From: Prochlorococcus marinus str. MIT 9302
GTDB lineage: Bacteria > Cyanobacteriota > Cyanobacteriia > PCC-6307 > Cyanobiaceae
DNA: 64,000 bases
Direction: 5' to 3'
Assembly: GCF_000759975.1 (NCBI RefSeq)
Contig: NZ_JNAM01000010.1
Location: 248,001 to 312,000 of the forward strand
Position 1 is the stretch's first letter; each line of letters starts with the position of its first letter. The translations under genes were made by a program, and so were the position numbers. Below are positions 1-64,000 of this stretch, in pieces. The notes under the pieces were generated by a model. The model saw only the letters and a list, made by a program, of their open reading frames with translations, was not told the origin of the DNA and searched no databases.

Positions 1-588
1 TTACTTTTACAAGTTTCAAGAAGACTTTTAGCATATACAGATTCTCAAATAGCTGTTTTAGGGACTGGAGATAGATATTTAGAATCTGGATTATGGCAAC
101 TAGCCTTGGATTACCCGGGCAGATTTTCAGTATTCCTTACCTATGATGATTCTCTATCAAGACTGATCTATGGTGGCTCTGATGCTTTCTTAATGCCCAG
201 CAGATTTGAACCTTGTGGGATTAGTCAATTACTTGCTATGAGGTATGGATCTATTCCAATAGTTAGGCGAGTTGGAGGTTTGGTTGACACAGTTTTACCT
301 CATGACCCAGAAAATAATAGTGGCACAGGTTTTTGCTTTGATCGCTTTGAACCAATAGATTTCTACACTTCTTTAGTAAGGTCTTGGGAAGCCTTCAGGC
401 ATAAAGATAGTTGGGAATTACTACAAAAAAGAGCTATGAGCCAAGAGTTTAGTTGGCAAAGATCAGCTCTTGAATACGAAATTATGTATAAAGATGTTTG
501 TGGAATAAAGGAACCATCACCAGATATTGATGAAGTTAAAAAGTTCTCTTACGGACAATCAGCTGATCCATCTTTAAAAAAAGTATGA
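1..588 (+). CDS. glgA: Glycogen synthase, C-terminal part (window edge)
   Basis: The reading frame is open from base 1, so this is the last 195 codons of a gene that begins outside the window. It transfers glucose from ADP-glucose to growing alpha-1,4-glucan. The family GT5 signature [11 protein letters not shown], containing the conserved catalytic-site Glu, is visible, as is the GGLVDTV segment of the C-terminal Rossmann domain. The TTG at 106 is internal and not a real start. murF follows after 13 bp in the same direction. The identification is by motif and is firm. Confidence 0.9.
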
Positions 589-601
589 GTTTAATATTTT
601 A

Positions 602-1975
602 ATGGACCTTTCTTTATCTGAATTAAATGATGTTTTGGGTCATATTAAAAATATAGGCAAGAAAAAATACGATTCTTTAAATTTTAAAAATATAAGTATA
701 GATAGTAGAACTCTATTAAAAGATGATCTTTTTATAGCTATCGAAGGTAAAAATTTTGACGGACACAGCTTTCTTTCAGAGGTTTTAAAGAAAGGAGTTG
801 AATCAGTAGTCATTAAAGAAGGTATGCAGAAATTCCTTCCTGATGATTTCCCTTATTGGGTTGTTAGTGACACTTTAGAGGCATTTCAAAAATTAACATT
901 GCTCAAAAGAAAAAAATTAAATATCCCAGTTATTGCAATAACTGGTTCAGTGGGTAAAACAACAACAAAAGAAATGATTGGTGAAGTTTTAAAGAAACTT
1001 GGAAAAATCAAAATATCTAATGCAAATTTCAATAATGAGATTGGGGTTGGTCTTACTATCCTTGAAGCAGATATAGAAGATAAAGTTTTGGTCCTCGAGA
1101 TGGGTATGAGAGGTCTTGGACAGATCGAAAATTTATCTAGATATAGTGAACCTGATATTGCAGTAATTACTAATATTGGGACAGCACATATTGGATTGTT
1201 GGGCTCAAAAAAGAATATTACTTTTGCAAAGTGTGAAATTACTAAGTTTTTAAATCCAAATGGAGTTGTGATAATACCAGGAAACGATCCTTTCCTTGAG
1301 GAAACTTTAAAAAAAGTCTGGAAAGGTAGACTTATAAAAGTAGAGTTGTTAAATGTAGAAAATCAGAAGAAGCGTTTTAATAAAGATGATAAATTGAGAG
1401 GATTTTATAATCCATCGAAGAAAACAATTCTGATAGAAGAAAATACCTTTGAAATCTCACTTAGCGGATTGCACAATGCTTCAAATTTCTTATTTGCTTA
1501 TGCAGTTGCAAAGGAGCATAATATTAGTTTTGCTAGTTTTAATAAGTTCAATTTCGCAAGTTTAGAAGGAAGGAATAAAATCCTTAAATCAGTTAAAACA
1601 ACGATATATGATGAATCATATAATGCCTCTCCAGAATCAGTAAAAGCATGTATAGAGAACCTTTTAGAAAAACCAAGAAATCATTTTTTTATCTTTGGAA
1701 GTATGCAAGAATTGGGAAAAGAGTCTGAAAAATATCATAGAGAAATATTCAACTTAATAAATAATTCAGACATAGAAAAATGTTTATTTATTTGTGATAA
1801 AGAAAAAGAAATTTTTTATTATAATTTTTTAAAAGATGAGGAGAAATTTTTAGTTTTAAACAATATTGAGGATGTACCTAAAGAAATAAATAAATTCACA
1901 AAAAAAGGTGATTCTATCCTTATAAAAGGTAGCAGATTTTGGGAGCTTGAAAAAATTATTAAATTAATTAATTAA
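602..1975 (+). CDS. murF: UDP-N-acetylmuramoyl-tripeptide--D-alanyl-D-alanine ligase
   Basis: This ATP-dependent cytoplasmic ligase adds D-Ala-D-Ala to the UDP-MurNAc-tripeptide, the last cytoplasmic peptidoglycan precursor step. The 457-aa length is typical. An N-terminal Mur-ligase domain (about residues 30-60, with IDSR and EGKNFDGHSF) is followed by the central-domain P-loop ITGSVGKTTT at residues 112-121 and by NANFNNEIGV, which is conserved in MurF. It lies 13 bp after glgA and its stop is 5 bp from the convergent glmU stop. Confidence 0.95.
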   Translation: MDLSLSELNDVLGHIKNIGKKKYDSLNFKNISIDSRTLLKDDLFIAIEGKNFDGHSFLSEVLKKGVESVVIKEGMQKFLPDDFPYWVVSDTLEAFQKLTLLKRKKLNIPVIAITGSVGKTTTKEMIGEVLKKLGKIKISNANFNNEIGVGLTILEADIEDKVLVLEMGMRGLGQIENLSRYSEPDIAVITNIGTAHIGLLGSKKNITFAKCEITKFLNPNGVVIIPGNDPFLEETLKKVWKGRLIKVELLNVENQKKRFNKDDKLRGFYNPSKKTILIEENTFEISLSGLHNASNFLFAYAVAKEHNISFASFNKFNFASLEGRNKILKSVKTTIYDESYNASPESVKACIENLLEKPRNHFFIFGSMQELGKESEKYHREIFNLINNSDIEKCLFICDKEKEIFYYNFLKDEEKFLVLNNIEDVPKEINKFTKKGDSILIKGSRFWELEKIIKLIN

Positions 1976-1980
1976 TTTAA

Positions 1981-3330
1981 TCATGACATCTTTGTTTTCC
2001 AATTATCTACATTTATTTGCTTAGTTCTTGAGATTGCTAATGAATTATCTTTAGCATCTTCTGTGATAACTGAACCAGCACCTGTTGTTACTGATTCCCC
2101 TAGATTTATTGGTGCCACAAAAACTGTGTTTGCTCCAATACTGGAATTTTTGCCTATTTTTGTTTGATGTTTTTTCTGGCCATCAAAATTTGCAGTAATA
2201 GTGCCTGCTCCAATATTTGTAGATCCTCCAATAATAGAATCACCAATATAACTTAGATGGTTTACTTTAGATTCTTCCTCTAGTTGACTATTTTTGATCT
2301 CAACAAAATTACCTATTTTGCTATGGGAAGATATTTTGGAATTAGGTCTTATATGACTATAAGGGCCAATTTTTATATGATCCATTATCTGAGAATCATA
2401 AACAGTAGAGTTTGAAATTTCACAATTTAATCCCACATTAGAATTCTCAATAAAAGTATTTGGACCAATAATGCAATGACTATTTATTTTCGTATTTCCT
2501 CTTATATGTGTATTAGCCTCTATGATTACATCCTTACCAATTTCAGCTTCTTCACTAATTGAACAACTTGCTTTATTTATAAAAGTTACACCATTAAGCA
2601 TATGTTTTTCTTTAATTGAATTCTGAATACATTCCTCGCACTCTGATAGTTGAATTCTGTTATTAATTCCTTGAAGCTCTCCATTATCCTCTACCTCGAG
2701 ACTTGAGGAATTTTTTAGCAGAGATATTGTATCTGTTAAGTAAATCTCTTTTTGATTATTATTGCTTTGCAAGGTATTAATTATTTCTGATAAGTTACCC
2801 CAGTTAAAACAGTAAACACCTGCATTGATTAATGGATTTTCTCTTTCCAGATCATTGCAATCTTTTTCTTCAACAATTCTCTCTATAAAACTCCCCTTCA
2901 AAAAAACTCTGCCATATCCATGAGGATTTGTTTTCTTTGTGGTAATTAAAGAAACATCAGTATCTTTTGAATCGTGTAAATACAAAAGTCTTTTTAGAGT
3001 ACTAGGCCTAATGAGTGGCACATCACCGTTTAGTACCAAAAGTTTTCCTTCATGTTTTTTTACTTCTCTACAAAGGACCTGGATAGCATGACCCGTTCCT
3101 GATTGAGGTTCTTGAATAACAACGTGGATTTTTTTATCTTTTGGGATCGAATTTTGTACTTCTTTTGATTTGTGTCCAGTAATTACGAAAATTTGATCAG
3201 GTTTTAATTCGACACATGAATCAATTACTCTTTGTAGAAGACTTTTGCCAGAAATTTTATGTAAAACTTTAGGCAATGAGCTTTCCATCCTGGTGCCCTT
3301 GCCTGCAGCTAATATCGCAACACTTAACAT
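1981..3330 (-). CDS. glmU: Bifunctional GlcNAc-1-P uridylyltransferase / GlcN-1-P acetyltransferase
   Basis: GlmU makes UDP-GlcNAc for peptidoglycan and lipopolysaccharide: it acetylates glucosamine-1-phosphate and then transfers UMP. The N-terminal pyrophosphorylase domain starts with LAAGKGTRM (residues 7-15). From about residue 250 the protein is a left-handed beta-helix of hexapeptide repeats, ending in [11 protein letters not shown] and [10 protein letters not shown], typical of the acetyltransferase domain. The 449-aa length is normal. It is the last gene of a minus-strand run, aroA then the MnmC-like gene then glmU, with gaps of 16 and 25 bp. Confidence 0.95.
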
Positions 3331-3355
3331 GTTTATTTAAAATCCTTATTTAAAT

Positions 3356-4261
3356 CTAACTCTTAACGGATAACTTCGTCATTTTCCACTTCTCTCTCCA
3401 TTTTTTTGTAGGTTCTAAATTAGATAATGATTGCTCCTTCAATCTTTGCTTAATAATATCGTCTTTACTTGAGTTTAAATTTTGATCTCTATATGGAATA
3501 CCCGCCTTAGTGAAGAGATGTTCCTCTTCCATTAAAGATAACTTTTCAAAATTGAAATTAGATTTCAATTCATTCTTATCAAATTTTGATATTGCGACAG
3601 TTCCCTGACTCCAAAAAGTTCTGTTTTTAAAACTTGGCTTAATAGTAAAAATTTCTAATCCAAGATTTCTTAAAGTTTTTCTTACTGCCGCTGAAGAAGA
3701 ATAAGTTATTAAATAACCCTGAGAATTAAGATTTTCTGTGACTTTAGATAAAAATTCAATTGTCCATAATTCTGGGCATTTTTGAGGTGAAAAACCATCT
3801 AAATAAATCAGATCGAATTTAATAGATGAAGGAATAATTTTGATTTTTTCTCTAGCATCACCCCACAAAACACTGCATTTAAAAAATTGATCTTCAAAGT
3901 AATCTTTACGATACAATGATTCAAATATTGTTCTGACTTTTGGAGCCCATAATTTAAGGAAAGATTCATTTCTAAGCGAATATTCAAGAGGCTTTTTATC
4001 AATCTCCAACGCATACAAATTTAAATATGATTTTTGTTTAATTAATTCATCTAATAAAGAAGCGGAATTGTATCCTAAACCAAAACATATATCCAAAACA
4101 TTTAGAGATTTACCCTTAAATCTTTGCAAATTAGAAGTAGCTGTAAACTTTGACTTTGTTTCCTCCAATGCGCCAAATAAACTATGGAAGTTCTCTTGAA
4201 AAAACGCACTTCTTAAAGAGTAACTGCCATCTTTAGTTAAAACTTCTATTAATTGAGACAA
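3356..4261 (-). CDS. MnmC/MnmD-like tRNA U34 methyltransferase
   Basis: A SAM-dependent methyltransferase of the MnmC(m) family, which acts on 5-aminomethyl(-2-thio)uridine at the tRNA wobble position. The SAM loop FGLGYNS lies near residues 60-66, and YLDGFSPQKCPELWT matches the family block normally written DxFxPxxNPxLW. Only the methyltransferase domain is present (301 aa). The FAD-dependent oxidase half of the E. coli two-domain MnmC is absent, as in many bacteria. It sits between aroA and glmU in one apparent transcription unit. Confidence 0.82.
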   Translation of the reverse strand: MSQLIEVLTKDGSYSLRSAFFQENFHSLFGALEETKSKFTATSNLQRFKGKSLNVLDICFGLGYNSASLLDELIKQKSYLNLYALEIDKKPLEYSLRNESFLKLWAPKVRTIFESLYRKDYFEDQFFKCSVLWGDAREKIKIIPSSIKFDLIYLDGFSPQKCPELWTIEFLSKVTENLNSQGYLITYSSSAAVRKTLRNLGLEIFTIKPSFKNRTFWSQGTVAISKFDKNELKSNFNFEKLSLMEEEHLFTKAGIPYRDQNLNSSKDDIIKQRLKEQSLSNLEPTKKWREKWKMTKLSVKS

Positions 4262-4277
4262 AAACTTTTTAATTTAG

Positions 4278-5627
4278 TTAATTAGTTAGTTTGGCCAGCT
4301 CTTCCCAAAAAGTGGGATACGAGACGCTAGCTGCATCTGCCCTCATTATTTTTGAGGTGCCTTTAGCAAGAAGTGAAGCAATAGCAAGACTCATCGCTAC
4401 TCGATGATCTGTCTCACTGTCTACCTCCGCAGAATGAAATTTTGATTGTCCATTAATAATTAACCCATCCTCTTTTTCTGTTATTTCAGCACCGAATTTT
4501 TGTAACTGTCGTGCCATGACTTTTAATCGATCTGTCTCCTTAACTCTTAATTCTTGTGCATCTTTAATTTCAGAAACTCCATCACAAAAACAGGCAGCCA
4601 CAGTAAGGATAGGAATTTCATCTATAAGTTTTGGGAGAATATCTCCTTCAATAGTGAATGATCTTAAGTTATTTGACGTCTTTACTTTAATAGATCCAAT
4701 AGGTTCACCTGCAATAGTCGATTTATCTAAAATCTCATAATTGCAACCCATTGAATCCATTACATTTAAAATCCCTGTTCTAGTCGGATTTAATCCGACA
4801 TTCTGAATTAAAACCTCTGAATTTGGAACAATAGATGCAGCAATCATCCAAAAAGAAGCAGAGCTTATGTCCCCTGGAATCAATATTCTCTGGCCAATTA
4901 AGTTGCTCCCTGACTTGATAACTACATTTCTTCCTAATTCTCCTCTGATACTGATGTCTGCTCCAAATGCTTTTAACATTCTTTCAGTATGATCTCTTGA
5001 AGATGCTGGTTCAATAACAGAGGTTGTTCCAGAAGCTTTGAGGCCTGCTAATAAGATTGCCGATTTTACTTGAGCGCTCGCTACAGGGGTTCCAATAACA
5101 CATCCTTTTAGTTGATTCCCATCAATTGAGATTGGAGCTTTGTTTCCTTTTTCTCTCCCAAAAATTTTGCCACCCATCAACGATAATGGTTTACCCACTC
5201 TCCCCATTGGCCTTTCATTGAGAGAAATATCCCCTGTTAAGATAAAATTCTTGCCTTCTTGACCAGCAAGTAACCCCATTAATAATCTCATGGTGGTTCC
5301 CGAATTCCCACAATTTAGAATCTCTTTGGGCTCTTTTAATCCATCAAGACCTAATCCTGAAATCGTAAAAGGCTCATTTTTTTTTATTTCTGGTATTTTT
5401 ACACCTAATTTCCTAAGACAATCAGCAGTTGAAAGTGGATCTTCAGAATATAAAAACCCCTCAATAGTCGTCTCACCCTTAGCAATACTGCCTATTATAA
5501 GAGCTCTATGAGAAATAGATTTATCTCCGGGTACTTTTACATTTCCTCTTAAATTAACTCCACCTTTTATAGTGCGGATATTATTCATTTTCAAATTAAA
5601 TACTTGATAAGATTTCTGTAAAAACAA
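4278..5627 (-). CDS. aroA: 3-phosphoshikimate 1-carboxyvinyltransferase (EPSP synthase)
   Basis: Transfers enolpyruvate from PEP to shikimate-3-phosphate in aromatic amino acid synthesis. The PEP/S3P loop [11 protein letters not shown] (residues 31-41), [10 protein letters not shown], and the late motif [14 protein letters not shown] with the catalytic region residues are all visible. The in-frame Met14 at 5588 is an equally possible start (436 aa). Neither start has an obvious Shine-Dalgarno sequence. It is the first gene of the minus-strand aroA/MnmC-like/glmU group. Confidence 0.95.
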
Positions 5628-5714
5628 ATTAGTTATATATTATCAATAAGTTTGTTTTAAAAAAAAAATAATCAAATTAAGTAACTGTTTTCTATAATAA
5701 GAGAAGAGAAGGAT

Positions 5715-6449
5715 TTGATTATTAATCTTACTTATTATCACGTTGCAAAGGATGTTCCGGAAACAAATCCAGACATTGCAGTAGTCATTGATGTTTTAAG
5801 AGCTACAACCACAATTTCTTGGGCTTTAAAAAATGGAGCTGATTCAATACAAGTTTTTGCAGATTTAGATTTATTGAAAGAATCTGCAATAAAGTGGCAA
5901 GTTGAAAAAAGACTAATGCTTGGAGAGAGAGGCGGAAAGAAGATTGAGGGCTTTGATTTAGGAAATTCTCCTTTATCAGTTACAAAAGAACTTGTTAATG
6001 GTAAAAGACTATTTATGAGTACGACTAATGGGACTAAATCATTGCAAAAAGTTCAAAATGCTAAGCATTTATTTGCTATGGGTCTCCCAAATAGGAATGC
6101 AGTTGCCGAAAAAATCATTTCATTAGAAACAGAAAATCTTTTAATACTTGGTAGTGGTTGGGAAGGCTCTTATTCACTTGAGGATTCGTTAGCTGCTGGT
6201 GCTTTGGCTTCATATCTAAAACAGAACTGTAATTTTGAAATTAATATTATGAATGACGAATTACAATCGGCTCTAGCACTTTGGGATTTTTGGAAAAATG
6301 ATATTTTGAAATGTTTAAAAACAGCAACTCATGGCAAAAGATTGACAAGTCTTGGAGATTATGAGGATGATTTTAAATGTTGCTCTGAACTTGATTGCTT
6401 AGATATCGTTCCTGCGCAAGTTGAAAGAGGTGTAATTCGTGCCTCATGA
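5715..6449 (+). CDS. comB: ComB-family 2-phosphosulfolactate phosphatase
   Basis: A 244-aa protein of the ComB family, named for an Mg-dependent phosphatase that releases sulfolactate in archaeal coenzyme M synthesis. In cyanobacteria the family is widespread but the physiological substrate is unclear, because coenzyme M is not made. Conserved blocks VIDVLRATTTISWALKNGA near residue 24 and STTNGTKSL near 101 are visible. The start is a TTG preceded by a purine-rich GAGAAGAGAAGG stretch. It is divergent from aroA. Confidence 0.8.
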   Translation: MIINLTYYHVAKDVPETNPDIAVVIDVLRATTTISWALKNGADSIQVFADLDLLKESAIKWQVEKRLMLGERGGKKIEGFDLGNSPLSVTKELVNGKRLFMSTTNGTKSLQKVQNAKHLFAMGLPNRNAVAEKIISLETENLLILGSGWEGSYSLEDSLAAGALASYLKQNCNFEINIMNDELQSALALWDFWKNDILKCLKTATHGKRLTSLGDYEDDFKCCSELDCLDIVPAQVERGVIRAS

Positions 6450-6479
6450 TTTACGAATTGGTTTACTAGGAGTAATTTT

Positions 6480-7307
6480 TTGACTGATTTTTTGGTAGCT
6501 GCATTGCAAATTACAAGCACTTCTAATGTTGAAGCAAATTTTGTTCAAGCGGAAGAACAGATTGAACTAGCAGCTCGAAGGGGTGCTGAGTTAATCGGAT
6601 TGCCTGAGAATTTTGCTTTTTTAGGAGAAGATGACGAAAAACTTAGATTGGCTTCTGAATTGTCAACGAAGTGTACAAACTTCCTAAAAACTATGTCACA
6701 GCGATATCAAGTTTTTCTTTTGGGAGGAGGACATCCTGTTCCTGCCGGTGATGATAGACATACTTTAAATAGATCAGCACTTTTTGGAAGAGATGGACAG
6801 GTTTTGGCAAAATATGACAAAATCCATTTGTTTGATGTTGATTTGCCAGACGGAAATTTATATAAGGAATCTTCTACTATTTTGTCTGGAGAGGAATATC
6901 CACCGGTTGTAGATGTTCCAGGTTTATGCAAAGTTGGATTATCGATTTGCTACGATGTTAGATTCCCTGAACTTTATAGATATTTGTCTTCGAATGGTGC
7001 CGAACTAATTATGATTCCCGCAGCTTTTACCGCATTTACTGGGAAAGATCACTGGCAAATTCTATTACAAGCAAGGGCGATTGAGAATACAACATATGTA
7101 GTTGCCCCAGCTCAAACTGGGATTCATTACGGAAGAAGGCAAAGTCATGGCCATGCAATGGTAATTGACCCATGGGGCACTGTCTTATCTGATGCTGGAA
7201 AAACTCAGGGAGCTGCCATAGCTCCGGCTGATAAACAAAGAGTAAAGAAAATTAGGGAGCAGATGCCAAGTCTTAGACATAGAAAAAACAAATTGTTTTC
7301 AAACTAA
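6480..7307 (+). CDS. Carbon-nitrogen hydrolase (nitrilase superfamily, Nit-like)
   Basis: Cytoplasmic C-N hydrolase of 275 aa with the complete nitrilase triad: Glu43 in LPENFAF, Lys114 in KYDKIHLFD and Cys157 in SICYDVRFPELYR. The overall pattern resembles the Nit1/Nit2 omega-amidase or deaminated-glutathione amidase branch rather than a true nitrilase, but the substrate cannot be fixed from sequence. It starts at TTG (6480) and its stop codon shares one base with the ATG of the following amidase, so the two are probably cotranscribed. Confidence 0.85.
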   Translation: MTDFLVAALQITSTSNVEANFVQAEEQIELAARRGAELIGLPENFAFLGEDDEKLRLASELSTKCTNFLKTMSQRYQVFLLGGGHPVPAGDDRHTLNRSALFGRDGQVLAKYDKIHLFDVDLPDGNLYKESSTILSGEEYPPVVDVPGLCKVGLSICYDVRFPELYRYLSSNGAELIMIPAAFTAFTGKDHWQILLQARAIENTTYVVAPAQTGIHYGRRQSHGHAMVIDPWGTVLSDAGKTQGAAIAPADKQRVKKIREQMPSLRHRKNKLFSN

Positions 7308-8392
7308 TGTCAAAGTTTTTAAATAATAAACTTTTCCGTTATTTATCTGTTTGTTTATTTTTAAATTCTTCGATCCTCCCAGTGAATTCTTTAAGTGCTC
7401 TAGCCGCATGGGAGTTAAAAACTAATGGGGTTTTAGAATTAAGAACTAAATCAAATACAAATTTAAAAGCATACTTTCAGAAGGCTAACCAAATATATGG
7501 TGATCGATTCTGGGTAGATTTCCCTGGGGAATTAAAAAATCCTAGAACAATAAAAGGTAATGGTCCAATAAAAGAGATTAGATTAGGTAAACCAAATAAT
7601 GGTAAAACAAGACTAGTTATCGAATTTAAGGAAAAAACTAGATTGACCCCTTTGACCTGGAGGATGGTTGGCTTAAATCAAAATATGTGGAGAATAAAAC
7701 TTTTTACACCAAAATATTCGTTTAAGAAGATTGGTGAAGGTTTAGTTGAAAATAAAAAAGGAAATATTCAATCAAATCAAAACTCAAGTTATGTGAAGAA
7801 AAAGGGTAATGATTATTGGAAATTTCCAAAAGTAAAACAAAACAAATTTTCGGTTGTTCTAGATCCTGGGCATGGAGGGACAGATCCAGGAGCAATAGGT
7901 ATTGGAGGAATAAGAGAAACAGATGTTGTACTCGAGGTTTCTAAAATAGTTGAAAAGTTACTATCTGAGAATGGTGTCAAAGTAAGGTTAACAAGAGAAA
8001 ATGAAGTTAATTTGGATTTACCTCCAAGAGTTTCCTTTGCAAATAAAATCAATGCGGATATCTTTATAAGTATTCATGCAAACGCTTCAAGAGGTAAAAG
8101 AAGGGATATTAATGGGTTGGAAACTTTTTACTATAGAGGGTGGAGAGGTAGGTTACTAGCTAAAGGAATTCAAAAACAAATTCTAAGAGTTTCCCCCGGT
8201 AGTCCTGATAGAGGAGTTAAACAAGGTAGATTTTACGTAATAAAAAATACTAGGATGCCTGCAGTTCTTGTAGAGATTGGATTCTTAACAGGCAGATTAG
8301 ATGCAAGAAGATTAGATAAAAAGTTACATCGTAAGAGAATAGCGTATGCAATTGCAAAAGGTATCCTTGAATATCTTTCTAAAGTAGGGTGA
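7307..8392 (+). CDS. N-acetylmuramoyl-L-alanine amidase (AmiC-like), exported
   Basis: Zinc amidase that cleaves the lactyl-amide bond of peptidoglycan, probably in the periplasm during cell division. Residues 1-34 form a signal peptide, and residues 35-150 look like an AMIN-type targeting domain. The Amidase_3 domain follows from about residue 182. Expected zinc ligands and the catalytic residue are present: His189 (DPGHGG), Glu204 (RETD), His257 (SIHANAS) and Glu323 (VEIGFLT). The frame overlaps the murI GTG start by 4 bp, giving a two-gene cell-wall unit. Confidence 0.9.
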   Translation: MSKFLNNKLFRYLSVCLFLNSSILPVNSLSALAAWELKTNGVLELRTKSNTNLKAYFQKANQIYGDRFWVDFPGELKNPRTIKGNGPIKEIRLGKPNNGKTRLVIEFKEKTRLTPLTWRMVGLNQNMWRIKLFTPKYSFKKIGEGLVENKKGNIQSNQNSSYVKKKGNDYWKFPKVKQNKFSVVLDPGHGGTDPGAIGIGGIRETDVVLEVSKIVEKLLSENGVKVRLTRENEVNLDLPPRVSFANKINADIFISIHANASRGKRRDINGLETFYYRGWRGRLLAKGIQKQILRVSPGSPDRGVKQGRFYVIKNTRMPAVLVEIGFLTGRLDARRLDKKLHRKRIAYAIAKGILEYLSKVG

Positions 8393-9183
8393 AACTTAAA
8401 ATAGGTATATTTGACAGTGGTATAGGTGGTTTTACTATCCTTATTTCTTTACTAAAAAAACGTAAAGACGTGGAAGTTTTTTATTTGGCTGACACAAAAA
8501 GAATCCCTTTTGGAAATAAAAATTTTAATGAGATAAGAACCATTGCAAAAGAAATTTGCACCTTTTTTGAAGATAAAAATTTGGATGCGCTTTTAATCGC
8601 TTGTAATACTACAAATGCATGCGCACTTGATATTCTAGAAAATAAATTAAGAATCCCTTGTTTTGATCTTATAAACTCAGTTTCAGAAATAGTTAATAAA
8701 CAAATAATTGGTGTCTTGGCAACACAAACAACAGTTAAATCATCATATTACAAAAATGCTTTAAGTTCTAAAAAAGAGAATTTGAAAATATTTCAGCAAG
8801 AATGTCCAGAATTTGTATCAGAAATTGAGAAAGAAAAGCTGAATTTTATTAAATTAAATTATCTTTCGGATTTGTATTTAAGACCACTATTAAATGAAAA
8901 TATTCAAGAATTAATACTTGGATGTAGTCATTATCCATTAATTTATGACCTTTTAAGAAAAAAAATAGACTCTAATATAAAAATTATTGATCCATCAGAA
9001 GCGTTAATAAAAAAATTTAATGAATCTTTTGCTATTCCAAAAACTGACCGCTATGAAAGTCTTTCTTACGAAAGTATAAAATTCTTTGTTACTTCAGATA
9101 AAGATGAATTTTCAAAAAAAGTAAAACTTTGGCTTGCAATTAATAAAGAAATTAGGGTTGTTAACCTCCGAAGCAATGTTTGA
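8389..9183 (+). CDS. murI: Glutamate racemase
   Basis: Interconverts L- and D-glutamate for peptidoglycan. The two catalytic cysteines are Cys72 in ACNTTNA and Cys179 in ILGCSHYPL, and the N-terminal GIFDSGIGG motif is present. The 264-aa length is typical. The GTG start is chosen because it overlaps the amidase stop codon (GTGA). sds follows 27 bp downstream on the same strand. Confidence 0.95.
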   Translation: MKLKIGIFDSGIGGFTILISLLKKRKDVEVFYLADTKRIPFGNKNFNEIRTIAKEICTFFEDKNLDALLIACNTTNACALDILENKLRIPCFDLINSVSEIVNKQIIGVLATQTTVKSSYYKNALSSKKENLKIFQQECPEFVSEIEKEKLNFIKLNYLSDLYLRPLLNENIQELILGCSHYPLIYDLLRKKIDSNIKIIDPSEALIKKFNESFAIPKTDRYESLSYESIKFFVTSDKDEFSKKVKLWLAINKEIRVVNLRSNV

Positions 9184-9210
9184 TTACTTAATATATACAA
9201 GAGGTCAATC

Positions 9211-10182
9211 ATGAATACAGTAACAGAACTACTACAGCCAGTTGAAAATGATCTTGATGATCTTATTCTTGAACTGAAAAAACTAATAGGAGCTGGTCAT
9301 CCAATTCTTCAAGCCGCAGCAGAGCATTTATTCAGTGCTGGTGGTAAAAGGCTGAGACCAGGCATCGTTTTATTAATTTCAAAAGCAATATCCCCTGAAT
9401 TTTGTTTAACAAGTAAACATAAAAGGCTTGCCGAAATAACAGAAATGATTCATACAGCCTCATTAGTTCACGATGATGTTGTTGATGAGGCCTCTACAAG
9501 AAGGGGGGTAGACACAGTTCACAGCAGATTCAATACAAGAGTTGCTGTTTTAGCAGGTGACTTTTTATTTGCTCAAGCAAGTTGGCACTTAGCAAATCTA
9601 GATAATGTAAATGTAGTTAAATTACTTAGTAGAGTAATAATGGATTTAGCAGAAGGTGAAATTAAACAAAATTTAAATAGATTTGATTCAGCTCAATCTT
9701 TTTCCAAATATATCAATAAAAGCTACTGCAAAACTGCATCATTAATAGCAAATAGTTGTAAAGCAGCTGGAGTTTTGAGTAATCTTAATGATCAAGAGTT
9801 AACCTCGTTGTACAATTTTGGCAAAAATATTGGTTTAGCTTTCCAAGTAGTAGATGACATACTTGACTTTACCGGAAACGATAAACAGCTTGGAAAACCT
9901 GCTGTAAGTGATCTTGCTAGTGGGTATCTTACTGCACCAGTTTTATATGCATTAGAAGAAAATAAGAAATTATCTGTTCTTATAAACAGAGAACTTGCTG
10001 AAAAAGATGATTTAGATGATGCTCTCAATATTATTATGAATTCTAAAGCCATCCAAAGTTCCAGAAAACTAGCTGAGGATTTTGCGATGCTTTCTAAAGA
10101 AGCCATAGTTTGGCTTCCTGATTCAGAATACAAGAGAGCTTTGTTGGCTCTTCCAGAATTTGTTCTCAGTCGTATCTATTAG
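9211..10182 (+). CDS. sds: All-trans polyprenyl (solanesyl) diphosphate synthase
   Basis: A long-chain trans-prenyl diphosphate synthase, in cyanobacteria the probable source of the C45 tail of plastoquinone. The first aspartate-rich motif is DDVVD at residues 88-92 and the second DDILD at residues 215-219, both intact. GGKRLRP, which binds IPP, is at 44-50. The length is 323 aa. The exact chain length cannot be proved from sequence; solanesyl is inferred from the cyanobacterial context. Confidence 0.9.
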   Translation: MNTVTELLQPVENDLDDLILELKKLIGAGHPILQAAAEHLFSAGGKRLRPGIVLLISKAISPEFCLTSKHKRLAEITEMIHTASLVHDDVVDEASTRRGVDTVHSRFNTRVAVLAGDFLFAQASWHLANLDNVNVVKLLSRVIMDLAEGEIKQNLNRFDSAQSFSKYINKSYCKTASLIANSCKAAGVLSNLNDQELTSLYNFGKNIGLAFQVVDDILDFTGNDKQLGKPAVSDLASGYLTAPVLYALEENKKLSVLINRELAEKDDLDDALNIIMNSKAIQSSRKLAEDFAMLSKEAIVWLPDSEYKRALLALPEFVLSRIY

Positions 10183-10277
10183 ATCTAATAAAAATAAATC
10201 TTTCCAGCTAAATTAATATTAAAATTTTTGAAATACATAAATTCTTCGACTAAATTTATTAATAATATAATTATTTA

Positions 10278-12260
10278 ATGACATTAGATAAAAAAAATTC
10301 AATCAATAACATCCTCGAAGAAAAGAGAATTTTCCCTCCTTCAAAAGAATTTGCAGAAAACTCAAATATTAGATCTCAAAAAGAATTACTTAGTCTCAAA
10401 AAAGACGCATTAGATAATCCAATTCAATTTTGGAAATCTTTTGCAAATTCTGAATTGGATTGGTTCGAGCCATTTCAAACTGTATTAGATAGCGATAATG
10501 CACCCTTTTTTAAGTGGTTTAAAGAAGGGAAACTTAATATTACATATAACTGCTTAGATAGACATATTCAGAGGGGGCTTGGAGAGAAAACTGCACTGAT
10601 ATGGGAAGGTGAACCAGGAGATAGCAGAAAATATACTTATGAACAACTTCTAAAAGAGGTATGCAAAGCAGCTAATGCATTAAAAGCTATTGGAGTAAAA
10701 AAAGGAGAGTTGGTATGTATTTATATGCCAATGATTCCTGAGGCAATGTTTGCGATGTTAGCTTGTGCAAGAATTGGAGCGCCACATTCAGTTGTTTTTG
10801 GGGGATTTTCATCAGAAGCTTTAAAGGATAGATTAATTGATGGAAATGCCAAATTTGTCATAACTGCAGATGGGGGATTTAGAAAAGATAAGGTAATTGA
10901 GCTTAAGCAAGCAGTTGATTCTGCAATTAATAGTGGTGCAGATAAAGTTGTTGAAAAAGTAGTTGTTGTTCAAAGAACTAAAAAAAATATTTCCATGGTT
11001 GATGATAGAGATTTTTGGTGGCACGAATTATTAAAAGATCAAAAAGAATGGTGTGAACCCGAAATCATGAATAGCGAAGATAGACTTTTTGTTCTTTATA
11101 CTTCGGGATCTACTGGAAAACCAAAAGGTGTAGTTCATACTACGGGTGGTTATAATCTTTGGTCCCATTTGACATTTAAATGGATTTTTGATGTAAAAGA
11201 TAATGATATTTACTGGTGCACTGCTGATGTTGGTTGGATCACAGGTCATAGTTATATAGTTTATGGGCCTTTATCCAATGGCACTACAACGTTAATGTTT
11301 GAGGGAGTACCAAGGCCTTCTAATCTAGGAGCTTTTTGGGAAATTGTTGAGAAATATAAGGTCTCGATTTTTTATACTGCTCCAACAGCAATAAGAGCAT
11401 TTATGAAGTCTGGACGTGAAATTCCTGATAAATATAATCTAGAGAGTCTTAGACTTTTGGGCACAGTTGGAGAACCAATTAATCCTGAAGCATGGATGTG
11501 GTACAAAGATGTTATTGGTAAAAATAAATGTCCTATAGTTGATACTTGGTGGCAAACTGAAACTGGTGGTGTGATGATAAGTCCTTTGCCTGGAGTTGTT
11601 GCCACAAAGCCAGGTTCAGCTACTTACCCCTTGCCTGGAATTGAAGTTGAAGTCGTTGATAAGAATGGAGATAAGGTAATGGAGAATGAAGGAGGTTATT
11701 TAATTATTAAGAAGCCTTGGCCAGGAATGATGAGAACAATTCATGGAAACTCGAAGAGGTATTTGGAGAATTATTGGGAATATATTTCCTTTAAAGGAGA
11801 AAAGAATGTTTATTTCGCTGGAGATGGAGCACGCATTGATGAAGATGGATATATCTGGATTATGGGTAGAGTTGATGATGTGATAAGTGTTTCGGGTCAT
11901 AGGTTAGGAACGATGGAAATAGAATCTGCTTTGGTAAGCCATAAATCAGTTGCAGAAGCGGCTGTCGTTGGAAGAAGAGACGATTTGAAAGGTGAAGTTA
12001 TAGTTGCTTTTGTATCTTTAGAGAAAAATGTGAATAGTTCTTCAGAATTAGTGGAGGATTTAAAGAAACATGTTGTTAATGAAATTGGAATTATAGCCAA
12101 GCCCGAAAAAATAATAATTTCTGATTCTCTCCCAAAAACACGAAGTGGAAAAATTATGAGGAGAATTTTGAGATCTTTAGCTTCTGGAGAAAAAATTAGT
12201 GGTGATATAAGTACTCTTGAAGACAGTTCTGTTTTGGAAAAGTTGAAAGGAATATCCTAA
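10278..12260 (+). CDS. acs: Acetyl-CoA synthetase
   Basis: AMP-forming acetate-CoA ligase of 660 aa. The ANL-family phosphate loop [12 protein letters not shown], the [10 protein letters not shown] block and the C-terminal [12 protein letters not shown] are all present. The acetylatable catalytic lysine is Lys625. The stop overlaps the convergent DUF1350 gene by 4 bp, so the two transcripts meet tail to tail with no room for a separate terminator. Confidence 0.96.
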
Positions 12261-12979
12261 TAGGATTCATCAATTAAACAGGAAATTTTTTTTATAGTGT
12301 TTCTTTTGAAATCATCATCTGCCCAATCTCCTAAAAAGTTTTCTCTTAGTCCTGCACTAGCAATAATAGTGTGTGTACCCTTTAACATTATTCCCTTAGA
12401 GTTATCTTCTTTTCTTGCTTTAAGACAAGAAAATAGTTTATCTGTTTGATCTAATTCGTCTGAGTTGAATTTTATTAGAAAATTATTTTTTTGATTATAA
12501 GTTTTTTCAATTATGCGTAAAGTTCTTTCTGGGCTGGGGCTGAATTCACTCTTGAATTCTAATTTTTGAGCCAGCTGTTTTAATAATGGAATTGATTCGT
12601 TAGCACTGAAGTTATTGAAACTAATTGATATGAACTTTTCGCAATTTCTTCCTCCATCTGGAGAAAGTAAATGAAGTTTACAGCCAAGGCTATGACCAAT
12701 TCTTATTGAAGGAATTGATGCTCCTATTCTTTCTGATAAGTATTGTCGGCAATTCTTGAAATCCCTCCATGCATTAATAGCAAGTTGTTGGTGATCAAAT
12801 TGTGGAGTGTACTTGTATGCATGAACTGCATAGTTTTTATTTATTAAGCTCTCTATAAATCTTCTATAGGTTAAATCTGGTTTAGAAGCTAGGTAACTTC
12901 CTCCGATAAATTCAACAATTTTTTTTGGATTTGAAGGCCAATAACAAAAATTGTTAAATTGATATTTTTTAAAAGTCAT
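12257..12979 (-). CDS. DUF1350 family, alpha/beta-hydrolase-like protein
   Basis: A 240-aa cyanobacterial and plastid-type protein that I assign from memory to DUF1350. GHSLG at residues 95-99 looks like the nucleophile elbow of an alpha/beta hydrolase, and [18 protein letters not shown] near residue 22 resembles the family start. The enzymatic activity is unknown. It is convergent with acs (4-bp overlap) and divergent from the exonuclease gene. Confidence 0.7.
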
Positions 12980-13109
12980 TTTTAAAAATTTATTTTTAAA
13001 TTACAGAAAGTCTCAAAGATTATTTTCTATTCAAAATTGTTTAATTAATATTAATTTAAAAGAAATTTTTAATAAATGCGTCAAGATAAATGAGAGTGTT
13101 TTCAGCTAA

Positions 13110-13889
13110 TTGGAACTATTTAACAAAAAAGAATTAAGTCAATTTAATTTTCTTCAAGATCAAATTAACATTAATCCCTCTAAAAAAAGTGTTACTAATC
13201 AAAATAAAAATATAGGAAAAATTTTAATTCTTGATACTGAAACAACAGGTTTAGATGAAAATAAAGATAAAGTGATAGAGATAGGTTGTATTTTGTTTGA
13301 CGTTTCTTTTAAATGTGTACTTTCACAAGTCTCATTCTTATTCCCAGTTAAAAATAATGAAGCTGAACATATAAATGGTATCTCTGCAGAAGTAACTAAT
13401 ATTTCTCAACCATGGGAAGATGGATTGAATTTCTTTTTAAAACTTGTAGATTGTGCTGATTTTATTGTCGCGCATAATGTAGAGTTTGATAAAAAATGGT
13501 TTGGTAAAGGAAGATTACCTCAACTTAATAAGAAATGGATATGCAGCTTAGAGGATATAAATTGGTCTTCTCAAAAATCTCTAAAAAATAGACCTTCAGT
13601 AACTGATTTGGCTTTATCTTTTTCAATACCAGTTTGGAATTTACATAGAGCCTTATCTGACTGTTTTTACATATCTGAGGTTTTTAAAAAATGCGATAAT
13701 TTAGAGGAACTGCTACTTAAAGCTACTGAACCAAGGTTTTTATACAAGGCATTAGTTAGTTATGAAGATAGGAGTTTAGCTAAAAATGCAGGTTTTAGAT
13801 GGAATAGTCCTGTGAAAGGAGCTTGGTCAAGAAAATTAACTACTGATGAGGCAAAAAATCTTGATTTTAGGGTAGAGATTTTAAATTAA
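13110..13889 (+). CDS. DEDD-family 3'-5' exonuclease (DnaQ-like)
   Basis: A 259-aa protein with an N-terminal extension of about 37 residues and then an exonuclease fold: LDTETTGL (Asp42, Glu44), VAHNVEFDKKWF as the second motif and LHRALSDC with the His-x4-Asp third motif (DEDDh type). The family includes the DNA polymerase III epsilon proofreading subunit and RNase T. A free-standing copy with a C-terminal tail such as this may act in repair. The start is TTG; the ORF is preceded by an AT-rich 130-bp gap. Confidence 0.82.
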   Translation: MELFNKKELSQFNFLQDQININPSKKSVTNQNKNIGKILILDTETTGLDENKDKVIEIGCILFDVSFKCVLSQVSFLFPVKNNEAEHINGISAEVTNISQPWEDGLNFFLKLVDCADFIVAHNVEFDKKWFGKGRLPQLNKKWICSLEDINWSSQKSLKNRPSVTDLALSFSIPVWNLHRALSDCFYISEVFKKCDNLEELLLKATEPRFLYKALVSYEDRSLAKNAGFRWNSPVKGAWSRKLTTDEAKNLDFRVEILN

Positions 13890-13919
13890 TATTTAATTAA
13901 TTTTTGACTAAGAAACTTT

Positions 13920-14376
13920 TTAGTGCATTTTACAGGGCATCCATTTACTTCCCATTTTATGTGCTCCAATACATCCGAATTTTGAGGCGGCCTTCTCAGC
14001 TTCTTCTTTGGTGTTAAATAGATCTGATATTATATTTTCCTTATTTGTATTAGAAATCTGTTTAGAATAATTATGATCATGGTTTTGAGAATTAGGCGAG
14101 TACTCCCATAGTAGTAATACCGGCGGAGATAATTCCCATGCCAACTACTGATAAATTGACTATTCCCATTGCTACAGCTCCAAAAGAAAAAACACCCATT
14201 GGAACTATACCGATACTTATAACTCCCATTGGTACTATTCCTATTGAAATAATACCAAGAGGTGCTATTCCAAAAGCAATTTTTTTTGGTTTTGTACCAC
14301 AATGTTGACTCTCTTTATTTTTATTAATTTCCAATAGTTTTTCTAAATGGTAAATTAAAGTTGTCTCACAGAACAA
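13920..14376 (-). pseudogene. Gly-repeat + DUF3721-like protein, split by an apparent frameshift
   Basis: Two overlapping minus-strand frames look like one gene. The upstream frame (14376 to 14092) has a short charged start, then a hydrophobic ladder with GIVPMG-like units repeated about every 9 residues. It ends in a stop just after TTMGVLA. The second frame (continuing to 13920) supplies YSPNSQNHDHNYSK and a DUF3721-like tail with KFGCIGAHKMGSKWMPCKMH. A single-base shift near 14093-14105 would join them. It could be a true mutation, a sequencing error or programmed frameshifting. The function is unknown. Confidence 0.55.
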
Positions 14377-14432
14377 CCAATCAAAATTTAATTTCTATCT
14401 AAATTAAAAATTTTGAATTATTTTCTAGAACT

Positions 14433-15713
14433 TTGAATAACTTAAAAAATCTTAGAGGAACGGTAGACCTCTTACCTGATCAATTAATAAAGTGGCAAAA
14501 TGTTGAGAAGATTGTATTGGAGCAGCTTTCAAGATCATCTATCAAAGAAATAAGAACACCTATATTGGAGATGACTGAATTATTTATAAGAGGAATTGGT
14601 CAAGAAACAGATGTTGTTAGTAAGGAAATGTACACATTTTTGGATAGAGGGGAGAGATCTTGCACTCTAAGGCCTGAAGGAACGGCCTCCGTCGCAAGAG
14701 CTTTAATACAAAATGGAATTGCCTCTAATCCTCTTCAGAAACTGTGGTACATGGGCCCCATGTTTAGATATGAAAGACCTCAAGCAGGTAGGCAAAGACA
14801 GTTTCATCAGTTAGGGGTTGAGTTTATAGGATACGAATCAGTGAGGAGTGATGTTGAAATTATTGCTTTAGCTTGGGATATCTTAGGAAAATTAGGAATA
14901 AAAGAACTTAATCTTGAAATAAATACCTTGGGTGATCTTAATGATAGATTAAATTTTCAAAAATCTTTTTTGAAGTGGCTAGAAATAAATAAAGACTCTT
15001 TAGATTTAGATTCTCAGAATAGAATTAATAAAAATCCTTTAAGGATTTTAGACTCGAAGAATATTCAGACAAAAAAAACCCTTGAAAATGCTCCAAGATT
15101 ATTTAATTTTTTGTCTGAAAAAAGTCATAAAAGATATTCAGACTTAAAAAAACAATTGAAGGTTTTACACATACCCTTCGTGGAAAACTTTAATCTAGTA
15201 AGAGGTTTGGATTATTACACCCATACAGCCTTTGAGATTACTAGTGGGGCTCTAGGCTCCCAAGCTACAGTTTGCGGAGGAGGTAGATATGACGATTTAA
15301 TAAAACAAATGGGAGGGCCCAACACCCCTGCAATTGGATTTGCTGTTGGTTTAGAAAGATTAATATTACTAGCTGGGAAAGAGCTTGAAGTCCCAAGAAA
15401 TACTGATATTTATATTATTAATCAAGGATTAATTGCTGAATCATTTGCTATGGATCTATCTAGAAAATTAAGAAATTATGATTTATTAGTTGAATTAGAT
15501 TTAAGTGGAGCCTCTTTCTCTAAACAATTTAAAAAGGCAAATAAACTAAAATCCAAAAGTATTATTATTATTGGTGATGATGAGGCAACTAATAAAGAAT
15601 TTATTATAAGGCTGTTTGATAAAGAAAGTTTTGAAAATAAAGAAGAGGTTATATCTTTTGAGAATGATATTAAATTAGAAAAGTGGCTAAATATTAACTT
15701 GCTTGAAAAGTGA
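14433..15713 (+). CDS. hisS: Histidyl-tRNA synthetase
   Basis: Class II aminoacyl-tRNA synthetase charging tRNA-His. Motif 2 (RPEGTASVARA and FRYERPQAGRQRQFHQ), the histidine-specific LVRGLDYYTHTAFEI and GGGRYDDL are visible, followed by an anticodon-binding domain in the last ~100 residues. The length of 426 aa is normal. The start is TTG at 14433. The stop overlaps the next small ORF by a few bases. Confidence 0.96.
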   Translation: MNNLKNLRGTVDLLPDQLIKWQNVEKIVLEQLSRSSIKEIRTPILEMTELFIRGIGQETDVVSKEMYTFLDRGERSCTLRPEGTASVARALIQNGIASNPLQKLWYMGPMFRYERPQAGRQRQFHQLGVEFIGYESVRSDVEIIALAWDILGKLGIKELNLEINTLGDLNDRLNFQKSFLKWLEINKDSLDLDSQNRINKNPLRILDSKNIQTKKTLENAPRLFNFLSEKSHKRYSDLKKQLKVLHIPFVENFNLVRGLDYYTHTAFEITSGALGSQATVCGGGRYDDLIKQMGGPNTPAIGFAVGLERLILLAGKELEVPRNTDIYIINQGLIAESFAMDLSRKLRNYDLLVELDLSGASFSKQFKKANKLKSKSIIIIGDDEATNKEFIIRLFDKESFENKEEVISFENDIKLEKWLNINLLEK

Positions 15714-16006
15714 TGTTCTTCAAGTTTATGATAATTTTTCTTTTTACATTTATTTTCTTTAATTTAAGAAATTTTCTTAAATTAAAAATAAAAAAAAAAG
15801 TTTTTAAAGCTAAAAAGTTAACAACTTTTAATAAGAAGAATCTAAATAATTGGATGAATTTAACTAAAAAAGAAAGATATAAATTATCAAATCAAGAATC
15901 AGGTAACTATCTAAACAAAAGAAAAATTTTATTAGATAAAATTAGAAAAGAATATAAAAAAATATCTAGCGAAAATTCTGAAGAGAATATTAAAGAAAAA
16001 AAATAA
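15710..16006 (+). CDS. Small membrane-anchored basic protein
   Basis: A 98-aa protein with one hydrophobic N-terminal segment (residues 2-24, very rich in Phe) followed by a lysine-rich hydrophilic tail. I recognise no family. It begins with GTG at 15710, or ATG at 15713, inside the hisS stop, and its own stop shares a base with the next gene. The tight chain hisS/15710/16006 suggests one transcript. Confidence 0.6.
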   Translation: MMFFKFMIIFLFTFIFFNLRNFLKLKIKKKVFKAKKLTTFNKKNLNNWMNLTKKERYKLSNQESGNYLNKRKILLDKIRKEYKKISSENSEENIKEKK

Positions 16007-16305
16007 TGGAAAATTTCTGGACTTCTAACAAACCCATAAATGGATTAAGACATTTTATCTTGGTCAATGTTATAAAAGAAAAAGGAAATATGATTCTTTT
16101 GATGGTTTCTGTCATTGATTCTGAAATTAATTTAAAAATTACTTACCAAGAATTAATAAATAGTGGAAATTGGGTCAAGGGTTGGATCAATCTTCCTAAG
16201 TTTGAATCAATTACTGAAGAATATGGTAGTTATAAATCCAGCAATAACCCTGAAGGTATCGATGAGGTATTTGTTAATGATGATTCGTTATTTAATATTT
16301 CTTAA
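16006..16305 (+). CDS. Tryptophan-rich small protein, TIGR02450-like
   Basis: 99 aa. The N-terminal pattern WTSNKPINGLRHF, a central beta-rich stretch and GNWVKGWINLP resemble the small Trp-rich family that I recall as TIGR02450, which has WT..P...KHF and W..GW. No biochemical role is known to me. It is last in the hisS chain and a terminator-like hairpin follows at 16314. Confidence 0.6.
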   Translation: MENFWTSNKPINGLRHFILVNVIKEKGNMILLMVSVIDSEINLKITYQELINSGNWVKGWINLPKFESITEEYGSYKSSNNPEGIDEVFVNDDSLFNIS

Positions 16306-16313
16306 TTTGACAT

Positions 16314-16355
16314 AAACCTTTTAAATCATTTTTATCTGTAAATAAAAGGTTTTTA
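16314..16355 (+). terminator. Candidate intrinsic terminator after the hisS group
   Basis: AAACCTTTT (16314-16322) is perfectly complementary to AAAAGGTTT (16344-16352), 9 bp with a 21-nt loop, and a T-run follows. Its place directly after the last plus-strand gene fits a terminator, though the stem is AT-rich. Confidence 0.5.
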
Positions 16356-16440
16356 TTAATTAATAATTAATTAAAAAGTTTTACCCCTTTCAAAAAAATA
16401 AATTTAACGTTATCAAGGATTAATAATATTTCTTAATCCA

Positions 16441-16677
16441 ATGTTAGTAGGGGATATATGGAGCTCATCTGAGTTGACCGCAGAAAAATTAGGAATAACT
16501 GAAATTAAACTTTCTTTTTTGCGTGAAAATGGAATACTCAAGCCTGGAATTCATTGGAAAAGCTCTCCTCTCGGTCAGAAAAAACCTTGGAAGCCAAAAG
16601 CACTTTATAATATAAATCTGTGCAGAAAAATTATTAATAAATTTTATTTTGAAGATAACGTTAATATTGCAGCCTAA
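16441..16677 (+). CDS. Small HTH-like protein
   Basis: 78 aa. The segment ELTAEKLGITEIKLSFLRENGILKPGIHW has the spacing of a winged or MerR/excisionase-type helix-turn-helix. The rest is basic and ends NIAA. I do not recognise a named family. It stands alone between the hisS group and the antenna gene; DNA binding is an inference. Confidence 0.55.
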   Translation: MLVGDIWSSSELTAEKLGITEIKLSFLRENGILKPGIHWKSSPLGQKKPWKPKALYNINLCRKIINKFYFEDNVNIAA

Positions 16678-16715
16678 ATATTTTTTGAAAATTTATTAGA
16701 AAATATATAAAATCT

Positions 16716-16892
16716 TTATTCGATTAGATTTTCATCCTTACATTCAATTAGAGTGGTTTGCAAAGTTGGATATAAGTTAATCATTTTTATATATTGTTGT
16801 GATTTTCTGTAGGATTTAGCAGCTTTTTTGTAATGAACTTCTGATTTCATTTCTAGTGAAATTTTTCTAGAAGACTCTTGAGAAGTAGTCAT
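16716..16892 (-). CDS. Small hypothetical protein (58 aa)
   Basis: Minus-strand ORF from an ATG at 16892, beginning MTTSQESSRKISLEMK and rich in Lys and Ser, with a predicted helical middle. It occupies most of an otherwise empty gap and has codon usage like its neighbours. No homologue is recognised; expression is unproven. Confidence 0.45.
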   Translation of the reverse strand: MTTSQESSRKISLEMKSEVHYKKAAKSYRKSQQYIKMINLYPTLQTTLIECKDENLIE

Positions 16893-16958
16893 AATAATAG
16901 ATGTCTTATTTCTTATTTAATAATTGTTTGAGAATGAGGCAATAAACAGGATGGTTTA

Positions 16959-17117
16959 ATGAAACAAAACATCATTTTTTGTCAGCAAAAAGAAATTTAT
17001 CAAAAAAATTTGAATCGAATAATACTTATTTTTTTATTTGGAATTCTCAATATGACTATAATTTTACTGCTTAAATCTAACTTCTTTGGGGTTAGATTTT
17101 TAAGAAAATCATCTTAG
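16959..17117 (+). CDS. Possible small membrane peptide upstream of pcb
   Basis: A 52-aa ORF (start MKQNIIFCQQK) with one clear hydrophobic segment, residues 19-39. It has only a weak ribosome binding site and no recognised family. It lies about 105 bp before the pcb start on the same strand, so it may be part of the pcb leader or chance. Confidence 0.3.
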   Translation: MKQNIIFCQQKEIYQKNLNRIILIFLFGILNMTIILLLKSNFFGVRFLRKSS

Positions 17118-17221
17118 TTATTTATTACTAGAATTAATAACCTTTACAATTTTGTTGTGAATCCAACTGTTTGTTGAAATTTCAAGTATTCTCGAAACGT
17201 TTAAGCTTAATAAATTCCTAA

Positions 17222-18280
17222 ATGCAAACCTATGGAAATCCAGATGTCACCTACGGATGGTGGGCTGGTAATTCAGGTGTAACGAATCGCACAGGAAAAT
17301 TCATTGCTGCGCATATTGCGCATACTGGATTAATCGCTTTCTGGGCTGGTGCTTTCACCCTTTTTGAACTTTCACGATTTGACCCCTCTATCCCTATGGG
17401 TCATCAACCTCTTATCGCCCTTCCTCATTTAGCAGCCCTTGGAATAGGGTTTGACGCTAATGGGGTTGCAATGGGAGATACTAAACCTGTAGTAGTAATT
17501 GCTATCGTCCACTTAATTTTATCAATGGTTTATGCCGGTGGAGGACTTTTACATTCAGTACTATTGCCAGGAGATTTACAAGAAGCTGATTTAGAAAAAG
17601 CAAGAAAATTCAGCCTTAGTTGGGATGATCCAGATAAATTAACATTTATACTTGGACATCATTTAATTTTCTTTGGTGTTGCCTGTATTTGGTTCGTAGA
17701 ATGGGCTAAATGGCATGGTATTTATGACCCTGCTCTTGGTGCAGTTAGACAAGTTGAATATGATTTGAATTTGTCACATATATGGAATCATCAGGTTGAT
17801 TTCTTAACTATCGATAGTCTTGAAGATGTTTTAGGTGGTCATGCTTTCTTAGCCTTTGTTGAAATCACTGGTGGTGCTTTCCATATTGCTACAAAGCAAG
17901 TTGGAGAATACACCAAATTCAAAGGTAAAGGACTTCTTTCCGCTGAGGCTGTTCTTTCATGGTCTCTAGCAGGAATTGGTTGGATGGCAATTATTGCTGC
18001 TTTCTGGAGCGCTACTAATACAACAGTTTATCCAACTGAATTCTTTGGTGAGCCACTTCAATTGAAATTTAGTATTTCTCCATATTGGATTGATACTGCT
18101 GATCTTCCACAAGGTGAGTACACAAACAGAGCATGGTTGGCAAATGTTCACTACTATTTTGGATTCTTCTTTATCCAAGGTCATCTTTGGCATGCTCTAA
18201 GAGCGCTAGGTTTTGACTTTAAGAGAGTTACAAATGCAATTGGTAACATTGATAATGCTACTGTTACGCTAAAAGACTAA
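17222..18280 (+). CDS. pcbA: Divinyl-chlorophyll a/b-binding light-harvesting protein Pcb
   Basis: A 352-aa, six-helix thylakoid antenna protein of the CP43/IsiA family, the main light-harvesting protein in Prochlorococcus in place of phycobilisomes. The N-terminus MQTYGNPDVTYGWWAGNSGV and helix-borne histidines (AAHIAHTG, ILGHHLIFFG, LGGHAFLAF, FFIQGHLWHA) are typical pigment-binding sites. It lacks the large lumenal loop of CP43. One copy is seen here, as expected for high-light strains. A strong terminator follows directly. Confidence 0.95.
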   Translation: MQTYGNPDVTYGWWAGNSGVTNRTGKFIAAHIAHTGLIAFWAGAFTLFELSRFDPSIPMGHQPLIALPHLAALGIGFDANGVAMGDTKPVVVIAIVHLILSMVYAGGGLLHSVLLPGDLQEADLEKARKFSLSWDDPDKLTFILGHHLIFFGVACIWFVEWAKWHGIYDPALGAVRQVEYDLNLSHIWNHQVDFLTIDSLEDVLGGHAFLAFVEITGGAFHIATKQVGEYTKFKGKGLLSAEAVLSWSLAGIGWMAIIAAFWSATNTTVYPTEFFGEPLQLKFSISPYWIDTADLPQGEYTNRAWLANVHYYFGFFFIQGHLWHALRALGFDFKRVTNAIGNIDNATVTLKD

Positions 18281-18301
18281 ATCTAATTAATATTTAGTTT
18301 T

Positions 18302-18332
18302 AAAGGCCTCATTTTATGAGGCCTTTTTTATT
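18302..18332 (+). terminator. Intrinsic terminator of pcb
   Basis: A GC-rich stem, AAAGGCCTCA paired with TGAGGCCTTT around a short ATTTTA-type loop, is followed by a T-run. It begins 21 bp after the pcb stop. This is the clearest rho-independent terminator in the window, fitting a very highly transcribed gene. Confidence 0.9.
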
Positions 18333-18369
18333 TGAAAAAATCTGATTATTAATTTAGATTTATATTGAT

Positions 18370-19758
18370 ATGTTTTTGAAGTCTTTGAATATTTTTTATT
18401 TACAGAATAAGGATATTTTTTCAAATTCTTTATTAATAAGTTTTTTTGGATTTTTAATTATATTTTTCTTCTTGATTTTTGGGAGGAGATTAAAACTTGC
18501 TGTTCAACTTGAGAGATTTGGATTGCCAATAGCAGTTATATCAGGGATTTTAGGTATATTTATAGGTCCATTTGGAGCGATACACTTTTTGCCAAAAGAA
18601 ACTATAAATGTTTGGAGTAATTTTCCTACCCCTCTTTTATCATTGGTATTCGCAACTTTAATGATGGGAAGACCCATTCCAAATATAAATGGTTTAGTTA
18701 AACCAATCTTTAATCAGTTTTTGCTTGCTCTTTCCCTAGGTTTCGGACAATTTTTTGTTGGCGGTCTAGTTGTTAAATATTTTTTGCCCCCATCTATGGA
18801 TACTAATCCTCTAATGGGGTGTTTGATCGAGGTTGGTTTTCAAGGAGGCCATGGAGCTGCATCTATCATCGGTGAGAGTTTTAATAGACTAGGTTTTTCA
18901 AATGGTTTAGATCTTGGTCTGGCTATGGCAACAATGGGTCTTTTATCATCTTCAATATTGGGCAGCATATTTATTTTTCTTGGAAGAACTTTACGTATCT
19001 CAGATACAGAGGAAATTCTCGAAAAAAAAGATAATCTAAAGGCAAACAATAAGATAGGAATTTTTGCAGATTTAAGAATTTTGATAATAAATCTTGGGTT
19101 CTCAGGCTTGGCAATTTCTTTTGGTGTTTTGCTACTCAAATTTTTAAGGTATATTTCAAGTTCATTTGGTGATTTTTCTAGAGAAATTATCTTTTCACTC
19201 CCGGTATTCCCTTTTATCCTTATAGGTTCACTTCTTATAAGATATATTTTAGAAAAAACTAAAAATACTGAATTCATTTCAAATATTCTGCAAAGGGAGA
19301 TTGGCATTTTATCTACAGACCTATTGATTTTTACAGCTATGGCAAGTTTAGATATTGCTGTTGTTTTTGATAACTGGATACTAATTTTAGTATTTACTAT
19401 TTTCGGTTTATTTTGGAATTTAATCTGTATTGCTTATTTTGCATACTTTATTTTTGATGATTACTGGTTTGAAAAAAGTTTGATAGAGTTTGGAAATTCT
19501 ACAGGTGTGGTAGCTTCTGGATTACTTCTTTTAAGGCTTGCAGATCCTAAAAATATTTCTAAGACTTTACCAATTTTTACATCAAAACAACTATTCGCTC
19601 AGTTAATTCTTTCAGGGGGACTATTCACAGTTTTGGCACCATTAATGATTTCTAAAATTGGATTAGATTATTGGACAGAAATTTGTGCTGTAATTACATT
19701 CGCAATTCTTTTTGTTGCATTGATTTTTAATAAAGTAGAGATGAAAAACTTTCAATAA
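18370..19758 (+). CDS. GltS-like sodium/glutamate symporter family protein
   Basis: A 462-aa polytopic inner-membrane protein with about 11-12 hydrophobic segments. EVGFQGGHGAASIIGESFNRLGF and the later EFGNSTGVVASGLLLLR are the two inverted-repeat re-entrant motifs typical of the ESS/GltS family. The substrate is probably an acidic amino acid taken up with Na+. It is longer than E. coli GltS (401 aa) because of an N-terminal extension and a cytoplasmic loop near 220. Confidence 0.8.
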   Translation: MFLKSLNIFYLQNKDIFSNSLLISFFGFLIIFFFLIFGRRLKLAVQLERFGLPIAVISGILGIFIGPFGAIHFLPKETINVWSNFPTPLLSLVFATLMMGRPIPNINGLVKPIFNQFLLALSLGFGQFFVGGLVVKYFLPPSMDTNPLMGCLIEVGFQGGHGAASIIGESFNRLGFSNGLDLGLAMATMGLLSSSILGSIFIFLGRTLRISDTEEILEKKDNLKANNKIGIFADLRILIINLGFSGLAISFGVLLLKFLRYISSSFGDFSREIIFSLPVFPFILIGSLLIRYILEKTKNTEFISNILQREIGILSTDLLIFTAMASLDIAVVFDNWILILVFTIFGLFWNLICIAYFAYFIFDDYWFEKSLIEFGNSTGVVASGLLLLRLADPKNISKTLPIFTSKQLFAQLILSGGLFTVLAPLMISKIGLDYWTEICAVITFAILFVALIFNKVEMKNFQ

Positions 19759-19794
19759 AAACCCTAGAATGGATTTAAGTTTATTTTTATTTTA

Positions 19795-20052
19795 ATGTCA
19801 TTTACTCCATACGATATTCCACCTCAAGAAAATAAAGGGAAGTGGTTTAGGAGTCATTTACTTGGCAGGGAAATCGAACTTGGTGAATTGTATAGCCTTG
19901 CTTCAAATGAATTGGATTTGCTTATGGCCGAGACTGCAGAAATCAGAAGCGACCTTGATTTTAAGGAAAAGAATATTGGTAAATTTAGGACTGCAGGATA
20001 TTTTTTGGAGTTAGCAAGGATAATTGAGAAAAGGAATTTGTTAGAAAGCTAA
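19795..20052 (+). CDS. Conserved small cyanobacterial protein
   Basis: 85 aa, soluble, acidic and mostly helical (SFTPYDIPPQENKGKWFRSH near the start). The compact pattern with conserved-looking Trp and Arg residues suggests a real conserved gene, but I cannot assign a family. The stop overlaps the convergent GST-like gene by 4 bp. Confidence 0.6.
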   Translation: MSFTPYDIPPQENKGKWFRSHLLGREIELGELYSLASNELDLLMAETAEIRSDLDFKEKNIGKFRTAGYFLELARIIEKRNLLES

Positions 20053-20708
20053 TTAGAAGGGAAATAATTCTTTCTGCAATTTGGTTCCCATAATGCGTAC
20101 TTATACATTAAGGATTTAAATTTTCTATCTTTTTCAAAGGAATCTAACCAGTTTTTTATTGGGGGCTCTAAATAATTTGTTCTTTTTTGACTTTCACAAG
20201 CGATTTTAAATTGTCTTACAAAAGGCCAAATAGACCAATCAGCGATTGTGGGGTTATCTCCAAAAAAATATTTATTTTCTGCGAGAAGTTGGTTCCATCT
20301 CTTAATAACTTGAATTGCTTTTGTGAAATGAAATTCTTCATTACTAGTCTGATATCTCGTGGAATATTTAAATCGATCCAAATGATATTTGAATTCATTA
20401 TCGTTTTCATTAATTATTTCAAGAATATCCTCCTTCTTATTGTCAGGAAAATACATAACTTTAATGTTTTTCTTTTTTGACTCTGATAGTGCCCATAGGA
20501 TGATTTCTAAGCTTTCTTCAATAACTTCACTATTTTTTTTAATTAGTATTGGGACGGTTTTTGTCTTTGATTTATTTAGAAAATCAAGAGGTTTATTTTT
20601 TAAATCAATTTCTCTTATTTCTATGTTGATTTCGCAAATTAATAGGGCCCATCTAGCACGAATTGCGTATGGACATCTTCTAAATGAATATAAAATATCG
20701 TTTGTCAT
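20049..20708 (-). CDS. Glutathione S-transferase-like protein
   Basis: 219 aa. The thioredoxin-fold N-terminal domain is shown by YSFRRCPYAIRARWAL (CPYA as in glutaredoxin/omega-class GSTs) and TVPILI with its cis-Pro. The helical C-terminal domain contains NPTIADWSIWPFVRQF, the N-capping box of GSTs. Substrate unknown. It is convergent with the 85-aa gene and divergent from the GIY-YIG-like gene. Confidence 0.78.
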   Translation of the reverse strand: MTNDILYSFRRCPYAIRARWALLICEINIEIREIDLKNKPLDFLNKSKTKTVPILIKKNSEVIEESLEIILWALSESKKKNIKVMYFPDNKKEDILEIINENDNEFKYHLDRFKYSTRYQTSNEEFHFTKAIQVIKRWNQLLAENKYFFGDNPTIADWSIWPFVRQFKIACESQKRTNYLEPPIKNWLDSFEKDRKFKSLMYKYALWEPNCRKNYFPSN

Positions 20709-20782
20709 TTTGTAAAAACTTTTAATTTCCTAAATTCTTTTAGTATTATTTAAATAGGAATAGATTTAATTTTACAACGCAA

Positions 20783-21325
20783 ATGTCGGGATATGTTTAC
20801 CTCATAAGAGTAGGAGATCTTTATAGAATTGGCAAAACGGATAATCTTGAAAAGAAAATTAATAAATTAAAACCAGATGAATTATTAACATCAATTATGA
20901 CAAAGGAGCCAGAAACTCTTGAAGCAAGGTTACTAAGAAAATATAAGGCCCAAAGAATTCCGGAAACCGGTTATTTAAAGCTTTCTAAAAGACAGATTAG
21001 AGAATGTAAAAAGCAATTTGAATTAAAGGGAAGCTTACCTCACACTTTAGATGCTGAAGTTTCCATTACTCTGTTCGCCTCTTTTTTATTGTTTTCATTA
21101 AGCGACTTGATTCTAAATTATTTAGATTTTGGATTTATAAAATCCATATCTTATGCTTTTGGAGCGGCATCTCTACCAATGGTTGTGTTATTTATTACAG
21201 GTAGTTTTGGGGGATATTTTTCTGAAGATTTATCTCTTTTTTCATTGTTAACTAATCGAATAAAAGGCTTATTTATAGCAATTGCAATGCTAACAATGGC
21301 TTACTTAATTTTTAATTTAGCCTAA
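20783..21325 (+). CDS. GIY-YIG-like (T5orf172 type) domain fused to a membrane domain
   Basis: 180 aa. Residues 3-80 resemble the T5orf172/Mug113 branch of GIY-YIG nucleases: GYVYLIRVGDLYRIGKT, then ETLEARLLRKY carrying the conserved Glu region and TGYLKLS. Residues 95-180 form three to four transmembrane helices. A soluble nuclease-like head on a membrane anchor is unusual, and the head may not be catalytic. The stop overlaps the SDR gene by 4 bp. Confidence 0.65.
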   Translation: MSGYVYLIRVGDLYRIGKTDNLEKKINKLKPDELLTSIMTKEPETLEARLLRKYKAQRIPETGYLKLSKRQIRECKKQFELKGSLPHTLDAEVSITLFASFLLFSLSDLILNYLDFGFIKSISYAFGAASLPMVVLFITGSFGGYFSEDLSLFSLLTNRIKGLFIAIAMLTMAYLIFNLA

Positions 21326-22029
21326 ATTTCATAATTACAATTTAAGGCGATTTCAAATGGCACTGATTGTGTTGGCAGCTTCAGAATAGTTGAGCATATC
21401 TCGGCAATATCCTCTGGTTGCGTCATCCTTGATTTGTCTAGGGATGAGATGTTTTGGGCCATTTCTGTATTTACCCAACTTGGGCAAATGGCTGAAATTC
21501 TTATATTTTTATCCCAACCTTTATTTTTCATTGTTTGACATAATCCCATCAAAGCAAATTTTGAAGAAGAATAAGCGGCTAAATCCCCTTTGGATCTTTT
21601 GCCACTCATTGAAACTAAGACTATTATTCTACCTCTGTCTGAAGCGCATAAATGTTCCCAAGAAAGCCTACATAAATTCCAAATTGCTAAAAAGTTGATA
21701 TTTAGTGTATTTAAAATTTCTTCTTCATCGCCATTTTTAAATAAGAAAGGAACTTTTGATAATACTCCAGAACAATTTATTACTGAATCAAATCCCCCAA
21801 ATTCATCTAGGGTATTTTTTATCCAATTTTCGGCTGATTTTTTTTTTAATGCATCATATTCGTTAACTAAAATTCTCCCCTTTGGCCATTTATTTGGATC
21901 AATGAAGCTTCCTTTTAATGATTCTAAGTCTCTAATACCAACACTAATTCTGTTGCCTTCTTTTAATTCTTTATATGCAATATTTAGTCCAATACCCCTA
22001 TTAGCTCCACTTATTAGGATGGTTCTCAT
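21322..22029 (-). CDS. Short-chain dehydrogenase/reductase
   Basis: 235 aa, classical SDR fold. The NAD(P) loop SGANRGIGLNIAY is at the N-terminus, NCSGV replaces NAG, and the catalytic pair is in YSSSKFALM (YxxxK), with the Ser in VLVSMSG. Substrate unknown. It lies 6 bp after the lycopene cyclase gene on the same strand and may be cotranscribed with it. Confidence 0.85.
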   Translation of the reverse strand: MRTILISGANRGIGLNIAYKELKEGNRISVGIRDLESLKGSFIDPNKWPKGRILVNEYDALKKKSAENWIKNTLDEFGGFDSVINCSGVLSKVPFLFKNGDEEEILNTLNINFLAIWNLCRLSWEHLCASDRGRIIVLVSMSGKRSKGDLAAYSSSKFALMGLCQTMKNKGWDKNIRISAICPSWVNTEMAQNISSLDKSRMTQPEDIAEICSTILKLPTQSVPFEIALNCNYEI

Positions 22030-22035
22030 TTTGAA

Positions 22036-23319
22036 CTATATATTTGGAAATATTATCCTAAGCAACATTTTAAACTCTCTACCATGCATAATCATTAGAC
22101 CTTTCTTTACACTCCATGGAGCCTTTATAAACATTATGCACATCGCATATACAATCTCTCTTAAGGATAAAGTATCTGTTAGGAAACCATACCATTGATT
22201 TTTTGGTAGTTTGAAAAAACTGCCAAAAAATTCTCTCAGGAGTTTTTCGTCAAACCTCATGAGTTTTTCCAATCCAAATTGATAAAGTGATTTCTTTCTA
22301 ATTAATTCTTTTGACCATAAAGTCTCCCAACCCCTTCTAGCAATATGATAGGTACTAAGGTTTTTGTTTTTTATTGCTTCTGATACTGCTTTTGCGACAA
22401 GTGGAGCTCTTCTTAAAAGATTACCAATTAAGTATCCAGAGGCAGGATGCACCATTGAAGCAGCCCCACCATATCCAAGTATTTGTTGTTTGAAATCTGG
22501 TATTGGCATATTCATCGGTAGAAACAAACCAAGTTCTTCGTGTTGCATACTTGTTATAGATATATTTCGATAAGATAGCCTTTTCTCCAATCTTTCTTTT
22601 AAATTTTCCATTGTTAAAGGATTTACTAAACCAAGAGATGTCTCTTCAAGAAAATATTTACCGTTTCCCATATCCATTGCATAAAGAAAAGTGGGTGGTT
22701 CTTTTTTTTGCTCTTCATTAAGATGGTCATTTCTATAATCCATTAATACAAACTGCCCCTTTTTAAGCGGGGGTTTACTAAAATTCCCCACTATCCCATA
22801 ACAAGTTTGGACTGCCAAAGGACCACATGATTTTAATTTAAGAAAAACAGGATCATATCCTGTTGCATCTACTACTAATCTTGCAGAATAAGTCTTGCCA
22901 TCATTTGTAGTGACAGTACTTTTATATTTTTCAAAATGTATTTTATCTGCATAGCCTTGATGCCATTTAATAAAAGACTTGTTGCATTCATTAAGCCAAA
23001 AATTATGGAGTTTCTTCTTATCAAATAGTCCGTAATCTAATGAATGTTCAGTAGCTTTATTCTCATCGTGCTGTTCTTCTAAAGCACCATGCCCAAAAAA
23101 ACTTACAGTATTCTTCCATCTATATTCGAGTAAATCCTGAAGACCAAGTTGATCAACTTCTTCCCCCCAAATACCATAAGTATTTGGCCAAGGTTCATCT
23201 GGTCCCTTTGGAGAAAGGACTTCAACATCTAATTTCTCCTTGCCTAAAGCTGATGCAATTGCCATCCCCGCAGGTCCTGCACCCAAAACAAGAACATCTG
23301 GTAAGCTTTGTTTTGACAT
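22036..23319 (-). CDS. crtL: Lycopene cyclase (CrtL family, probably the epsilon-type paralogue)
   Basis: A 427-aa FAD/NAD(P)-dependent cyclase making the end rings of alpha- or beta-carotene. The dinucleotide fold LVLGAGPAGMAIASAL, PWPNTYGIWGEE and FLEETSLG (the conserved plant/cyanobacterial cyclase block) are present. Prochlorococcus has two paralogues and makes alpha-carotene. I think this locus near pcb is the one described as epsilon-type, but ring specificity cannot be read off with certainty. Confidence 0.85.
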   Translation of the reverse strand: MSKQSLPDVLVLGAGPAGMAIASALGKEKLDVEVLSPKGPDEPWPNTYGIWGEEVDQLGLQDLLEYRWKNTVSFFGHGALEEQHDENKATEHSLDYGLFDKKKLHNFWLNECNKSFIKWHQGYADKIHFEKYKSTVTTNDGKTYSARLVVDATGYDPVFLKLKSCGPLAVQTCYGIVGNFSKPPLKKGQFVLMDYRNDHLNEEQKKEPPTFLYAMDMGNGKYFLEETSLGLVNPLTMENLKERLEKRLSYRNISITSMQHEELGLFLPMNMPIPDFKQQILGYGGAASMVHPASGYLIGNLLRRAPLVAKAVSEAIKNKNLSTYHIARRGWETLWSKELIRKKSLYQFGLEKLMRFDEKLLREFFGSFFKLPKNQWYGFLTDTLSLREIVYAMCIMFIKAPWSVKKGLMIMHGREFKMLLRIIFPNI

Positions 23320-23544
23320 TAAATATAAATATTATTATTAAAGGAATTTGTGAAACAAAATATAACTTCTGCTACTAGTTTTTTATTATTCATTCAATAC
23401 TTTTAATAAGAATGTAGATTTATATTAATAAAAATACTTAAATACTAGTGAATAAGTTTTCAGTGTTTTAACAATAATTTATAAGATTACAAAAAAAGAA
23501 ACTTAGAATTATTTTTTTATTATATAAATATATATCAAGTTTTA

Positions 23545-24546
23545 ATGATTAAAAATAAAAATATTTTAATTACTGGAGGTAATTCAGGGATTGGTTTCTT
23601 TGCAATTATAAATTTACTAAAAACTAAAAATAATTTATACATTGTAATAAAATCTGAATTAAGAAAGAATGATTTTTTAAGAAGTATTGAGAAACATTTT
23701 GATAAAAATTACCTTAGTAAATATTTAAATATTATTGAAAATTGTGATCTTTCTGATTTAGATAATATAAAAAAAATTAAAGATTATCTAATTAGTAAAA
23801 ATATATTTTTAGATGTAGTTATCTTAAATGCAGGTTTGCAGTATACAGGTTCATTCTATCCTAAAGTATCAAAACAAGGAATAGAACTAACTTTCGCAGT
23901 TAATCATCTTGCACATTTTTACTTGGTAAATCTTTTAAAAGATTTTGTTAGAGATAAAGAAGGATCCAGAATTATTATTACATCATCAGATGTTCACGAC
24001 CCCAAAAGCTCAGGAGGAAATATAGGAAAGAAAGCAGGACTTAATAATTTGGTTGATTTTAGAAAAAAAGTTACTGGACGATTTTTAAATTTTAATGCTG
24101 ATGAATCTTATAAAAATAGTAAGTTATGTAATATTTTGTTTGCAAAAGAACTTGCAAACAAATTAAAAATTTCTTCTAGTAAGATTTCTGTAATTACTTG
24201 GGCTCCTGGTCTTGTAATCCCAGATGATGATTCAGGTTTTTTTAGATATAGTAAATCTTTTAACCTCTTTGGATATTTTATTTTTTCTAAATTTGCAAAA
24301 AATATTTTAGGAATTTCTGAAAGTGTTGAAAATGCTGGAAAAATTCTTTCTGAGATTGTTTTTGATTCAAATTTTAATAATATTGCATACATACATTTAA
24401 GTAATAAACTTATATCTTTTAAAAAACATAAATTAGTTGAAAGTAAGGTTAGTGATGAAGCAAATAGTTCTGAGTTAGCTTCAAAACTCTGGATTTTAAG
24501 TGACGAGATTTGCAAATCATTTGGCTTTGTTACTTTCAATATTTAA
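23545..24546 (+). CDS. SDR-family oxidoreductase, protochlorophyllide-reductase/retinol-dehydrogenase-like
   Basis: 333 aa. ITGGNSGIGFFAIINLLKT is the Rossmann loop, LNAGLQYTG the NAG motif, ITSSDVHDP carries the Ser and SYKNSKLCNI the YxxxK. The overall shape resembles light-dependent protochlorophyllide reductase, but the lineage Por is expected elsewhere and this sequence is divergent and Lys/Asn rich. Its 3' end overlaps the convergent mscS-like gene by 30 bp. Confidence 0.7.
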   Translation: MIKNKNILITGGNSGIGFFAIINLLKTKNNLYIVIKSELRKNDFLRSIEKHFDKNYLSKYLNIIENCDLSDLDNIKKIKDYLISKNIFLDVVILNAGLQYTGSFYPKVSKQGIELTFAVNHLAHFYLVNLLKDFVRDKEGSRIIITSSDVHDPKSSGGNIGKKAGLNNLVDFRKKVTGRFLNFNADESYKNSKLCNILFAKELANKLKISSSKISVITWAPGLVIPDDDSGFFRYSKSFNLFGYFIFSKFAKNILGISESVENAGKILSEIVFDSNFNNIAYIHLSNKLISFKKHKLVESKVSDEANSSELASKLWILSDEICKSFGFVTFNI

Positions 24547-25548
24547 GGTTTGTGTTGGGAATGCAAAATCTATATTATTAGATGCGAATTCCTCAATTAT
24601 TTTTAAATTTATAGATTGTTGAGCTTCCATTGCAGCAAGATAATTATTCGTTGGTATGTAATAAACAAGTTCAAAATTAAGACTGAAGTCGCCAAAATCT
24701 GTGAAATGACATCTATCAAAAGATGCATCTTTTGTCTCTTCAACTATTTTTTGAATTATTGCTGGGATCAATTTCATAAGTTTTGGAGAGGTTTCATAAA
24801 CTACTCCTAATTTATGCACTAACCTTCTTTTTTCCATCTGTGCGTAATTTGAAATTATTCCATTTGTAAGGGCGCTGTTGCTCATTACTATTACTTCTCC
24901 ATTAATACTTCTTATCCTTGATGATCTTACTCCTACTCTCTCAACCATTCCCAGGACTCCATCAGATTTTATAAACTCACCTTTTTGAAAAGGTTTATCA
25001 AGCAAAATTGTTATATATTCAAAGAACTCCTGAACTGGATCTTTCAAAGCTAATCCTGCTCCAATTCCACCTGCACTTAGTAAAGCCCAAATAGCAGTCA
25101 TTTGAACACCTATATTTTGTAAGAAAAATATTGAACCAATAGTCCATGTTAATGCTTTTATCAAAGGAGTTAGTGATGATATCATTGAACTGATTGAGGA
25201 ATCATTAATTTTTGATGTGGATTCTGTTAAAGATCTAATTAAAACTTTGTTGAGAGCTTTTATAGTGATTATCAATATAAATAATTTTTGAATATTCAAT
25301 AAAACAGAAATAAAAGTTATTTCATCAGCAAAAAAATAATCAATTGAAAAATAAAATGAGAGGATGAAACCTATAGGTTTTATAATTCCAGAGATTACTT
25401 CAAAAATAAAATCATCGAAATTTGTTTTTGTCCTTTTGGAGATCTTTTTAAAAAATATTTTTGAAAGTTTAGAAATTATTATCGACGATAAAATTCCAAT
25501 AAAAAAAATAGATATTGCTAGAAGGAAGTTTTCAGTAACTAATTTCAT
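24517..25548 (-). CDS. Small-conductance mechanosensitive channel (MscS family)
   Basis: 343 aa. About four N-terminal transmembrane helices precede the pore helix and beta-domain, with ALLSAGGIGAGLALKDPVQEFFEYITILLDKPFQKGEFI near residues 153-190 matching the MscS TM3 and upper vestibule. It acts as a tension-gated valve in the inner membrane. The unusual 30-bp coding overlap with the convergent SDR gene is noted. Confidence 0.88.
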   Translation of the reverse strand: MKLVTENFLLAISIFFIGILSSIIISKLSKIFFKKISKRTKTNFDDFIFEVISGIIKPIGFILSFYFSIDYFFADEITFISVLLNIQKLFILIITIKALNKVLIRSLTESTSKINDSSISSMISSLTPLIKALTWTIGSIFFLQNIGVQMTAIWALLSAGGIGAGLALKDPVQEFFEYITILLDKPFQKGEFIKSDGVLGMVERVGVRSSRIRSINGEVIVMSNSALTNGIISNYAQMEKRRLVHKLGVVYETSPKLMKLIPAIIQKIVEETKDASFDRCHFTDFGDFSLNFELVYYIPTNNYLAAMEAQQSINLKIIEEFASNNIDFAFPTQTLNIESNKAK

Positions 25549-25627
25549 ATTTAAATAAACCCTATAAATTTATCTCTAATAAAATTCTAAATTATCTCTA
25601 AACAACAAACCAGTCTTAATTTTTTCT

Positions 25628-26197
25628 TCAACTCATTATTATATTTCTAATTTCTTTAAATTCTTTTCTATCCGCGGTTTTGCATAATTCAAAAATTATT
25701 GATTCAGTAGTTGTTAAGATCGCTCCCCTCTGAATCATTCTCTGTAATGCTATTTCATGATCTACCCTATTTCGACTGCTCATAGCATCTGATATGAGAA
25801 TAACTTCAAATCCTTTTTTTAAACAATCTAAGACTGTTTGTTGAATACAAATATGCGTTTCGATACCACAAACTATCAAATTTGTAATTTTCTTATTTTT
25901 AAGTTCTTTCAAAAATTCTTGTATGTTAGCTAAGCTAAATTCCATTTTTTCAATTTTTTTAAATGCCACTTTGGGCAATAATTCAGGGATTGTTGCACCC
26001 AATTTGAATGGGTTCTGTTCAGATACAAAAATGTTTTCTTCTAAAATTTGGTAGGCTTCTATTAGCTTTTTGATGTTTTTGGTTATTGAATCCTTATTAA
26101 ATACGGCTTTTATAATTTTTTCTTGAACATCTATGATTAGTAAAGCATTCACTTTTGGTGATAGCTTATCAGAAGATTTTTCATGATCTTTCATCAT
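25628..26197 (-). CDS. Isochorismatase-like cysteine hydrolase
   Basis: 189 aa. The family triad is visible: Asp23 (LIIDVQEK), Lys84 (KMEFS) and Cys117 (GIETHICIQQT). The cis-peptide motif VCGIETH is intact. Members hydrolyse isochorismate, nicotinamide or N-carbamoyl compounds, and the substrate here is unknown. Met1 and Met2 are both possible starts. Confidence 0.82.
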   Translation of the reverse strand: MMKDHEKSSDKLSPKVNALLIIDVQEKIIKAVFNKDSITKNIKKLIEAYQILEENIFVSEQNPFKLGATIPELLPKVAFKKIEKMEFSLANIQEFLKELKNKKITNLIVCGIETHICIQQTVLDCLKKGFEVILISDAMSSRNRVDHEIALQRMIQRGAILTTTESIIFELCKTADRKEFKEIRNIIMS

Positions 26198-26311
26198 TTC
26201 TATTTAAAGATATATTCAACATAATATTTTGAAGAAATTTAGTAAACATTTTAAATCAAAAAGTTGTTTTAATCTCATCTAGAGTTATTATTGAGAATAG
26301 CCATGGGTTAA

Positions 26312-26767
26312 TTGTTGTCATTATCCTCTCAATACAATGTCATTTCATCGCCTCTTGGTGATGGTTTACATAAAGATGGGAAGAGGTTGACTCCTCAGAG
26401 GCTTAAGGTTCTTAATTTATTTGAAAATATTGGTTCTGGGAAGCATCTTAGTGCTGAAGAGGTTCATGAAAAGTTAGTTAAATCAAGTTCCAAGGTTTCA
26501 CTTGCAACAATTTATAGAACTTTAAGACTTTTAGTTCAAATGGGCTTGCTTCATGAATTAGAACTCAGTGAGGGAGGACACAGATATGAGTTGCTTAGTA
26601 ACGAAACTCCTGATCATCATCATTTAATTTGTATTAGGTGTGGAAGAACAGAAGAATTCGAAAATGACGAAGTTTTAGAAGCAGGCAAAGTTGCAGCAAA
26701 AATTAATGGGTTTAAACTAATTGAATCCTCTTTAAACGTAAGAGCTATATGTCCTAATTGCATTTAG
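26312..26767 (+). CDS. fur: Fur-family metal-dependent transcriptional regulator
   Basis: 151 aa. The winged helix (RLTPQRLKVLNLF, then KVSLATIYRTLRLLV as recognition helix) is followed by the dimer/metal domain with DHHHLICIRCG and a C-terminal CPNC. The two CxxC pairs form a structural zinc site. Whether it is Fur, Zur or PerR cannot be settled from the motifs. The start is a TTG at 26312; an internal start is possible because the first 10 residues are not conserved-looking. Confidence 0.88.
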   Translation: MLSLSSQYNVISSPLGDGLHKDGKRLTPQRLKVLNLFENIGSGKHLSAEEVHEKLVKSSSKVSLATIYRTLRLLVQMGLLHELELSEGGHRYELLSNETPDHHHLICIRCGRTEEFENDEVLEAGKVAAKINGFKLIESSLNVRAICPNCI

Positions 26768-26773
26768 CATATT

Positions 26774-27706
26774 TTAACTTAAAGTCCCTCCGCAACTAGA
26801 TCCTGCACCTGCAGTGCAAGCAAAACAATGTTCTTTAACAGCCACCCTGTAGTCAAAAGTAAATGATTCATCCAATAGATCAAAAAGTGTCTTTGGTCCT
26901 TTATTCTCTCGGAAATTTATCTGTTGGTTAAAGTCACAATCATAAATTTCTCCAAGCCAATTTACACTAATGGTTTTTTTGCACATAAGATTTTCTAAAT
27001 TATTTTCATTAAAATTTTCTTTTAGTAATTTGTAATAAGTATTTAGTTTTCCTTCTCTTCTTAGAAATTCTTCATATCTATTTATTGGCATATTAGTTAT
27101 TGTGTATAAGTTATTAAAAACGATATTATATTTTTCGTATAGTATTTTTTTATAATCCTGTTCCAATATTTTCTGAGAAGGAGGGAGAATTGGGCTTACA
27201 GGATTGTAAACAAGATTTAATTGCAATCCATTTTCTTTCTTTCCATAGCCTAAATCATTAAGTATTTTTATAGCATTAATACTTTTTTCAAAAACCCCAA
27301 GACCCCTTTGAAAATTAACATTATTTTTTTCGTAACATGGAAGTGAAGCAGTAATTATTACTTTATTCTTTGCAAGAAATTGAGGAAGATTTTCATAACC
27401 TTCTTCAAAGAATATTGTCAAATTGCACCTGTCAATAATATCAACTGCTTTTGTGCTCAAACTGGTTATTAGTTTTTTAAACTCTGGATGAAGTTCTGGT
27501 GCGCCTCCTGTAATATCTAAAGTCTTGATTTTGTATTTTTCGATTATTTTTGGAATAAGAGATACGATTTCATTTGACATCTTTTCAGTCCTTAGGGGAC
27601 TTGAATTGACATGACAATGATTACAAGCCTGGTTGCATTTATAACCTATATTAATTTGCAATGTTTCTATAGGTTCTTTATATATTGAGGGGAATTTTTC
27701 TTTCAT
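26774..27706 (-). CDS. arsS: ArsS-like radical SAM protein (arsenosugar biosynthesis type)
   Basis: 310 aa. The radical SAM cluster CNQACNHC uses Cys24, Cys28 and Cys31. DITGGAPELHP and the C-terminal HCFACTAGAGSSCGG match the ArsS family, where that tail often carries selenocysteine; here it is Cys. Family members are linked to dimethylarsinoyl-riboside (arsenosugar) formation, a marine arsenic detoxification path. No arsM is adjacent, so the role is inferred from family alone. Confidence 0.85.
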   Translation of the reverse strand: MKEKFPSIYKEPIETLQINIGYKCNQACNHCHVNSSPLRTEKMSNEIVSLIPKIIEKYKIKTLDITGGAPELHPEFKKLITSLSTKAVDIIDRCNLTIFFEEGYENLPQFLAKNKVIITASLPCYEKNNVNFQRGLGVFEKSINAIKILNDLGYGKKENGLQLNLVYNPVSPILPPSQKILEQDYKKILYEKYNIVFNNLYTITNMPINRYEEFLRREGKLNTYYKLLKENFNENNLENLMCKKTISVNWLGEIYDCDFNQQINFRENKGPKTLFDLLDESFTFDYRVAVKEHCFACTAGAGSSCGGTLS

Positions 27707-27746
27707 AAATATATTATTTATAACTTGTCATTCGAAAATTAAAAAG

Positions 27747-28967
27747 TCAACTATTTTTTCTAAAGTTTGATCTCTTATTAGCAAGTTCAATGAACCAACT
27801 TATATATTCTTTGGGACCATTTTTAAAAACAATATCGAACTTTAAATTGTCATAAAAATCACTGATTCCTATTAAACCAGTTTTCTTTGTAGAAGGTCTT
27901 TCAACTTCTCCAGAACTACTATCCACAAAAATTATTTTATTATTGATACCAAATTCATTACCTAATATTTGTATAAATTCTAGAAAAGACCTATCACTTC
28001 CTCCTCTTAAATAAATTTTCTCATCATTACATTTTTTTGATGTTACTGTGTCCCCAACTCCTATTATTAAAGGCATATCATCTATGTGAATAGATCTTTT
28101 GCATAAATCAATTTTTTCTCTGACAGATTTAGGCGAATTTTTAAAATTGAAATTACTTCCAAAAGGAGCTTTGCCAGTTTTAATCTTAATAAATTTATTT
28201 AAAAGAAATAAAACTCCATAATCTTTAACTGCTCCTTTAATAAGTAATTGTATGTCTGTTGATCCAATATCATCTTTAGAAGAAAGTTTAATTGTTTCTC
28301 TACCATTTTTATTACCTAAATTTGGTGAAATATGAAGGAAAAATGAGTTTTTGAGGCCTTCTGATTCAGCTTTTAAGATGATTTCATTCATCATTTTTTC
28401 AAAACTAATTTGAATAACCTTTCTTTTATCAGAATCTTTGTTTGTTAAGTCAAATAGACTATTGAAATTAATCGTTGGCGAGAAGCGTGTTTCACATATT
28501 GATTTTACTGCGTGAGAATTGATATCTTCTTGGCTAAGTTCAGGGAAAATATTCTTAACTATAAAATTAAATTTTGGTCTTATTAAACTAGGTACTTTAG
28601 ATAAAAAATTCAGTTCTTTTTCTGAGACTCCTTCAAAACTTATTTCACCATTGTTGTCTTGATACTCTACTCCACAGGCAGCTAAACCTCTTAAATATAG
28701 TTCTTTGTTTTTAGGCACAGTAGTACTCCTTAAACTCCTCTCTATTATTCTGTTAACTCCTCTTGTACCTTCATGTTCACCGCAAGTTAATACAAAGAAT
28801 TCCTCTGCAAATTCTTTTACTGCATAGATATATTTTGAGTCTAATTCTCTAGTCATTGGATCTTTAACTAAAGGGATACAAACTCCGTCAATGTCTTGAA
28901 TAAATAAGATATTTTTAGAAGAAATTAATTTTTTTTGTACCTTTAAATTACTTGCCATATATTCCAT
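27747..28967 (-). CDS. stpA: Glucosylglycerol-3-phosphatase-like protein (StpA family)
   Basis: A 406-aa protein starting with a HAD-like segment, LFIQDIDGVCIPLVKDPMTR, that matches StpA, which dephosphorylates glucosylglycerol-phosphate in compatible-solute synthesis. The later GVGDTVTSKKC and FVDSSSGEVERP also fit. No ggpS synthase is seen in this window. It is divergent from a Rossmann-fold gene at 29133 across a 165-bp gap, suggesting shared control. Confidence 0.72.
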   Translation of the reverse strand: MEYMASNLKVQKKLISSKNILFIQDIDGVCIPLVKDPMTRELDSKYIYAVKEFAEEFFVLTCGEHEGTRGVNRIIERSLRSTTVPKNKELYLRGLAACGVEYQDNNGEISFEGVSEKELNFLSKVPSLIRPKFNFIVKNIFPELSQEDINSHAVKSICETRFSPTINFNSLFDLTNKDSDKRKVIQISFEKMMNEIILKAESEGLKNSFFLHISPNLGNKNGRETIKLSSKDDIGSTDIQLLIKGAVKDYGVLFLLNKFIKIKTGKAPFGSNFNFKNSPKSVREKIDLCKRSIHIDDMPLIIGVGDTVTSKKCNDEKIYLRGGSDRSFLEFIQILGNEFGINNKIIFVDSSSGEVERPSTKKTGLIGISDFYDNLKFDIVFKNGPKEYISWFIELANKRSNFRKNS

Positions 28968-29132
28968 ATTTATAACGATTTTTCTTTTAACTTAGTTTCC
29001 ATTTTTATAGAAATTATAAATTAAAAAATTCAATATTTTCAATAAATAATTTGCTATGATCAAAAATTGTTTTAATGTAGAAAAATGTTGGTATGGGTAT
29101 GAAATTAAAAAAATTATCAAGAATTTCCAAAA

Positions 29133-30641
29133 ATGAAGAATAATTTCACAGAAAAGATAAATGATGAAAAATATTTTTATTCATTGATTGAAGATATAGA
29201 GAACAGCAAAGTTGGATTCTACAGTGTTGGTTTATATCCTGCATCATTAGCATACAACTGTGCTATGCATGGAAAATCAAATAATATCCTCTTAGCTCCT
29301 AGGGAAGATAGAGATTTGTTAGGTGCTTTCTCAAATGATGTTCTTTCTGATATGGATAATGAAATCATTGAAAAAATTAAGAGAATGGGACATTATTCTT
29401 CAGAAGGAAAAAGAAAGTCTTTTGATCTAAAAGATCTTCTCTTGAAATGTGAGATAGTTATTATTGCTTCAAACAGTAATCACATACAATATGATGTTAA
29501 ACATGCTTTAGAACTCAGAAAAACTTTAAAAAGAGAAAATGTGGTTCTTGGCTGTCTAGTCGGTTCTTTTTGCATTGATAATAAAAATAAAAAACCTTTT
29601 ATTATCTGCAATAAATATCCAAATTTAGCTTTTTTTACAGGATTTCATCGTCACGGAGCTTTACGAAATCCTAATGATAGTTTTACTGCAAATTTCTGCC
29701 ATCCTGATGCCCTAACTGCTTTAATAGGAGCTCGCATTTTGAATCAATTGTCACCAAAAATTCAAGTTTCTCCTGGAGTTCATAATGTTGAATGTCAATA
29801 TATAAAATCAATAAAAAATATCTCATCCATATTTGCAGGTTTTGTAAATAACTTTCATTCAGATAAGCCAGGAATGCTACCTACCATTAATACGATTTTG
29901 TTATCGCAATGTTTAGATCAGGCCGCATCAGTATCATTACAAGTTAGAAAAGAAAATAAATTAGAAAATAAATATCTTTCATTAAAAGAACTTGGTTATG
30001 GTGAAGAAATAATTAGTGCAAAGGAAATAATTAATGATAAATTTTGTGAAAAAGGAGATTATACTTTTTCTCAATTAAATGCGGTTAAGGCTGATGTCTT
30101 AGGGAGTATGACTTTACCAACTGAAGGAAAACCAACACGGAATTTTCAAGCAGGACAAGTTTTATCAGATATGCTTTTGCAACTCAATAGATGTCCAAAA
30201 GATATCTCAGAATTCGTAAATTGGTGTAATAAATACTCTCTTAGTCAAGGAGGTTTAGAAGGTCTAAAATCTTTAAAGTTTTGGCCAGATATTTATAAAG
30301 AGTTCAAAATCAAAAACAATAATTGTTCAATGATTAATCTGATTTATTTATGCTTTAATGCCAATTTAGAAGAAAAAAAAGAAATTTATAAGGTTTTAAT
30401 TAGTTCAGAAGAAATTACTAATTTTTGCCAAGAATCTGTGAAATCTGAATTATCTTTAGAACTAAATCAAAAATTAAAAGGAGATTATCTTTTAAATGAT
30501 ATTGAAAACCTTTACAAGAAATTGTTTATTGACAAAGAGGAAAATGATCTTAAAAAAAATAAATATAGTAATCAAATTTCTAAAAAAAATCCAAGTTATA
30601 TCAATGTATTGAAAATTATTAATAATTATTTTAATAATTGA
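29133..30641 (+). CDS. Rossmann-fold NAD(P)-binding protein of unknown function
   Basis: 502 aa. Residues 26-60 (KVGFYSVGLYPASLAYNCAM) look like a dinucleotide-binding loop, and CEIVIIASNSNHIQYDV and VVLGCLVGSF resemble the NAD-domain strands of glycerol-3-phosphate or 6-phosphogluconate dehydrogenases. The C-terminal half is helical. Divergent pairing with the StpA-like phosphatase hints at a polyol or compatible-solute step, but that is inference. The tail after residue 460 is Lys/Asn rich and poorly conserved-looking. Confidence 0.55.
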   Translation: MKNNFTEKINDEKYFYSLIEDIENSKVGFYSVGLYPASLAYNCAMHGKSNNILLAPREDRDLLGAFSNDVLSDMDNEIIEKIKRMGHYSSEGKRKSFDLKDLLLKCEIVIIASNSNHIQYDVKHALELRKTLKRENVVLGCLVGSFCIDNKNKKPFIICNKYPNLAFFTGFHRHGALRNPNDSFTANFCHPDALTALIGARILNQLSPKIQVSPGVHNVECQYIKSIKNISSIFAGFVNNFHSDKPGMLPTINTILLSQCLDQAASVSLQVRKENKLENKYLSLKELGYGEEIISAKEIINDKFCEKGDYTFSQLNAVKADVLGSMTLPTEGKPTRNFQAGQVLSDMLLQLNRCPKDISEFVNWCNKYSLSQGGLEGLKSLKFWPDIYKEFKIKNNNCSMINLIYLCFNANLEEKKEIYKVLISSEEITNFCQESVKSELSLELNQKLKGDYLLNDIENLYKKLFIDKEENDLKKNKYSNQISKKNPSYINVLKIINNYFNN

Positions 30642-30734
30642 TTATTTGTTTAATTTACTAAGAAGCTAAGTTCTTCATTTATTTACTAATCTTGATTGCG
30701 GGGTTAGAATTATTATGGTTTTAAAAGGTTTTTT

Positions 30735-31394
30735 TTGAAAAAGGAATTATCGCATCGTTCTCATGAACTGAAAGCTCTTGGTTGGAATCAAGAAGACTTA
30801 ACAAGATATGAAGATTTATGGGACTACTGTCAAAGATGGGGGTTAATCAATTTAGAAAGAGAAGACAGACAGTTTTTAAAGAAAGCAGAAAAGTTACTCC
30901 CAAAGATCCAAAATAAAAAGATATCCGTTAAAAAAACTATCGAAGAAAAATCATATTATTTATGGTTAAAATTTTACCTCGATGAAATTAATATTTTTAG
31001 TAATTTTAATCTTCCAAAAAATAAACATGGTGTTTGGACACTCTTAATTGAAGAGGAAATAAAACTTCTTAAGGAATTACAACCAGTTATGGGTCTTCCA
31101 GATACTTTAAAAGCCAAGAATCTATTTGAAAATAGAAAAGAGCTCATAAATAAAGCTTTTAGCGAATTTGACGCTAAAAAAAACGATAAAGTTTTCAATT
31201 TTGATGAGGTTCTAAACAACTCTAAAAAAGATGTTGGTAAGAATTGGAAATCAATTACTGAAAAAGATCCTGAAGCTAATAAAACTTTTCCAATAATTGA
31301 TTCTGCAAATATTGAGAAACTCAGATCTGCGATAAAAGACGATTTGAGTTTATATATGAAAGATAATTACCCTTCATTAAAAAAGGATTTATAA
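30735..31394 (+). CDS. Conserved hypothetical protein (219 aa)
   Basis: Soluble, highly charged, mostly helical protein with no signal peptide. The N-terminus (ELSHRSHELKALGWNQEDL) and a WLKFYLDEI segment appear ordered, while residues 150-219 look flexible. I do not recognise a family; it resembles uncharacterised cyanobacterial proteins. The start is taken as the TTG at 30735. Confidence 0.6.
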   Translation: MKKELSHRSHELKALGWNQEDLTRYEDLWDYCQRWGLINLEREDRQFLKKAEKLLPKIQNKKISVKKTIEEKSYYLWLKFYLDEINIFSNFNLPKNKHGVWTLLIEEEIKLLKELQPVMGLPDTLKAKNLFENRKELINKAFSEFDAKKNDKVFNFDEVLNNSKKDVGKNWKSITEKDPEANKTFPIIDSANIEKLRSAIKDDLSLYMKDNYPSLKKDL

Positions 31395-31460
31395 ATATTT
31401 ATCTTTTTTTTGTTTTTTTTTTGGACTTTTTTAAGTTAAATAGATAATAGGATTATTTAA

Positions 31461-32795
<1,335 letters not shown>

Positions 32796-32808
32796 GAAAC
32801 GAGATTTA

Positions 32809-33699
32809 TTGGCTTTAATAATTCCTAGTAACTATCACAAGATTAGTGATGTTGAGAAAAATCATATATCTTGGATCGAACCAGAATTGGCAAAAAGACA
32901 GGATATACGTCCTCTTAGAATTGGCATTTTGAATATCATGCCTCTTGGCAAGCAGTATGAATTTAACTTGCTACATCCACTTGGTTTATCTCCTCTTCAA
33001 ATTGAGCCAGTTTGGATAAAGCTTAAAACTCACTCTTATAAAACATGGGATATTAGTCATCTAAATAATCTATACATAACTTGGGAAGAAGCAAATAATC
33101 CAGAACCGTTAGATGGAATCATTATTACTGGAGCCCCTATTGAGCACCTAGCCTTTGAGGATGTTAAGTATTGGGATGAATTTGTGAAAATTGTAAATGA
33201 AGCCAGAAATTCTTGTGCAAGTACTCTTGGATTATGTTGGGCTGGCTTTGCGCTGGCTTATTTGGCAGGGGTTGATAAGAAAGTTTTTGAAAGGAAATTA
33301 TTTGGGGTATTCCCTTTAAAAAGTCTTGTTCCTGGACATCCTTTGATGGGTACACAAGATGATGAATTTATTTGTCCTCAAAGTAGATTTGCAGGATTAC
33401 CAGATTTGGAGATGGAGAAGGCCCAAAAAGAAGGGAAATTGAATTTGTTGGCTTATGGAGAAAACGTCGGATATACAATATTTGAATCTAATGATCAAAA
33501 GCAACTTATGCATTTAGGCCATCCTGAATATACTGTGCATAGAATTATTAGTGAAATTGAAAGAGACAAAGAAAAGGGAGATGTACCTCCTCCTGAAAAT
33601 TTTGATCTAAATAGTTCAAAAACCGCTTGGAGATCTCATAGGAATTTGCTTTTTCAGCAATGGCTTTGGTTTTGTTATCAACAAGTTAGTCTTAATTAA
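32809..33699 (+). CDS. metA: Homoserine O-acetyltransferase (MetA family)
   Basis: 296 aa. The acyl-accepting Cys143 in GLCWAGF and the His238/Glu240 pair in LGHPEY are intact. At the position aligned with E. coli residue 111 the sequence has Glu112 (ITGAPIE). In this family Glu there has been tied to acetyl-CoA use and Gly to succinyl-CoA use. That fits the upstream metY, which needs O-acetylhomoserine. The start is TTG, 13 bp after metY. Confidence 0.92.
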   Translation: MALIIPSNYHKISDVEKNHISWIEPELAKRQDIRPLRIGILNIMPLGKQYEFNLLHPLGLSPLQIEPVWIKLKTHSYKTWDISHLNNLYITWEEANNPEPLDGIIITGAPIEHLAFEDVKYWDEFVKIVNEARNSCASTLGLCWAGFALAYLAGVDKKVFERKLFGVFPLKSLVPGHPLMGTQDDEFICPQSRFAGLPDLEMEKAQKEGKLNLLAYGENVGYTIFESNDQKQLMHLGHPEYTVHRIISEIERDKEKGDVPPPENFDLNSSKTAWRSHRNLLFQQWLWFCYQQVSLN

Positions 33700-33705
33700 C
33701 TTTTT

Positions 33706-35271
33706 TTAATGAGCGTTTTCTATACCACCTAGTCTCTCAAATAAGTTAAGACTTTCTTTATTTAATCCTACAACTTCAACTTTTGAACCACCATTCTGGA
33801 ATTTTCTAATAATTTGCTCAAGAGCAACAACGCCACTTTGATCCCAAATATGAGCTAAAGACATATCAATTACAATATTTTCTGGATGTTCATAAATATC
33901 AAATCCTTGTAAAAAATAAATTTTACTTACAAAAAATAATTGTCCTTTTATTTTGTAAGAAGTAAAATTATCTTCTTTCGCTCTTGAGACAGTTATAACT
34001 TTTGCGACTTTTCTGCTGAAAAGAATTGCAGCTAATGCAACTCCTGCAATAACTCCAAGTGCAAGATTATGAGGTTTAGTAAGCATAGTAACTGCAAAAG
34101 TCATAATCATGACTGCAGTATCGCTTTTGGGTATCTTTCTAATATTTTTTAATCCATTTATATCTGCCGTACTTATTGCGATCGTTATCATGATTGCTAC
34201 TAAAGCAGCCATTGGTATGGCTCCAATCCAAGACTTCAAGAGAATGATCATAATTAGGAGAGACATACCTGAGGAGAGGGTTGATAATCTAGATTTGCCA
34301 CCATTTTCAGTATTCATTACTGATTGTCCAACTAAGGCACATCCGGCCATTCCACCAAATAAGGATGCCACAATATTTGCAATTCCCTGTCCTCTTGCTT
34401 CTTTATTTTTATTAGAACTTGTATCAGTTACATCGTCTAAAATATCTTGAGTTAAAAAGGTTTCCATTAAACCCACAAGAGATATTGCTAGTGAGGTCGG
34501 TAAAATTATCCCTAATGTTTCAAGACTAAAAGGTACTTTTCCATTTTCTATTGATCCAAAAGGCAGAGAAATACTTGGTAATCCATCAGGTAATTTACCC
34601 AAATCGCTCACTGTTGGGACATCTAGATTAAAGAATATGCTTATAATAGTAATTACTATTATTGCGATAAGTTGAGATGGGACTACTTTTGTGATTTTTG
34701 GGAGCCCATAAATAATTACTAATCCTAGGATTACAAGGATCCAAACTACTGGAATCTGGGAGTTAACTGGATATTGACTTAAAGTTTGTTCAACTAATCC
34801 TTTTGATTCTTTAATACCTATTCCTAACTGAGGTAGTTGTGCTTGAAATATTAAAAGTGCCAGTGCATTTACAAATCCACTTAATACTCCTGTTGGCACG
34901 AATCTCATTTGGTAAGCCAGTCTTAAATATCCCCAAAGAATTTGGAAAATTCCAGTTAATATTCCTGCTGCAATAAGATATGGGACTCCTAATCCAGGAG
35001 CTTTTGATTCTCCATAAGCAACCAGTCCAGTCATCAAAAGAGCTGTTGAACCTGTGGCTGAAGTTATCATCCCCCTTCTTCCTCCAACAATCGCAATTGT
35101 AATGGATAAGCAAAATGCACCAAAAAGGCCAACTTTAGGATCTACTCCAGCTATCCCTGAAAAAGCAATTGCTTCTGGGATCATTGCAAAAGCAACAACT
35201 AAGCCAGAGAGAATATTTGACTTTGGATCATCTAACCAATTTTTAGATAAATATCTTGAGAAATTTGACAT
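33706..35271 (-). CDS. SulP-family anion transporter with STAS domain
   Basis: 521-aa inner-membrane permease. The first ~400 residues contain the repeated transmembrane segments of SulP (FAMIPEAIAFSGIAGVDPKVGLFGAF is the signature), and the last ~110 form a STAS domain. Marine relatives include BicA-type Na+/bicarbonate and sulfate carriers, so the substrate could be bicarbonate for CO2 concentration or sulfate. Placement beside metY-metA would suit sulfate, but this is weak evidence. Confidence 0.85.
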   Translation of the reverse strand: MSNFSRYLSKNWLDDPKSNILSGLVVAFAMIPEAIAFSGIAGVDPKVGLFGAFCLSITIAIVGGRRGMITSATGSTALLMTGLVAYGESKAPGLGVPYLIAAGILTGIFQILWGYLRLAYQMRFVPTGVLSGFVNALALLIFQAQLPQLGIGIKESKGLVEQTLSQYPVNSQIPVVWILVILGLVIIYGLPKITKVVPSQLIAIIVITIISIFFNLDVPTVSDLGKLPDGLPSISLPFGSIENGKVPFSLETLGIILPTSLAISLVGLMETFLTQDILDDVTDTSSNKNKEARGQGIANIVASLFGGMAGCALVGQSVMNTENGGKSRLSTLSSGMSLLIMIILLKSWIGAIPMAALVAIMITIAISTADINGLKNIRKIPKSDTAVMIMTFAVTMLTKPHNLALGVIAGVALAAILFSRKVAKVITVSRAKEDNFTSYKIKGQLFFVSKIYFLQGFDIYEHPENIVIDMSLAHIWDQSGVVALEQIIRKFQNGGSKVEVVGLNKESLNLFERLGGIENAH

Positions 35272-35301
35272 TGTAAGTTTCTTTATAATTAAGAAGTTAC
35301 C

Positions 35302-36582
35302 TCATAAAGGAGGCAAAATGCCTTGCGGGTCAAAAATATTCTTTAAAGTTTTTAATTCATTCATTCTATTGCCAAAAGCTAATGTAAGTTCTTCCTCATG
35401 AGAATTTAAATGATTATGCAATTGGGCCAAATGAATATTTGGATAAAACCTTTTTAGGGTACTCCACGATTTATACATCCAGTCCAAAGCGACTTCTTTT
35501 TCTTGAAGATCATTTTTTTTCCATGATGCATATATCCATGGTTTCCAAGTACTTTTTCTATGAACAAAAAAGCTTGAGCCATGATTTAACTTTTTAGTTT
35601 TGCAACCTAGTTGCTGAGAAGCAACATAACAGGAATTATTAGGCTTATTATCCATTATCTCATTCAAACATTTTATAAAAATTGGGATATCATTTTTTAA
35701 ATCTTCTCCAAGAAGACTAATTACCTCAGAATGGTTATTTGCATTCAGCTCATATAAATTCAATTCCTTTGGGAAGAAATTTATTTTGTTAAAGTTCTCA
35801 TAAAATTGTTTTTCTAGAGCAGGAAATTTGTCTAGAAGGATTAAGTATTCTTCTGTTCTTTTATCCTCTAAATTATTTTTGAGTTCAGCAAAAACATATA
35901 TGTAAATTTTTTGAGCATAAATCCATTGAAGGCTAATATTTTCCGGAAATTCCTCTGATAGTTGTATTATTTCTGAAAGTTCATTTAGATTTACAAATCC
36001 TTCAATAACCTTAATTGGATTAGATTGGATAGTCTTAAGTTCTATTTCGGTAATTATTGAGAAGAAGGGTGCTGCCCCTTTAATTGCTTCCCAAATCAAT
36101 TGTTTTTCTGGGTTTAGTTGATTTTTTCTTAAAGAGATAAATGTGCCATTACCCAAGAAACCTTTTATTGATTCAATATTATCAATGGCTAATCCGTAGG
36201 CTCTACTAAGTGGGCTTACTCCCCCAGTAAGTATATAGCCTGCTCCAGGAAGTTTAGAAAGTCCGATTGGAAAACTTCGATTATGTTTTTGTAAATGATT
36301 TACTAGATCCCCCATTATTACTCCACCTCCAATTGTTACTAAATTACTTTCTCTATCTAGGTTAATTTTGCTGTGATTTTTTCTTAGATCAAGAGTTGTA
36401 AAACCATTTTTTGCACAGCTAGAGGTTGTCCCTCCACTACATACGCAAAGGTGCTCAAATTTTTCCTTAGAATAATTTTCCTCATTAAATAAGGAATCAT
36501 CCACGTCATATATTAATTTCTTTAACTTTGCGTCCTTTGAGTTAATATTTGGAATTTCAAGCAGGTTATTATATTTTTTCAC
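35302..36582 (-). CDS. FAD-linked oxidase (FAD_binding_4 family)
   Basis: 426 aa. Early CSGGTTSSCAKNGFTTLDLRK followed by LVTIGGGVIMGDLVNHL, and LPGAGYILTGGVSPLSRAYG, are the PP-loop and FAD segments of the VAO/PCMH fold. The C-terminal AFGNRMNELKTLKNIFDPQGIL is typical of the family end. Substrate unknown. It is divergent from cbiX; the apparent coding overlap disappears if cbiX starts at 36630. Confidence 0.75.
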   Translation of the reverse strand: MKKYNNLLEIPNINSKDAKLKKLIYDVDDSLFNEENYSKEKFEHLCVCSGGTTSSCAKNGFTTLDLRKNHSKINLDRESNLVTIGGGVIMGDLVNHLQKHNRSFPIGLSKLPGAGYILTGGVSPLSRAYGLAIDNIESIKGFLGNGTFISLRKNQLNPEKQLIWEAIKGAAPFFSIITEIELKTIQSNPIKVIEGFVNLNELSEIIQLSEEFPENISLQWIYAQKIYIYVFAELKNNLEDKRTEEYLILLDKFPALEKQFYENFNKINFFPKELNLYELNANNHSEVISLLGEDLKNDIPIFIKCLNEIMDNKPNNSCYVASQQLGCKTKKLNHGSSFFVHRKSTWKPWIYASWKKNDLQEKEVALDWMYKSWSTLKRFYPNIHLAQLHNHLNSHEEELTLAFGNRMNELKTLKNIFDPQGILPPL

Positions 36583-36629
36583 TAAATAATATTGTTCTTT
36601 ACTATTATGGTATTAGTTATAACTTAATT

Positions 36630-37778
36630 TTGGATAATTTAGATTCGAAGTTAAATAATCAAGTCGCGATCCTTATCTGTGGACACGGGAGTAGAAATAA
36701 ACTAGCCATTACTGAATTTCAAGAATTAACTAATCTCATTAAAAAAAGATATCCAACCATTTTAGTTGAATATGGGTTCTTGGAATTTGCTAAACCTTCA
36801 CTTGTTGATGCTCTAAACAAGTTAAAAGATCATTCTATAAAAAAAGTAATTGCGATACCCGCAATGCTTTTCGCTGCTGGCCATGTAAAAAATGATATAC
36901 CTAGTTTGCTTATGAATTATTCAAGTAAACAAGGTATTGAAATAATTTATGGAAGAGAATTAGGTATTAATAATTTAATGATTAGTGCAGCTTGTGAAAG
37001 AGTAAAAGATGTATTTAAACAAAATAATACTCTCAAACCTGAAGAATCATTATTATTAGTTGTTGGTAGAGGCTCTTCTGACCCAGATGCGAATTCCAAT
37101 GTTTCAAAAATTACGAGAATGATAGTAGAGGGTATTGGTTTAGGGTGGGGAGAAACAGTTTTTTCTGGAGTAACTTTCCCACTTGTTGAACCTGGCTTGA
37201 AAAATGTTGTGAGACTTGGTTATAAAAATATAATTATTTTCCCTTATTTCCTTTTCTCAGGTGTGCTTGTTACCAGAATAAAAAGGCACAGTGATTTAGT
37301 TGCGATTAATAATCCACATATTTCATTTATACATGCAAAATATCTTTCATCACAGTCTTATGTGGTCGACACCTTTGTAGAAAGGATTGAAGAGATTCTT
37401 AATAACGAGGGTAAGAATTTTATGAATTGCTCCACTTGTAAATATAGATCAAATTTATTTGGCTTTGAAAAAGAAGTTGGAATGGTACAAGAAAGTCATC
37501 ATGACCATGTAGAGGGTTTGGGTATCAGCTGTGATTTATGTGATCCTGAATGTAATGGTGCTTGTGAAATACAAAATCATATTCCAACTCATAACCAAGA
37601 AAACTCAAATTTACCAGAAGGTAGATACTTATTACATGAAAATTTGGAGACTCATCAACATGAACACCATCACCACCACCATAGTAGTTATCCAAATTCA
37701 AAACACCCTTTAGGCCCTGTTACACTTCGCTTGCCGAATGAAGATCAAATCTTAAGAAAATCCATTGAAAATGACTGA
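36630..37778 (+). CDS. cbiX: CbiX-like chelatase with Cys-rich and His-rich tail
   Basis: Class II chelatase that inserts Co or Fe into sirohydrochlorin (cobalamin or siroheme pathway). ILICGHGSRNKLAITEF supplies the first active-site His, and the second half repeats the fold (LLVVGRGSSDPDAN). The start at TTG 36630 is chosen because the upstream reading frame would overlap the divergent oxidase gene. After the chelatase core come CSTCKYR, CDLCDPECNGAC and a run of six histidines near the end, likely metal or Fe-S sites. Confidence 0.82.
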   Translation: MDNLDSKLNNQVAILICGHGSRNKLAITEFQELTNLIKKRYPTILVEYGFLEFAKPSLVDALNKLKDHSIKKVIAIPAMLFAAGHVKNDIPSLLMNYSSKQGIEIIYGRELGINNLMISAACERVKDVFKQNNTLKPEESLLLVVGRGSSDPDANSNVSKITRMIVEGIGLGWGETVFSGVTFPLVEPGLKNVVRLGYKNIIIFPYFLFSGVLVTRIKRHSDLVAINNPHISFIHAKYLSSQSYVVDTFVERIEEILNNEGKNFMNCSTCKYRSNLFGFEKEVGMVQESHHDHVEGLGISCDLCDPECNGACEIQNHIPTHNQENSNLPEGRYLLHENLETHQHEHHHHHHSSYPNSKHPLGPVTLRLPNEDQILRKSIEND

Positions 37779-37893
37779 ATCATCCGTCTCTTTCTCAGTT
37801 AAGTCTTAATAGACTCAGTATATATAAGTATTCTTAATATAAAATCTTAAAAATATATTGAACTGGATTTTCCACAATTTACTGATCGTTTTC

Positions 37894-37923
37894 CACGTCC
37901 AAATCCACATTGGATTAGACGTG
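37894..37923. other. Imperfect hairpin in the cbiX-DUF2811 intergenic region
   Basis: CACGTCCAAATCC pairs with GGATTAGACGTG across a 4-nt ACAT/T loop with one mismatch. The 352-bp gap from 37779 to 38130 otherwise holds only AT-rich DNA. The stem is far more GC-rich than its surroundings and a T-run starts 6 bp later. It could be a terminator for cbiX about 115 bp after its stop, or part of a small RNA. No known Prochlorococcus Yfr motif is recognised. Confidence 0.5.
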
Positions 37924-38130
37924 CCAGTATTTTTTACAAAAAACAGGACTTCAACATTATTCTTGACTTTTTTATTGGCCCTTATCAATTTCCTTAATTT
38001 TAAAAGTATATTTTTAAAAATATAATTTATAACATGAGTCTCATTTGATAATCCAAATATTTTGTTAATAAGTTTTTTTGACTTTTAAAGAAAAAAATAT
38101 AATTATGTTTATGTTGAAAAAAATAAATTT

Positions 38131-38388
38131 ATGGATCAAATCAGACAATCAAATCTAACTGATATGAAAATTGAAGAATGCTCTTCAAAAAAAGTCTCTT
38201 TAGAGACAGAGCTTTCAGAAACTCTTTATAACACTATGAAAGATTTCGTATTAAGTAACCCAACTTGGGATCAATATAAGCTTATAAATTCAGCATTGGC
38301 TACGTTTCTTGTTCAAAACGGATGTACTGATAATTCTGTCTCAGAGATTTATTTAAATCAATTATTTACACCTTCTAAGTCTTTTTAA
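38131..38388 (+). CDS. DUF2811-like small protein
   Basis: 85 aa. VSLETELSETLYNTMKDFVLSNPTWDQYKLINSALATFLVQNG fits the small cyanobacterial family that I recall as DUF2811. It is soluble and helical and might be a DNA- or protein-binding accessory. Function unknown. The stop overlaps the convergent GMC oxidoreductase gene by 14 bp. Confidence 0.7.
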   Translation: MDQIRQSNLTDMKIEECSSKKVSLETELSETLYNTMKDFVLSNPTWDQYKLINSALATFLVQNGCTDNSVSEIYLNQLFTPSKSF

Positions 38389-40015
38389 TATTTAAACAAG
38401 CTCTTCTACTCAAGGCCATCATTGTAAGTGTGGGACTCTGCCAAGAAGATGTTGGCCAGCATGATCCATCTAGTACAAGTACATTCTTACATCTCCATAA
38501 TCTATTGAATTTATCAACTACGCTATTTTCTTCATTAATTCCCATTGGTGCTCCCCCTACTTCATGAATGTAATATCCCGGAGGAGGAGGACTATCTGAA
38601 AGTGCTATTAAATTTTTTGTAAATAAACTCCCAAATGGGATATTTATTAGTTCATCAATATTTTTTATTTCTCCATCCGCAGCTTCTATTGCTTTTTGGA
38701 TTGTTTTTACCATATGTTTAGACATATTTAACTCATTTTCACTCCATTCGAATTCGATGTGGGGGATTGGGATCCCCCATTCATCGGTTTTTTTTGAGAG
38801 AGAAACTGAATTACTCTTCCTAGGGAGGACTTCACCATGTGCAATAAGAAAGCCAATAGATGTATTTTGGTCTTTTTGTAAAAATTTAGGAATCCCTAAT
38901 CTATCAATTGCTCCCCAGATTCCATAGCCTCTATGGAAATTTATATTGTCAATTGTGGGTAAATTCGTACCAAATGGAATGAAGAAGCTGCCTGCTCCAG
39001 AAAGAACGGGATAATTGTGTGATAGTTCTTCTGAGTTTTTTGTTTTTGGAATTGAAAAGAATCTACATACAGATATGTGATCCATGAGGTATTTACCTAA
39101 TTTCCCAGAATTATCTTTAAACCCTGAGGTATTTGATTTATATTCTGAGTTCAATAGTATTCTCAGTGTTGAAATTGTTGATGCGCAAAGGAGAATTAAA
39201 TCACAATTTAATACTTCTTTGCTTCCATTTTCTAGGTTTACGATCGTCAGTTTTGATGCAAGCTCCGTTATCTTGTTAATTTCAAAAGACTCTACTAAGT
39301 GATTAGAGATTATTTGTACATTCCCAGTCTCTAAAGCTTTTTTAAAAGTACTTCCTAAACTAGAAGACTTTGGCCATTTTTCTTCTTTTACTGATGAATT
39401 GCGGTCAAATCCTCTTGATTGGATAAATGGATAGTTTAATTTGGATTTAATTTTTCTGCCAAAAATATTTTCGTTTTCCGTAAGAGGAATTTCACCAATA
39501 TATTTACCGTTTGGGAGTTCTTTAATATTATCTTTTCGTCCATAAATTCCACAGAAATTTTCAATGAAATCATAGTGAGGTGATAGTTCATCGTATGAAA
39601 TAGGCCAGTTTGGCCCAAATCCGTCTTTTTTTGCTGGATGAAAATCTCCTGAGGAAAATCTTAATGTTATACCTCCCCAAGTTAATGATCTCCCCCCATA
39701 TTGATTACCTTGGGTCCAAAGAAAGGGCTTTTTTTTGGGAAAGTCATAAGGATGCTTTGATTCATTTGAATACAAATCAGGATTATTTTTCCAATAACCA
39801 GGATGTTGAGATTGCTTGATATGTTTTTTTGTTAAAACTCCTGATAATCTTTTTAAGGTACTTTCGGGCTCATAATTGCTAGCTTCAAGCCTTTTGATTT
39901 TTGGTCCAGCTTCTATTACTAAAACTTTAATACCCTGTTCTGCCAATGTAAGTGCAGCTATTCCCCCTGTAGCTCCTGAACCAACAACAATTGCATCATA
40001 AGGATTTATATCCAA
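38375..40015 (-). CDS. GMC-family FAD oxidoreductase
   Basis: 546 aa. The N-terminal FAD loop IVVGSGATGGIAALTLAEQGIKVLVIEAG and the C-terminal VLDGSCWPTSSWQSPTLTMMALSRRA are characteristic of glucose-methanol-choline oxidoreductases. HEVGGAPMG contains the conserved active-site His region. The bacterial cluster includes sugar and cholesterol-type dehydrogenases, so the substrate is not predictable. Confidence 0.82.
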   Translation of the reverse strand: MDINPYDAIVVGSGATGGIAALTLAEQGIKVLVIEAGPKIKRLEASNYEPESTLKRLSGVLTKKHIKQSQHPGYWKNNPDLYSNESKHPYDFPKKKPFLWTQGNQYGGRSLTWGGITLRFSSGDFHPAKKDGFGPNWPISYDELSPHYDFIENFCGIYGRKDNIKELPNGKYIGEIPLTENENIFGRKIKSKLNYPFIQSRGFDRNSSVKEEKWPKSSSLGSTFKKALETGNVQIISNHLVESFEINKITELASKLTIVNLENGSKEVLNCDLILLCASTISTLRILLNSEYKSNTSGFKDNSGKLGKYLMDHISVCRFFSIPKTKNSEELSHNYPVLSGAGSFFIPFGTNLPTIDNINFHRGYGIWGAIDRLGIPKFLQKDQNTSIGFLIAHGEVLPRKSNSVSLSKKTDEWGIPIPHIEFEWSENELNMSKHMVKTIQKAIEAADGEIKNIDELINIPFGSLFTKNLIALSDSPPPPGYYIHEVGGAPMGINEENSVVDKFNRLWRCKNVLVLDGSCWPTSSWQSPTLTMMALSRRACLNIKKT

Positions 40016-40124
40016 AATCTAATTAATTATTTATCATTTCAATAAATATAGCATTCAGTAAATAATTAATTTCTAGATTTCAGCTTAAGAAGTTAGAATT
40101 TTATAGAATTATTTCCCAAAATAG

Positions 40125-40598
40125 ATGAGATTTCTAACTTTGGCTTTTTTGATGATTGTTTTAACCTTTCCAGCTATAAGCTTTGCAGCTTTAGATTATG
40201 GTAAACAATCCCTAGTAGGGGGAGATTTTTCTGGATCAGATTTAAAGGGAGCAACTTTCTATTTAACTGATCTACAAGATGCAAATTTATCAGATTGTGA
40301 TCTTCAAAATGCGACTCTATATGGAGCAAAATTGAAAGATACTAATTTAAGTAACTCTAATTTAAGAGAAGTAACTTTAGACTCAGCTGTTTTAGATGGA
40401 ACTGATTTATCAAATACTAATTTAGAGGATTCTTTTGCATATAGTACACAGTTTGAAAATGTAAAAATTCAAGGCGCAGACTTCACAAATGTTTTCTTGC
40501 CTAAAGATGTTGTCAGGAGATTTTGTGAAAGTGCTTCTGGAACTAATCCATTCACAAATAGAGAGACTAGAGAAACTTTAGAGTGTGATTACATTTAA
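40125..40598 (+). CDS. Secreted pentapeptide-repeat protein
   Basis: 157 aa with a signal peptide (hydrophobic residues 3-22, ending SFAALD). It then has about 14 tandem A(D/N)LXX units, such as ANLSD, CDLQN, ATLYG and TNLSN, predicted to form a right-handed quadrilateral beta-helix. The C-terminal 35 residues carry two cysteines (RFCESAS and LECDYI), possibly a disulfide. Likely lumenal or periplasmic; function unknown. Confidence 0.8.
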   Translation: MRFLTLAFLMIVLTFPAISFAALDYGKQSLVGGDFSGSDLKGATFYLTDLQDANLSDCDLQNATLYGAKLKDTNLSNSNLREVTLDSAVLDGTDLSNTNLEDSFAYSTQFENVKIQGADFTNVFLPKDVVRRFCESASGTNPFTNRETRETLECDYI

Positions 40599-40600
40599 AT

Positions 40601-40993
40601 TTATGCAAATATAAGTTCTTTCTTAATCTTTCTTTGTTTATAAAGTGATCTTCCAATAGGCCAACCTAAAGTAGATAAATGTCTCATTAAAGAACTTGAG
40701 TATTTAAAATAAAAATTTTCTGAATATTTGATCCCAAGTTCTTTTAGAGTGGTTATTAATAAAAATAGATCTTTTTTGTTGCCTTTTTTCATATCCAATA
40801 AAATTAATGCCTCACTTGATAATTTTTTTTCTAGAACCTTATCATTTTCAGCAAAACCAACTTTAAGTGAATTAAATTCATCAGAATAAAGCGTATAAAT
40901 TATTCCATCTTTGAATTTATCTGTAGAAGTATCTACATTAAAACTTGATGATATTAATGTTTTGGATCCTTTGATGATTTTTCTGTTATTCAT
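40601..40993 (-). CDS. Conserved hypothetical protein (130 aa)
   Basis: Basic protein. The segment IIYTLYSDEFNSLKVGFAENDKVLEKKL faintly recalls the GIY-YIG-like head of the protein at 20783, but key residues are not clear. It lies 2 bp after the 165-aa RHH-like gene on the same strand and is probably cotranscribed with it. No confident family. Confidence 0.55.
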   Translation of the reverse strand: MNNRKIIKGSKTLISSSFNVDTSTDKFKDGIIYTLYSDEFNSLKVGFAENDKVLEKKLSSEALILLDMKKGNKKDLFLLITTLKELGIKYSENFYFKYSSSLMRHLSTLGWPIGRSLYKQRKIKKELIFA

Positions 40994-40995
40994 AA

Positions 40996-41493
40996 TTATT
41001 TGATTTCATTCTGAGCTAGTTCATATTTCTCCAATAGATTGTTTACTTCAGCTAGTGCAATCCTTTTTTGACAGGCCGAGTCATATCTATTTACTGCTAC
41101 TGAAGGTATTGAACCTTTGCTTTTTATTTCCCTTAGACCAGTTTCTAAACACTGAAAAGCAACACTCGATAGATCCCGACCCTCTGCTGCGGCCCATACT
41201 TTTAAAAGATAAGTAAGATTTGATGGTACTGAGATCTGTACTTTGTTTGAATTTGAAGTATTTAATGCAATATCATCAAGACTAATTTCTTTTGAGGAAA
41301 TAGTTTCTTTAACCTTTTTCTTCAAAATTTTTACTTGGCTTATAGCGTCCTCTTTATTCTTGAGTTTTTGTTCTATTTCAAATAACTCTTCTTCAGAATT
41401 AATTAAAGCTTCTAATGCCCATTTAGCATCATCTTTTGCAATGGCCGTTCTATCAAGCCATTCATCTCTTAATTTTGACCAATTACTAGGCAT
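40996..41493 (-). CDS. Coiled-coil protein with ribbon-helix-helix-like segment
   Basis: 165 aa. Residues 1-70 are charged and form a probable coiled coil. KVQISVPSNLTYLLKVWAAAEGRDLSSVAFQCLETGLREI in the middle has the strand-helix-helix pattern of RHH proteins. An inverted repeat, GCATA-AGCTT-TATGC (41490-41504), covers its start codon and could be an operator for self-control (inference). Confidence 0.55.
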   Translation of the reverse strand: MPSNWSKLRDEWLDRTAIAKDDAKWALEALINSEEELFEIEQKLKNKEDAISQVKILKKKVKETISSKEISLDDIALNTSNSNKVQISVPSNLTYLLKVWAAAEGRDLSSVAFQCLETGLREIKSKGSIPSVAVNRYDSACQKRIALAEVNNLLEKYELAQNEIK

Positions 41494-41504
41494 AAGCTTT
41501 ATGC
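41490..41504. promoter_or_regulatory. Inverted repeat across a start codon
   Basis: GCATA and TATGC flank AGCTT. The left arm includes the minus-strand ATG of the RHH-like gene, so a bound protein would block translation or transcription start. This is a short palindrome and may be chance. Confidence 0.25.
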
Positions 41505-41762
41505 GTTAATTATATAATAAATAATTCTAAATAGATTGTCTACAAATTCTATATAGATTTAATATAGAGTATATAAAGTTTAAAAAATTTTTTATTTAGG
41601 ATTCCTTATGTTAGAAATAATATTATATGGCAATTAAAACTTTAGAGTTTATCCAGTAAGATTTAATAGGTATTTTTTTCCGTTAATAGCAAACGATTTA
41701 TTTGATAATTTAATCTTTATTTTTTTTGTTATTTGTTTATTAAATTAAAAACTTCCAAGCTT

Positions 41763-41827
41763 TTAATCTCTTTCTATAAGTTCAATTTTATATCCATCAG
41801 GATCCTCAACAAAAGCAAAGACAGTCT
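41763..41827 (-). pseudogene. gloA: 3' fragment of the chromosomal glyoxalase I gene
   Basis: Read on the minus strand this gives [20 protein letters not shown] and a stop, the last 20 residues of GloA, including the final metal ligand Glu. It is interrupted at ACAGTCT (41821-41827). The missing front part lies 8.4 kb away at 50162-50518 and joins it in frame as KTVFAF when the element between them is removed. Confidence 0.93.
41821..41827. repeat. Left core repeat of the integrated element (att)
   Basis: ACAGTCT occurs here and at 50187-50193, exactly where the two gloA pieces end. A short identical core is expected for serine-recombinase integration. The DNA just inside (CCGATCTGACACCGC) differs from gloA, marking the element edge. 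Confidence 0.85.
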
Positions 41828-41837
41828 CCGATCTGAC

Positions 41838-41858
41838 ACCGCTTTACATAAAGGGAGC
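41838..41858. other. Short hairpin near the left end of the element
   Basis: AAGGGA and TCCCTT (within about 41840-41856) form a 6-bp stem just inside the left end, in the leader of the RHH gene. It could end transcription entering from gloA sequence on the plus strand or be part of the recombination site. Purpose unknown. Confidence 0.35.
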
Positions 41859-41875
41859 TATTCCCTTAAACTGTA

Positions 41876-41888
41876 GTATTTGCAATAC
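41876..41888. promoter_or_regulatory. Candidate operator for the RHH protein
   Basis: GTATT-TGC-AATAC is a perfect 5-bp inverted repeat with a 3-bp spacer, 48 bp before the RHH gene start. RHH repressors commonly bind such short palindromes in their own promoter. The assignment is by position only. Confidence 0.35.
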
Positions 41889-41936
41889 ATTTCAAGCAAG
41901 TAAAAATATAAAAGTAGTTTATTTAAATCTTATTTT

Positions 41937-42119
41937 ATGTTGCTTGATGTTAAGGAAAGAACACGCAAAGTGGATGCTACTCCCACTATTCAATGTCGTG
42001 TAACTGAAGAAATTTTTAAACAATTTAGTAAGTTAGCTGAACATTACAACTGTTCTAATGCTGAATTACTAAGAGCATTAATTGATGACGGCCTTAAAAG
42101 ACATAAGGAGGTTATCTAA
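41937..42119 (+). CDS. Ribbon-helix-helix (CopG/Arc-like) DNA-binding protein
   Basis: 60 aa. PTIQCRVTEEIFKQFSKLAEHYNCSNAELLRALIDDGLKRH gives the N-terminal beta strand and two helices of the RHH fold with the usual SNAELLRALI second helix. It is the first gene of the element's rightward operon and probably represses it or sets copy number. Its stop codon shares one base with the next ATG, and an AAGGAGG site (42105-42111) for that gene lies within its end. Confidence 0.8.
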   Translation: MLLDVKERTRKVDATPTIQCRVTEEIFKQFSKLAEHYNCSNAELLRALIDDGLKRHKEVI

Positions 42120-42466
42120 TGCCAAAAGAAAAAAGCCCTGACTTTCATCAAGACTTTTCCGCTATACCAATTATAACTTCGGATGCAATCAGATCAGATT
42201 CTAAAAAGCTAGTTGATGACTATTGTAATTTGTTTGAAAAAGAGCCAGATAAGGCAATGGCCTCCTTAGTTGAAGATGTTTGTGTTCACACTACGATTCT
42301 GGCTCAACTACAACAAGCCATTTTTGTAAGGCAAGATCAATTAAAGAAAATAATTGCCGAAAAAGAGAAGTTAGAACAAGAAAAAGAGTCTGCCGAAAAG
42401 GTTAGAACTGCACAAATAAGTAAACGGCTTGAGAAGTTAGAGGCTTATTTCCATAAAGGTATGTGA
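42119..42466 (+). CDS. Coiled-coil protein of the element (115 aa)
   Basis: Starts with an excellent Shine-Dalgarno (AAGGAGG, 7 bp before ATG). The middle is helical and the C-terminal 50 residues, rich in Lys and Glu, form a strong coiled coil. No family recognised. Its place between the RHH protein and the primase-like protein suggests a replication accessory role, by context only. Confidence 0.65.
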   Translation: MPKEKSPDFHQDFSAIPIITSDAIRSDSKKLVDDYCNLFEKEPDKAMASLVEDVCVHTTILAQLQQAIFVRQDQLKKIIAEKEKLEQEKESAEKVRTAQISKRLEKLEAYFHKGM

Positions 42467-42470
42467 GGTT

Positions 42471-43055
42471 ATGCAATATTCATCCAAAAGGAATCCTTGC
42501 CCAGTATGCGGAAGAAACAAGGACAGCGATTGCCGTTGGAATGATGAGGTCATGTTTTGCCATTGCGGAAGTAGTTTTGCACCTCCTCAACATTTAAAAG
42601 TTGGAGAAACTTTAATTGTTAATGGTATGGAGTGGGCTTTAGTAAAAACTGATGCTGGTCACTCTGGAAGGGCTTTTGTATTTAAACCTCACAGGCAATT
42701 AGAAAATACTTTTAATTATTCTCCTCATATATATAAGGAGCAAAAAACTAAAAAAGACGAACTTTTTAGAATTGCCATACAAGCCTTTGAAGATTTTTTA
42801 AAGGTAAGTAAAGCAGCTTTAGATGCTGGTAACTTTCAAGAATGTACTCTTGAAGAACTACGAAAAGCTAAAAAGTTAATTGAACGTGCAGTTGAAGAAG
42901 GTAAAGAGCTTAAAACAGTAATGCTCCAGATGCAGCGAAATGATAGAAGATACTCAGACTATTTAGAGCTAATAGATCAACGCAATAAAGAAATTAACTA
43001 TTTAAAGAAAAATGCTGACAGCTTTTGCTGGGAACACTTAGGAGAAATCGAATGA
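42471..43055 (+). CDS. Zinc-finger protein, primase-like N-terminus
   Basis: 194 aa. The start has NPCPVCGRNKDSDCRW and MFCHCG (Cys10, Cys13, Cys21, Cys30, Cys32), close to the zinc ribbon found at the front of many phage and plasmid primases. No TOPRIM or AEP catalytic domain follows; the rest is helical and charged. It overlaps the helicase gene by ATGA, indicating translational coupling. It may be the DNA-loading half of a primase-helicase pair. Confidence 0.68.
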   Translation: MQYSSKRNPCPVCGRNKDSDCRWNDEVMFCHCGSSFAPPQHLKVGETLIVNGMEWALVKTDAGHSGRAFVFKPHRQLENTFNYSPHIYKEQKTKKDELFRIAIQAFEDFLKVSKAALDAGNFQECTLEELRKAKKLIERAVEEGKELKTVMLQMQRNDRRYSDYLELIDQRNKEINYLKKNADSFCWEHLGEIE

Positions 43056-44344
43056 CAATGAAGCACCTAGATTATGACTTGCCTCCAGAAGGACAAGCAA
43101 AAGTTTTAAGGGTATTAAACAAGGAAGTTTTGCAGCCTGTAACTATGGAGCAAAAATTAGATAAATTAGAAATTGAAATTTTTAAGCTATTTCAACCAGA
43201 GTGCAAGATAAAACCTTTAGACAGAATCTTAGTTATGAGAGATTTTTGTTTAAAAGAAGGCTTAAAACTAACTGATACTGAGATAAGACAAAAGATTTGG
43301 CAGGGTAGGCGGTTAATGGAAGGAGCTGTAGAAAGTTATAAACCTAACCAACTACTAGATGTTCCAGAAGAAACTTGGGCTTGGGAAGGAGTAATAATGA
43401 GTGCTGATGCAAACTTGCTCATAAGTCTTCCAAAATGCGGAAAAACTACATTAATTGTTGATCTGATCGCTACTTGGTCTAGAGGTAATGACGAATATTT
43501 AGGACACAAACTAATTGGCAAATGCCCTCCTGTCGTAATAGTCGGAACAGATATGACGTTAAGCCGTTGGCTTCCACTATTACAGCGTTTTGGATTAGCT
43601 GAAAAAGTAGGAGACAAGATGCAGTTTTTCGAGCCGATCGTACAATTATTTGCAGCAAATAATCCTCTACACCTTACGCAAGAAGGATTAGAAAGAATTG
43701 CTGAAATAGCTAGAAACAATAAAGGAGCTTTATTTTTATTTGATAGTTTTGCCAAGTTAGTTGCTCCTCTAGGTTTAAAAGAATCTTCTGAGGATATAGC
43801 TCATCCTTTGGCAGATTTACAGGAAGTCTTAGCACCTTATAAATGTACTTCTATAATTATTCATCACTCAGGAAAAACTAAAGAAGACAGTCCAGTATTA
43901 GCTAGTCGAGGAAGTACAGCACTAACCGCAGCAGTATCACAAATAATTAGCTTGAGCTGGTTTAAAAGGGAGGAGGATAGACAAGACAAAAGAATATTAA
44001 TGAGGACACAAGGTAGGGCAGAAGATGTACAGCTTTTAATTAGTCAAGATAACTCTGGATGGATGTTGGAAGGAAATGTAGCTGACGAACTAAAAAAAGA
44101 CGAATTTAATAAAAAATTAGAAAAATTAACTGATTCACAGGCTGATGTATTTGAAGTTGTACAAGCAGCTAATGGTATGGAGGTTACTGCTTCTGATATA
44201 CAAAACCAGTTAAACATTGCCTCAAAATCTGGCATAAGAATTTTACAGGCATTAACTAAAAAGGGATTTTTAATACAAAACAAATCCACTACTCCAGAAT
44301 CTAGAGGCTCAGTTTTAACTTTTAAAATCAAACCACTTCTTTGA
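43052..44344 (+). CDS. RepA-like replicative helicase (AAA_25 type)
   Basis: 430 aa from the ATG at 43052, chosen because it makes the 4-bp ATGA overlap and has AGGAGA just upstream. The Walker A is LISLPKCGKTTL (Lys131) and the Walker B-like strand is ALFLFDSFAKL. IIIHHSGKTKEDSPVLASRGSTAL is the RepA/RecA-type motif III to IV region. Hexameric helicases of this kind start replication of plasmids and satellites. A C-terminal winged-helix-like segment (VTASDIQNQLNIASKSGIRILQAL) could bind DNA. An iteron-like array follows directly. Confidence 0.82.
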   Translation: MTMKHLDYDLPPEGQAKVLRVLNKEVLQPVTMEQKLDKLEIEIFKLFQPECKIKPLDRILVMRDFCLKEGLKLTDTEIRQKIWQGRRLMEGAVESYKPNQLLDVPEETWAWEGVIMSADANLLISLPKCGKTTLIVDLIATWSRGNDEYLGHKLIGKCPPVVIVGTDMTLSRWLPLLQRFGLAEKVGDKMQFFEPIVQLFAANNPLHLTQEGLERIAEIARNNKGALFLFDSFAKLVAPLGLKESSEDIAHPLADLQEVLAPYKCTSIIIHHSGKTKEDSPVLASRGSTALTAAVSQIISLSWFKREEDRQDKRILMRTQGRAEDVQLLISQDNSGWMLEGNVADELKKDEFNKKLEKLTDSQADVFEVVQAANGMEVTASDIQNQLNIASKSGIRILQALTKKGFLIQNKSTTPESRGSVLTFKIKPLL

Positions 44345-44480
44345 GGTCTGTGAGGTCATGCGTTTTGTGTGTTTAGTGAGGGCAGTTATATATCTAACCT
44401 CACAAACCTCACAAACTACATGGGTACACTAACCTCATTTAATCTAACTAAACTCACAAACCTCACAAACCTCATTAATT
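44344..44480. repeat. Iteron-like array, candidate replication origin
   Basis: The 9-mer CCTCACAAA or close variants occurs repeatedly: a pair near 44398-44415, CCTCATTT near 44432, and a set of three at about 44452-44474. The complementary form (GTCTGTGAGGTCATG) lies at 44347-44360 and TGTTTAGTGAGG near 44369. Directly repeated short sites beside a helicase/initiator gene are typical of iteron origins. The following 44480-44690 is very AT-rich, with three AAATAGAC-like repeats, which would suit a melting region. Confidence 0.65.
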
Positions 44481-44692
44481 AATAATTAGTAAATAAGATT
44501 ATGTTACGAAATTGTAATATTTAATTAGAGGCAAATAGACTGTAATTAGTGCAATTTAGAGCTTTTTAGAGGACATTTAATGTTATTAGAAACTAATTAA
44601 AAACAAATATAGACAAGACGCTAATTACACCAACTAAATATAAACAAATAGACAGTTTTTTAGCTCAGAATTGTATAAGTTACATAAACATT
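44481..44692. other. AT-rich non-coding stretch after the iterons
   Basis: No ORF of note. Contains CAAATAGACTGTAATTAG (about 44550), CAAATATAGACAAGACG (about 44605) and CAAATAGACAGTTTTTTAG (about 44644), three related direct repeats. It may belong to the origin or to the promoter of the capsid genes. Confidence 0.4.
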
Positions 44693-44827
44693 ATGCGTAG
44701 ACCGCATAAGACAGGTAACAAAGCTCCAGATGCACCTATTAGGTCAGAAGATGCTTTGCAATCTGCACAATATAGACGCTATTTGCGTGAGCAATTAGAA
44801 GTCGAACTCGGACATTATCGAGACTAA
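44693..44827 (+). CDS. Small basic protein before the capsid gene (44 aa)
   Basis: ORF beginning MRRPHKTGNKAPDAPIRSED and ending 2 bp before the capsid-fusion ATG, so it is probably translated with it. It is hydrophilic, with a helical Arg-rich second half. In tailed phages a portal gene normally precedes the prohead protease, and this peptide is far too short for that. Possible roles are scaffold-like or leader peptide; none is proved. Confidence 0.5.
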   Translation: MRRPHKTGNKAPDAPIRSEDALQSAQYRRYLREQLEVELGHYRD

Positions 44828-44829
44828 CT

Positions 44830-46452
44830 ATGGAAACAGTAGAAGAAATAACGCTGCAAAGACGTTATTTGTCTCTAGTTGATGAGACAGAGGAAGATCA
44901 GGCAGACACTTTAAAATTTTCTTTTTCTAGTGAAAAGCCTGTAAGTCGTTATGCCTTTGATGAAGTCTTAGACCATAGCGAAGACAGCGTAGACATGACC
45001 CGACTTAATGCGGGTGCGCCTTTACTTTTTAACCACAATCCAGACAAACCTATTGGTGTTGTACAAAGAGCTTGGTTAGATAATCGCAAAGGTTATGCAC
45101 GAATTAAGTGGGGAACTTCCCAACTAGCGGAGGAAATTCGCAGGGATGTCGAGAACGGAATCCTTAAATCAATTTCGGTCGGTTATCGAATAGAAGAAGC
45201 TGACACCGAAGAAAAGTATGGAGTTGTTAGGGCTACAAGTTGGACACCCTATGAACTAAGCGTTGTGACTATTCCAGCCGATCACTCGATTGGTATTGGT
45301 CGGTCGATCGTTCAACAAGAAACTAAAAAAACACCAAAAAAGGAGGTTAAAAAAATGACTCAAGCAATTTCAACTATTAATGATGGTTGGTCTGAGTACG
45401 AAAGAGAATCTAGGAATTTTTCTATCGTTCGTGCTTTACAGGCAAGTGTTAGCGGTAACTGGTCTAACGCTGGATTAGAAAGAGAAGTACAGCAAGAATT
45501 ATCTCGTGCAAATGGTAGAGAATCACAAGGAATCTTTGTACCAGATAATGGTTGGGCAACTAGAGACTATACAAAAGGGTCATCTACACAAGGACAAAAA
45601 TTAGTAGGTGTTGACCATCTTGCCGACAGATTTATAGATGTTTTAAGAGCAAGATTAGTAACTGCCGAAATGGGTGCAACATTTTTGCCTGGACTTGTTT
45701 CTGACGTTTCAATTCCTAGAAGAACGGCTGGAGGAACAGCTTATTTTGTAGCTGAAGGGAGCAATGTTACTGAATCGACAGGCACGTTCGATAGCATTTC
45801 AATGAGTCCAAAAGTTATGGGTGCATTTAGTCAGTTTTCTTATTTAATGCAGCTTCAAGCGACTCCAGAAATTGAAGAATTAATTAGACAAGATTTTGTT
45901 GCTTTATTAGCTCAAAAATTAGATCAAGTTGCAATCAATGGCGGAGGCAGTAACGAGCCAAGTGGCATCCTTCAAACTTCTGGAATTGGCAGCGTGGTTA
46001 TCGGGTCAAATGGCGGTGCGATCACTTTAGACAAAATGCTCGATCTTAAGCAAACAGTTGCAGTAGATAATGCAGACATTCCAACTGCTGGCTTTCTAAC
46101 TAATACAAAAGTTGAGAACGCTTTAAGCAAATTAAAAGATGGAAATTCCGCATATTTATTAAACCCATACGGAACAGAAATTGGACAACAACAATTTGCT
46201 GGAAGAAGTTTGATGATCTCAAACAACGTGCCTTCCAACCTTACAAAAGGTAGTTCAAGCGGTGTATGTTCAGCAGCCATTTATGGTAACTTCTCAGACT
46301 TGCTTATAGGTCTTTTCGGAACTTTGGAACTCTTAGTAGACCCCTACACTCAATTCCAATCTGGAGGTGTTGGCATAAGAGCTTTACAAGGTGTTGATGT
46401 TAAAGTTCGTCACCCAGAATCCTTCGGTGCAATCTTAGACATTACAACATAA
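44830..46452 (+). CDS. Prohead protease fused to HK97-type major capsid protein
   Basis: 540 aa. Residues 1-160 are a prohead serine protease: NHNPDKPIG carries His69 and ISVGYR carries Ser116, as in HK97 gp4. From Met176 the protein is an HK97-fold capsid subunit, with a helical delta-like region, then VDHLADRFIDVLRARLVTAEMGATFLPGLVSDVSIPR, and FVAEGSNVTESTGTFDSISMSPKVMGAFSQFS in the middle. Codon 176 is an ATG with AAGGAGG about 8 bp upstream, so capsid alone (365 aa) can be made too. Confidence 0.9.
   Translation: METVEEITLQRRYLSLVDETEEDQADTLKFSFSSEKPVSRYAFDEVLDHSEDSVDMTRLNAGAPLLFNHNPDKPIGVVQRAWLDNRKGYARIKWGTSQLAEEIRRDVENGILKSISVGYRIEEADTEEKYGVVRATSWTPYELSVVTIPADHSIGIGRSIVQQETKKTPKKEVKKMTQAISTINDGWSEYERESRNFSIVRALQASVSGNWSNAGLEREVQQELSRANGRESQGIFVPDNGWATRDYTKGSSTQGQKLVGVDHLADRFIDVLRARLVTAEMGATFLPGLVSDVSIPRRTAGGTAYFVAEGSNVTESTGTFDSISMSPKVMGAFSQFSYLMQLQATPEIEELIRQDFVALLAQKLDQVAINGGGSNEPSGILQTSGIGSVVIGSNGGAITLDKMLDLKQTVAVDNADIPTAGFLTNTKVENALSKLKDGNSAYLLNPYGTEIGQQQFAGRSLMISNNVPSNLTKGSSSGVCSAAIYGNFSDLLIGLFGTLELLVDPYTQFQSGGVGIRALQGVDVKVRHPESFGAILDITT
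45340..45357 (+). promoter_or_regulatory. Internal ribosome binding site and ATG within the capsid fusion gene
   Basis: AAGGAGGTT (45340-45348) is followed by the in-frame ATG at 45355-45357, codon 176 of the fusion. The site falls exactly in the Lys-rich linker between protease and capsid domains. It would give a high level of free capsid subunit against a lower level of protease-capsid fusion. Confidence 0.75.
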
Positions 46453-46785
46453 TTTTTTAGAGGCAGTTAAGTTTTGGGTGTTTTGTTTCTTCGCACCTTC
46501 TTCCATAGTTCGGGCATAGTAGAACGAGCTTTTCTGCCTCTAATAACCCATTCTCAATAAGGATTTATCTGCCATATTTTGACACCCTATATATGGCAAA
46601 TAGGTTCTTTTTCTCTGTGTGTTCGTGGGTAATTTCGCACCCCAAATTTTTTCTAGGCAGAGCCTCCATATATAGTGGACACTTACAATTCTCAATAAGG
46701 CAAAATAAGCAAAAATAAGGGCATATTATACCGCATAAATCCAGTTAGCAACTACTTTCTCATTTATCTCTAAATCGGTGTAAAA
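46453..46785. other. Structured non-coding region after the capsid gene
   Basis: No gene, but several inverted repeats: TTAGAGGCAG (from 46457) pairs perfectly with CTGCCTCTAA (from 46534), enclosing smaller GGTG/CACC and GTTC/GAAC stems. TGCCATAT (46570) pairs with ATATGGCA (46591), and AGGC-AGA-GCCT lies near 46654. The 13-mer ATTCTCAATAAGG is directly repeated at 46550-46562 and 46688-46700. It could be a structured RNA, a packaging or recombination site, or a terminator set. Confidence 0.6.
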
Positions 46786-47019
46786 ATGAAACCAGTTAAT
46801 GTAAAACTTACAATTTCTGAGGCTGCTAGGGAGCTTGGTTACAGCTCCAGATCACAGCTTTATAACCTGATAAAAAAAGGGTATTTAAATAACTATCTTT
46901 GGGTAGATGAAAAGGGCAGAAAGTTCTTAGAAATGCACCCTGTCGGTCGTAGAAAATTAAAAGATTATTTACCAGCAATAATTAAATGGAGATCAGATTG
47001 CGTACACCTAAAAAGTTAA
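46786..47019 (+). CDS. Excisionase-like helix-turn-helix protein
   Basis: 77 aa. TISEAARELGYSSRSQLYNLIKKGYLNNY is an HTH_17/excisionase-type segment, and the rest is basic. In this element it is the best candidate for a recombination directionality factor that would turn the serine recombinase towards excision, or for a regulator of the leftward operon. It is convergent with the replacement gloA, 78 bp apart. Confidence 0.65.
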   Translation: MKPVNVKLTISEAARELGYSSRSQLYNLIKKGYLNNYLWVDEKGRKFLEMHPVGRRKLKDYLPAIIKWRSDCVHLKS

Positions 47020-47097
47020 CTGTCTACTATATGCGAAGTTGACGCTAAACAACTTTCCAGCCTTTGGATGACCCACAAATATAAGTAAAAAAAGAAC

Positions 47098-47487
47098 CTA
47101 GTCTCTTTCTATTAGCTCAATTTTATAGCCGTCAGGATCTTCAACAAACGCTAAAACTGTCGTACTGTTCTTCATAGTTTTTGGCTTTGTTGTAACTTTA
47201 CAGCCGTTATCTTCTAGCCCCTGACAAATGCCATGAATATCTTTTACACCTATAGCAATATGTCCGTACTTATCTCCAAGCTCATAATCTTCTGATTTTT
47301 TGCCCCAATTATGAGTTAGCTCAATTACTGCATTTTCTTTCTCAGAACCATAACCAACAAAAGCTAAAGTAAATTCTCCATGCGGATAATCTTTTTTTCT
47401 AATTAAATTCATTCCTAATCTATTTACATAAAAATCTATTGATTTATCTAAATCTCCTACCCTCAACATTGTGTGAAGAATCCGCAT
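47098..47487 (-). CDS. gloA: Glyoxalase I, complete element-borne copy
   Basis: Lactoylglutathione lyase, 129 aa, removing methylglyoxal. All metal ligands are present: His5, Glu56, His76 and Glu124. It differs from the split chromosomal copy at roughly 8 of the first 110 residues and at many silent sites. At the place where the chromosomal gene is cut, this copy reads SerThrThrValLeu rather than SerLysThrValPhe, so the ACAGTCT core is ACTGTCG. It is third in the recombinase-ligase-gloA operon, 27 bp after the ligase. Confidence 0.93.
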
Positions 47488-47514
47488 TTTAAATTATGAA
47501 CCTAAATTAATTAT

Positions 47515-48270
47515 CTAAAATTTTATGGCTGTCTGCCAAAAGGGATATGTTCCGTAAGATTTTTCTCTAATTAACTGTAATTTTCTAGAATTTATTTTTA
47601 CCACTATTCCGTCTGTTGGATAGTTATTAAATAGTTTTTTATTAGCCCATTGTTGCCTGTAAATTTGCACCTGACTCGTAAAATTGCAGCTCTTATATTC
47701 TGGAATCGTAAAGCCTAATTTTTTTAAATATTTAAGCGAATCGTGTTGATTTAACTTGCCATTAATTATCTGGAAAGAACAAAAGCTAAGATGATCGCTT
47801 TTACTATCACGACTCCGCAAATAACCGCCAGCCTGTCGTTGCGAATAAGTTGGTCGTTCATATTCTGATGGGTTAAAGAGTTCTCCTCTAACTTGAAATA
47901 AACCTTGAACTTTTACTGTAGATGGTACATCTGGAATAGCTTTAATTTTTGAAGTTACATCTAAACCTTTTCGAGTTATACATTTTTCTAAGTTGCCATT
48001 TTGATATTGCAAAGCGATTGCACAGCCGTCAATTTTAGGCTCAATAATTAACCTTGTATCAGGCAATAAACCTTCTAAAAATTCTTCAATATTGTCCTTC
48101 GGCAAACTTGGCAAAGGCAATGCTTTTTTGTTTGCAAAGTAATCGCAATTAGGGTCTATTCGTAATAAGTTCCGTTCTAACTGGTCGAATTGTTTATCAG
48201 TAATCAGGGCATTGCCTGACCGATAATTTTCGTCATACCATTTAACTCTTTCTTCTAAATAACTGCTCAT
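47515..48270 (-). CDS. NAD-dependent DNA ligase, adenylation domains only
   Basis: 251 aa against about 670 for full LigA. The N-terminal part resembles domain Ia, which binds the NMN half of NAD+ (WYDENYRSGNALITDKQFDQL). The nucleotidyl-transfer motif is EPKIDGCAIAL with Lys79, then IQVRGE-like FQVRGELF, and YPTDGIVVKIN. It stops after FWQTAIKF, so OB-fold, zinc finger, HhH and BRCT domains are absent. It overlaps the recombinase gene by 4 bp (ATGA). Self-adenylation looks possible; nick sealing would be weak or need a partner. Confidence 0.85.
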   Translation of the reverse strand: MSSYLEERVKWYDENYRSGNALITDKQFDQLERNLLRIDPNCDYFANKKALPLPSLPKDNIEEFLEGLLPDTRLIIEPKIDGCAIALQYQNGNLEKCITRKGLDVTSKIKAIPDVPSTVKVQGLFQVRGELFNPSEYERPTYSQRQAGGYLRSRDSKSDHLSFCSFQIINGKLNQHDSLKYLKKLGFTIPEYKSCNFTSQVQIYRQQWANKKLFNNYPTDGIVVKINSRKLQLIREKSYGTYPFWQTAIKF

Positions 48271-50123
48271 TTTTTACCTCTGGGAAATCTAACGTCATAT
48301 CCTTCTTCTAGGCTCATTTTTTTATAATCTTCTAAACGCTTTTCCTCTGATTCAAGTACTTGTTTTTTATCAACACCAAGAGCAACTAAATCTTCAATAC
48401 TTTGATCTAATCCTCTATATTTGCCAGTTATAAAATCAAACATTCCAATTCCAACATGAAACGCATAATTTTTATGAGGTGTTTTTCTAGTTTGTTTTTG
48501 CTTATAAATATCTACTTGTATTGCCATTCCCATTTCTTTAAGCCAAGAATTAAATTTAAATCTTTCTTGAACATCAAACCTACCTTTATTAATAAAGTTT
48601 TTAACTCTTTTTTTAATATCATCTTCTAAACTTTTACCAGTTTTTTTTCTTTTTAAATTTTGTATATCTAAGTTAGCTCTATTATATTTTTCAGTTAATT
48701 CATCATATTTTTCTATAGCCTGATTTTTCTTTTCTCTAAGATTTTGAGGTAATATTTCTCCTTGTTCAAAATATTGTTCTTCGGCTGTTTTATATTTTTC
48801 AATCTGATTAGATACTTTATTTCTTTCGTTTAAATATCTTGTTCTTTTATCTTTTTCAACTTGTATGTCATTTTCATGCTTTTCATCTGTAAAAAACTCA
48901 GCCCATCTAAAATTCTGGATTTTTTCAAGAATAGCTAGTTCATTATCTATGCCATTGTGTAATTGTTTATAAGTAGCAGCATTAGTAACTGAACAAATAT
49001 TAGAAGTTTGATTTCTTCCGACAGAACAATGCAAACTAAAATATTCAACTTCTATTTTTGGGCTATTTTTAACATTAAATTCTTTGCAGACTAATCTTTT
49101 AACACCAACAACTTCTATACGACCTCCGCAATGTCCGCAAAAAATAGAGCCTTGAAATAAATTAACTACTTTATGATGAGCAGATTGAGGAACAGTATTA
49201 GTAACCCTAGCTTGCTTGGCTTTTTGAACTAAATTAAATTGCTCTGGAGTAATAATTGCTGGATAAATACCAAAATAAGTTTTACCTCTAAATACTTTTT
49301 CTCCTAAAACAACTCTATTTTCTAAAATGCAATGTCTAATAACATTTCTAGTAAACCATTCAGTTTTAAATCCAATCGGATTCTTAATGCCTTGATCTTT
49401 TAAAGTTCGTTCAATCTTTTTTACTCCCATAGTTTCAGCCATAGTAAATATTTTTCTCACTATTTCTGCTTCTTCTTCTAAGACAATAAATTGTTTTCTT
49501 TTCTCATCAAAATTAAGCCAAAAAGGGTAAAGACCATGTTTTGTCCCTTTTTCTCTACCTTTAAAATGATCTAGTTTGCCATTTTCTAGATTTTCTTGAA
49601 CAGCATCAAAAGAACCTACTATTCTTTCTTGTTTTGTTTGCCATTCGATAGAGGCTTGCATCATTCCTCCTAAAAGTTGAAACCATGCAGGGTCATTTCC
49701 TTTACCATCAAATACTTTTCCTCCGTATTCAGTAAAAGCAATAGTTAAACCAGAATTAAAAATTCTAAGTAGTAGTTCTAAAGAATTTTTAGGAATTTCT
49801 CTTGATAGCCTCGACATGGATTCAACAACTAAACAAGTTCCAAACGGAATTTCTCCTTTTTCTGCTTTTTCAATAATTTTGTTTAATGCCCCTGCTTTAC
49901 TGTTTTTGCCTCTACCAGATAGTCCTAAATCTTTAAATTCATCTAAATTCTCATAATCGTTATTTTTTTTCAGCCAATCTTGATATGCTTTTTCTTGTCT
50001 TTTTATGCCAGAACCATCTAACTGATCTTTAGTACTTACACGAACATAAGACAGGGAATATTTAACAGCAACTTTTATCGCTTTACTCTTTGAAACAGAA
50101 GGTTTTACAAGGCTTTGAGCCAT
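48267..50123 (-). CDS. Large serine recombinase (integrase)
   Basis: 618 aa. The catalytic domain has YVRVSTKDQ with nucleophile Ser30, GLSGRGKNS and ESMSRLSRE with active-site Arg residues. The recombinase domain follows (about 200-310), then a zinc ribbon (CGHCGG with later Cys pairs, about 345-395). A long coiled coil (about 430-510) comes next, and the C-terminal extension is helical. This architecture is that of phiC31-type integrases. It starts 64 bp inside the right core repeat, as expected for an integrase next to attP. Confidence 0.93.
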   Translation of the reverse strand: MAQSLVKPSVSKSKAIKVAVKYSLSYVRVSTKDQLDGSGIKRQEKAYQDWLKKNNDYENLDEFKDLGLSGRGKNSKAGALNKIIEKAEKGEIPFGTCLVVESMSRLSREIPKNSLELLLRIFNSGLTIAFTEYGGKVFDGKGNDPAWFQLLGGMMQASIEWQTKQERIVGSFDAVQENLENGKLDHFKGREKGTKHGLYPFWLNFDEKRKQFIVLEEEAEIVRKIFTMAETMGVKKIERTLKDQGIKNPIGFKTEWFTRNVIRHCILENRVVLGEKVFRGKTYFGIYPAIITPEQFNLVQKAKQARVTNTVPQSAHHKVVNLFQGSIFCGHCGGRIEVVGVKRLVCKEFNVKNSPKIEVEYFSLHCSVGRNQTSNICSVTNAATYKQLHNGIDNELAILEKIQNFRWAEFFTDEKHENDIQVEKDKRTRYLNERNKVSNQIEKYKTAEEQYFEQGEILPQNLREKKNQAIEKYDELTEKYNRANLDIQNLKRKKTGKSLEDDIKKRVKNFINKGRFDVQERFKFNSWLKEMGMAIQVDIYKQKQTRKTPHKNYAFHVGIGMFDFITGKYRGLDQSIEDLVALGVDKKQVLESEEKRLEDYKKMSLEEGYDVRFPRGKK

Positions 50124-50161
50124 TACTAGATTTCAACTTAAAGCTAGTATGGCACAGGTTT

Positions 50162-50518
50162 TTACTTATGACAAAAGGGGTGTATTACAGTCTTACTGTT
50201 TTTCATTGTTTTAGGTTTGGTTGTTAATTTACAGCCATTATTTTCTAATCCTTGGCAAATAAGATGAATATCTTTTACTCCAATTGCTATATGACCATAT
50301 TTATCTCCAAGCTCATATTCTTCCGACTTTTTCCCCCAGTTATAAGTTAATTCAATTACGGCGTTTTCTTTTTCTGAGCCATAGCCAACAAATGCCAAAG
50401 TGAATTTCCCATGAGGGTAATCCTTTTTTCTTAACAAATTCATTCCTAATCTATTGACGTAGAAATCAATGGATTTATCTAAATCTCCTACTCTTAACAT
50501 TGTATGTAGAATACGCAT
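50162..50518 (-). pseudogene. gloA: 5' part of the chromosomal glyoxalase I gene, truncated by insertion
   Basis: Encodes the first ~111 residues of GloA up to MKNSKTV, then seven foreign residues and a stop. His5, Glu56 and His76 remain, but the last metal ligand (Glu in GYKIELIE) is lost to the 3' fragment at 41763, so the product should be inactive. Its promoter would read straight into the recombinase gene 38 bp further on. Confidence 0.92.
50187..50193. repeat. Right core repeat of the integrated element (att)
   Basis: ACAGTCT, identical to 41821-41827. To its right the sequence is gloA (TACTGTTTTTCATTG) and to its left element DNA (GGGGTGTATT). Rejoining at this core gives the in-frame native gene. 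Confidence 0.85.
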
Positions 50519-50545
50519 TTTGAATTATGAAGCTTAATCAATTAT

Positions 50546-50587
50546 CTAATATTTAATATCCATCTGCCAAAGTTGATATTTGCGAGG
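50546..50587 (-). pseudogene. Remnant of a ligase gene end upstream of the split gloA
   Basis: Minus-strand codons read PRKYQLWQMDIKY and a stop, aligning with the ligase end GTYPFWQTAIKF at 47515. The gap from this stop to the gloA ATG is 27 bp, the same as between the element ligase and the element gloA, and the gap sequences are similar. So the chromosome, or an earlier element, once carried the same ligase-gloA pair. Confidence 0.65.
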
Positions 50588-50651
50588 CTAAGTCATCAAT
50601 TACATTCTGAAAAATTAGGTTAAGATATTAGTACTGAATTTCAGCAATATA

Positions 50652-51086
50652 TTGAATCAGATACTCCAAAGACTCTCATCAGTATTTTTGTATACCCTGC
50701 CCTTAAAGGCTTCGATACCTTTTGGATATTATTTGTTCTATAAATATTCTTTTTTGAAAATACTATTATTACTAACTTTTCCAATAGCAATTATTGAAAA
50801 ATCATTGCCTTTTGGTAGCTTTTTATTATTTATAATTTTGTTTGCAGGATTAGTAAGAAATCCCAAAGTGCCCTATTTCGTTAGGTATAACGCATGCCAA
50901 GTATTACTTATTGATATTGCTTTGATAATAATTTCATATCTTATGAGGATAATCCCTATAGTTGAATTAGGCTCGATTATTTTTATATTTACACTATGTA
51001 TTTTTATTTATTCTATTTCTCAATGTGTTTATGGAGTCGAACCTGAAATACCCTTAATTAGTAAATCTGTAAGAATGCAAATTTAA
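50652..51086 (+). CDS. Tic20-like membrane protein
   Basis: 144 aa with four hydrophobic segments. RNPKVPYFVRYNACQVLLIDIALIIISYL is the signature stretch of the Tic20/Ycf60 family, related to a chloroplast import channel subunit; the cyanobacterial role is unknown. The start is uncertain (TTG at 50652). It is divergent from gloA. Confidence 0.78.
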   Translation: MNQILQRLSSVFLYTLPLKASIPFGYYLFYKYSFLKILLLLTFPIAIIEKSLPFGSFLLFIILFAGLVRNPKVPYFVRYNACQVLLIDIALIIISYLMRIIPIVELGSIIFIFTLCIFIYSISQCVYGVEPEIPLISKSVRMQI

Positions 51087-51111
51087 AAAGATTTATAGAT
51101 TTAGTGACTTT

Positions 51112-51441
51112 TTAGCACTCATTCTGAATAGATTCCCATCTTTTTTGACTTGCTTTTATTGCTTTCATTGGTGGTTGAGTTCCCTCTATTTCAAAGGCTT
51201 TAATCAGCGATTTATTTGCTAGTAATCCTAGTCTTGCTGCTTCTCTTTGCCTAGAACATACTTTTTTTCTTGAGCCCTCTTTTAGATTATCTTCAATTTC
51301 TTTAAGAATCTGGCTAGCTTCATTCGATTTAGAGTAAAAATCATTCATATACACGTCAAGAGTAGTATCAGCAAAAATTTGAATTGGAGAGATGATTGTG
51401 ATTAAACACACTATAAAACTTGTAAATATAAATATTTTCAT
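51112..51441 (-). CDS. Small secreted protein
   Basis: 109 aa. A signal peptide (hydrophobic residues 3-22, ending IQIFADTT) precedes a helical charged domain with two cysteines (KVCSRQ and QNEC) that may pair. No family recognised. Convergent with the Tic20-like gene. Confidence 0.6.
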   Translation of the reverse strand: MKIFIFTSFIVCLITIISPIQIFADTTLDVYMNDFYSKSNEASQILKEIEDNLKEGSRKKVCSRQREAARLGLLANKSLIKAFEIEGTQPPMKAIKASQKRWESIQNEC

Positions 51442-51448
51442 GAGAATC

Positions 51449-51616
51449 TTAAATAATGCTTTTGCCTGATCTTTTTAATACTAAATAAAAGACAAGAACG
51501 CTTATTGTTACTAATGGACTTATAAAAATATACCAAAATTGATCACCACTAATTGAGAGATTTGTTCCAAAGAATGTTGTAAAAATAATACCGAATAATG
51601 GGTGAAGGATTAAAAG
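51449..51616 (-). pseudogene. Remnant of a small membrane protein
   Basis: A 55-residue open minus-strand stretch (start LLILHPLFGIIFTTFFG) has two hydrophobic segments and a normal stop, but there is no start codon after the upstream in-frame stop at 51616. It looks like the C-terminal part of a decayed gene. Confidence 0.35.
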
Positions 51617-51646
51617 CTAAAATTTAAATAAAAAGCTAGTTCAAAG

Positions 51647-51850
51647 TCATCCTAGGAGAGAAAAATACCATTGGCCCACTGCTATAATCAATACTGTAAG
51701 AACAAAAGGAAAAGCTGGATATTTTGATTGAAAATTAGCAGGTGGCCAAGGAGACCAAGATATTAATCTTCCATAAGGTTCATTAGAAGAAGTCAATTTT
51801 TTTGTTTTTAAGGACTTAGAGGTTTTATCTGCAAATCCCTTACTCATCAT
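51647..51850 (-). CDS. Small single-span membrane protein
   Basis: 67 aa. The basic N-terminal half and SWSPWPPANFQSKYP precede one transmembrane helix (FPFVLTVLIIAVGQWYF). It lacks the ExxNGRxAM chlorophyll-binding motif, so it is not a high-light-inducible protein. Function unknown. Confidence 0.55.
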   Translation of the reverse strand: MMSKGFADKTSKSLKTKKLTSSNEPYGRLISWSPWPPANFQSKYPAFPFVLTVLIIAVGQWYFSLLG

Positions 51851-52023
51851 CTTTTATTAAAATTTAATAATAACAAGAATAAAAAATAAGAGTGTAAAAA
51901 TTGCTGATAAATTTTTTATACTTGGGGAATTAATACTTGCAATTATTTTTGACTGGATAGTTTATTCGAAGTTTTGTTTTTATCGAAGTAATTTTGGATT
52001 AAACCAAGTAATTTTAATTGAAA

Positions 52024-52704
52024 TTATTGAGAATTTCCTTTAAAAAATAGTTTTAAGTTGTTCCAAAAATGTAAAAATATTCCAGTTGAAAGTAAAAATT
52101 CATAAATTTCTAAATCATTTCTTATGTGTTCAACTGTAGAAGCCCATGAGATCTCGTAATAGAAAATATATAAAGCTGTTATCAAGAAAAATAAGCTTAA
52201 TTTTTTGTTGGGGATTGAATTCAAATATGGCCATTTTCTCCAACCTATCCAACCAAATAAAATACAAATTGCAATTAAGATAGGATCAAGAAAAAAATCA
52301 TGAAAAAACGGAAGATTATGTAAATTAGTTTCACTTTGAATACTGATTTCAGTTAAGGAATTAAGTGAAAATCCTGTTAATCTCTCTCCCCAACTTATTT
52401 CCTCAGCAGCAACGAAGAAGCAAAACGCACTTAGAATTAACCAAATAAATGAATTTATTGTATTTTTATTTTTACTTTTGAAATAAATAACAATACCAAA
52501 TATTGATGAAATTAAGTATTCAGAAAACTGAATCCACTCCAAAGGACCATCTTCAATTTTTAATAAATCAAACCATGTTAAACCAATAATAATTTCCCCG
52601 TAAGGAAGAATATAAACAAATCCATAAATAAAAAGAAGGTAATAAATGGGGAATAGATTAACTTCCGGAGAGATGTTACCCCAGGGGGTTTTAATTAATT
52701 TCAA
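52024..52704 (-). CDS. Multi-pass membrane protein of unknown function
   Basis: 226 aa with about six hydrophobic segments and short loops. ISWGERLTGF and LHNLPFFHDFFLDP are the most conserved-looking loops. No family is recognised. It lies in the accessory stretch between gloA and tRNA-Ser. Confidence 0.6.
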   Translation of the reverse strand: MKLIKTPWGNISPEVNLFPIYYLLFIYGFVYILPYGEIIIGLTWFDLLKIEDGPLEWIQFSEYLISSIFGIVIYFKSKNKNTINSFIWLILSAFCFFVAAEEISWGERLTGFSLNSLTEISIQSETNLHNLPFFHDFFLDPILIAICILFGWIGWRKWPYLNSIPNKKLSLFFLITALYIFYYEISWASTVEHIRNDLEIYEFLLSTGIFLHFWNNLKLFFKGNSQ

Positions 52705-52812
52705 AATTTAATTAATATTTTTATTTAAATATTCTATAACAACTCTGAAATGGGAAATAACAAAATATCTCTCTAAACAAAAAAATAGTTAATAAAAAAA
52801 TTGTTTTTTTAA

Positions 52813-53361
52813 CTATGCACTTTGGATAATGAAGAAAAGCGAAAAGTAGTAAAAATACGCTCCAACAATTGAATAAAATATTATTAATCTCTTATTTATC
52901 TCCGATGATGCAATAAAGTAGCTTCCTAAAGAAAATGGCAAAATTGGGAAAGTACGTATTATTAATATGAAAATTGGTTTAAAAGTAATATTTTCAAAAA
53001 TATGTTTCATTCGATTATTTTTAATTTTTTTTATTAAAGGGATATTTTTTGAAAAAATGAAATTTGTTTTTCTAAATAATATGATTTGTATAACCCCTAA
53101 AGTAGTTAGAATTGGTGCAAAAAAAATAATATAATTGAAACCGAAAAACTTTATCAATATAAAGTCAATTAAGATGGATATTGGTAACCCTAAAAATATA
53201 GAAATAATATTTATTAGTACCAAATATTTATATTCAATATCTATTATTAAATTCTCAAAGCCATTGCTATATCTAAGAAAAAGAGCAAATAAATAAATGG
53301 CCATATAAAAAATAAAAATCTTAAATATTGTTGGTTTCAAATTTAAATTTTTTCTAGACAT
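52813..53361 (-). CDS. VTT/TVP38-like membrane protein
   Basis: 182 aa with four to five hydrophobic segments. FLGLPISILIDFILIKFFGFNYI and IRTFPILPFSLGSYFIASSEI resemble the two re-entrant halves of the VTT (DedA/TVP38) fold, where PxxPF is conserved. The assignment is by pattern only. Its start overlaps the end of the methyltransferase gene by 19 bp, so the two are coupled. Confidence 0.5.
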   Translation of the reverse strand: MSRKNLNLKPTIFKIFIFYMAIYLFALFLRYSNGFENLIIDIEYKYLVLINIISIFLGLPISILIDFILIKFFGFNYIIFFAPILTTLGVIQIILFRKTNFIFSKNIPLIKKIKNNRMKHIFENITFKPIFILIIRTFPILPFSLGSYFIASSEINKRLIIFYSIVGAYFYYFSLFFIIQSA

Positions 53362-54065
53362 ATTAAATTAAACATCCCCAAATATTTATCAAAGAAGAAC
53401 CTCTCAAATTTTCTTGATATTCTAATCAACTTACCTATCCTCGTATTGAAAGAATGGCCTCCGCTTAATAAATAAGAAAATGGCATCATATTCTTTTTTT
53501 TAATTATAGAAAACATGGGGAATAAATTTTTGAATTTTTCATAATCCCTTTCAAAAATTATCCATGAGAGTGCCTGATTAGAGTCTAATAAGGGATCTTT
53601 GGATTGAAATTTCCATTCAATTTGGTTTGTGTCAAAGGGTTCATGACCTATAAATTTATAGACCAATCTACTCCAGTAATTATTACATGGTTCAACCATT
53701 ATTATTCTTCCTCCCGACAAAAGAGAATTTTCTGCTGATTTCAAAAATAATTCTGGGTCGCTTATGTGATGAAAAACATTAACCAAGATTAAATTGGAGA
53801 TTTTGTTTTCAAATTTTTCCCCTATATCCATTGCATTAAGTTTGAAATCAGTATTTGAATTTAAAAAAACATCTGTTTTTTTAATGCTTTTATTTATCTG
53901 ATCTATAAAGCTTGCACCGCATCCTAATTCAATATTAATCCCATCTATTTCAGAAAGAAATTTCGAAATAAGTTCATACCATTCTTTGTAAAGAAAACCT
54001 AATGCTATATTTGATTTTTGAAATCCAATTCTATTTTTTGTAATTACCTCGGCTTGATTTGACAT
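53343..54065 (-). CDS. SAM-dependent class I methyltransferase
   Basis: 240 aa. INIELGCGASFIDQI is motif I, LNAMDIG motif II and LILVNVFHHISDPELFLKSAENSLLSGGRIIMVEP the typical Methyltransf_11 motif III. Substrate unknown; overlap with the VTT-like membrane protein suggests lipid or envelope chemistry. It is the gene nearest the 3' side of tRNA-Ser. Confidence 0.75.
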   Translation of the reverse strand: MSNQAEVITKNRIGFQKSNIALGFLYKEWYELISKFLSEIDGINIELGCGASFIDQINKSIKKTDVFLNSNTDFKLNAMDIGEKFENKISNLILVNVFHHISDPELFLKSAENSLLSGGRIIMVEPCNNYWSRLVYKFIGHEPFDTNQIEWKFQSKDPLLDSNQALSWIIFERDYEKFKNLFPMFSIIKKKNMMPFSYLLSGGHSFNTRIGKLIRISRKFERFFFDKYLGMFNLICLEKI

Positions 54066-54167
54066 TTTTTGTTAAAAGCTCAGGGAATATTCGTCAAATT
54101 TGAATTGATTCATAAATTATGAATAGTTCTTAAATTCGATTTAAGATTTTAGAAATTAATCAAAAGA

Positions 54168-54254
54168 CGGAGGGGGTGGGATTCGAACCCACGGTGCCCT
54201 TGCAGACACGCTAGTTTTCAAGACTAGAGCCTTAAACCACTCGACCACCCCTCC
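54168..54254 (-). tRNA. tRNA-Ser (anticodon TGA)
   Basis: 87 nt. Acceptor stem GGAGGGG/CCCCTCC with discriminator G, anticodon loop CTTGAAA (anticodon TGA), a long class II variable arm, and T loop TTCGAAT. CCA is not encoded. tRNA-Ser genes are common attachment sites, and a tyrosine recombinase gene starts 210 bp from its 5' end. No second copy of its 3' end is seen in the window. Confidence 0.93.
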
Positions 54255-54400
54255 AACGGGTTATTCAGTTGTATCCGAACCATTAATATATATCATAAGA
54301 AGTCAGTCATAGTCAAGTAATTTACCTTATTGCATGGGTTCTCAGGAGTTATAAAATGAAAACATTTTTTGGTTGACAGAATATAGGTGTACTTGCACGG

Positions 54401-54440
54401 ATTAGTACATAATAGTTAGTATTAGTCCACCGAGGTTAGT
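54401..54440 (+). repeat. Tandem 20-bp repeat upstream of the tyrosine recombinase
   Basis: 54401-54420 and 54421-54440 both start ATTAGT and end GTTAGT, so TTAGT occurs with 14/6/14-bp steps. The 10-mer ATTAGTACAT recurs at 56633-56642 beyond the last cassette. The 12-mer TAATAGTTAGTA (54410-54421) recurs at 55638-55649 at the recombinase stop. These may be arm-type binding sites of the recombinase. Confidence 0.5.
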
Positions 54441-54464
54441 CCTCCAATAAAAACCATCCGAACA

Positions 54465-55640
54465 ATGGCTAATCCGTTTGAACTTTTAAAGGCAAAAGTT
54501 TCAGCAACCAATGATGTATTAAAAAGAAAAAAAGTTGGGGTAACTATATATATAAAGAAAGATGCTTTTGCTTTAAGGGCATCATTACCTTCAAAAGATG
54601 GTCAATCTAATCAGAATATTCAACAATGGGTATCCATTGGATTAAAGGCTGACCAAAAAAATATCAAAGAGGCAGTAAGGTTATCTGAAAAATTAGGGGA
54701 GGAAAAAAGGGCTGGATTATTTAAATGGAGTGATTGGGAGAAAAAGAATGAAGAGCCTGTTGAGTTAATCAAAGAAAGTAGAAAAGTAGGAGATATTATC
54801 AAAAGATTTGAAAAGGATTTCTGGAGTGCTGAAGATAAGGACAAAAACAATAACCAAAACATGGCTGGGTGGAAACAGATTGAAGGTTATTTATTGAAAA
54901 TGGAAAAACATAAAATTCTTAATTATGAAAATATTGTTGAACTTGCCAATAAAGCACCAGCCGGATCAAAGAAGAAGGCGGATACTGCAAAGCATTTTCT
55001 GCGATTAGCTAAGTTTGCAGAAATACCAAATCTGAAAAAACTCCAGGAGTGGTCAACAGCTACTCAAAAGGCTTATAAGGATGATGCCAAGAAAAGATCC
55101 AGAAAAAGATTGAAAGATGAGGAATATTTATATCATGTTCGTTTGTTGAGAGAAGACCCAGTTTGGGGTTGGGCATTAGCTGCTCAATTTGTATTCGGTA
55201 CTAGGACTTCTGAAATATGGAGCATCAAACCATTTGAAGAATCTGGAAAGATTATGGCTGAAGTTTTGACAGTTCCCAAGAGTGAAGAACCATCAGAATG
55301 GAGAATCACTCCAGCATTAAAACAGGAATGGGCAAGAACTTTAGATATTTTGAATATATATAAGGAATTTAGTATTGATAAAACTGAAGATTATGATTCT
55401 GCATTTTTAAAGTCATTAAATAGAAGATATACCAAATGGCTTGCTAAAAAAACCAATCAATCATTTCAGGCATATGACCTTAGACACGCTTATGGTTATC
55501 GCACTGCAAACATGAATATCAATACAGCATCAGCATCAAAATTTATGGGTCATAGTGAAGCTGTTCATACCGCAGCTTATCAAAAGGGATATGACAAACA
55601 AGATGTTTTGCAGACGTTAAATTTATTAGACCAACAATAA
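54465..55640 (+). CDS. Tyrosine recombinase (phage-type integrase)
   Basis: 391 aa. N-terminal arm-binding-like (residues 1-95) and core-binding (100-205) regions precede the catalytic domain. Catalytic residues are Arg247 (FGTRTSEIW), probable Lys272, Arg340 (YDLRHAYGYR), His363 (MGHSE) and nucleophile Tyr372 (TAAYQKGY). The usual His of HxxR is Tyr337. It reads away from tRNA-Ser. The protein resembles integrases of the tRNA-linked Prochlorococcus elements called tycheposons, by memory of that class. Confidence 0.85.
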   Translation: MANPFELLKAKVSATNDVLKRKKVGVTIYIKKDAFALRASLPSKDGQSNQNIQQWVSIGLKADQKNIKEAVRLSEKLGEEKRAGLFKWSDWEKKNEEPVELIKESRKVGDIIKRFEKDFWSAEDKDKNNNQNMAGWKQIEGYLLKMEKHKILNYENIVELANKAPAGSKKKADTAKHFLRLAKFAEIPNLKKLQEWSTATQKAYKDDAKKRSRKRLKDEEYLYHVRLLREDPVWGWALAAQFVFGTRTSEIWSIKPFEESGKIMAEVLTVPKSEEPSEWRITPALKQEWARTLDILNIYKEFSIDKTEDYDSAFLKSLNRRYTKWLAKKTNQSFQAYDLRHAYGYRTANMNINTASASKFMGHSEAVHTAAYQKGYDKQDVLQTLNLLDQQ

Positions 55641-55649
55641 TAGTTAGTA

Positions 55650-55691
55650 ATTGACAGTCGATCTAAAATAAGGTCAATTAGCTCCTTTTTT
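55650..55691 (+). repeat. Repeat A, copy 1 (cassette leader)
   Basis: A 42-bp sequence that ends exactly at the ATG of the 131-aa gene. It shares its first 24 bp and last 16 bp with copy 2 at 56122-56165, differing only by TC versus GGC between them. It begins with ATTGACAGTCG and ends AGCTCC plus a T-run. Confidence 0.85.
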
Positions 55692-56087
55692 ATGAAGTTA
55701 AAAAATATTTTAAAAACTACTGGAGCGCTTCATATCCTGTTGGGATTGTTAATTATTTTCCTACTCATTTTTTCAGTGAAAACTATTGCAGGCGATGCTT
55801 CAAGTGAAACATTGCTTCTTGTTAGAGGTACTGCTGATGTTGTAGCAGCTAGTAATTTGGGAATTGGTTGTTTATTGATTATTTGTAGTTCCATAAAAGA
55901 TAAAGCCTCTATAAGAAAAGTTTTATCAGGTGAATTAGCTTTGATGTTTTGTTTTTTAGTAGTAGCTCTATTTAATACTTTTAATGCTGGGACAATTGTT
56001 GATGGAGGACCTCCTCCTCCTTTTTGGATTGTTTTAATAGTGAATCCTCTTTTATGTATTTATGGATTAGTTAACAATAAAAATTGA
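55692..56087 (+). CDS. Cassette 1: four-helix membrane protein
   Basis: 131 aa with four predicted transmembrane helices and a short lumenal or periplasmic loop GGPPPPFW. Looks like a small DUF-type integral protein; no family identified. It lies between repeat A copy 1 (directly before its ATG) and repeat B copy 1 (which contains its TGA stop). Confidence 0.6.
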   Translation: MKLKNILKTTGALHILLGLLIIFLLIFSVKTIAGDASSETLLLVRGTADVVAASNLGIGCLLIICSSIKDKASIRKVLSGELALMFCFLVVALFNTFNAGTIVDGGPPPPFWIVLIVNPLLCIYGLVNNKN

Positions 56088-56106
56088 AACCTTACTACTT
56101 TGCACC
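56085..56106 (+). repeat. Repeat B, copy 1 (cassette end)
   Basis: 22 bp, TGAAAC then CTTACTACTTTGCACC, matched by copy 2 at 56551-56572 with two single-base indels. The first TGA is the stop codon of cassette 1. Confidence 0.7.
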
Positions 56107-56121
56107 GCTATATTTAATACG

Positions 56122-56165
56122 ATTGACAGTCGATCTAAAATAAGGGGCAATTAGCTCCTTTTTTA
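56122..56165 (+). repeat. Repeat A, copy 2 (cassette leader, terminator-like)
   Basis: Ends at the ATG of the 127-aa gene. In this copy AAGGGGC-AATTA-GCTCCTT can fold into a 7-bp stem (one G-T pair) followed by a T-run, an intrinsic-terminator shape directly before a start codon. It may insulate or attenuate the cassette gene. Confidence 0.8.
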
Positions 56166-56549
56166 ATGTCAAGTACTCAAGCCATAGAAAATTTAATTAA
56201 TGGTTATGCAACCAGTGAAGACTCCTCTTTTCTAATACCGAATGCGACTGAAGATTTTTTGGCTGTAAGGCCAAGTGGAAATCCAATCTCTGCGCAGGGA
56301 TTAGTTGGAATGTTTGATAGTAAAGACTTAGTTGCAGAATCCTCAGAACTAATCAAAACCCACAAAATTGAAATTTACGGTGAGATAGCATACGCCGTTT
56401 TCACTTTGAATGAAATCTTCAGTTATAAAGGAAATCAAAATAAAGATCTTTCAACTTACACTTGCATTTTTAAAAATGAAAACGGTACATGGAAATATGC
56501 CTGGATGCAAAGATCACAAGGAACTACTGATATGAAAACTTGGGAATAA
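56166..56549 (+). CDS. Cassette 2: SnoaL/NTF2-like small protein
   Basis: 127 aa. The helical start (AIENLINGYATSED), LAVRPSGNPISAQGLVGMFDS and the closing strands YTCIFKNENGTWKYAWMQRS fit the cone-shaped NTF2/SnoaL (DUF4440-like) fold. Such proteins are ligand-binding or small isomerases; the function here is unknown. It is unrelated to the gene in cassette 1 although the flanking repeats are shared. Confidence 0.65.
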   Translation: MSSTQAIENLINGYATSEDSSFLIPNATEDFLAVRPSGNPISAQGLVGMFDSKDLVAESSELIKTHKIEIYGEIAYAVFTLNEIFSYKGNQNKDLSTYTCIFKNENGTWKYAWMQRSQGTTDMKTWE

Positions 56550-56550
56550 A

Positions 56551-56572
56551 TGAAACGCTTACTACTTGCACC
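56551..56572 (+). repeat. Repeat B, copy 2 (cassette end)
   Basis: TGAAACGCTTACTACTTGCA plus CC, directly after the stop of cassette 2. The ACTTGCAC core also occurs at 54391-54398, upstream of the recombinase. Confidence 0.7.
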
Positions 56573-56713
56573 AAAATTATTTAAATCATGGCTTAACACC
56601 TTAGTTATATTTGTATAAGTTTATTAGTACATATTAGTAGATAAAAGTTAACTGAAAATATAGTTAAAACTAATCAATTACATTCTAAGAAATAAAACTA
56701 TCCATACTTATTT

Positions 56714-57076
56714 ATGGCTTTAGTCAGTAGAGCTGAAAGGAAAAGACGCAGATGTGTCGCTCTCGAAAGATTAAACTCTGGAATGGGAGTGTCTGAAGTG
56801 AGCAGAACTCTTGTGAGGGACTACGGAATTACTCGCAGAAGTGCGAATCTGGATATTAATTGGGCTAGTGCTCAAATAGTAAAGAACTTAGATAAGTATG
56901 AACGTAAAGACCTAATGGCATGGCTTATTACACAGACTGAACTGGTATATTTAAAAGCTCTGGAATCTAACCAATTAAGTGCAGCAATTGGAAGTTTAAA
57001 TTTAATGCACCGAATAACAATAGAAGCTGCCGAAAAAAAAGCTAACAAACATTATCACGGCAACTGTAAGTTTTAG
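56714..57076 (+). CDS. Small-terminase-like HTH protein
   Basis: 120 aa. A basic N-terminus (SRAERKRRRCVALERLNSG) and GVSEVSRTLVRDYGITRRSANLDINWA form a helix-turn-helix like that of phage TerS proteins, which recognise packaging sites. The C-terminal half is helical and could oligomerise. No large terminase is present. In phage satellites a lone TerS redirects helper-phage packaging. The assignment is from pattern and context and needs profile confirmation. Confidence 0.55.
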   Translation: MALVSRAERKRRRCVALERLNSGMGVSEVSRTLVRDYGITRRSANLDINWASAQIVKNLDKYERKDLMAWLITQTELVYLKALESNQLSAAIGSLNLMHRITIEAAEKKANKHYHGNCKF

Positions 57077-57106
57077 TATGTCTCATCGGTCTTGGACATA
57101 GCTTTT
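57077..57106 (+). terminator. Candidate terminator after the TerS-like gene
   Basis: TATGTC (57077-57082) pairs with GACATA (57095-57100), and GCTTTT follows. It starts at the base after the stop codon. Stem of only 6 bp and a short T-run, so moderate support. Confidence 0.4.
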
Positions 57107-57628
57107 CAAATTGTTGGACGAAATATTGTTTATTTTCTAAAACCTGGTCTCAGTCTAAGACTCTAAAATCATTGGGAATAGGTTGGCCAGTCTCATTAAT
57201 TAGAGGGTGTACTGTCATGCAAGCAGTTGCTAGTAATGCAAAAGTTCTTATGAAATTAGTTGGTTTAGAAGCAAAAACACAAATTAGATAATTACTTTTT
57301 ATTAAAAATATAACTTGCAAAAATCACTTTCTTTTTGTTTCTTTTTTTTCTTTTAAACAATTCATAACTTGCTTATAACTTTAAAATGTGACTCTAATAA
57401 TGCATTCAATTCTTTTAAAGCAAAGCAGTGGTCTTGGATGCAATTTTTTATAGTATGCAAAAAATAAATTAATCATTTTTTTTTAATTAAAATAATATTT
57501 TATTTTTTCTTATTCGTATCTTATTTAATTCTTAAAGAAGACTTCATTAAATCTTTTAAGCTGAAATTAGCTTCTATATTCTCCTCACATGAAATAGAGA
57601 AGCTTTTTCTTTCTGAAATAAATTTGGT
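57107..57628. other. 522 bp without a convincing gene
   Basis: AT-rich. One open stretch on the plus strand near 57150-57291 (ending MQAVASNAKVLMKLVGLEAK) has a possible 24-aa ORF but no ribosome binding site and may be gene debris. A palindrome AGTCTAAGACT lies near 57152. Nothing else recognised. Confidence 0.5.
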
Positions 57629-57874
57629 ATGACTTATTTTGCAGAGCCAAATTACATAGAATATGACCTGTGGTTTGATTCAAATATTAATGCAGTTGAT
57701 TTAATTAACTATTCAGATGAAAATGAATTTTGTAATTTTACGCATAAAAAATTTCATAAGATATCAAGTTTAAATTTAGTTATTGGTTCCTCAAAATATA
57801 AACAAATGATGATTTTTCCTTTTTATAATTTCATTGCAAAGTTAGTGCATTCCTTTATTGTTTTATCTCTCTGA
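57629..57874 (+). CDS. Hypothetical protein (81 aa)
   Basis: Begins MTYFAEPNYIEYDLWFDSN and has a hydrophobic last third (FPFYNFIAKLVHSFIVL). It may be truncated, since the end is abruptly hydrophobic. No family recognised. Confidence 0.4.
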   Translation: MTYFAEPNYIEYDLWFDSNINAVDLINYSDENEFCNFTHKKFHKISSLNLVIGSSKYKQMMIFPFYNFIAKLVHSFIVLSL

Positions 57875-57997
57875 TTCGGAAATAACAGAAGTAATTGATT
57901 ATTCTAGTCAAAAACTACAAAGCTTTCCAAAAAGTTTTTTCTGTTTTTTACCTTATTTATATTTAATATATTCCATTAACTTAATTATCTTTGATAG

Positions 57998-58399
57998 TTA
58001 AGCAGCTTCAAGATTTGATTCTTCTTGTTTAAAATTTGCTTTATTTTCCTTAACTTCTTGATTAGCCCATTGTAATAATCTTATAGATAATATTAAGTCT
58101 CTCTCTAACCATGCTCTAATAGCCATAGCTCTTCTAGGATCATAAAATTTTTTCTTTCTATACCAATCAAAAACATTCTCATCTGATTTGTCTCCATTGC
58201 ATGAAAGACAAGCTGGAACACAATTTTCTGTTATGTTTAAACCTCCTTTACTTCGTGGCAATATATGATCAATAGATTCTGAAGGTTTTCCGCAATATAT
58301 GCATCTTTTGCTCGTAAACGTATGAATAGACTTTCGCCAAAATCTTAATTTGAGCTTAGGGCATAAATCTTCTAAAAACACTGCATCATCAATATGCAT
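57998..58399 (-). CDS. HNH endonuclease
   Basis: 133 aa. RCIYCGKPSESIDHILPRSKGG and NCVPACLSCNGDKSD give the two zinc CxxC pairs (Cys33/36 and Cys64/67) and the catalytic His45-Asn-His arrangement of cyanobacterial HNH nucleases. It is free-standing, with no intron or restriction partner adjacent. The target is unknown. Confidence 0.82.
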   Translation of the reverse strand: MHIDDAVFLEDLCPKLKLRFWRKSIHTFTSKRCIYCGKPSESIDHILPRSKGGLNITENCVPACLSCNGDKSDENVFDWYRKKKFYDPRRAMAIRAWLERDLILSIRLLQWANQEVKENKANFKQEESNLEAA

Positions 58400-58696
58400 T
58401 AAGATTATTCAATTATCTATATTTATGTCATATGAAATTTAAAAATAATTTAAGAAAACGTTATCTTTAAGAAACTAAATTATTTTCAAAAACCAATCAC
58501 AAAATAATTAATTTCAAATAAATTTTTAATTAATTTTCTCATCACTTTTTCTGCTTTTTAGTTTGAGCTTTTCCTCTTCAGAATTTGGTTATGGGAATAA
58601 CAATATACATTTAACATTTAACTTTATAACTTACCTTTTCTTTATCTGGAGTCTAGTTATTTAGTTGAATATAATAAGCTAAGAATTTAAAAAAAA

Positions 58697-58930
58697 ATGT
58701 CTGATAAAAAGAAAGATACAAAAAAAGATTTTAAAAAGAATAAAGCTATGCTTGCTTACGGAGTGATACAACTAGGATCAGCAGTTGTATCAGCTGTTGC
58801 CTTAGTAGCTATTGCACTAAGCTTTTGCTCATTAAAAAAAGAATCAAAGTTCTTTAATGAATGTGTTGAAGAAATGAAAGCGACTGGTTCGCCAACAGCT
58901 GATGCGGTTCGTTTCTGTACTGGTGGGTAG
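58697..58930 (+). CDS. Small membrane protein (77 aa)
   Basis: Lys-rich N-terminus, one transmembrane helix (about residues 19-45, AYGVIQLGSAVVSAVALVAIALSFC) and a soluble tail with two Cys. Seems a conserved Prochlorococcus protein without a known role. About 300 bp of AT-rich DNA with no gene precedes it. Confidence 0.55.
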   Translation: MSDKKKDTKKDFKKNKAMLAYGVIQLGSAVVSAVALVAIALSFCSLKKESKFFNECVEEMKATGSPTADAVRFCTGG

Positions 58931-59079
58931 CATTAGGTAAATTAAGTGTTTCCGATATTTTTATAAATAATATTTAATTTGTCTTAGTTCATATTAACCA
59001 TAAATTAATTTTTTCTTATTTTCCCCTTAGTAAAACTAATAAATAAACTAACTAAAATTTAAATTGATATACAATTGCT

Positions 59080-59244
59080 TTAGTATCCGAATGAAGCAAA
59101 AAAATCATCCTCTTCATATGGAGTTGTATCAATCCATTCTGGAGGATAATCCCCAAGTTTAACGTATTGATAAAGCTTATCTAAATCTGGATCATAATAA
59201 GTGTCATTAATTCTTGGATCAGTTATTACTTTGCTTGGATGCAT
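59080..59244 (-). CDS. Small acidic protein (54 aa)
   Basis: ORF from ATG at 59244, starting MHPSKVITDPRINDTYYDPD and ending EEDDFFASFGY. Acidic, Tyr- and Asp-rich, with no membrane segment. The low-Lys composition, unlike random AT-rich ORFs, supports a real gene. Unknown function. Confidence 0.55.
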   Translation of the reverse strand: MHPSKVITDPRINDTYYDPDLDKLYQYVKLGDYPPEWIDTTPYEEDDFFASFGY

Positions 59245-59370
59245 AATAAAAATTACTTCTACTATGTCTTTTAGGAAATTAAGTTTAACTTATATTTAAA
59301 ATCCATTTAAAAGTTCCAAACAAATAAAAAAAAATATAAATTTTTTTTTATTTCAAAAGCAATCCTTTAT

Positions 59371-59739
59371 TTAAAATTTAATTTTTGTTGTTACTCTGTT
59401 TTTATTTTGGGATTTGAATTCAAAAATTCCTGTATCAGTAAATATGGTCAACTCATCTCCAGATGTTTCTTCAATTGAAATTCCTTCAGACTCTAAATTT
59501 TTAACATATACATTACCAATAAGTTTTAGAGATTTATCATCCTTGTCAAAAGAAAGCTTGTCAGAATAAGCCTCAAAATTACCACTATTACTCTTAATGA
59601 CTACATTTCCCTTAGCCTCTAAATCTCCTTCTAAAGTATTAACTTGAGAATCAGATGTAATTGTGTAATTAGTTAATTCCTCAGCAAAAGAGAATTCAGC
59701 TAATAGAAATAAAAACGATGCAAGAAGTACACTTTTCAT
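59371..59739 (-). CDS. OstA/LptA-like periplasmic protein
   Basis: 122 aa with a signal peptide (to SFAEE). SDSQVNTLEGDLEAKGNVVIKSNSG and SLKLIGNVYVKNLESEGI are the repeated beta-jellyroll strands of the OstA/LptA/LptC family, involved in lipopolysaccharide transport. It is shorter than LptA and could be a bridge component. Its ATG is immediately after the cytochrome gene stop. Confidence 0.65.
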   Translation of the reverse strand: MKSVLLASFLFLLAEFSFAEELTNYTITSDSQVNTLEGDLEAKGNVVIKSNSGNFEAYSDKLSFDKDDKSLKLIGNVYVKNLESEGISIEETSGDELTIFTDTGIFEFKSQNKNRVTTKIKF

Positions 59740-60093
59740 TTACTCCCAACCCTTTTCTGCATTTTGAATAATCCATTGTGCAAGAACCTTATCCTCTCCA
59801 TCCTTTAATTTATTTTTATAACCCTTCATAAAACCAATCCCGTCATTGGCAATTTTTGCTATTGAAATCTCATCTGCTATTCCTCTTTTTTCAAGGTCGG
59901 AAAGTTTTAATGATTTGGATCCTTTAAGAACGACTGATCCACCTCTTACATGGCAGCCTGCACAAACATTTCTAAAAATTGTTTCTCCATCTCTAATTTC
60001 AGAAGCCATTAGATATCTATTATGCAAAGAGGTTTGAAAAATAATTATTAAAGTTATTACAGGAATTACAAATGGAAATTTAAATATTTTCAT
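59740..60093 (-). CDS. Class I cytochrome c (c6-like)
   Basis: 117 aa. Signal-anchor N-terminus, then heme motif CAGCHVRGG and a probable axial Met in GIGFMKGYKNKL. FRNVCAGCH resembles cytochrome c6/cM types that donate electrons in the lumen. It abuts the OstA-like gene with no gap. Confidence 0.85.
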   Translation of the reverse strand: MKIFKFPFVIPVITLIIIFQTSLHNRYLMASEIRDGETIFRNVCAGCHVRGGSVVLKGSKSLKLSDLEKRGIADEISIAKIANDGIGFMKGYKNKLKDGEDKVLAQWIIQNAEKGWE

Positions 60094-60113
60094 TTTATCT
60101 AGTTGACCTAAGA

Positions 60114-60452
60114 CTAATTTAACTTGTAATTAGTCTTGATTGTTTTAATTACCGATTTTTTAGGATCTTTATTTGGATAACAATTAACAATTCTATATTT
60201 ACCACCTTTTCTATCTGTCTCAACGAGAGTAAATTGAACAAATTTTTCTTTTTCAACATTTGAAAAATCTTTGACTTCTATTTTGATGATTTCTTCATTT
60301 TCACTTTCAATTATTCTGGATTTACCTCCACAAACAAGAACTGCAGTTTCTTTAGTTACAGAAAATAATTTATTTTCATCAGTAATGGATAGTTCATCTT
60401 TTGTACTACAAGAAGAAATTAAAAGGATAGTAAGAATTAATAGCTTTTTCAT
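60114..60452 (-). CDS. Lipoprotein of unknown function
   Basis: 112 aa from Met at 60452; this start gives a clean lipoprotein signal (MKKLLILTILLISSC, Cys as lipid site) and limits the overlap with the upstream 50-aa ORF. The mature part has beta character and two more Cys (VLVCGGKS and IVNCYP). No family recognised. Confidence 0.6.
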   Translation of the reverse strand: MKKLLILTILLISSCSTKDELSITDENKLFSVTKETAVLVCGGKSRIIESENEEIIKIEVKDFSNVEKEKFVQFTLVETDRKGGKYRIVNCYPNKDPKKSVIKTIKTNYKLN

Positions 60453-60459
60453 AGTTTTT

Positions 60460-60612
60460 TTAGAGGATAAATTCACTTGTAATTGCTTTTAATTGTTTTT
60501 TATTTAGTTGGGTAAGATAGCTATAAATTTCTTTTCTAAATAATCTGTCTTCAACTCTTTTACTTTCAAGAATTGAAAAAGTAATGAAATTAACAAGTTG
60601 ATTTTTGTTCAT
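60460..60612 (-). CDS. Small basic protein (50 aa)
   Basis: ORF from ATG 60612, starting MNKNQLVNFITFSILESKRV, helical and Lys-rich. Just upstream of the lipoprotein gene. Unknown; expression not demonstrated. Confidence 0.4.
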   Translation of the reverse strand: MNKNQLVNFITFSILESKRVEDRLFRKEIYSYLTQLNKKQLKAITSEFIL

Positions 60613-60828
60613 GTTTATCTTTTAGGTCTCTATTGTTAACTTTTAATTAAGTACTTATTAAATAAACTTTTGACTATTAGAAAAAATATTTAATTTCAAA
60701 ATTTAGAAATTTTTTAAACAAATTTATTTTTTACTTAATAACTTCTTAATCCAATAATCTTAAGTTATATAAGTCTTCTATATTTTTACGCCTTGAATAT
60801 TGAAGACAATCATATAAAAAAATAATAA

Positions 60829-61083
60829 ATGATTATAAAAAATTCACCTTCTCCCAAAAACTCAAATCAAGCCCAAGAAATAGGGCATATCAAATATTCT
60901 TATAAAGAAAGTTTTAAAAGAGAAAATAAATCTATTTTGGATGATTCGGAATTTATTGAAAATTACAATAACGCCCTTAAATCACCACAATCAAGAAGAT
61001 TGTATAAAGATACAGAGAATGAAATTCATTTGGACTCAATTAAGGCTCAGAATATTTTACCTCTAGATAAAATTTCTATTTAA
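60829..61083 (+). CDS. Hypothetical protein (84 aa)
   Basis: Hydrophilic and probably disordered at the start (IIKNSPSPKNSNQAQEI). No recognised domain and no membrane segment. About 210 bp of AT-rich DNA precedes it. Confidence 0.45.
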   Translation: MIIKNSPSPKNSNQAQEIGHIKYSYKESFKRENKSILDDSEFIENYNNALKSPQSRRLYKDTENEIHLDSIKAQNILPLDKISI

Positions 61084-61159
61084 AATTTTATTAAAAACTA
61101 CTTTTAAAGATTTTTTAAATAGATCTTAAATCCGACCTTCTTTTTTTAATGTTAGCTTA

Positions 61160-61221
61160 CTTCTACGTTCATCCAATTTATTTGGACGCATGAAATGAGA
61201 ATAGGGAACGGGATTCTCATT
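61160..61221 (+). ncRNA. Candidate glutamine-II (downstream-peptide) riboswitch
   Basis: CGTTC (61166-61170) pairs with GAACG (61206-61210) as P1, and TCCAA/TTGGA forms the next hairpin. The joining segment holds ATGAGAAT (within 61194-61202), and this pairs perfectly with ATTCTCATT at 61213-61221 as a possible pseudoknot. The order CGTTCATCC...GGACGCATGA...AGGGAACG matches my memory of the downstream-peptide motif of marine picocyanobacteria. It ends 14 bp before a 56-aa ORF. Confidence 0.65.
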
Positions 61222-61235
61222 AACTGCATAAGATC

Positions 61236-61406
61236 ATGAATGAGCTCTCTCAAATAAGAGAAAAAATTACAAGAGCCAAGAGGCTTTATGAAGCCCAAAT
61301 CTTGGCAACTAAAAATGGAGAAGTTACTCCATATAGAAGATCAGTCTTTGAAGAAAGAATTAGGGAAGCACAAAAAGAAATGAGATCGCAAGACACCAAA
61401 AAATAA
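61236..61406 (+). CDS. Small basic peptide controlled by the candidate riboswitch
   Basis: 56 aa (start MNELSQIREKITRAKRLYEA, later TPYRRSVFEERIREAQKEM). Helical, Arg/Lys/Glu-rich and without a membrane segment. Downstream-peptide riboswitches precede short ORFs of unknown function. By analogy with the glutamine-synthetase inactivating factors controlled by the glnA riboswitch, this could modulate nitrogen assimilation. That is inference: there is no clear IF7/IF17 similarity. Confidence 0.7.
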   Translation: MNELSQIREKITRAKRLYEAQILATKNGEVTPYRRSVFEERIREAQKEMRSQDTKK

Positions 61407-61422
61407 ATTCTTTTGTAAAAAT

Positions 61423-61671
61423 CTATTTTGTATCAGCTACATTCTTGAAGAAATCGCAGTAAGCCATTAATTCTGATTCGGTTTCAATTTTTAGATTTAA
61501 ATCATTAATTGCTTTCTTGGTATCAATTCTGTAGCCATACCAATCTAGACAAACTTCTCTCTGCCTTTGGGTTTCAGAAACCTTTTGAGTGCCTATTTTG
61601 TTTGAGTTACTAGTACAACTCGCAAGAAAAATAGTTGAGAGAGCTAGTAGTGGGAATAGTAGTCTTTTCAT
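61423..61671 (-). CDS. Small lipoprotein
   Basis: 82 aa. Lipobox LASC after a hydrophobic signal (MKRLLFPLLALSTIFLASC), then a hydrophilic helical domain with two Cys (REVCLDWYGY and AYCDFF). It follows the 101-aa gene by 3 bp on the same strand. Unknown role. Confidence 0.65.
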   Translation of the reverse strand: MKRLLFPLLALSTIFLASCTSNSNKIGTQKVSETQRQREVCLDWYGYRIDTKKAINDLNLKIETESELMAYCDFFKNVADTK

Positions 61672-61674
61672 TTG

Positions 61675-61980
61675 TTAATCACAACAACTTTCCGTTTTTG
61701 TTGAAGCAGTCCAAGATGTTTCCTCCATTGTTGATAAGTCAACTCTATGAGTTGCCATCCAGTCACCATTGGCTTCCACAAACTTTTGAACATTTCCTTC
61801 TGGAGCTTGATGAATGACAATAACTTTTTGAGGATCTTCCTTACTTACTCCTCTAAAAAGTGGCTTAATGAGAAATTCAGAATGTCTTTTTTCAGCTTCC
61901 GCACTGTCAAATATCGCGGCCCATTCATCGAAAGTGCTTTCAATTTTAAAAGTAAAAACTGAGGTTATGGAACAAGACAT
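61675..61980 (-). CDS. DUF3764-like protein
   Basis: 101 aa. FTFKIESTFDEWAAIFDSAEAEKRHSEFLIKPLFRGVSKEDPQKVIVIHQAPEG has the ferredoxin-like (ABM-type) pattern of a small family that I recall as DUF3764. The C-terminal SCCD could bind metal. Cotranscribed with the downstream lipoprotein gene. Confidence 0.65.
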   Translation of the reverse strand: MSCSITSVFTFKIESTFDEWAAIFDSAEAEKRHSEFLIKPLFRGVSKEDPQKVIVIHQAPEGNVQKFVEANGDWMATHRVDLSTMEETSWTASTKTESCCD

Positions 61981-62177
61981 AATAAAGATATTGTTTGTTT
62001 AAATAAAATAAGTCTGTTTAATTAAGGTTTAGTTAATTATCTTTAAATGGAATTAAAACAGATGTTTTTTCAAATTTAAGCCAACCTTTTTTCTAATATT
62101 TTTAACATTCTTAAATAAACATTCCTATTGAAAAGAGTAAGTGTCAATGCTATCAATTTAATAAAACTTACAAAAAT

Positions 62178-62267
62178 ATGGAGCTAAATACTTTCTTACT
62201 TATCTTATTAGTCATAGCAAATTTTACAAATTTATATCTGACTCATTTCAAAAAAAAGAAAAAGTAA
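62178..62267 (+). CDS. Possible 29-aa membrane peptide
   Basis: MELNTFLLILLVIANFTNLY followed by a Lys-rich end: one transmembrane helix with a positive tail. Typical of small cyanobacterial membrane peptides but could be chance in AT-rich DNA. Confidence 0.3.
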   Translation: MELNTFLLILLVIANFTNLYLTHFKKKKK

Positions 62268-62377
62268 TAGTTTTTACAATTTAAATCAACCTTTATTTCG
62301 CTTAACCTTTTATTAATTTAAAGTTAAAAAAAAGATAATCAAATCAGTATTAAATAGGTTTAATTGATTAAATCTTA

Positions 62378-63163
62378 GTGAATAATAAGCTCTCCTTAAA
62401 AAATATTAATGTCAAATATGGAGAGAGCCTAGCTTTAAAATCCATAAACTTAGATATTTATAAAGGTGAATTTGTAGTCCTTCTTGGGTCTTCTGGGGCA
62501 GGTAAATCAACTTTGCTAAGAACAATCAATCAATTGAATCCATTAACTTCAGGAGAGTTAGATTTTTTTGATTTAGGAAAAATAAGAAATAAAAAAGATC
62601 TTCAGAATTTAAGAAAAAAAACTGGGATGATATTTCAACAACATCAGTTGATTGAGAGAAATACTGTTTTCCAAAATGTTTTAACTGGTCGACTTGGATT
62701 TCATTCACTATTTAGAAGCATTTTACCTCTTCCAAAATTTGATCAAGAACTTGCTCTCGATTGCATAGATAGAGTTAGCCTCTTAGACAAAGCGCTTGTA
62801 AAAGTAAAAGAATTAAGCGGAGGACAACAACAAAGAGTAGGAATTGCTAGAGCTTTAGCTCAAAATCCTTCGTTGATTTTGGCAGATGAACCCATAGCTA
62901 GTCTTGACCCAAAAACTTCCCATCAAGTTTTATCGATGCTGAAAGATATTTGTAAGAAAGATAATATATCCGCATTAACTAGTCTTCACCAAGTTGATTT
63001 TGCTAAAGAATATGGAGATAGAATTATTGGCTTAAGTCATGGGAAAATAGTTTTTAATGGTAAATCAGATCAACTTTCAGACGAGATTTTAAAAAATATT
63101 TATTCATCTTCACCAATAACAGAAGAAGCAAATTTTACCTCAAATGAAGTGGTAATGGTTTAA
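62378..63163 (+). CDS. phnC: Phosphonate/phosphite-type ABC transporter ATPase
   Basis: 261 aa, GTG start. Walker A LLGSSGAGKSTL, signature LSGGQQQR and Walker B LILADEP are all intact, and RNTVFQNVLTGRLG is a PhnC hallmark. It energises uptake of phosphonate or a related reduced phosphorus compound with PhnD and PhnE. phnD follows after 33 bp. Confidence 0.92.
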   Translation: MNNKLSLKNINVKYGESLALKSINLDIYKGEFVVLLGSSGAGKSTLLRTINQLNPLTSGELDFFDLGKIRNKKDLQNLRKKTGMIFQQHQLIERNTVFQNVLTGRLGFHSLFRSILPLPKFDQELALDCIDRVSLLDKALVKVKELSGGQQQRVGIARALAQNPSLILADEPIASLDPKTSHQVLSMLKDICKKDNISALTSLHQVDFAKEYGDRIIGLSHGKIVFNGKSDQLSDEILKNIYSSSPITEEANFTSNEVVMV

Positions 63164-63187
63164 AACCACTTCATTAAAAAAACTTAG

Positions 63188-64000
<813 letters not shown>

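Follow-up and report, generated by a model that had tools for sequence, protein, structure and literature searches.

A large serine recombinase element resembling a phage satellite splits gloA in Prochlorococcus marinus MIT 9302 and carries a second gloA

In the 64,000-nt stretch of Prochlorococcus marinus str. MIT 9302 analysed here (NZ_JNAM01000010.1, positions 248,001 to 312,000, forward strand; "the window"), the native gloA gene is split at 41821/50187 by an 8.37-kb insert that encodes, among other proteins, a complete second gloA (Table 1). What kind of element is this, and what is a copy of the broken gene doing inside it? We consider it likely that the insert is an integrated phage-satellite-like element, which is inserted by its large serine recombinase (LSR) and whose carried gloA replaces the gene that it breaks. 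A literature search found no report of a gloA-splitting element, with Hackl et al. 2023 (Cell) and PMC9618062 lying outside its coverage.

Table 1. Features of the split gloA locus and its insert (window coordinates).
Feature	Position	Strand	Evidence or remark
native gloA 3' fragment	41763..41820	-	stop at 41763-41765; in-frame join to 5' fragment
attachment junction, 7-bp repeat ACAGTCT	41821..41827		likely crossover dinucleotide CT at 41826-41827
element end away from recombinase	41828..41860		attP arm, ACACC 8 nt from crossover; homologous end in N18
60-aa small protein	41937..42119	+	ribbon-helix-helix-like by eye; weak repressor matches only
115-aa small protein	42119..42466	+	common to other capsid satellites
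194-aa protein, CPxCG...CHCG zinc motif	42471..43055	+	primase-type by eye
RepA-like helicase, AAA_25 + winged helix	43025..44344	+	PF13481 4.5e-15; phrog_30286 1.8e-82
prohead protease-major capsid fusion	44830..46452	+	PF04586, PF05065; phrog_617 3.8e-119
HTH/excisionase-like protein	46786..47019	+	HTH_17 2.3e-4, below own cut-off
complete second gloA	47098..47487	-	PF00903 3.7e-25; proposed rescue copy
NAD-dependent DNA ligase, adenylation domain only	47515..48270	-	PF01653 8.3e-24; PDB LigA matches; start overlaps recombinase stop
large serine recombinase, 618 aa	48267..50123	-	PF00239, PF07508; phrog_95 2.1e-54
element end by recombinase	50134..50186		attP arm GGCACAGGTTTTTACTTATGACAAAAGGGGTGTATT
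attachment junction, other end, ACAGTCT	50187..50193		likely crossover dinucleotide CT at 50192-50193
native gloA 5' fragment	50187..50518	-	in-frame join to 3' fragment

An earlier sequence-only reading of this locus had proposed that gloA lies in two fragments, both cut at ACAGTCT, and that removing the insert would rebuild the native gene. Both points hold, the rejoined gene being a 129-aa reading frame. The 7-mer alone occurs at chance level (5 matches in the window versus 4.75 expected); what goes beyond chance is the in-frame gloA join together with synteny. The gene is intact between the same neighbours in 14 of the 15 other same-genus genomes of the first set examined. In an enlarged set, a full gloA ORF is present at all 118 other loci (both native neighbours being visible in the extracted stretch for 108), and 117 of these are uninterrupted, confirming that empty sites exist. 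At the remaining locus (G220), the full gloA ORF is accompanied by fragments of gloA and of a recombinase.

Relatives inserted at this site, empty sites and a possible excision scar suggest that the element is mobile. Prochlorococcus AG-347-B23 (L101) has the same insertion, with the same gene set, between the same gloA halves. Because the element genes other than the ligase share 97-99% DNA identity between the window and B23, against 88-93% for seven flanking host genes, the element appears to have spread after the hosts split. In a third genome, N18, the same serine recombinase sits at the same gloA site, the body is a cargo island, and no capsid gene was found on the two contigs holding the element ends; the gloA-targeted lineage is thus defined by its integration module, not by a satellite body. 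The G220 host gloA has an element-like 3' half, and our former view of this locus as a different element that restores the gene end was replaced by a decayed, reversed insertion at the gloA site. Finally, one empty strain (G344) has a mosaic gloA, in which nt 235-324 are identical to the N18 element gloA at 86 of 90 positions and the sequence reverts to the host type at the att centre, with codon 109 reading AAG as in the window. This pattern is consistent with a past insertion followed by precise excision; plain homologous recombination between gloA types could also leave such a scar.

Within ACAGTCT, the crossover most likely takes place at the dinucleotide CT, because the attP arms are symmetric about CT and both bases change together in B23. 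A fixed 7-bp core was dropped in favour of this 2-bp centre, B23 and the window differing at two adjacent bases on both sides. GGTGT/ACACC lies 8 nt from the centre on either side in the window, B23 and N18, and an arm like GGCACAGGTTTTTACTTATGACAAAAGGGGTGTATT is found at the recombinase end of nine elements, including N18 (a tenth, the fragment G418, was outside the comparison). In serine integrases the 2-bp centre sets the orientation of insertion (PMC3783163, in the excerpt citing Ghosh 2003 and Smith 2004). The sequences here appear to fit these rules: a CT centre in a CT site gives direct orientation in the window, as does an AG centre in an AG site in B23, and a CT centre in an AG site gives inverted orientation in N18. 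At the GH57/crtL site, which has a palindromic AT centre, both orientations occur (G428 and G366 versus G269). The attP, as read from sequence, thus has symmetric arms about an orientation-setting 2-bp centre, and the gloA and GH57/crtL sites together would offer an example from natural populations of serine-integrase orientation that follows the 2-bp centre, as established in bench experiments on Bxb1 and further integrases.

We propose that codon 109 of gloA receives the element as an 8.37-kb circle, with strand exchange by the LSR at the 2-bp centre; the sites are visible in the sequence, and the reaction would follow from them. Orientation would be set by the match between the two centres, and excision would restore gloA. 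A point against this proposal is that the window's CT centre needs the host allele AAG, which is present at 1 of the 118 gloA loci. Identification of the recombinase is borne out by its Resolvase (PF00239) and Recombinase (PF07508) domains, both above cut-off, with the zinc ribbon (PF13408) below cut-off; residues R28 and S30, which we take to be catalytic, are invariant in six sequences. The directionality factor could be supplied by a helper phage or by the element, in which case the 60-aa protein encoded at the end opposite the recombinase may be a candidate. Homologues of this protein are present in the B23, N18, G278 and G349 elements; the decayed G220 insertion yielded none. The HTH protein is an unlikely directionality factor for the LSR, because the same protein (86-90%) occurs in tyrosine-type elements (L115, L120, L127).

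The carried gloA encodes a protein identical to the native one at 120/129 aa (93%), and the genes match at 320/390 nt (82%). Full-length gloA is present in all three undecayed gloA-inserted elements (window, B23, N18); five stretches in which related LSRs occupy other sites yielded none (L122, L126, L131, L132, L165; those of L126 and L132 contain the recombinase end only). In a tree, the element gloAs fall into a clade of their own (98/95), apart from the window's native gloA, and derivation from the present host was rejected on this basis. Codon differences in the carried gene are 14 synonymous to 1 non-synonymous between the window and N18, and 5 to 0 between the window and B23; its upstream sequence is conserved and native-like. 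The crossover codon of the carried copy is ACG, placing CG at the centre. Under published serine-integrase rules, productive recombination with it would therefore not be expected for an attP whose centre is AG or CT. The CG may be ordinary drift, 33 of the 118 host gloAs likewise lacking CT at this position.

These features could be explained by a "break-and-replace" element, that is, an LSR lineage that disrupts a widespread host gene, carries a substitute with a mismatched centre, and can leave precisely. We put this forward tentatively, at somewhat less than even chances. In the explanation given at the outset as likely, the insertion breaks gloA and the carried complete copy would take over its function, a step for which the copy and its constraint are observed and its expression would be required. 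In the break-and-replace reading, the substitute's centre no longer matches, so that insertion would be cheap for the host and the substitute would not itself be a target. If this reading is correct, the orientation in which the element lodges depends on its own centre, its integration module can pass between satellites and cargo islands, and the pieces of gloA copy left in hosts (the G344 mosaic, the G220 3' half) reshape the gene across populations, which suggests a host gene possibly being rewritten by its own parasite. Alternatively, the carried gloA may be passenger cargo, giving an extra dose or a useful metabolic function rather than rescuing the target. In favour of this, pieces of gloA are found in islands elsewhere as well: G333 has a 3' remnant close to an integrase-ligase pair, G334 a gloA tail as island material, and G272 a full gloA without native neighbours, 12 kb from an integrase-ligase pair. 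In addition, N18 has other cargo beside gloA, and the gene may be dispensable for the host: among 87 near-complete genomes, 79 have gloA matches, at least four of them weak (G270, G442, G357, G319), and eight have no match. Yet the carried gene is homologous to precisely the gene that the insertion breaks, is complete in every undecayed gloA-inserted element and was not found in the five stretches with related LSRs elsewhere, and its protein sequence is preserved under many silent changes; we thus think the passenger explanation unlikely. The sequence-only reading had named a "recombinase-ligase-gloA" module among its proposed checks only, and drew no inference from the second gloA.

As for the body of the element, the helicase (AAA_25) and the protease-capsid fusion (Peptidase_S78 and Phage_capsid) proposed from sequence were both recovered, and the zinc-finger primase-like protein in part: its CPxCG...CHCG motif can be seen by eye, but no convincing family match was obtained. 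The absence of terminase, portal, tail and lysis genes was likewise upheld, a search with the nine insert proteins finding none at E ≤ 0.1, and a scan of 19 capsid-bearing genomes with three families (GpA terminase PF05876, Phage_portal PF04860 and TerL_ATPase PF03354) matched none. Judged from these nine proteins and 19 genomes, such elements are, as satellites are, without genes for complete particles. The element would replicate by its own helicase module and make its own capsid protein, and a helper phage would have to give terminase, portal, tail and lysis functions. One could instead suppose a cargo or genomic island with a relic or domesticated capsid, moving by its recombinase and other transfer rather than in particles, as the capsid-free end contigs of N18 and the lack of any packaging gene found in the insert might suggest. 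However, the capsid appears to be maintained, because it is 97% identical in DNA to that of B23 and 90% in protein to that of a tyrosine-type element (G281), with 64% mean column identity over an 18-member alignment, and the viral contigs include one with terminal repeats (L185, below) that has the same core; such an island seems to us quite improbable. A decayed prophage, left by a temperate phage in gloA that lost terminase, portal, tail and lysis genes and kept capsid and replication genes, is very improbable, for although the protease-capsid fusion is of phage type (36-38% to the Synechococcus siphophages S-LBS1 and S-CBS3) and IMG/VR contigs with capsids of about 40% are true phages carrying terminase and portal, the insert ORFs are intact, B23 keeps the same compact set at 97-99% except for the ligase, the same minimal layout is seen again elsewhere beside different integrases and in L185, and the 19 genomes gave no match to the three terminase and portal families. 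This supports the earlier view of the insert as a satellite that has a capsid gene and looks helper-dependent, and not as the remnant of a prophage.

The satellite body is not peculiar to gloA. A tyrosine-type integrase accompanies 16 of the 21 capsid places in the genus, all five scanned genus capsid elements have a phrog_1 or phrog_216 "integrase" (one only at 0.005), and seven capsid places lie in stretches with tRNA-Pro. These tyrosine-type satellites, which Hackl et al. 2023 presumably covered, have small proteins, helicase, protease-capsid and HTH genes in the same order and partly a ligase beside the integrase, but differ from the gloA element in integrase type and have no gloA or 60-aa end protein labelled. 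Because this core is shared, what sets the gloA element apart is confined to its integration module and its gloA. Of the proposed "distinct, protein-gene-targeted satellite family", the serine recombinase and protein-gene target stand, and the distinct family is not supported as worded; the element is an integration-module variant of the capsid satellites of Prochlorococcus that splits its target gene and carries a replacement gloA.

Several known systems share single traits with the element. Capsid-forming PICIs have packaging genes of their own, and e14 in icd is an island that restores its split target with a carried gene end. As far as the excerpts of the cited sources describe them, capsid-forming PICIs make their own capsid (PMC11389934), as the gloA element would, but the latter has a capsid-protease with no packaging gene found among its nine insert proteins; tRNA islands restore a split target with a carried gene end (PMC4383910). 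These islands and e14 resemble the gloA element in compensating for a broken target, with the replacement end fused at the junction, versus a complete, diverged gloA inside the element. The PLE of Vibrio cholerae is a satellite that uses a large serine recombinase both to integrate and to excise, with a directionality factor that can be helper-phage-encoded (PMC6002521), in another host and at another site. VEIMEs are marine integrative elements carried in virus particles (PMC10803314, excerpt); the gloA element is likewise marine and integrative, and known here from sequence. VEIME-associated integrases are described as tyrosine recombinases (PMC10187409, excerpt), and the picocyanobacterial integrase of that paper, described as a tyrosine recombinase at tRNA genes, was rejected as the same thing. 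Tycheposons, defined in the excerpt of PMC10872708 by a tRNA at the border and a tyrosine recombinase, differ in both respects from this gloA-targeting, serine-type element; the only tRNA in the window, tRNA-Ser at 54166, lies outside it. A satellite can thus home in a single-copy protein gene without the usual tRNA trick.

IMG/VR was queried with single proteins (LSR, capsid) and alignments (LSR, capsid, RepA). It contained no close relative of the LSR (best 30%, L265) or of RepA (best 23%, L267), and its capsids were at 53% and below among the best 80 of 280, which speaks against the proposed explanation. In its favour, one 8.7-kb contig (L185) has the satellite gene order, a homologue of the zinc-motif protein before the helicase (by eye), and termini that share an exact 99-bp repeat, compatible with a circle of 8,626 bp. 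The gloA insert offers a concrete candidate satellite whose helper phage can be looked for. Genetic tools for Prochlorococcus are scarce, and defined att sites with a candidate LSR now become available.

The native gloA gene of MIT 9302 is split by an 8.37-kb insert, as the sequence-only reading had proposed: with the insert removed, the flanks of 41821/50187 join into an intact 129-aa protein. The 7-mer at the junctions occurs at chance level (5 matches against 4.75 expected), so that the argument for a split gene comes from synteny and from the restored reading frame. Strains with an empty site, on whose existence that reading depended, are common. In a first set, gloA was intact with the same neighbours in 14 of 15 other genomes of the genus, and a full gloA open reading frame was present at all 118 Prochlorococcus gloA loci examined; this is not a random sample, since most of the loci were chosen for ranking highest in similarity to the element gloA. 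Both native neighbours were visible in the fetched stretch at 108 of these loci, and an extra gloA fragment was found at only one (genome G220). We took a wider stretch for three of the ten loci missing a neighbour: in G304 both neighbours are there, 2.7 kb apart with other genes in between; in G398 other genes replace the native neighbourhood on one side; and in G272 a full gene (L388:12345-12734) has no native neighbours. A search with the element gloA had hits in 200 of 266 genomes overall and in 79 of the 87 near-complete ones. By our own count, about 25 genomes have weak or partial matches only, among which we examined the G334 tail (L129) and stretches of G339 and G266; the others may reflect contig ends, glyoxalases of other kinds, or additional insertions.

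A scan of nine insert ORFs recovered the serine recombinase, helicase, and protease-capsid fusion that had been recognized by eye, and none of the nine matched a terminase, portal, tail, or lysis gene, also as first read. In a related IMG/VR contig, an 854-aa protein (L186:4609-7170) fuses zinc-motif (by eye) and helicase parts, unlike the window element, where these are separate genes.

Genes identified by the ORF scan of the insert
Feature	Window position	Length
Large serine recombinase (LSR)		618 aa
NAD-ligase, adenylation domain	47515-48270	
Complete glyoxalase gloA, second copy	47098-47487	
HTH protein		
Protease-capsid fusion		
AAA_25 helicase		
Three small proteins without clear family		

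Capsid matches occupy 21 places in 19 of the 266 genomes, and the surroundings of all 21 were examined. Sixteen have a nearby integrase of a single sequence cluster (395-462 aa), two have an LSR (the window and Prochlorococcus AG-347-B23, hereafter B23), and at three (G446, G366, and G266) no integrase is visible. PHROG integrase matches in all five genus members scanned (2e-17 to 0.005), a Phage_integrase match below the cut-off, and motifs seen by eye argue that the cluster is tyrosine-type. tRNA-Pro lies in the stretches of seven capsid places, and tRNA-Met in one. Capsid satellites share the order small proteins, helicase (AAA_25 or VapE-like), capsid, HTH, and a ligase that follows an integrase starts at the integrase stop or overlaps it, with both recombinase types. 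An adenylation-domain-only ligase accompanies both types. Two capsid satellites with tyrosine-type integrases lie side by side in G376 (L174:4688-17965), and a single G339 contig holds two capsid places. With controls positive, GpA terminase, TerL_ATPase, and Phage_portal were matched in none of the 19 capsid-bearing genomes, many of them incomplete, and these scans thus gave no sign of a complete prophage or resident helper carrying such families. Packaging would be supplied by a helper. Among IMG/VR contigs, L185 (1-8725) has the satellite gene order by eye, a capsid at 53%, and in the integrase position a 413-aa protein with no family match in the scan; its 99-bp exact terminal repeat is consistent with an 8,626-bp circle. 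Two IMG/VR phages that do encode terminase and portal (L187 and L188) have capsids only about 40% identical.

Judged from gene content, the element is the satellite core of the tyrosine-type Prochlorococcus group, here joined to an LSR module. The earlier claim of a distinct satellite family thus held for the LSR and the protein-gene target but not for the core; compared with tyrosine-type satellites, the element differs by its LSR, its gene-splitting target, and its full replacement gene. We found no report of this gloA-targeted LSR element in the literature searched, a coverage outside which the key Prochlorococcus paper falls.

The LSR was matched in 10 of 266 genomes, four of them at gloA: the window, B23 (L101), N18 (L102/L113/L164), and G220. 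The B23 element has the same content and orientation as the window element. That of N18 is reversed. By eye, its cargo includes export-like genes and a predicted protein of >4,000 aa; the two contigs that bear the element's ends show no capsid, the middle not being in one assembled piece. On L113:11679-20000 and L114, this cargo reads as a 4,130-aa open frame followed by export-like proteins. The G220 insertion is reversed and decayed, its recombinase a fragment. Elsewhere, the G278 element adjoins a glycosyltransferase-like gene, and G418 retains an LSR fragment only. DNA identity between the window and B23 is 97-99% for four element genes, against 88-93% for seven flanking host genes, a contrast that suggests recent horizontal spread. 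The ligase departs from this pattern at 72% (L101:10514-11263 in B23), and so seems to have been replaced separately, swapped as a unit. A worn recombinase-end attP arm in G258 (L326:1480-1580), a genome without an LSR match, probably remains from a further element since lost.

In window orientation, the B23 attB reads GCTAAGACAGT-AG-AACTGTT and its attP GGTGTATTACAGT-AG-CCGATCTGACACC; the window sites have the same arms, with CT at the centre on both sides, and the N18 attP, GGTGTATTAGACT-CT-AAGATAAAACACC, is inserted reversed into an AG site. We placed these 2-bp centres by arm symmetry and co-variation, as putative crossovers. GGTGT/ACACC lies 8 nt from the centre on both sides in all three, and the LSR would act on these sites. 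Orientation follows the centres: an AG attP in an AG site is forward (B23), a CT attP in an AG site reversed (N18), and a CT attP in a CT site forward (window); the G220 junction reads CC and was left out as too worn. According to a passage in PMC3783163, strand exchange is efficient only with parallel alignment of the central dinucleotides. A second LSR target is flanked by the 3' ends of two genes, a GH57 gene on one side and crtL on the other (names by eye), with the empty site present in L309 and L310. Its centre, AT, is identical on both strands, and the recombinase end points toward GH57 in G428 and G366 and toward crtL in G269; the decayed G349 element, centre AA, faces crtL.

All three undecayed gloA elements carry a full gloA (pairwise 375-385 of 390 nt identical). 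Compared with the native gene, the carried one has 93% protein identity and 82% DNA identity; of the 70 nucleotide differences, 60 fall at third codon positions. It also retains part of the native upstream sequence. Element gloAs form one clade (support 98/95, the bootstrap not fully settled) outside the large clade containing the window's native gene. Synonymous to non-synonymous changes number 14:1 (window-N18) and 5:0 (window-B23) among element copies, 13:6 when the split native gene is compared with the consensus of 13 host genes, and 14:1, 1:3, 19:4, and 11:1 for four intact host genes; by these counts, the carried gloA is under constraint. It would, through its expression, rescue the broken gene. 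Three cases tell against rescue: a decayed gloA 3' remnant near an integrase-ligase pair in G333 (L117:7048-7155), a short gloA tail in an island of G334 (L129:19282-19341), and the displaced full gene of G272.

The crossover codon, 109, is ACG in all three element gloAs; because of this CG centre, the carried copy should be a poor recombination target and would be immune to insertion. Host loci have ACT (84 of 118), ACA (19), ACC (5), TCA, ACG, and AAT (2 each), and GCT, GCA, GCC, and AAG (one each). A CT centre is also missing from 33 of the 118 host genes, and drift alone could explain the CG.

An uninterrupted gloA with normal neighbours in G344 is likely an excision scar. Its nt 1-240 are mostly host-like, nt 256 to the crossover element-like (86 of 90 nt at 235-324 match the N18 copy), and from nt 333 it is host-like again, one site excepted; the single AAG at codon 109 is its own, the same as in the window's split gene. 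In an ancestor, the element would have sat within gloA, the native 5' half, which runs up to the crossover, would have had its end converted by the carried copy, and the halves would then have been rejoined by precise excision. Alternatively, the breakpoint may coincide with the crossover by chance, for which our rough estimate is a few per cent (68 informative sites, two tract ends, one case picked from 118).

A 60-aa protein at the element's far end (window 41937-42119, + strand) is a candidate directionality factor. Five LSR elements (window, B23, N18, G278, and G349) have a homologue, whether the body is satellite or cargo. The search was negative for the decayed G220 insertion and for the L122, L126, and L132 stretches, in which no far end was identified. 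In PLE, a Vibrio cholerae satellite with a large serine recombinase, a section of PMC6002521 describes that the directionality factor can come from the helper phage instead.

A short ligase-C-terminus-like stretch (QLWQMVIKY*) lies directly upstream of 41 of 58 host gloA loci (a raw count with no chance baseline), as at window 50519-50600 before the native gloA, and in N18 a ligase tail lies on either side of gloA (L113:6161-6250 and 6683-6769). Such tails are possibly fossils of an earlier ligase-gloA element. A tRNA-Ser (window 54166-54255) lies 4 kb from gloA. Since an integrase-ligase pair adjoins tRNA-Ser in G340 (L124), the hot spot may extend more widely across this region.
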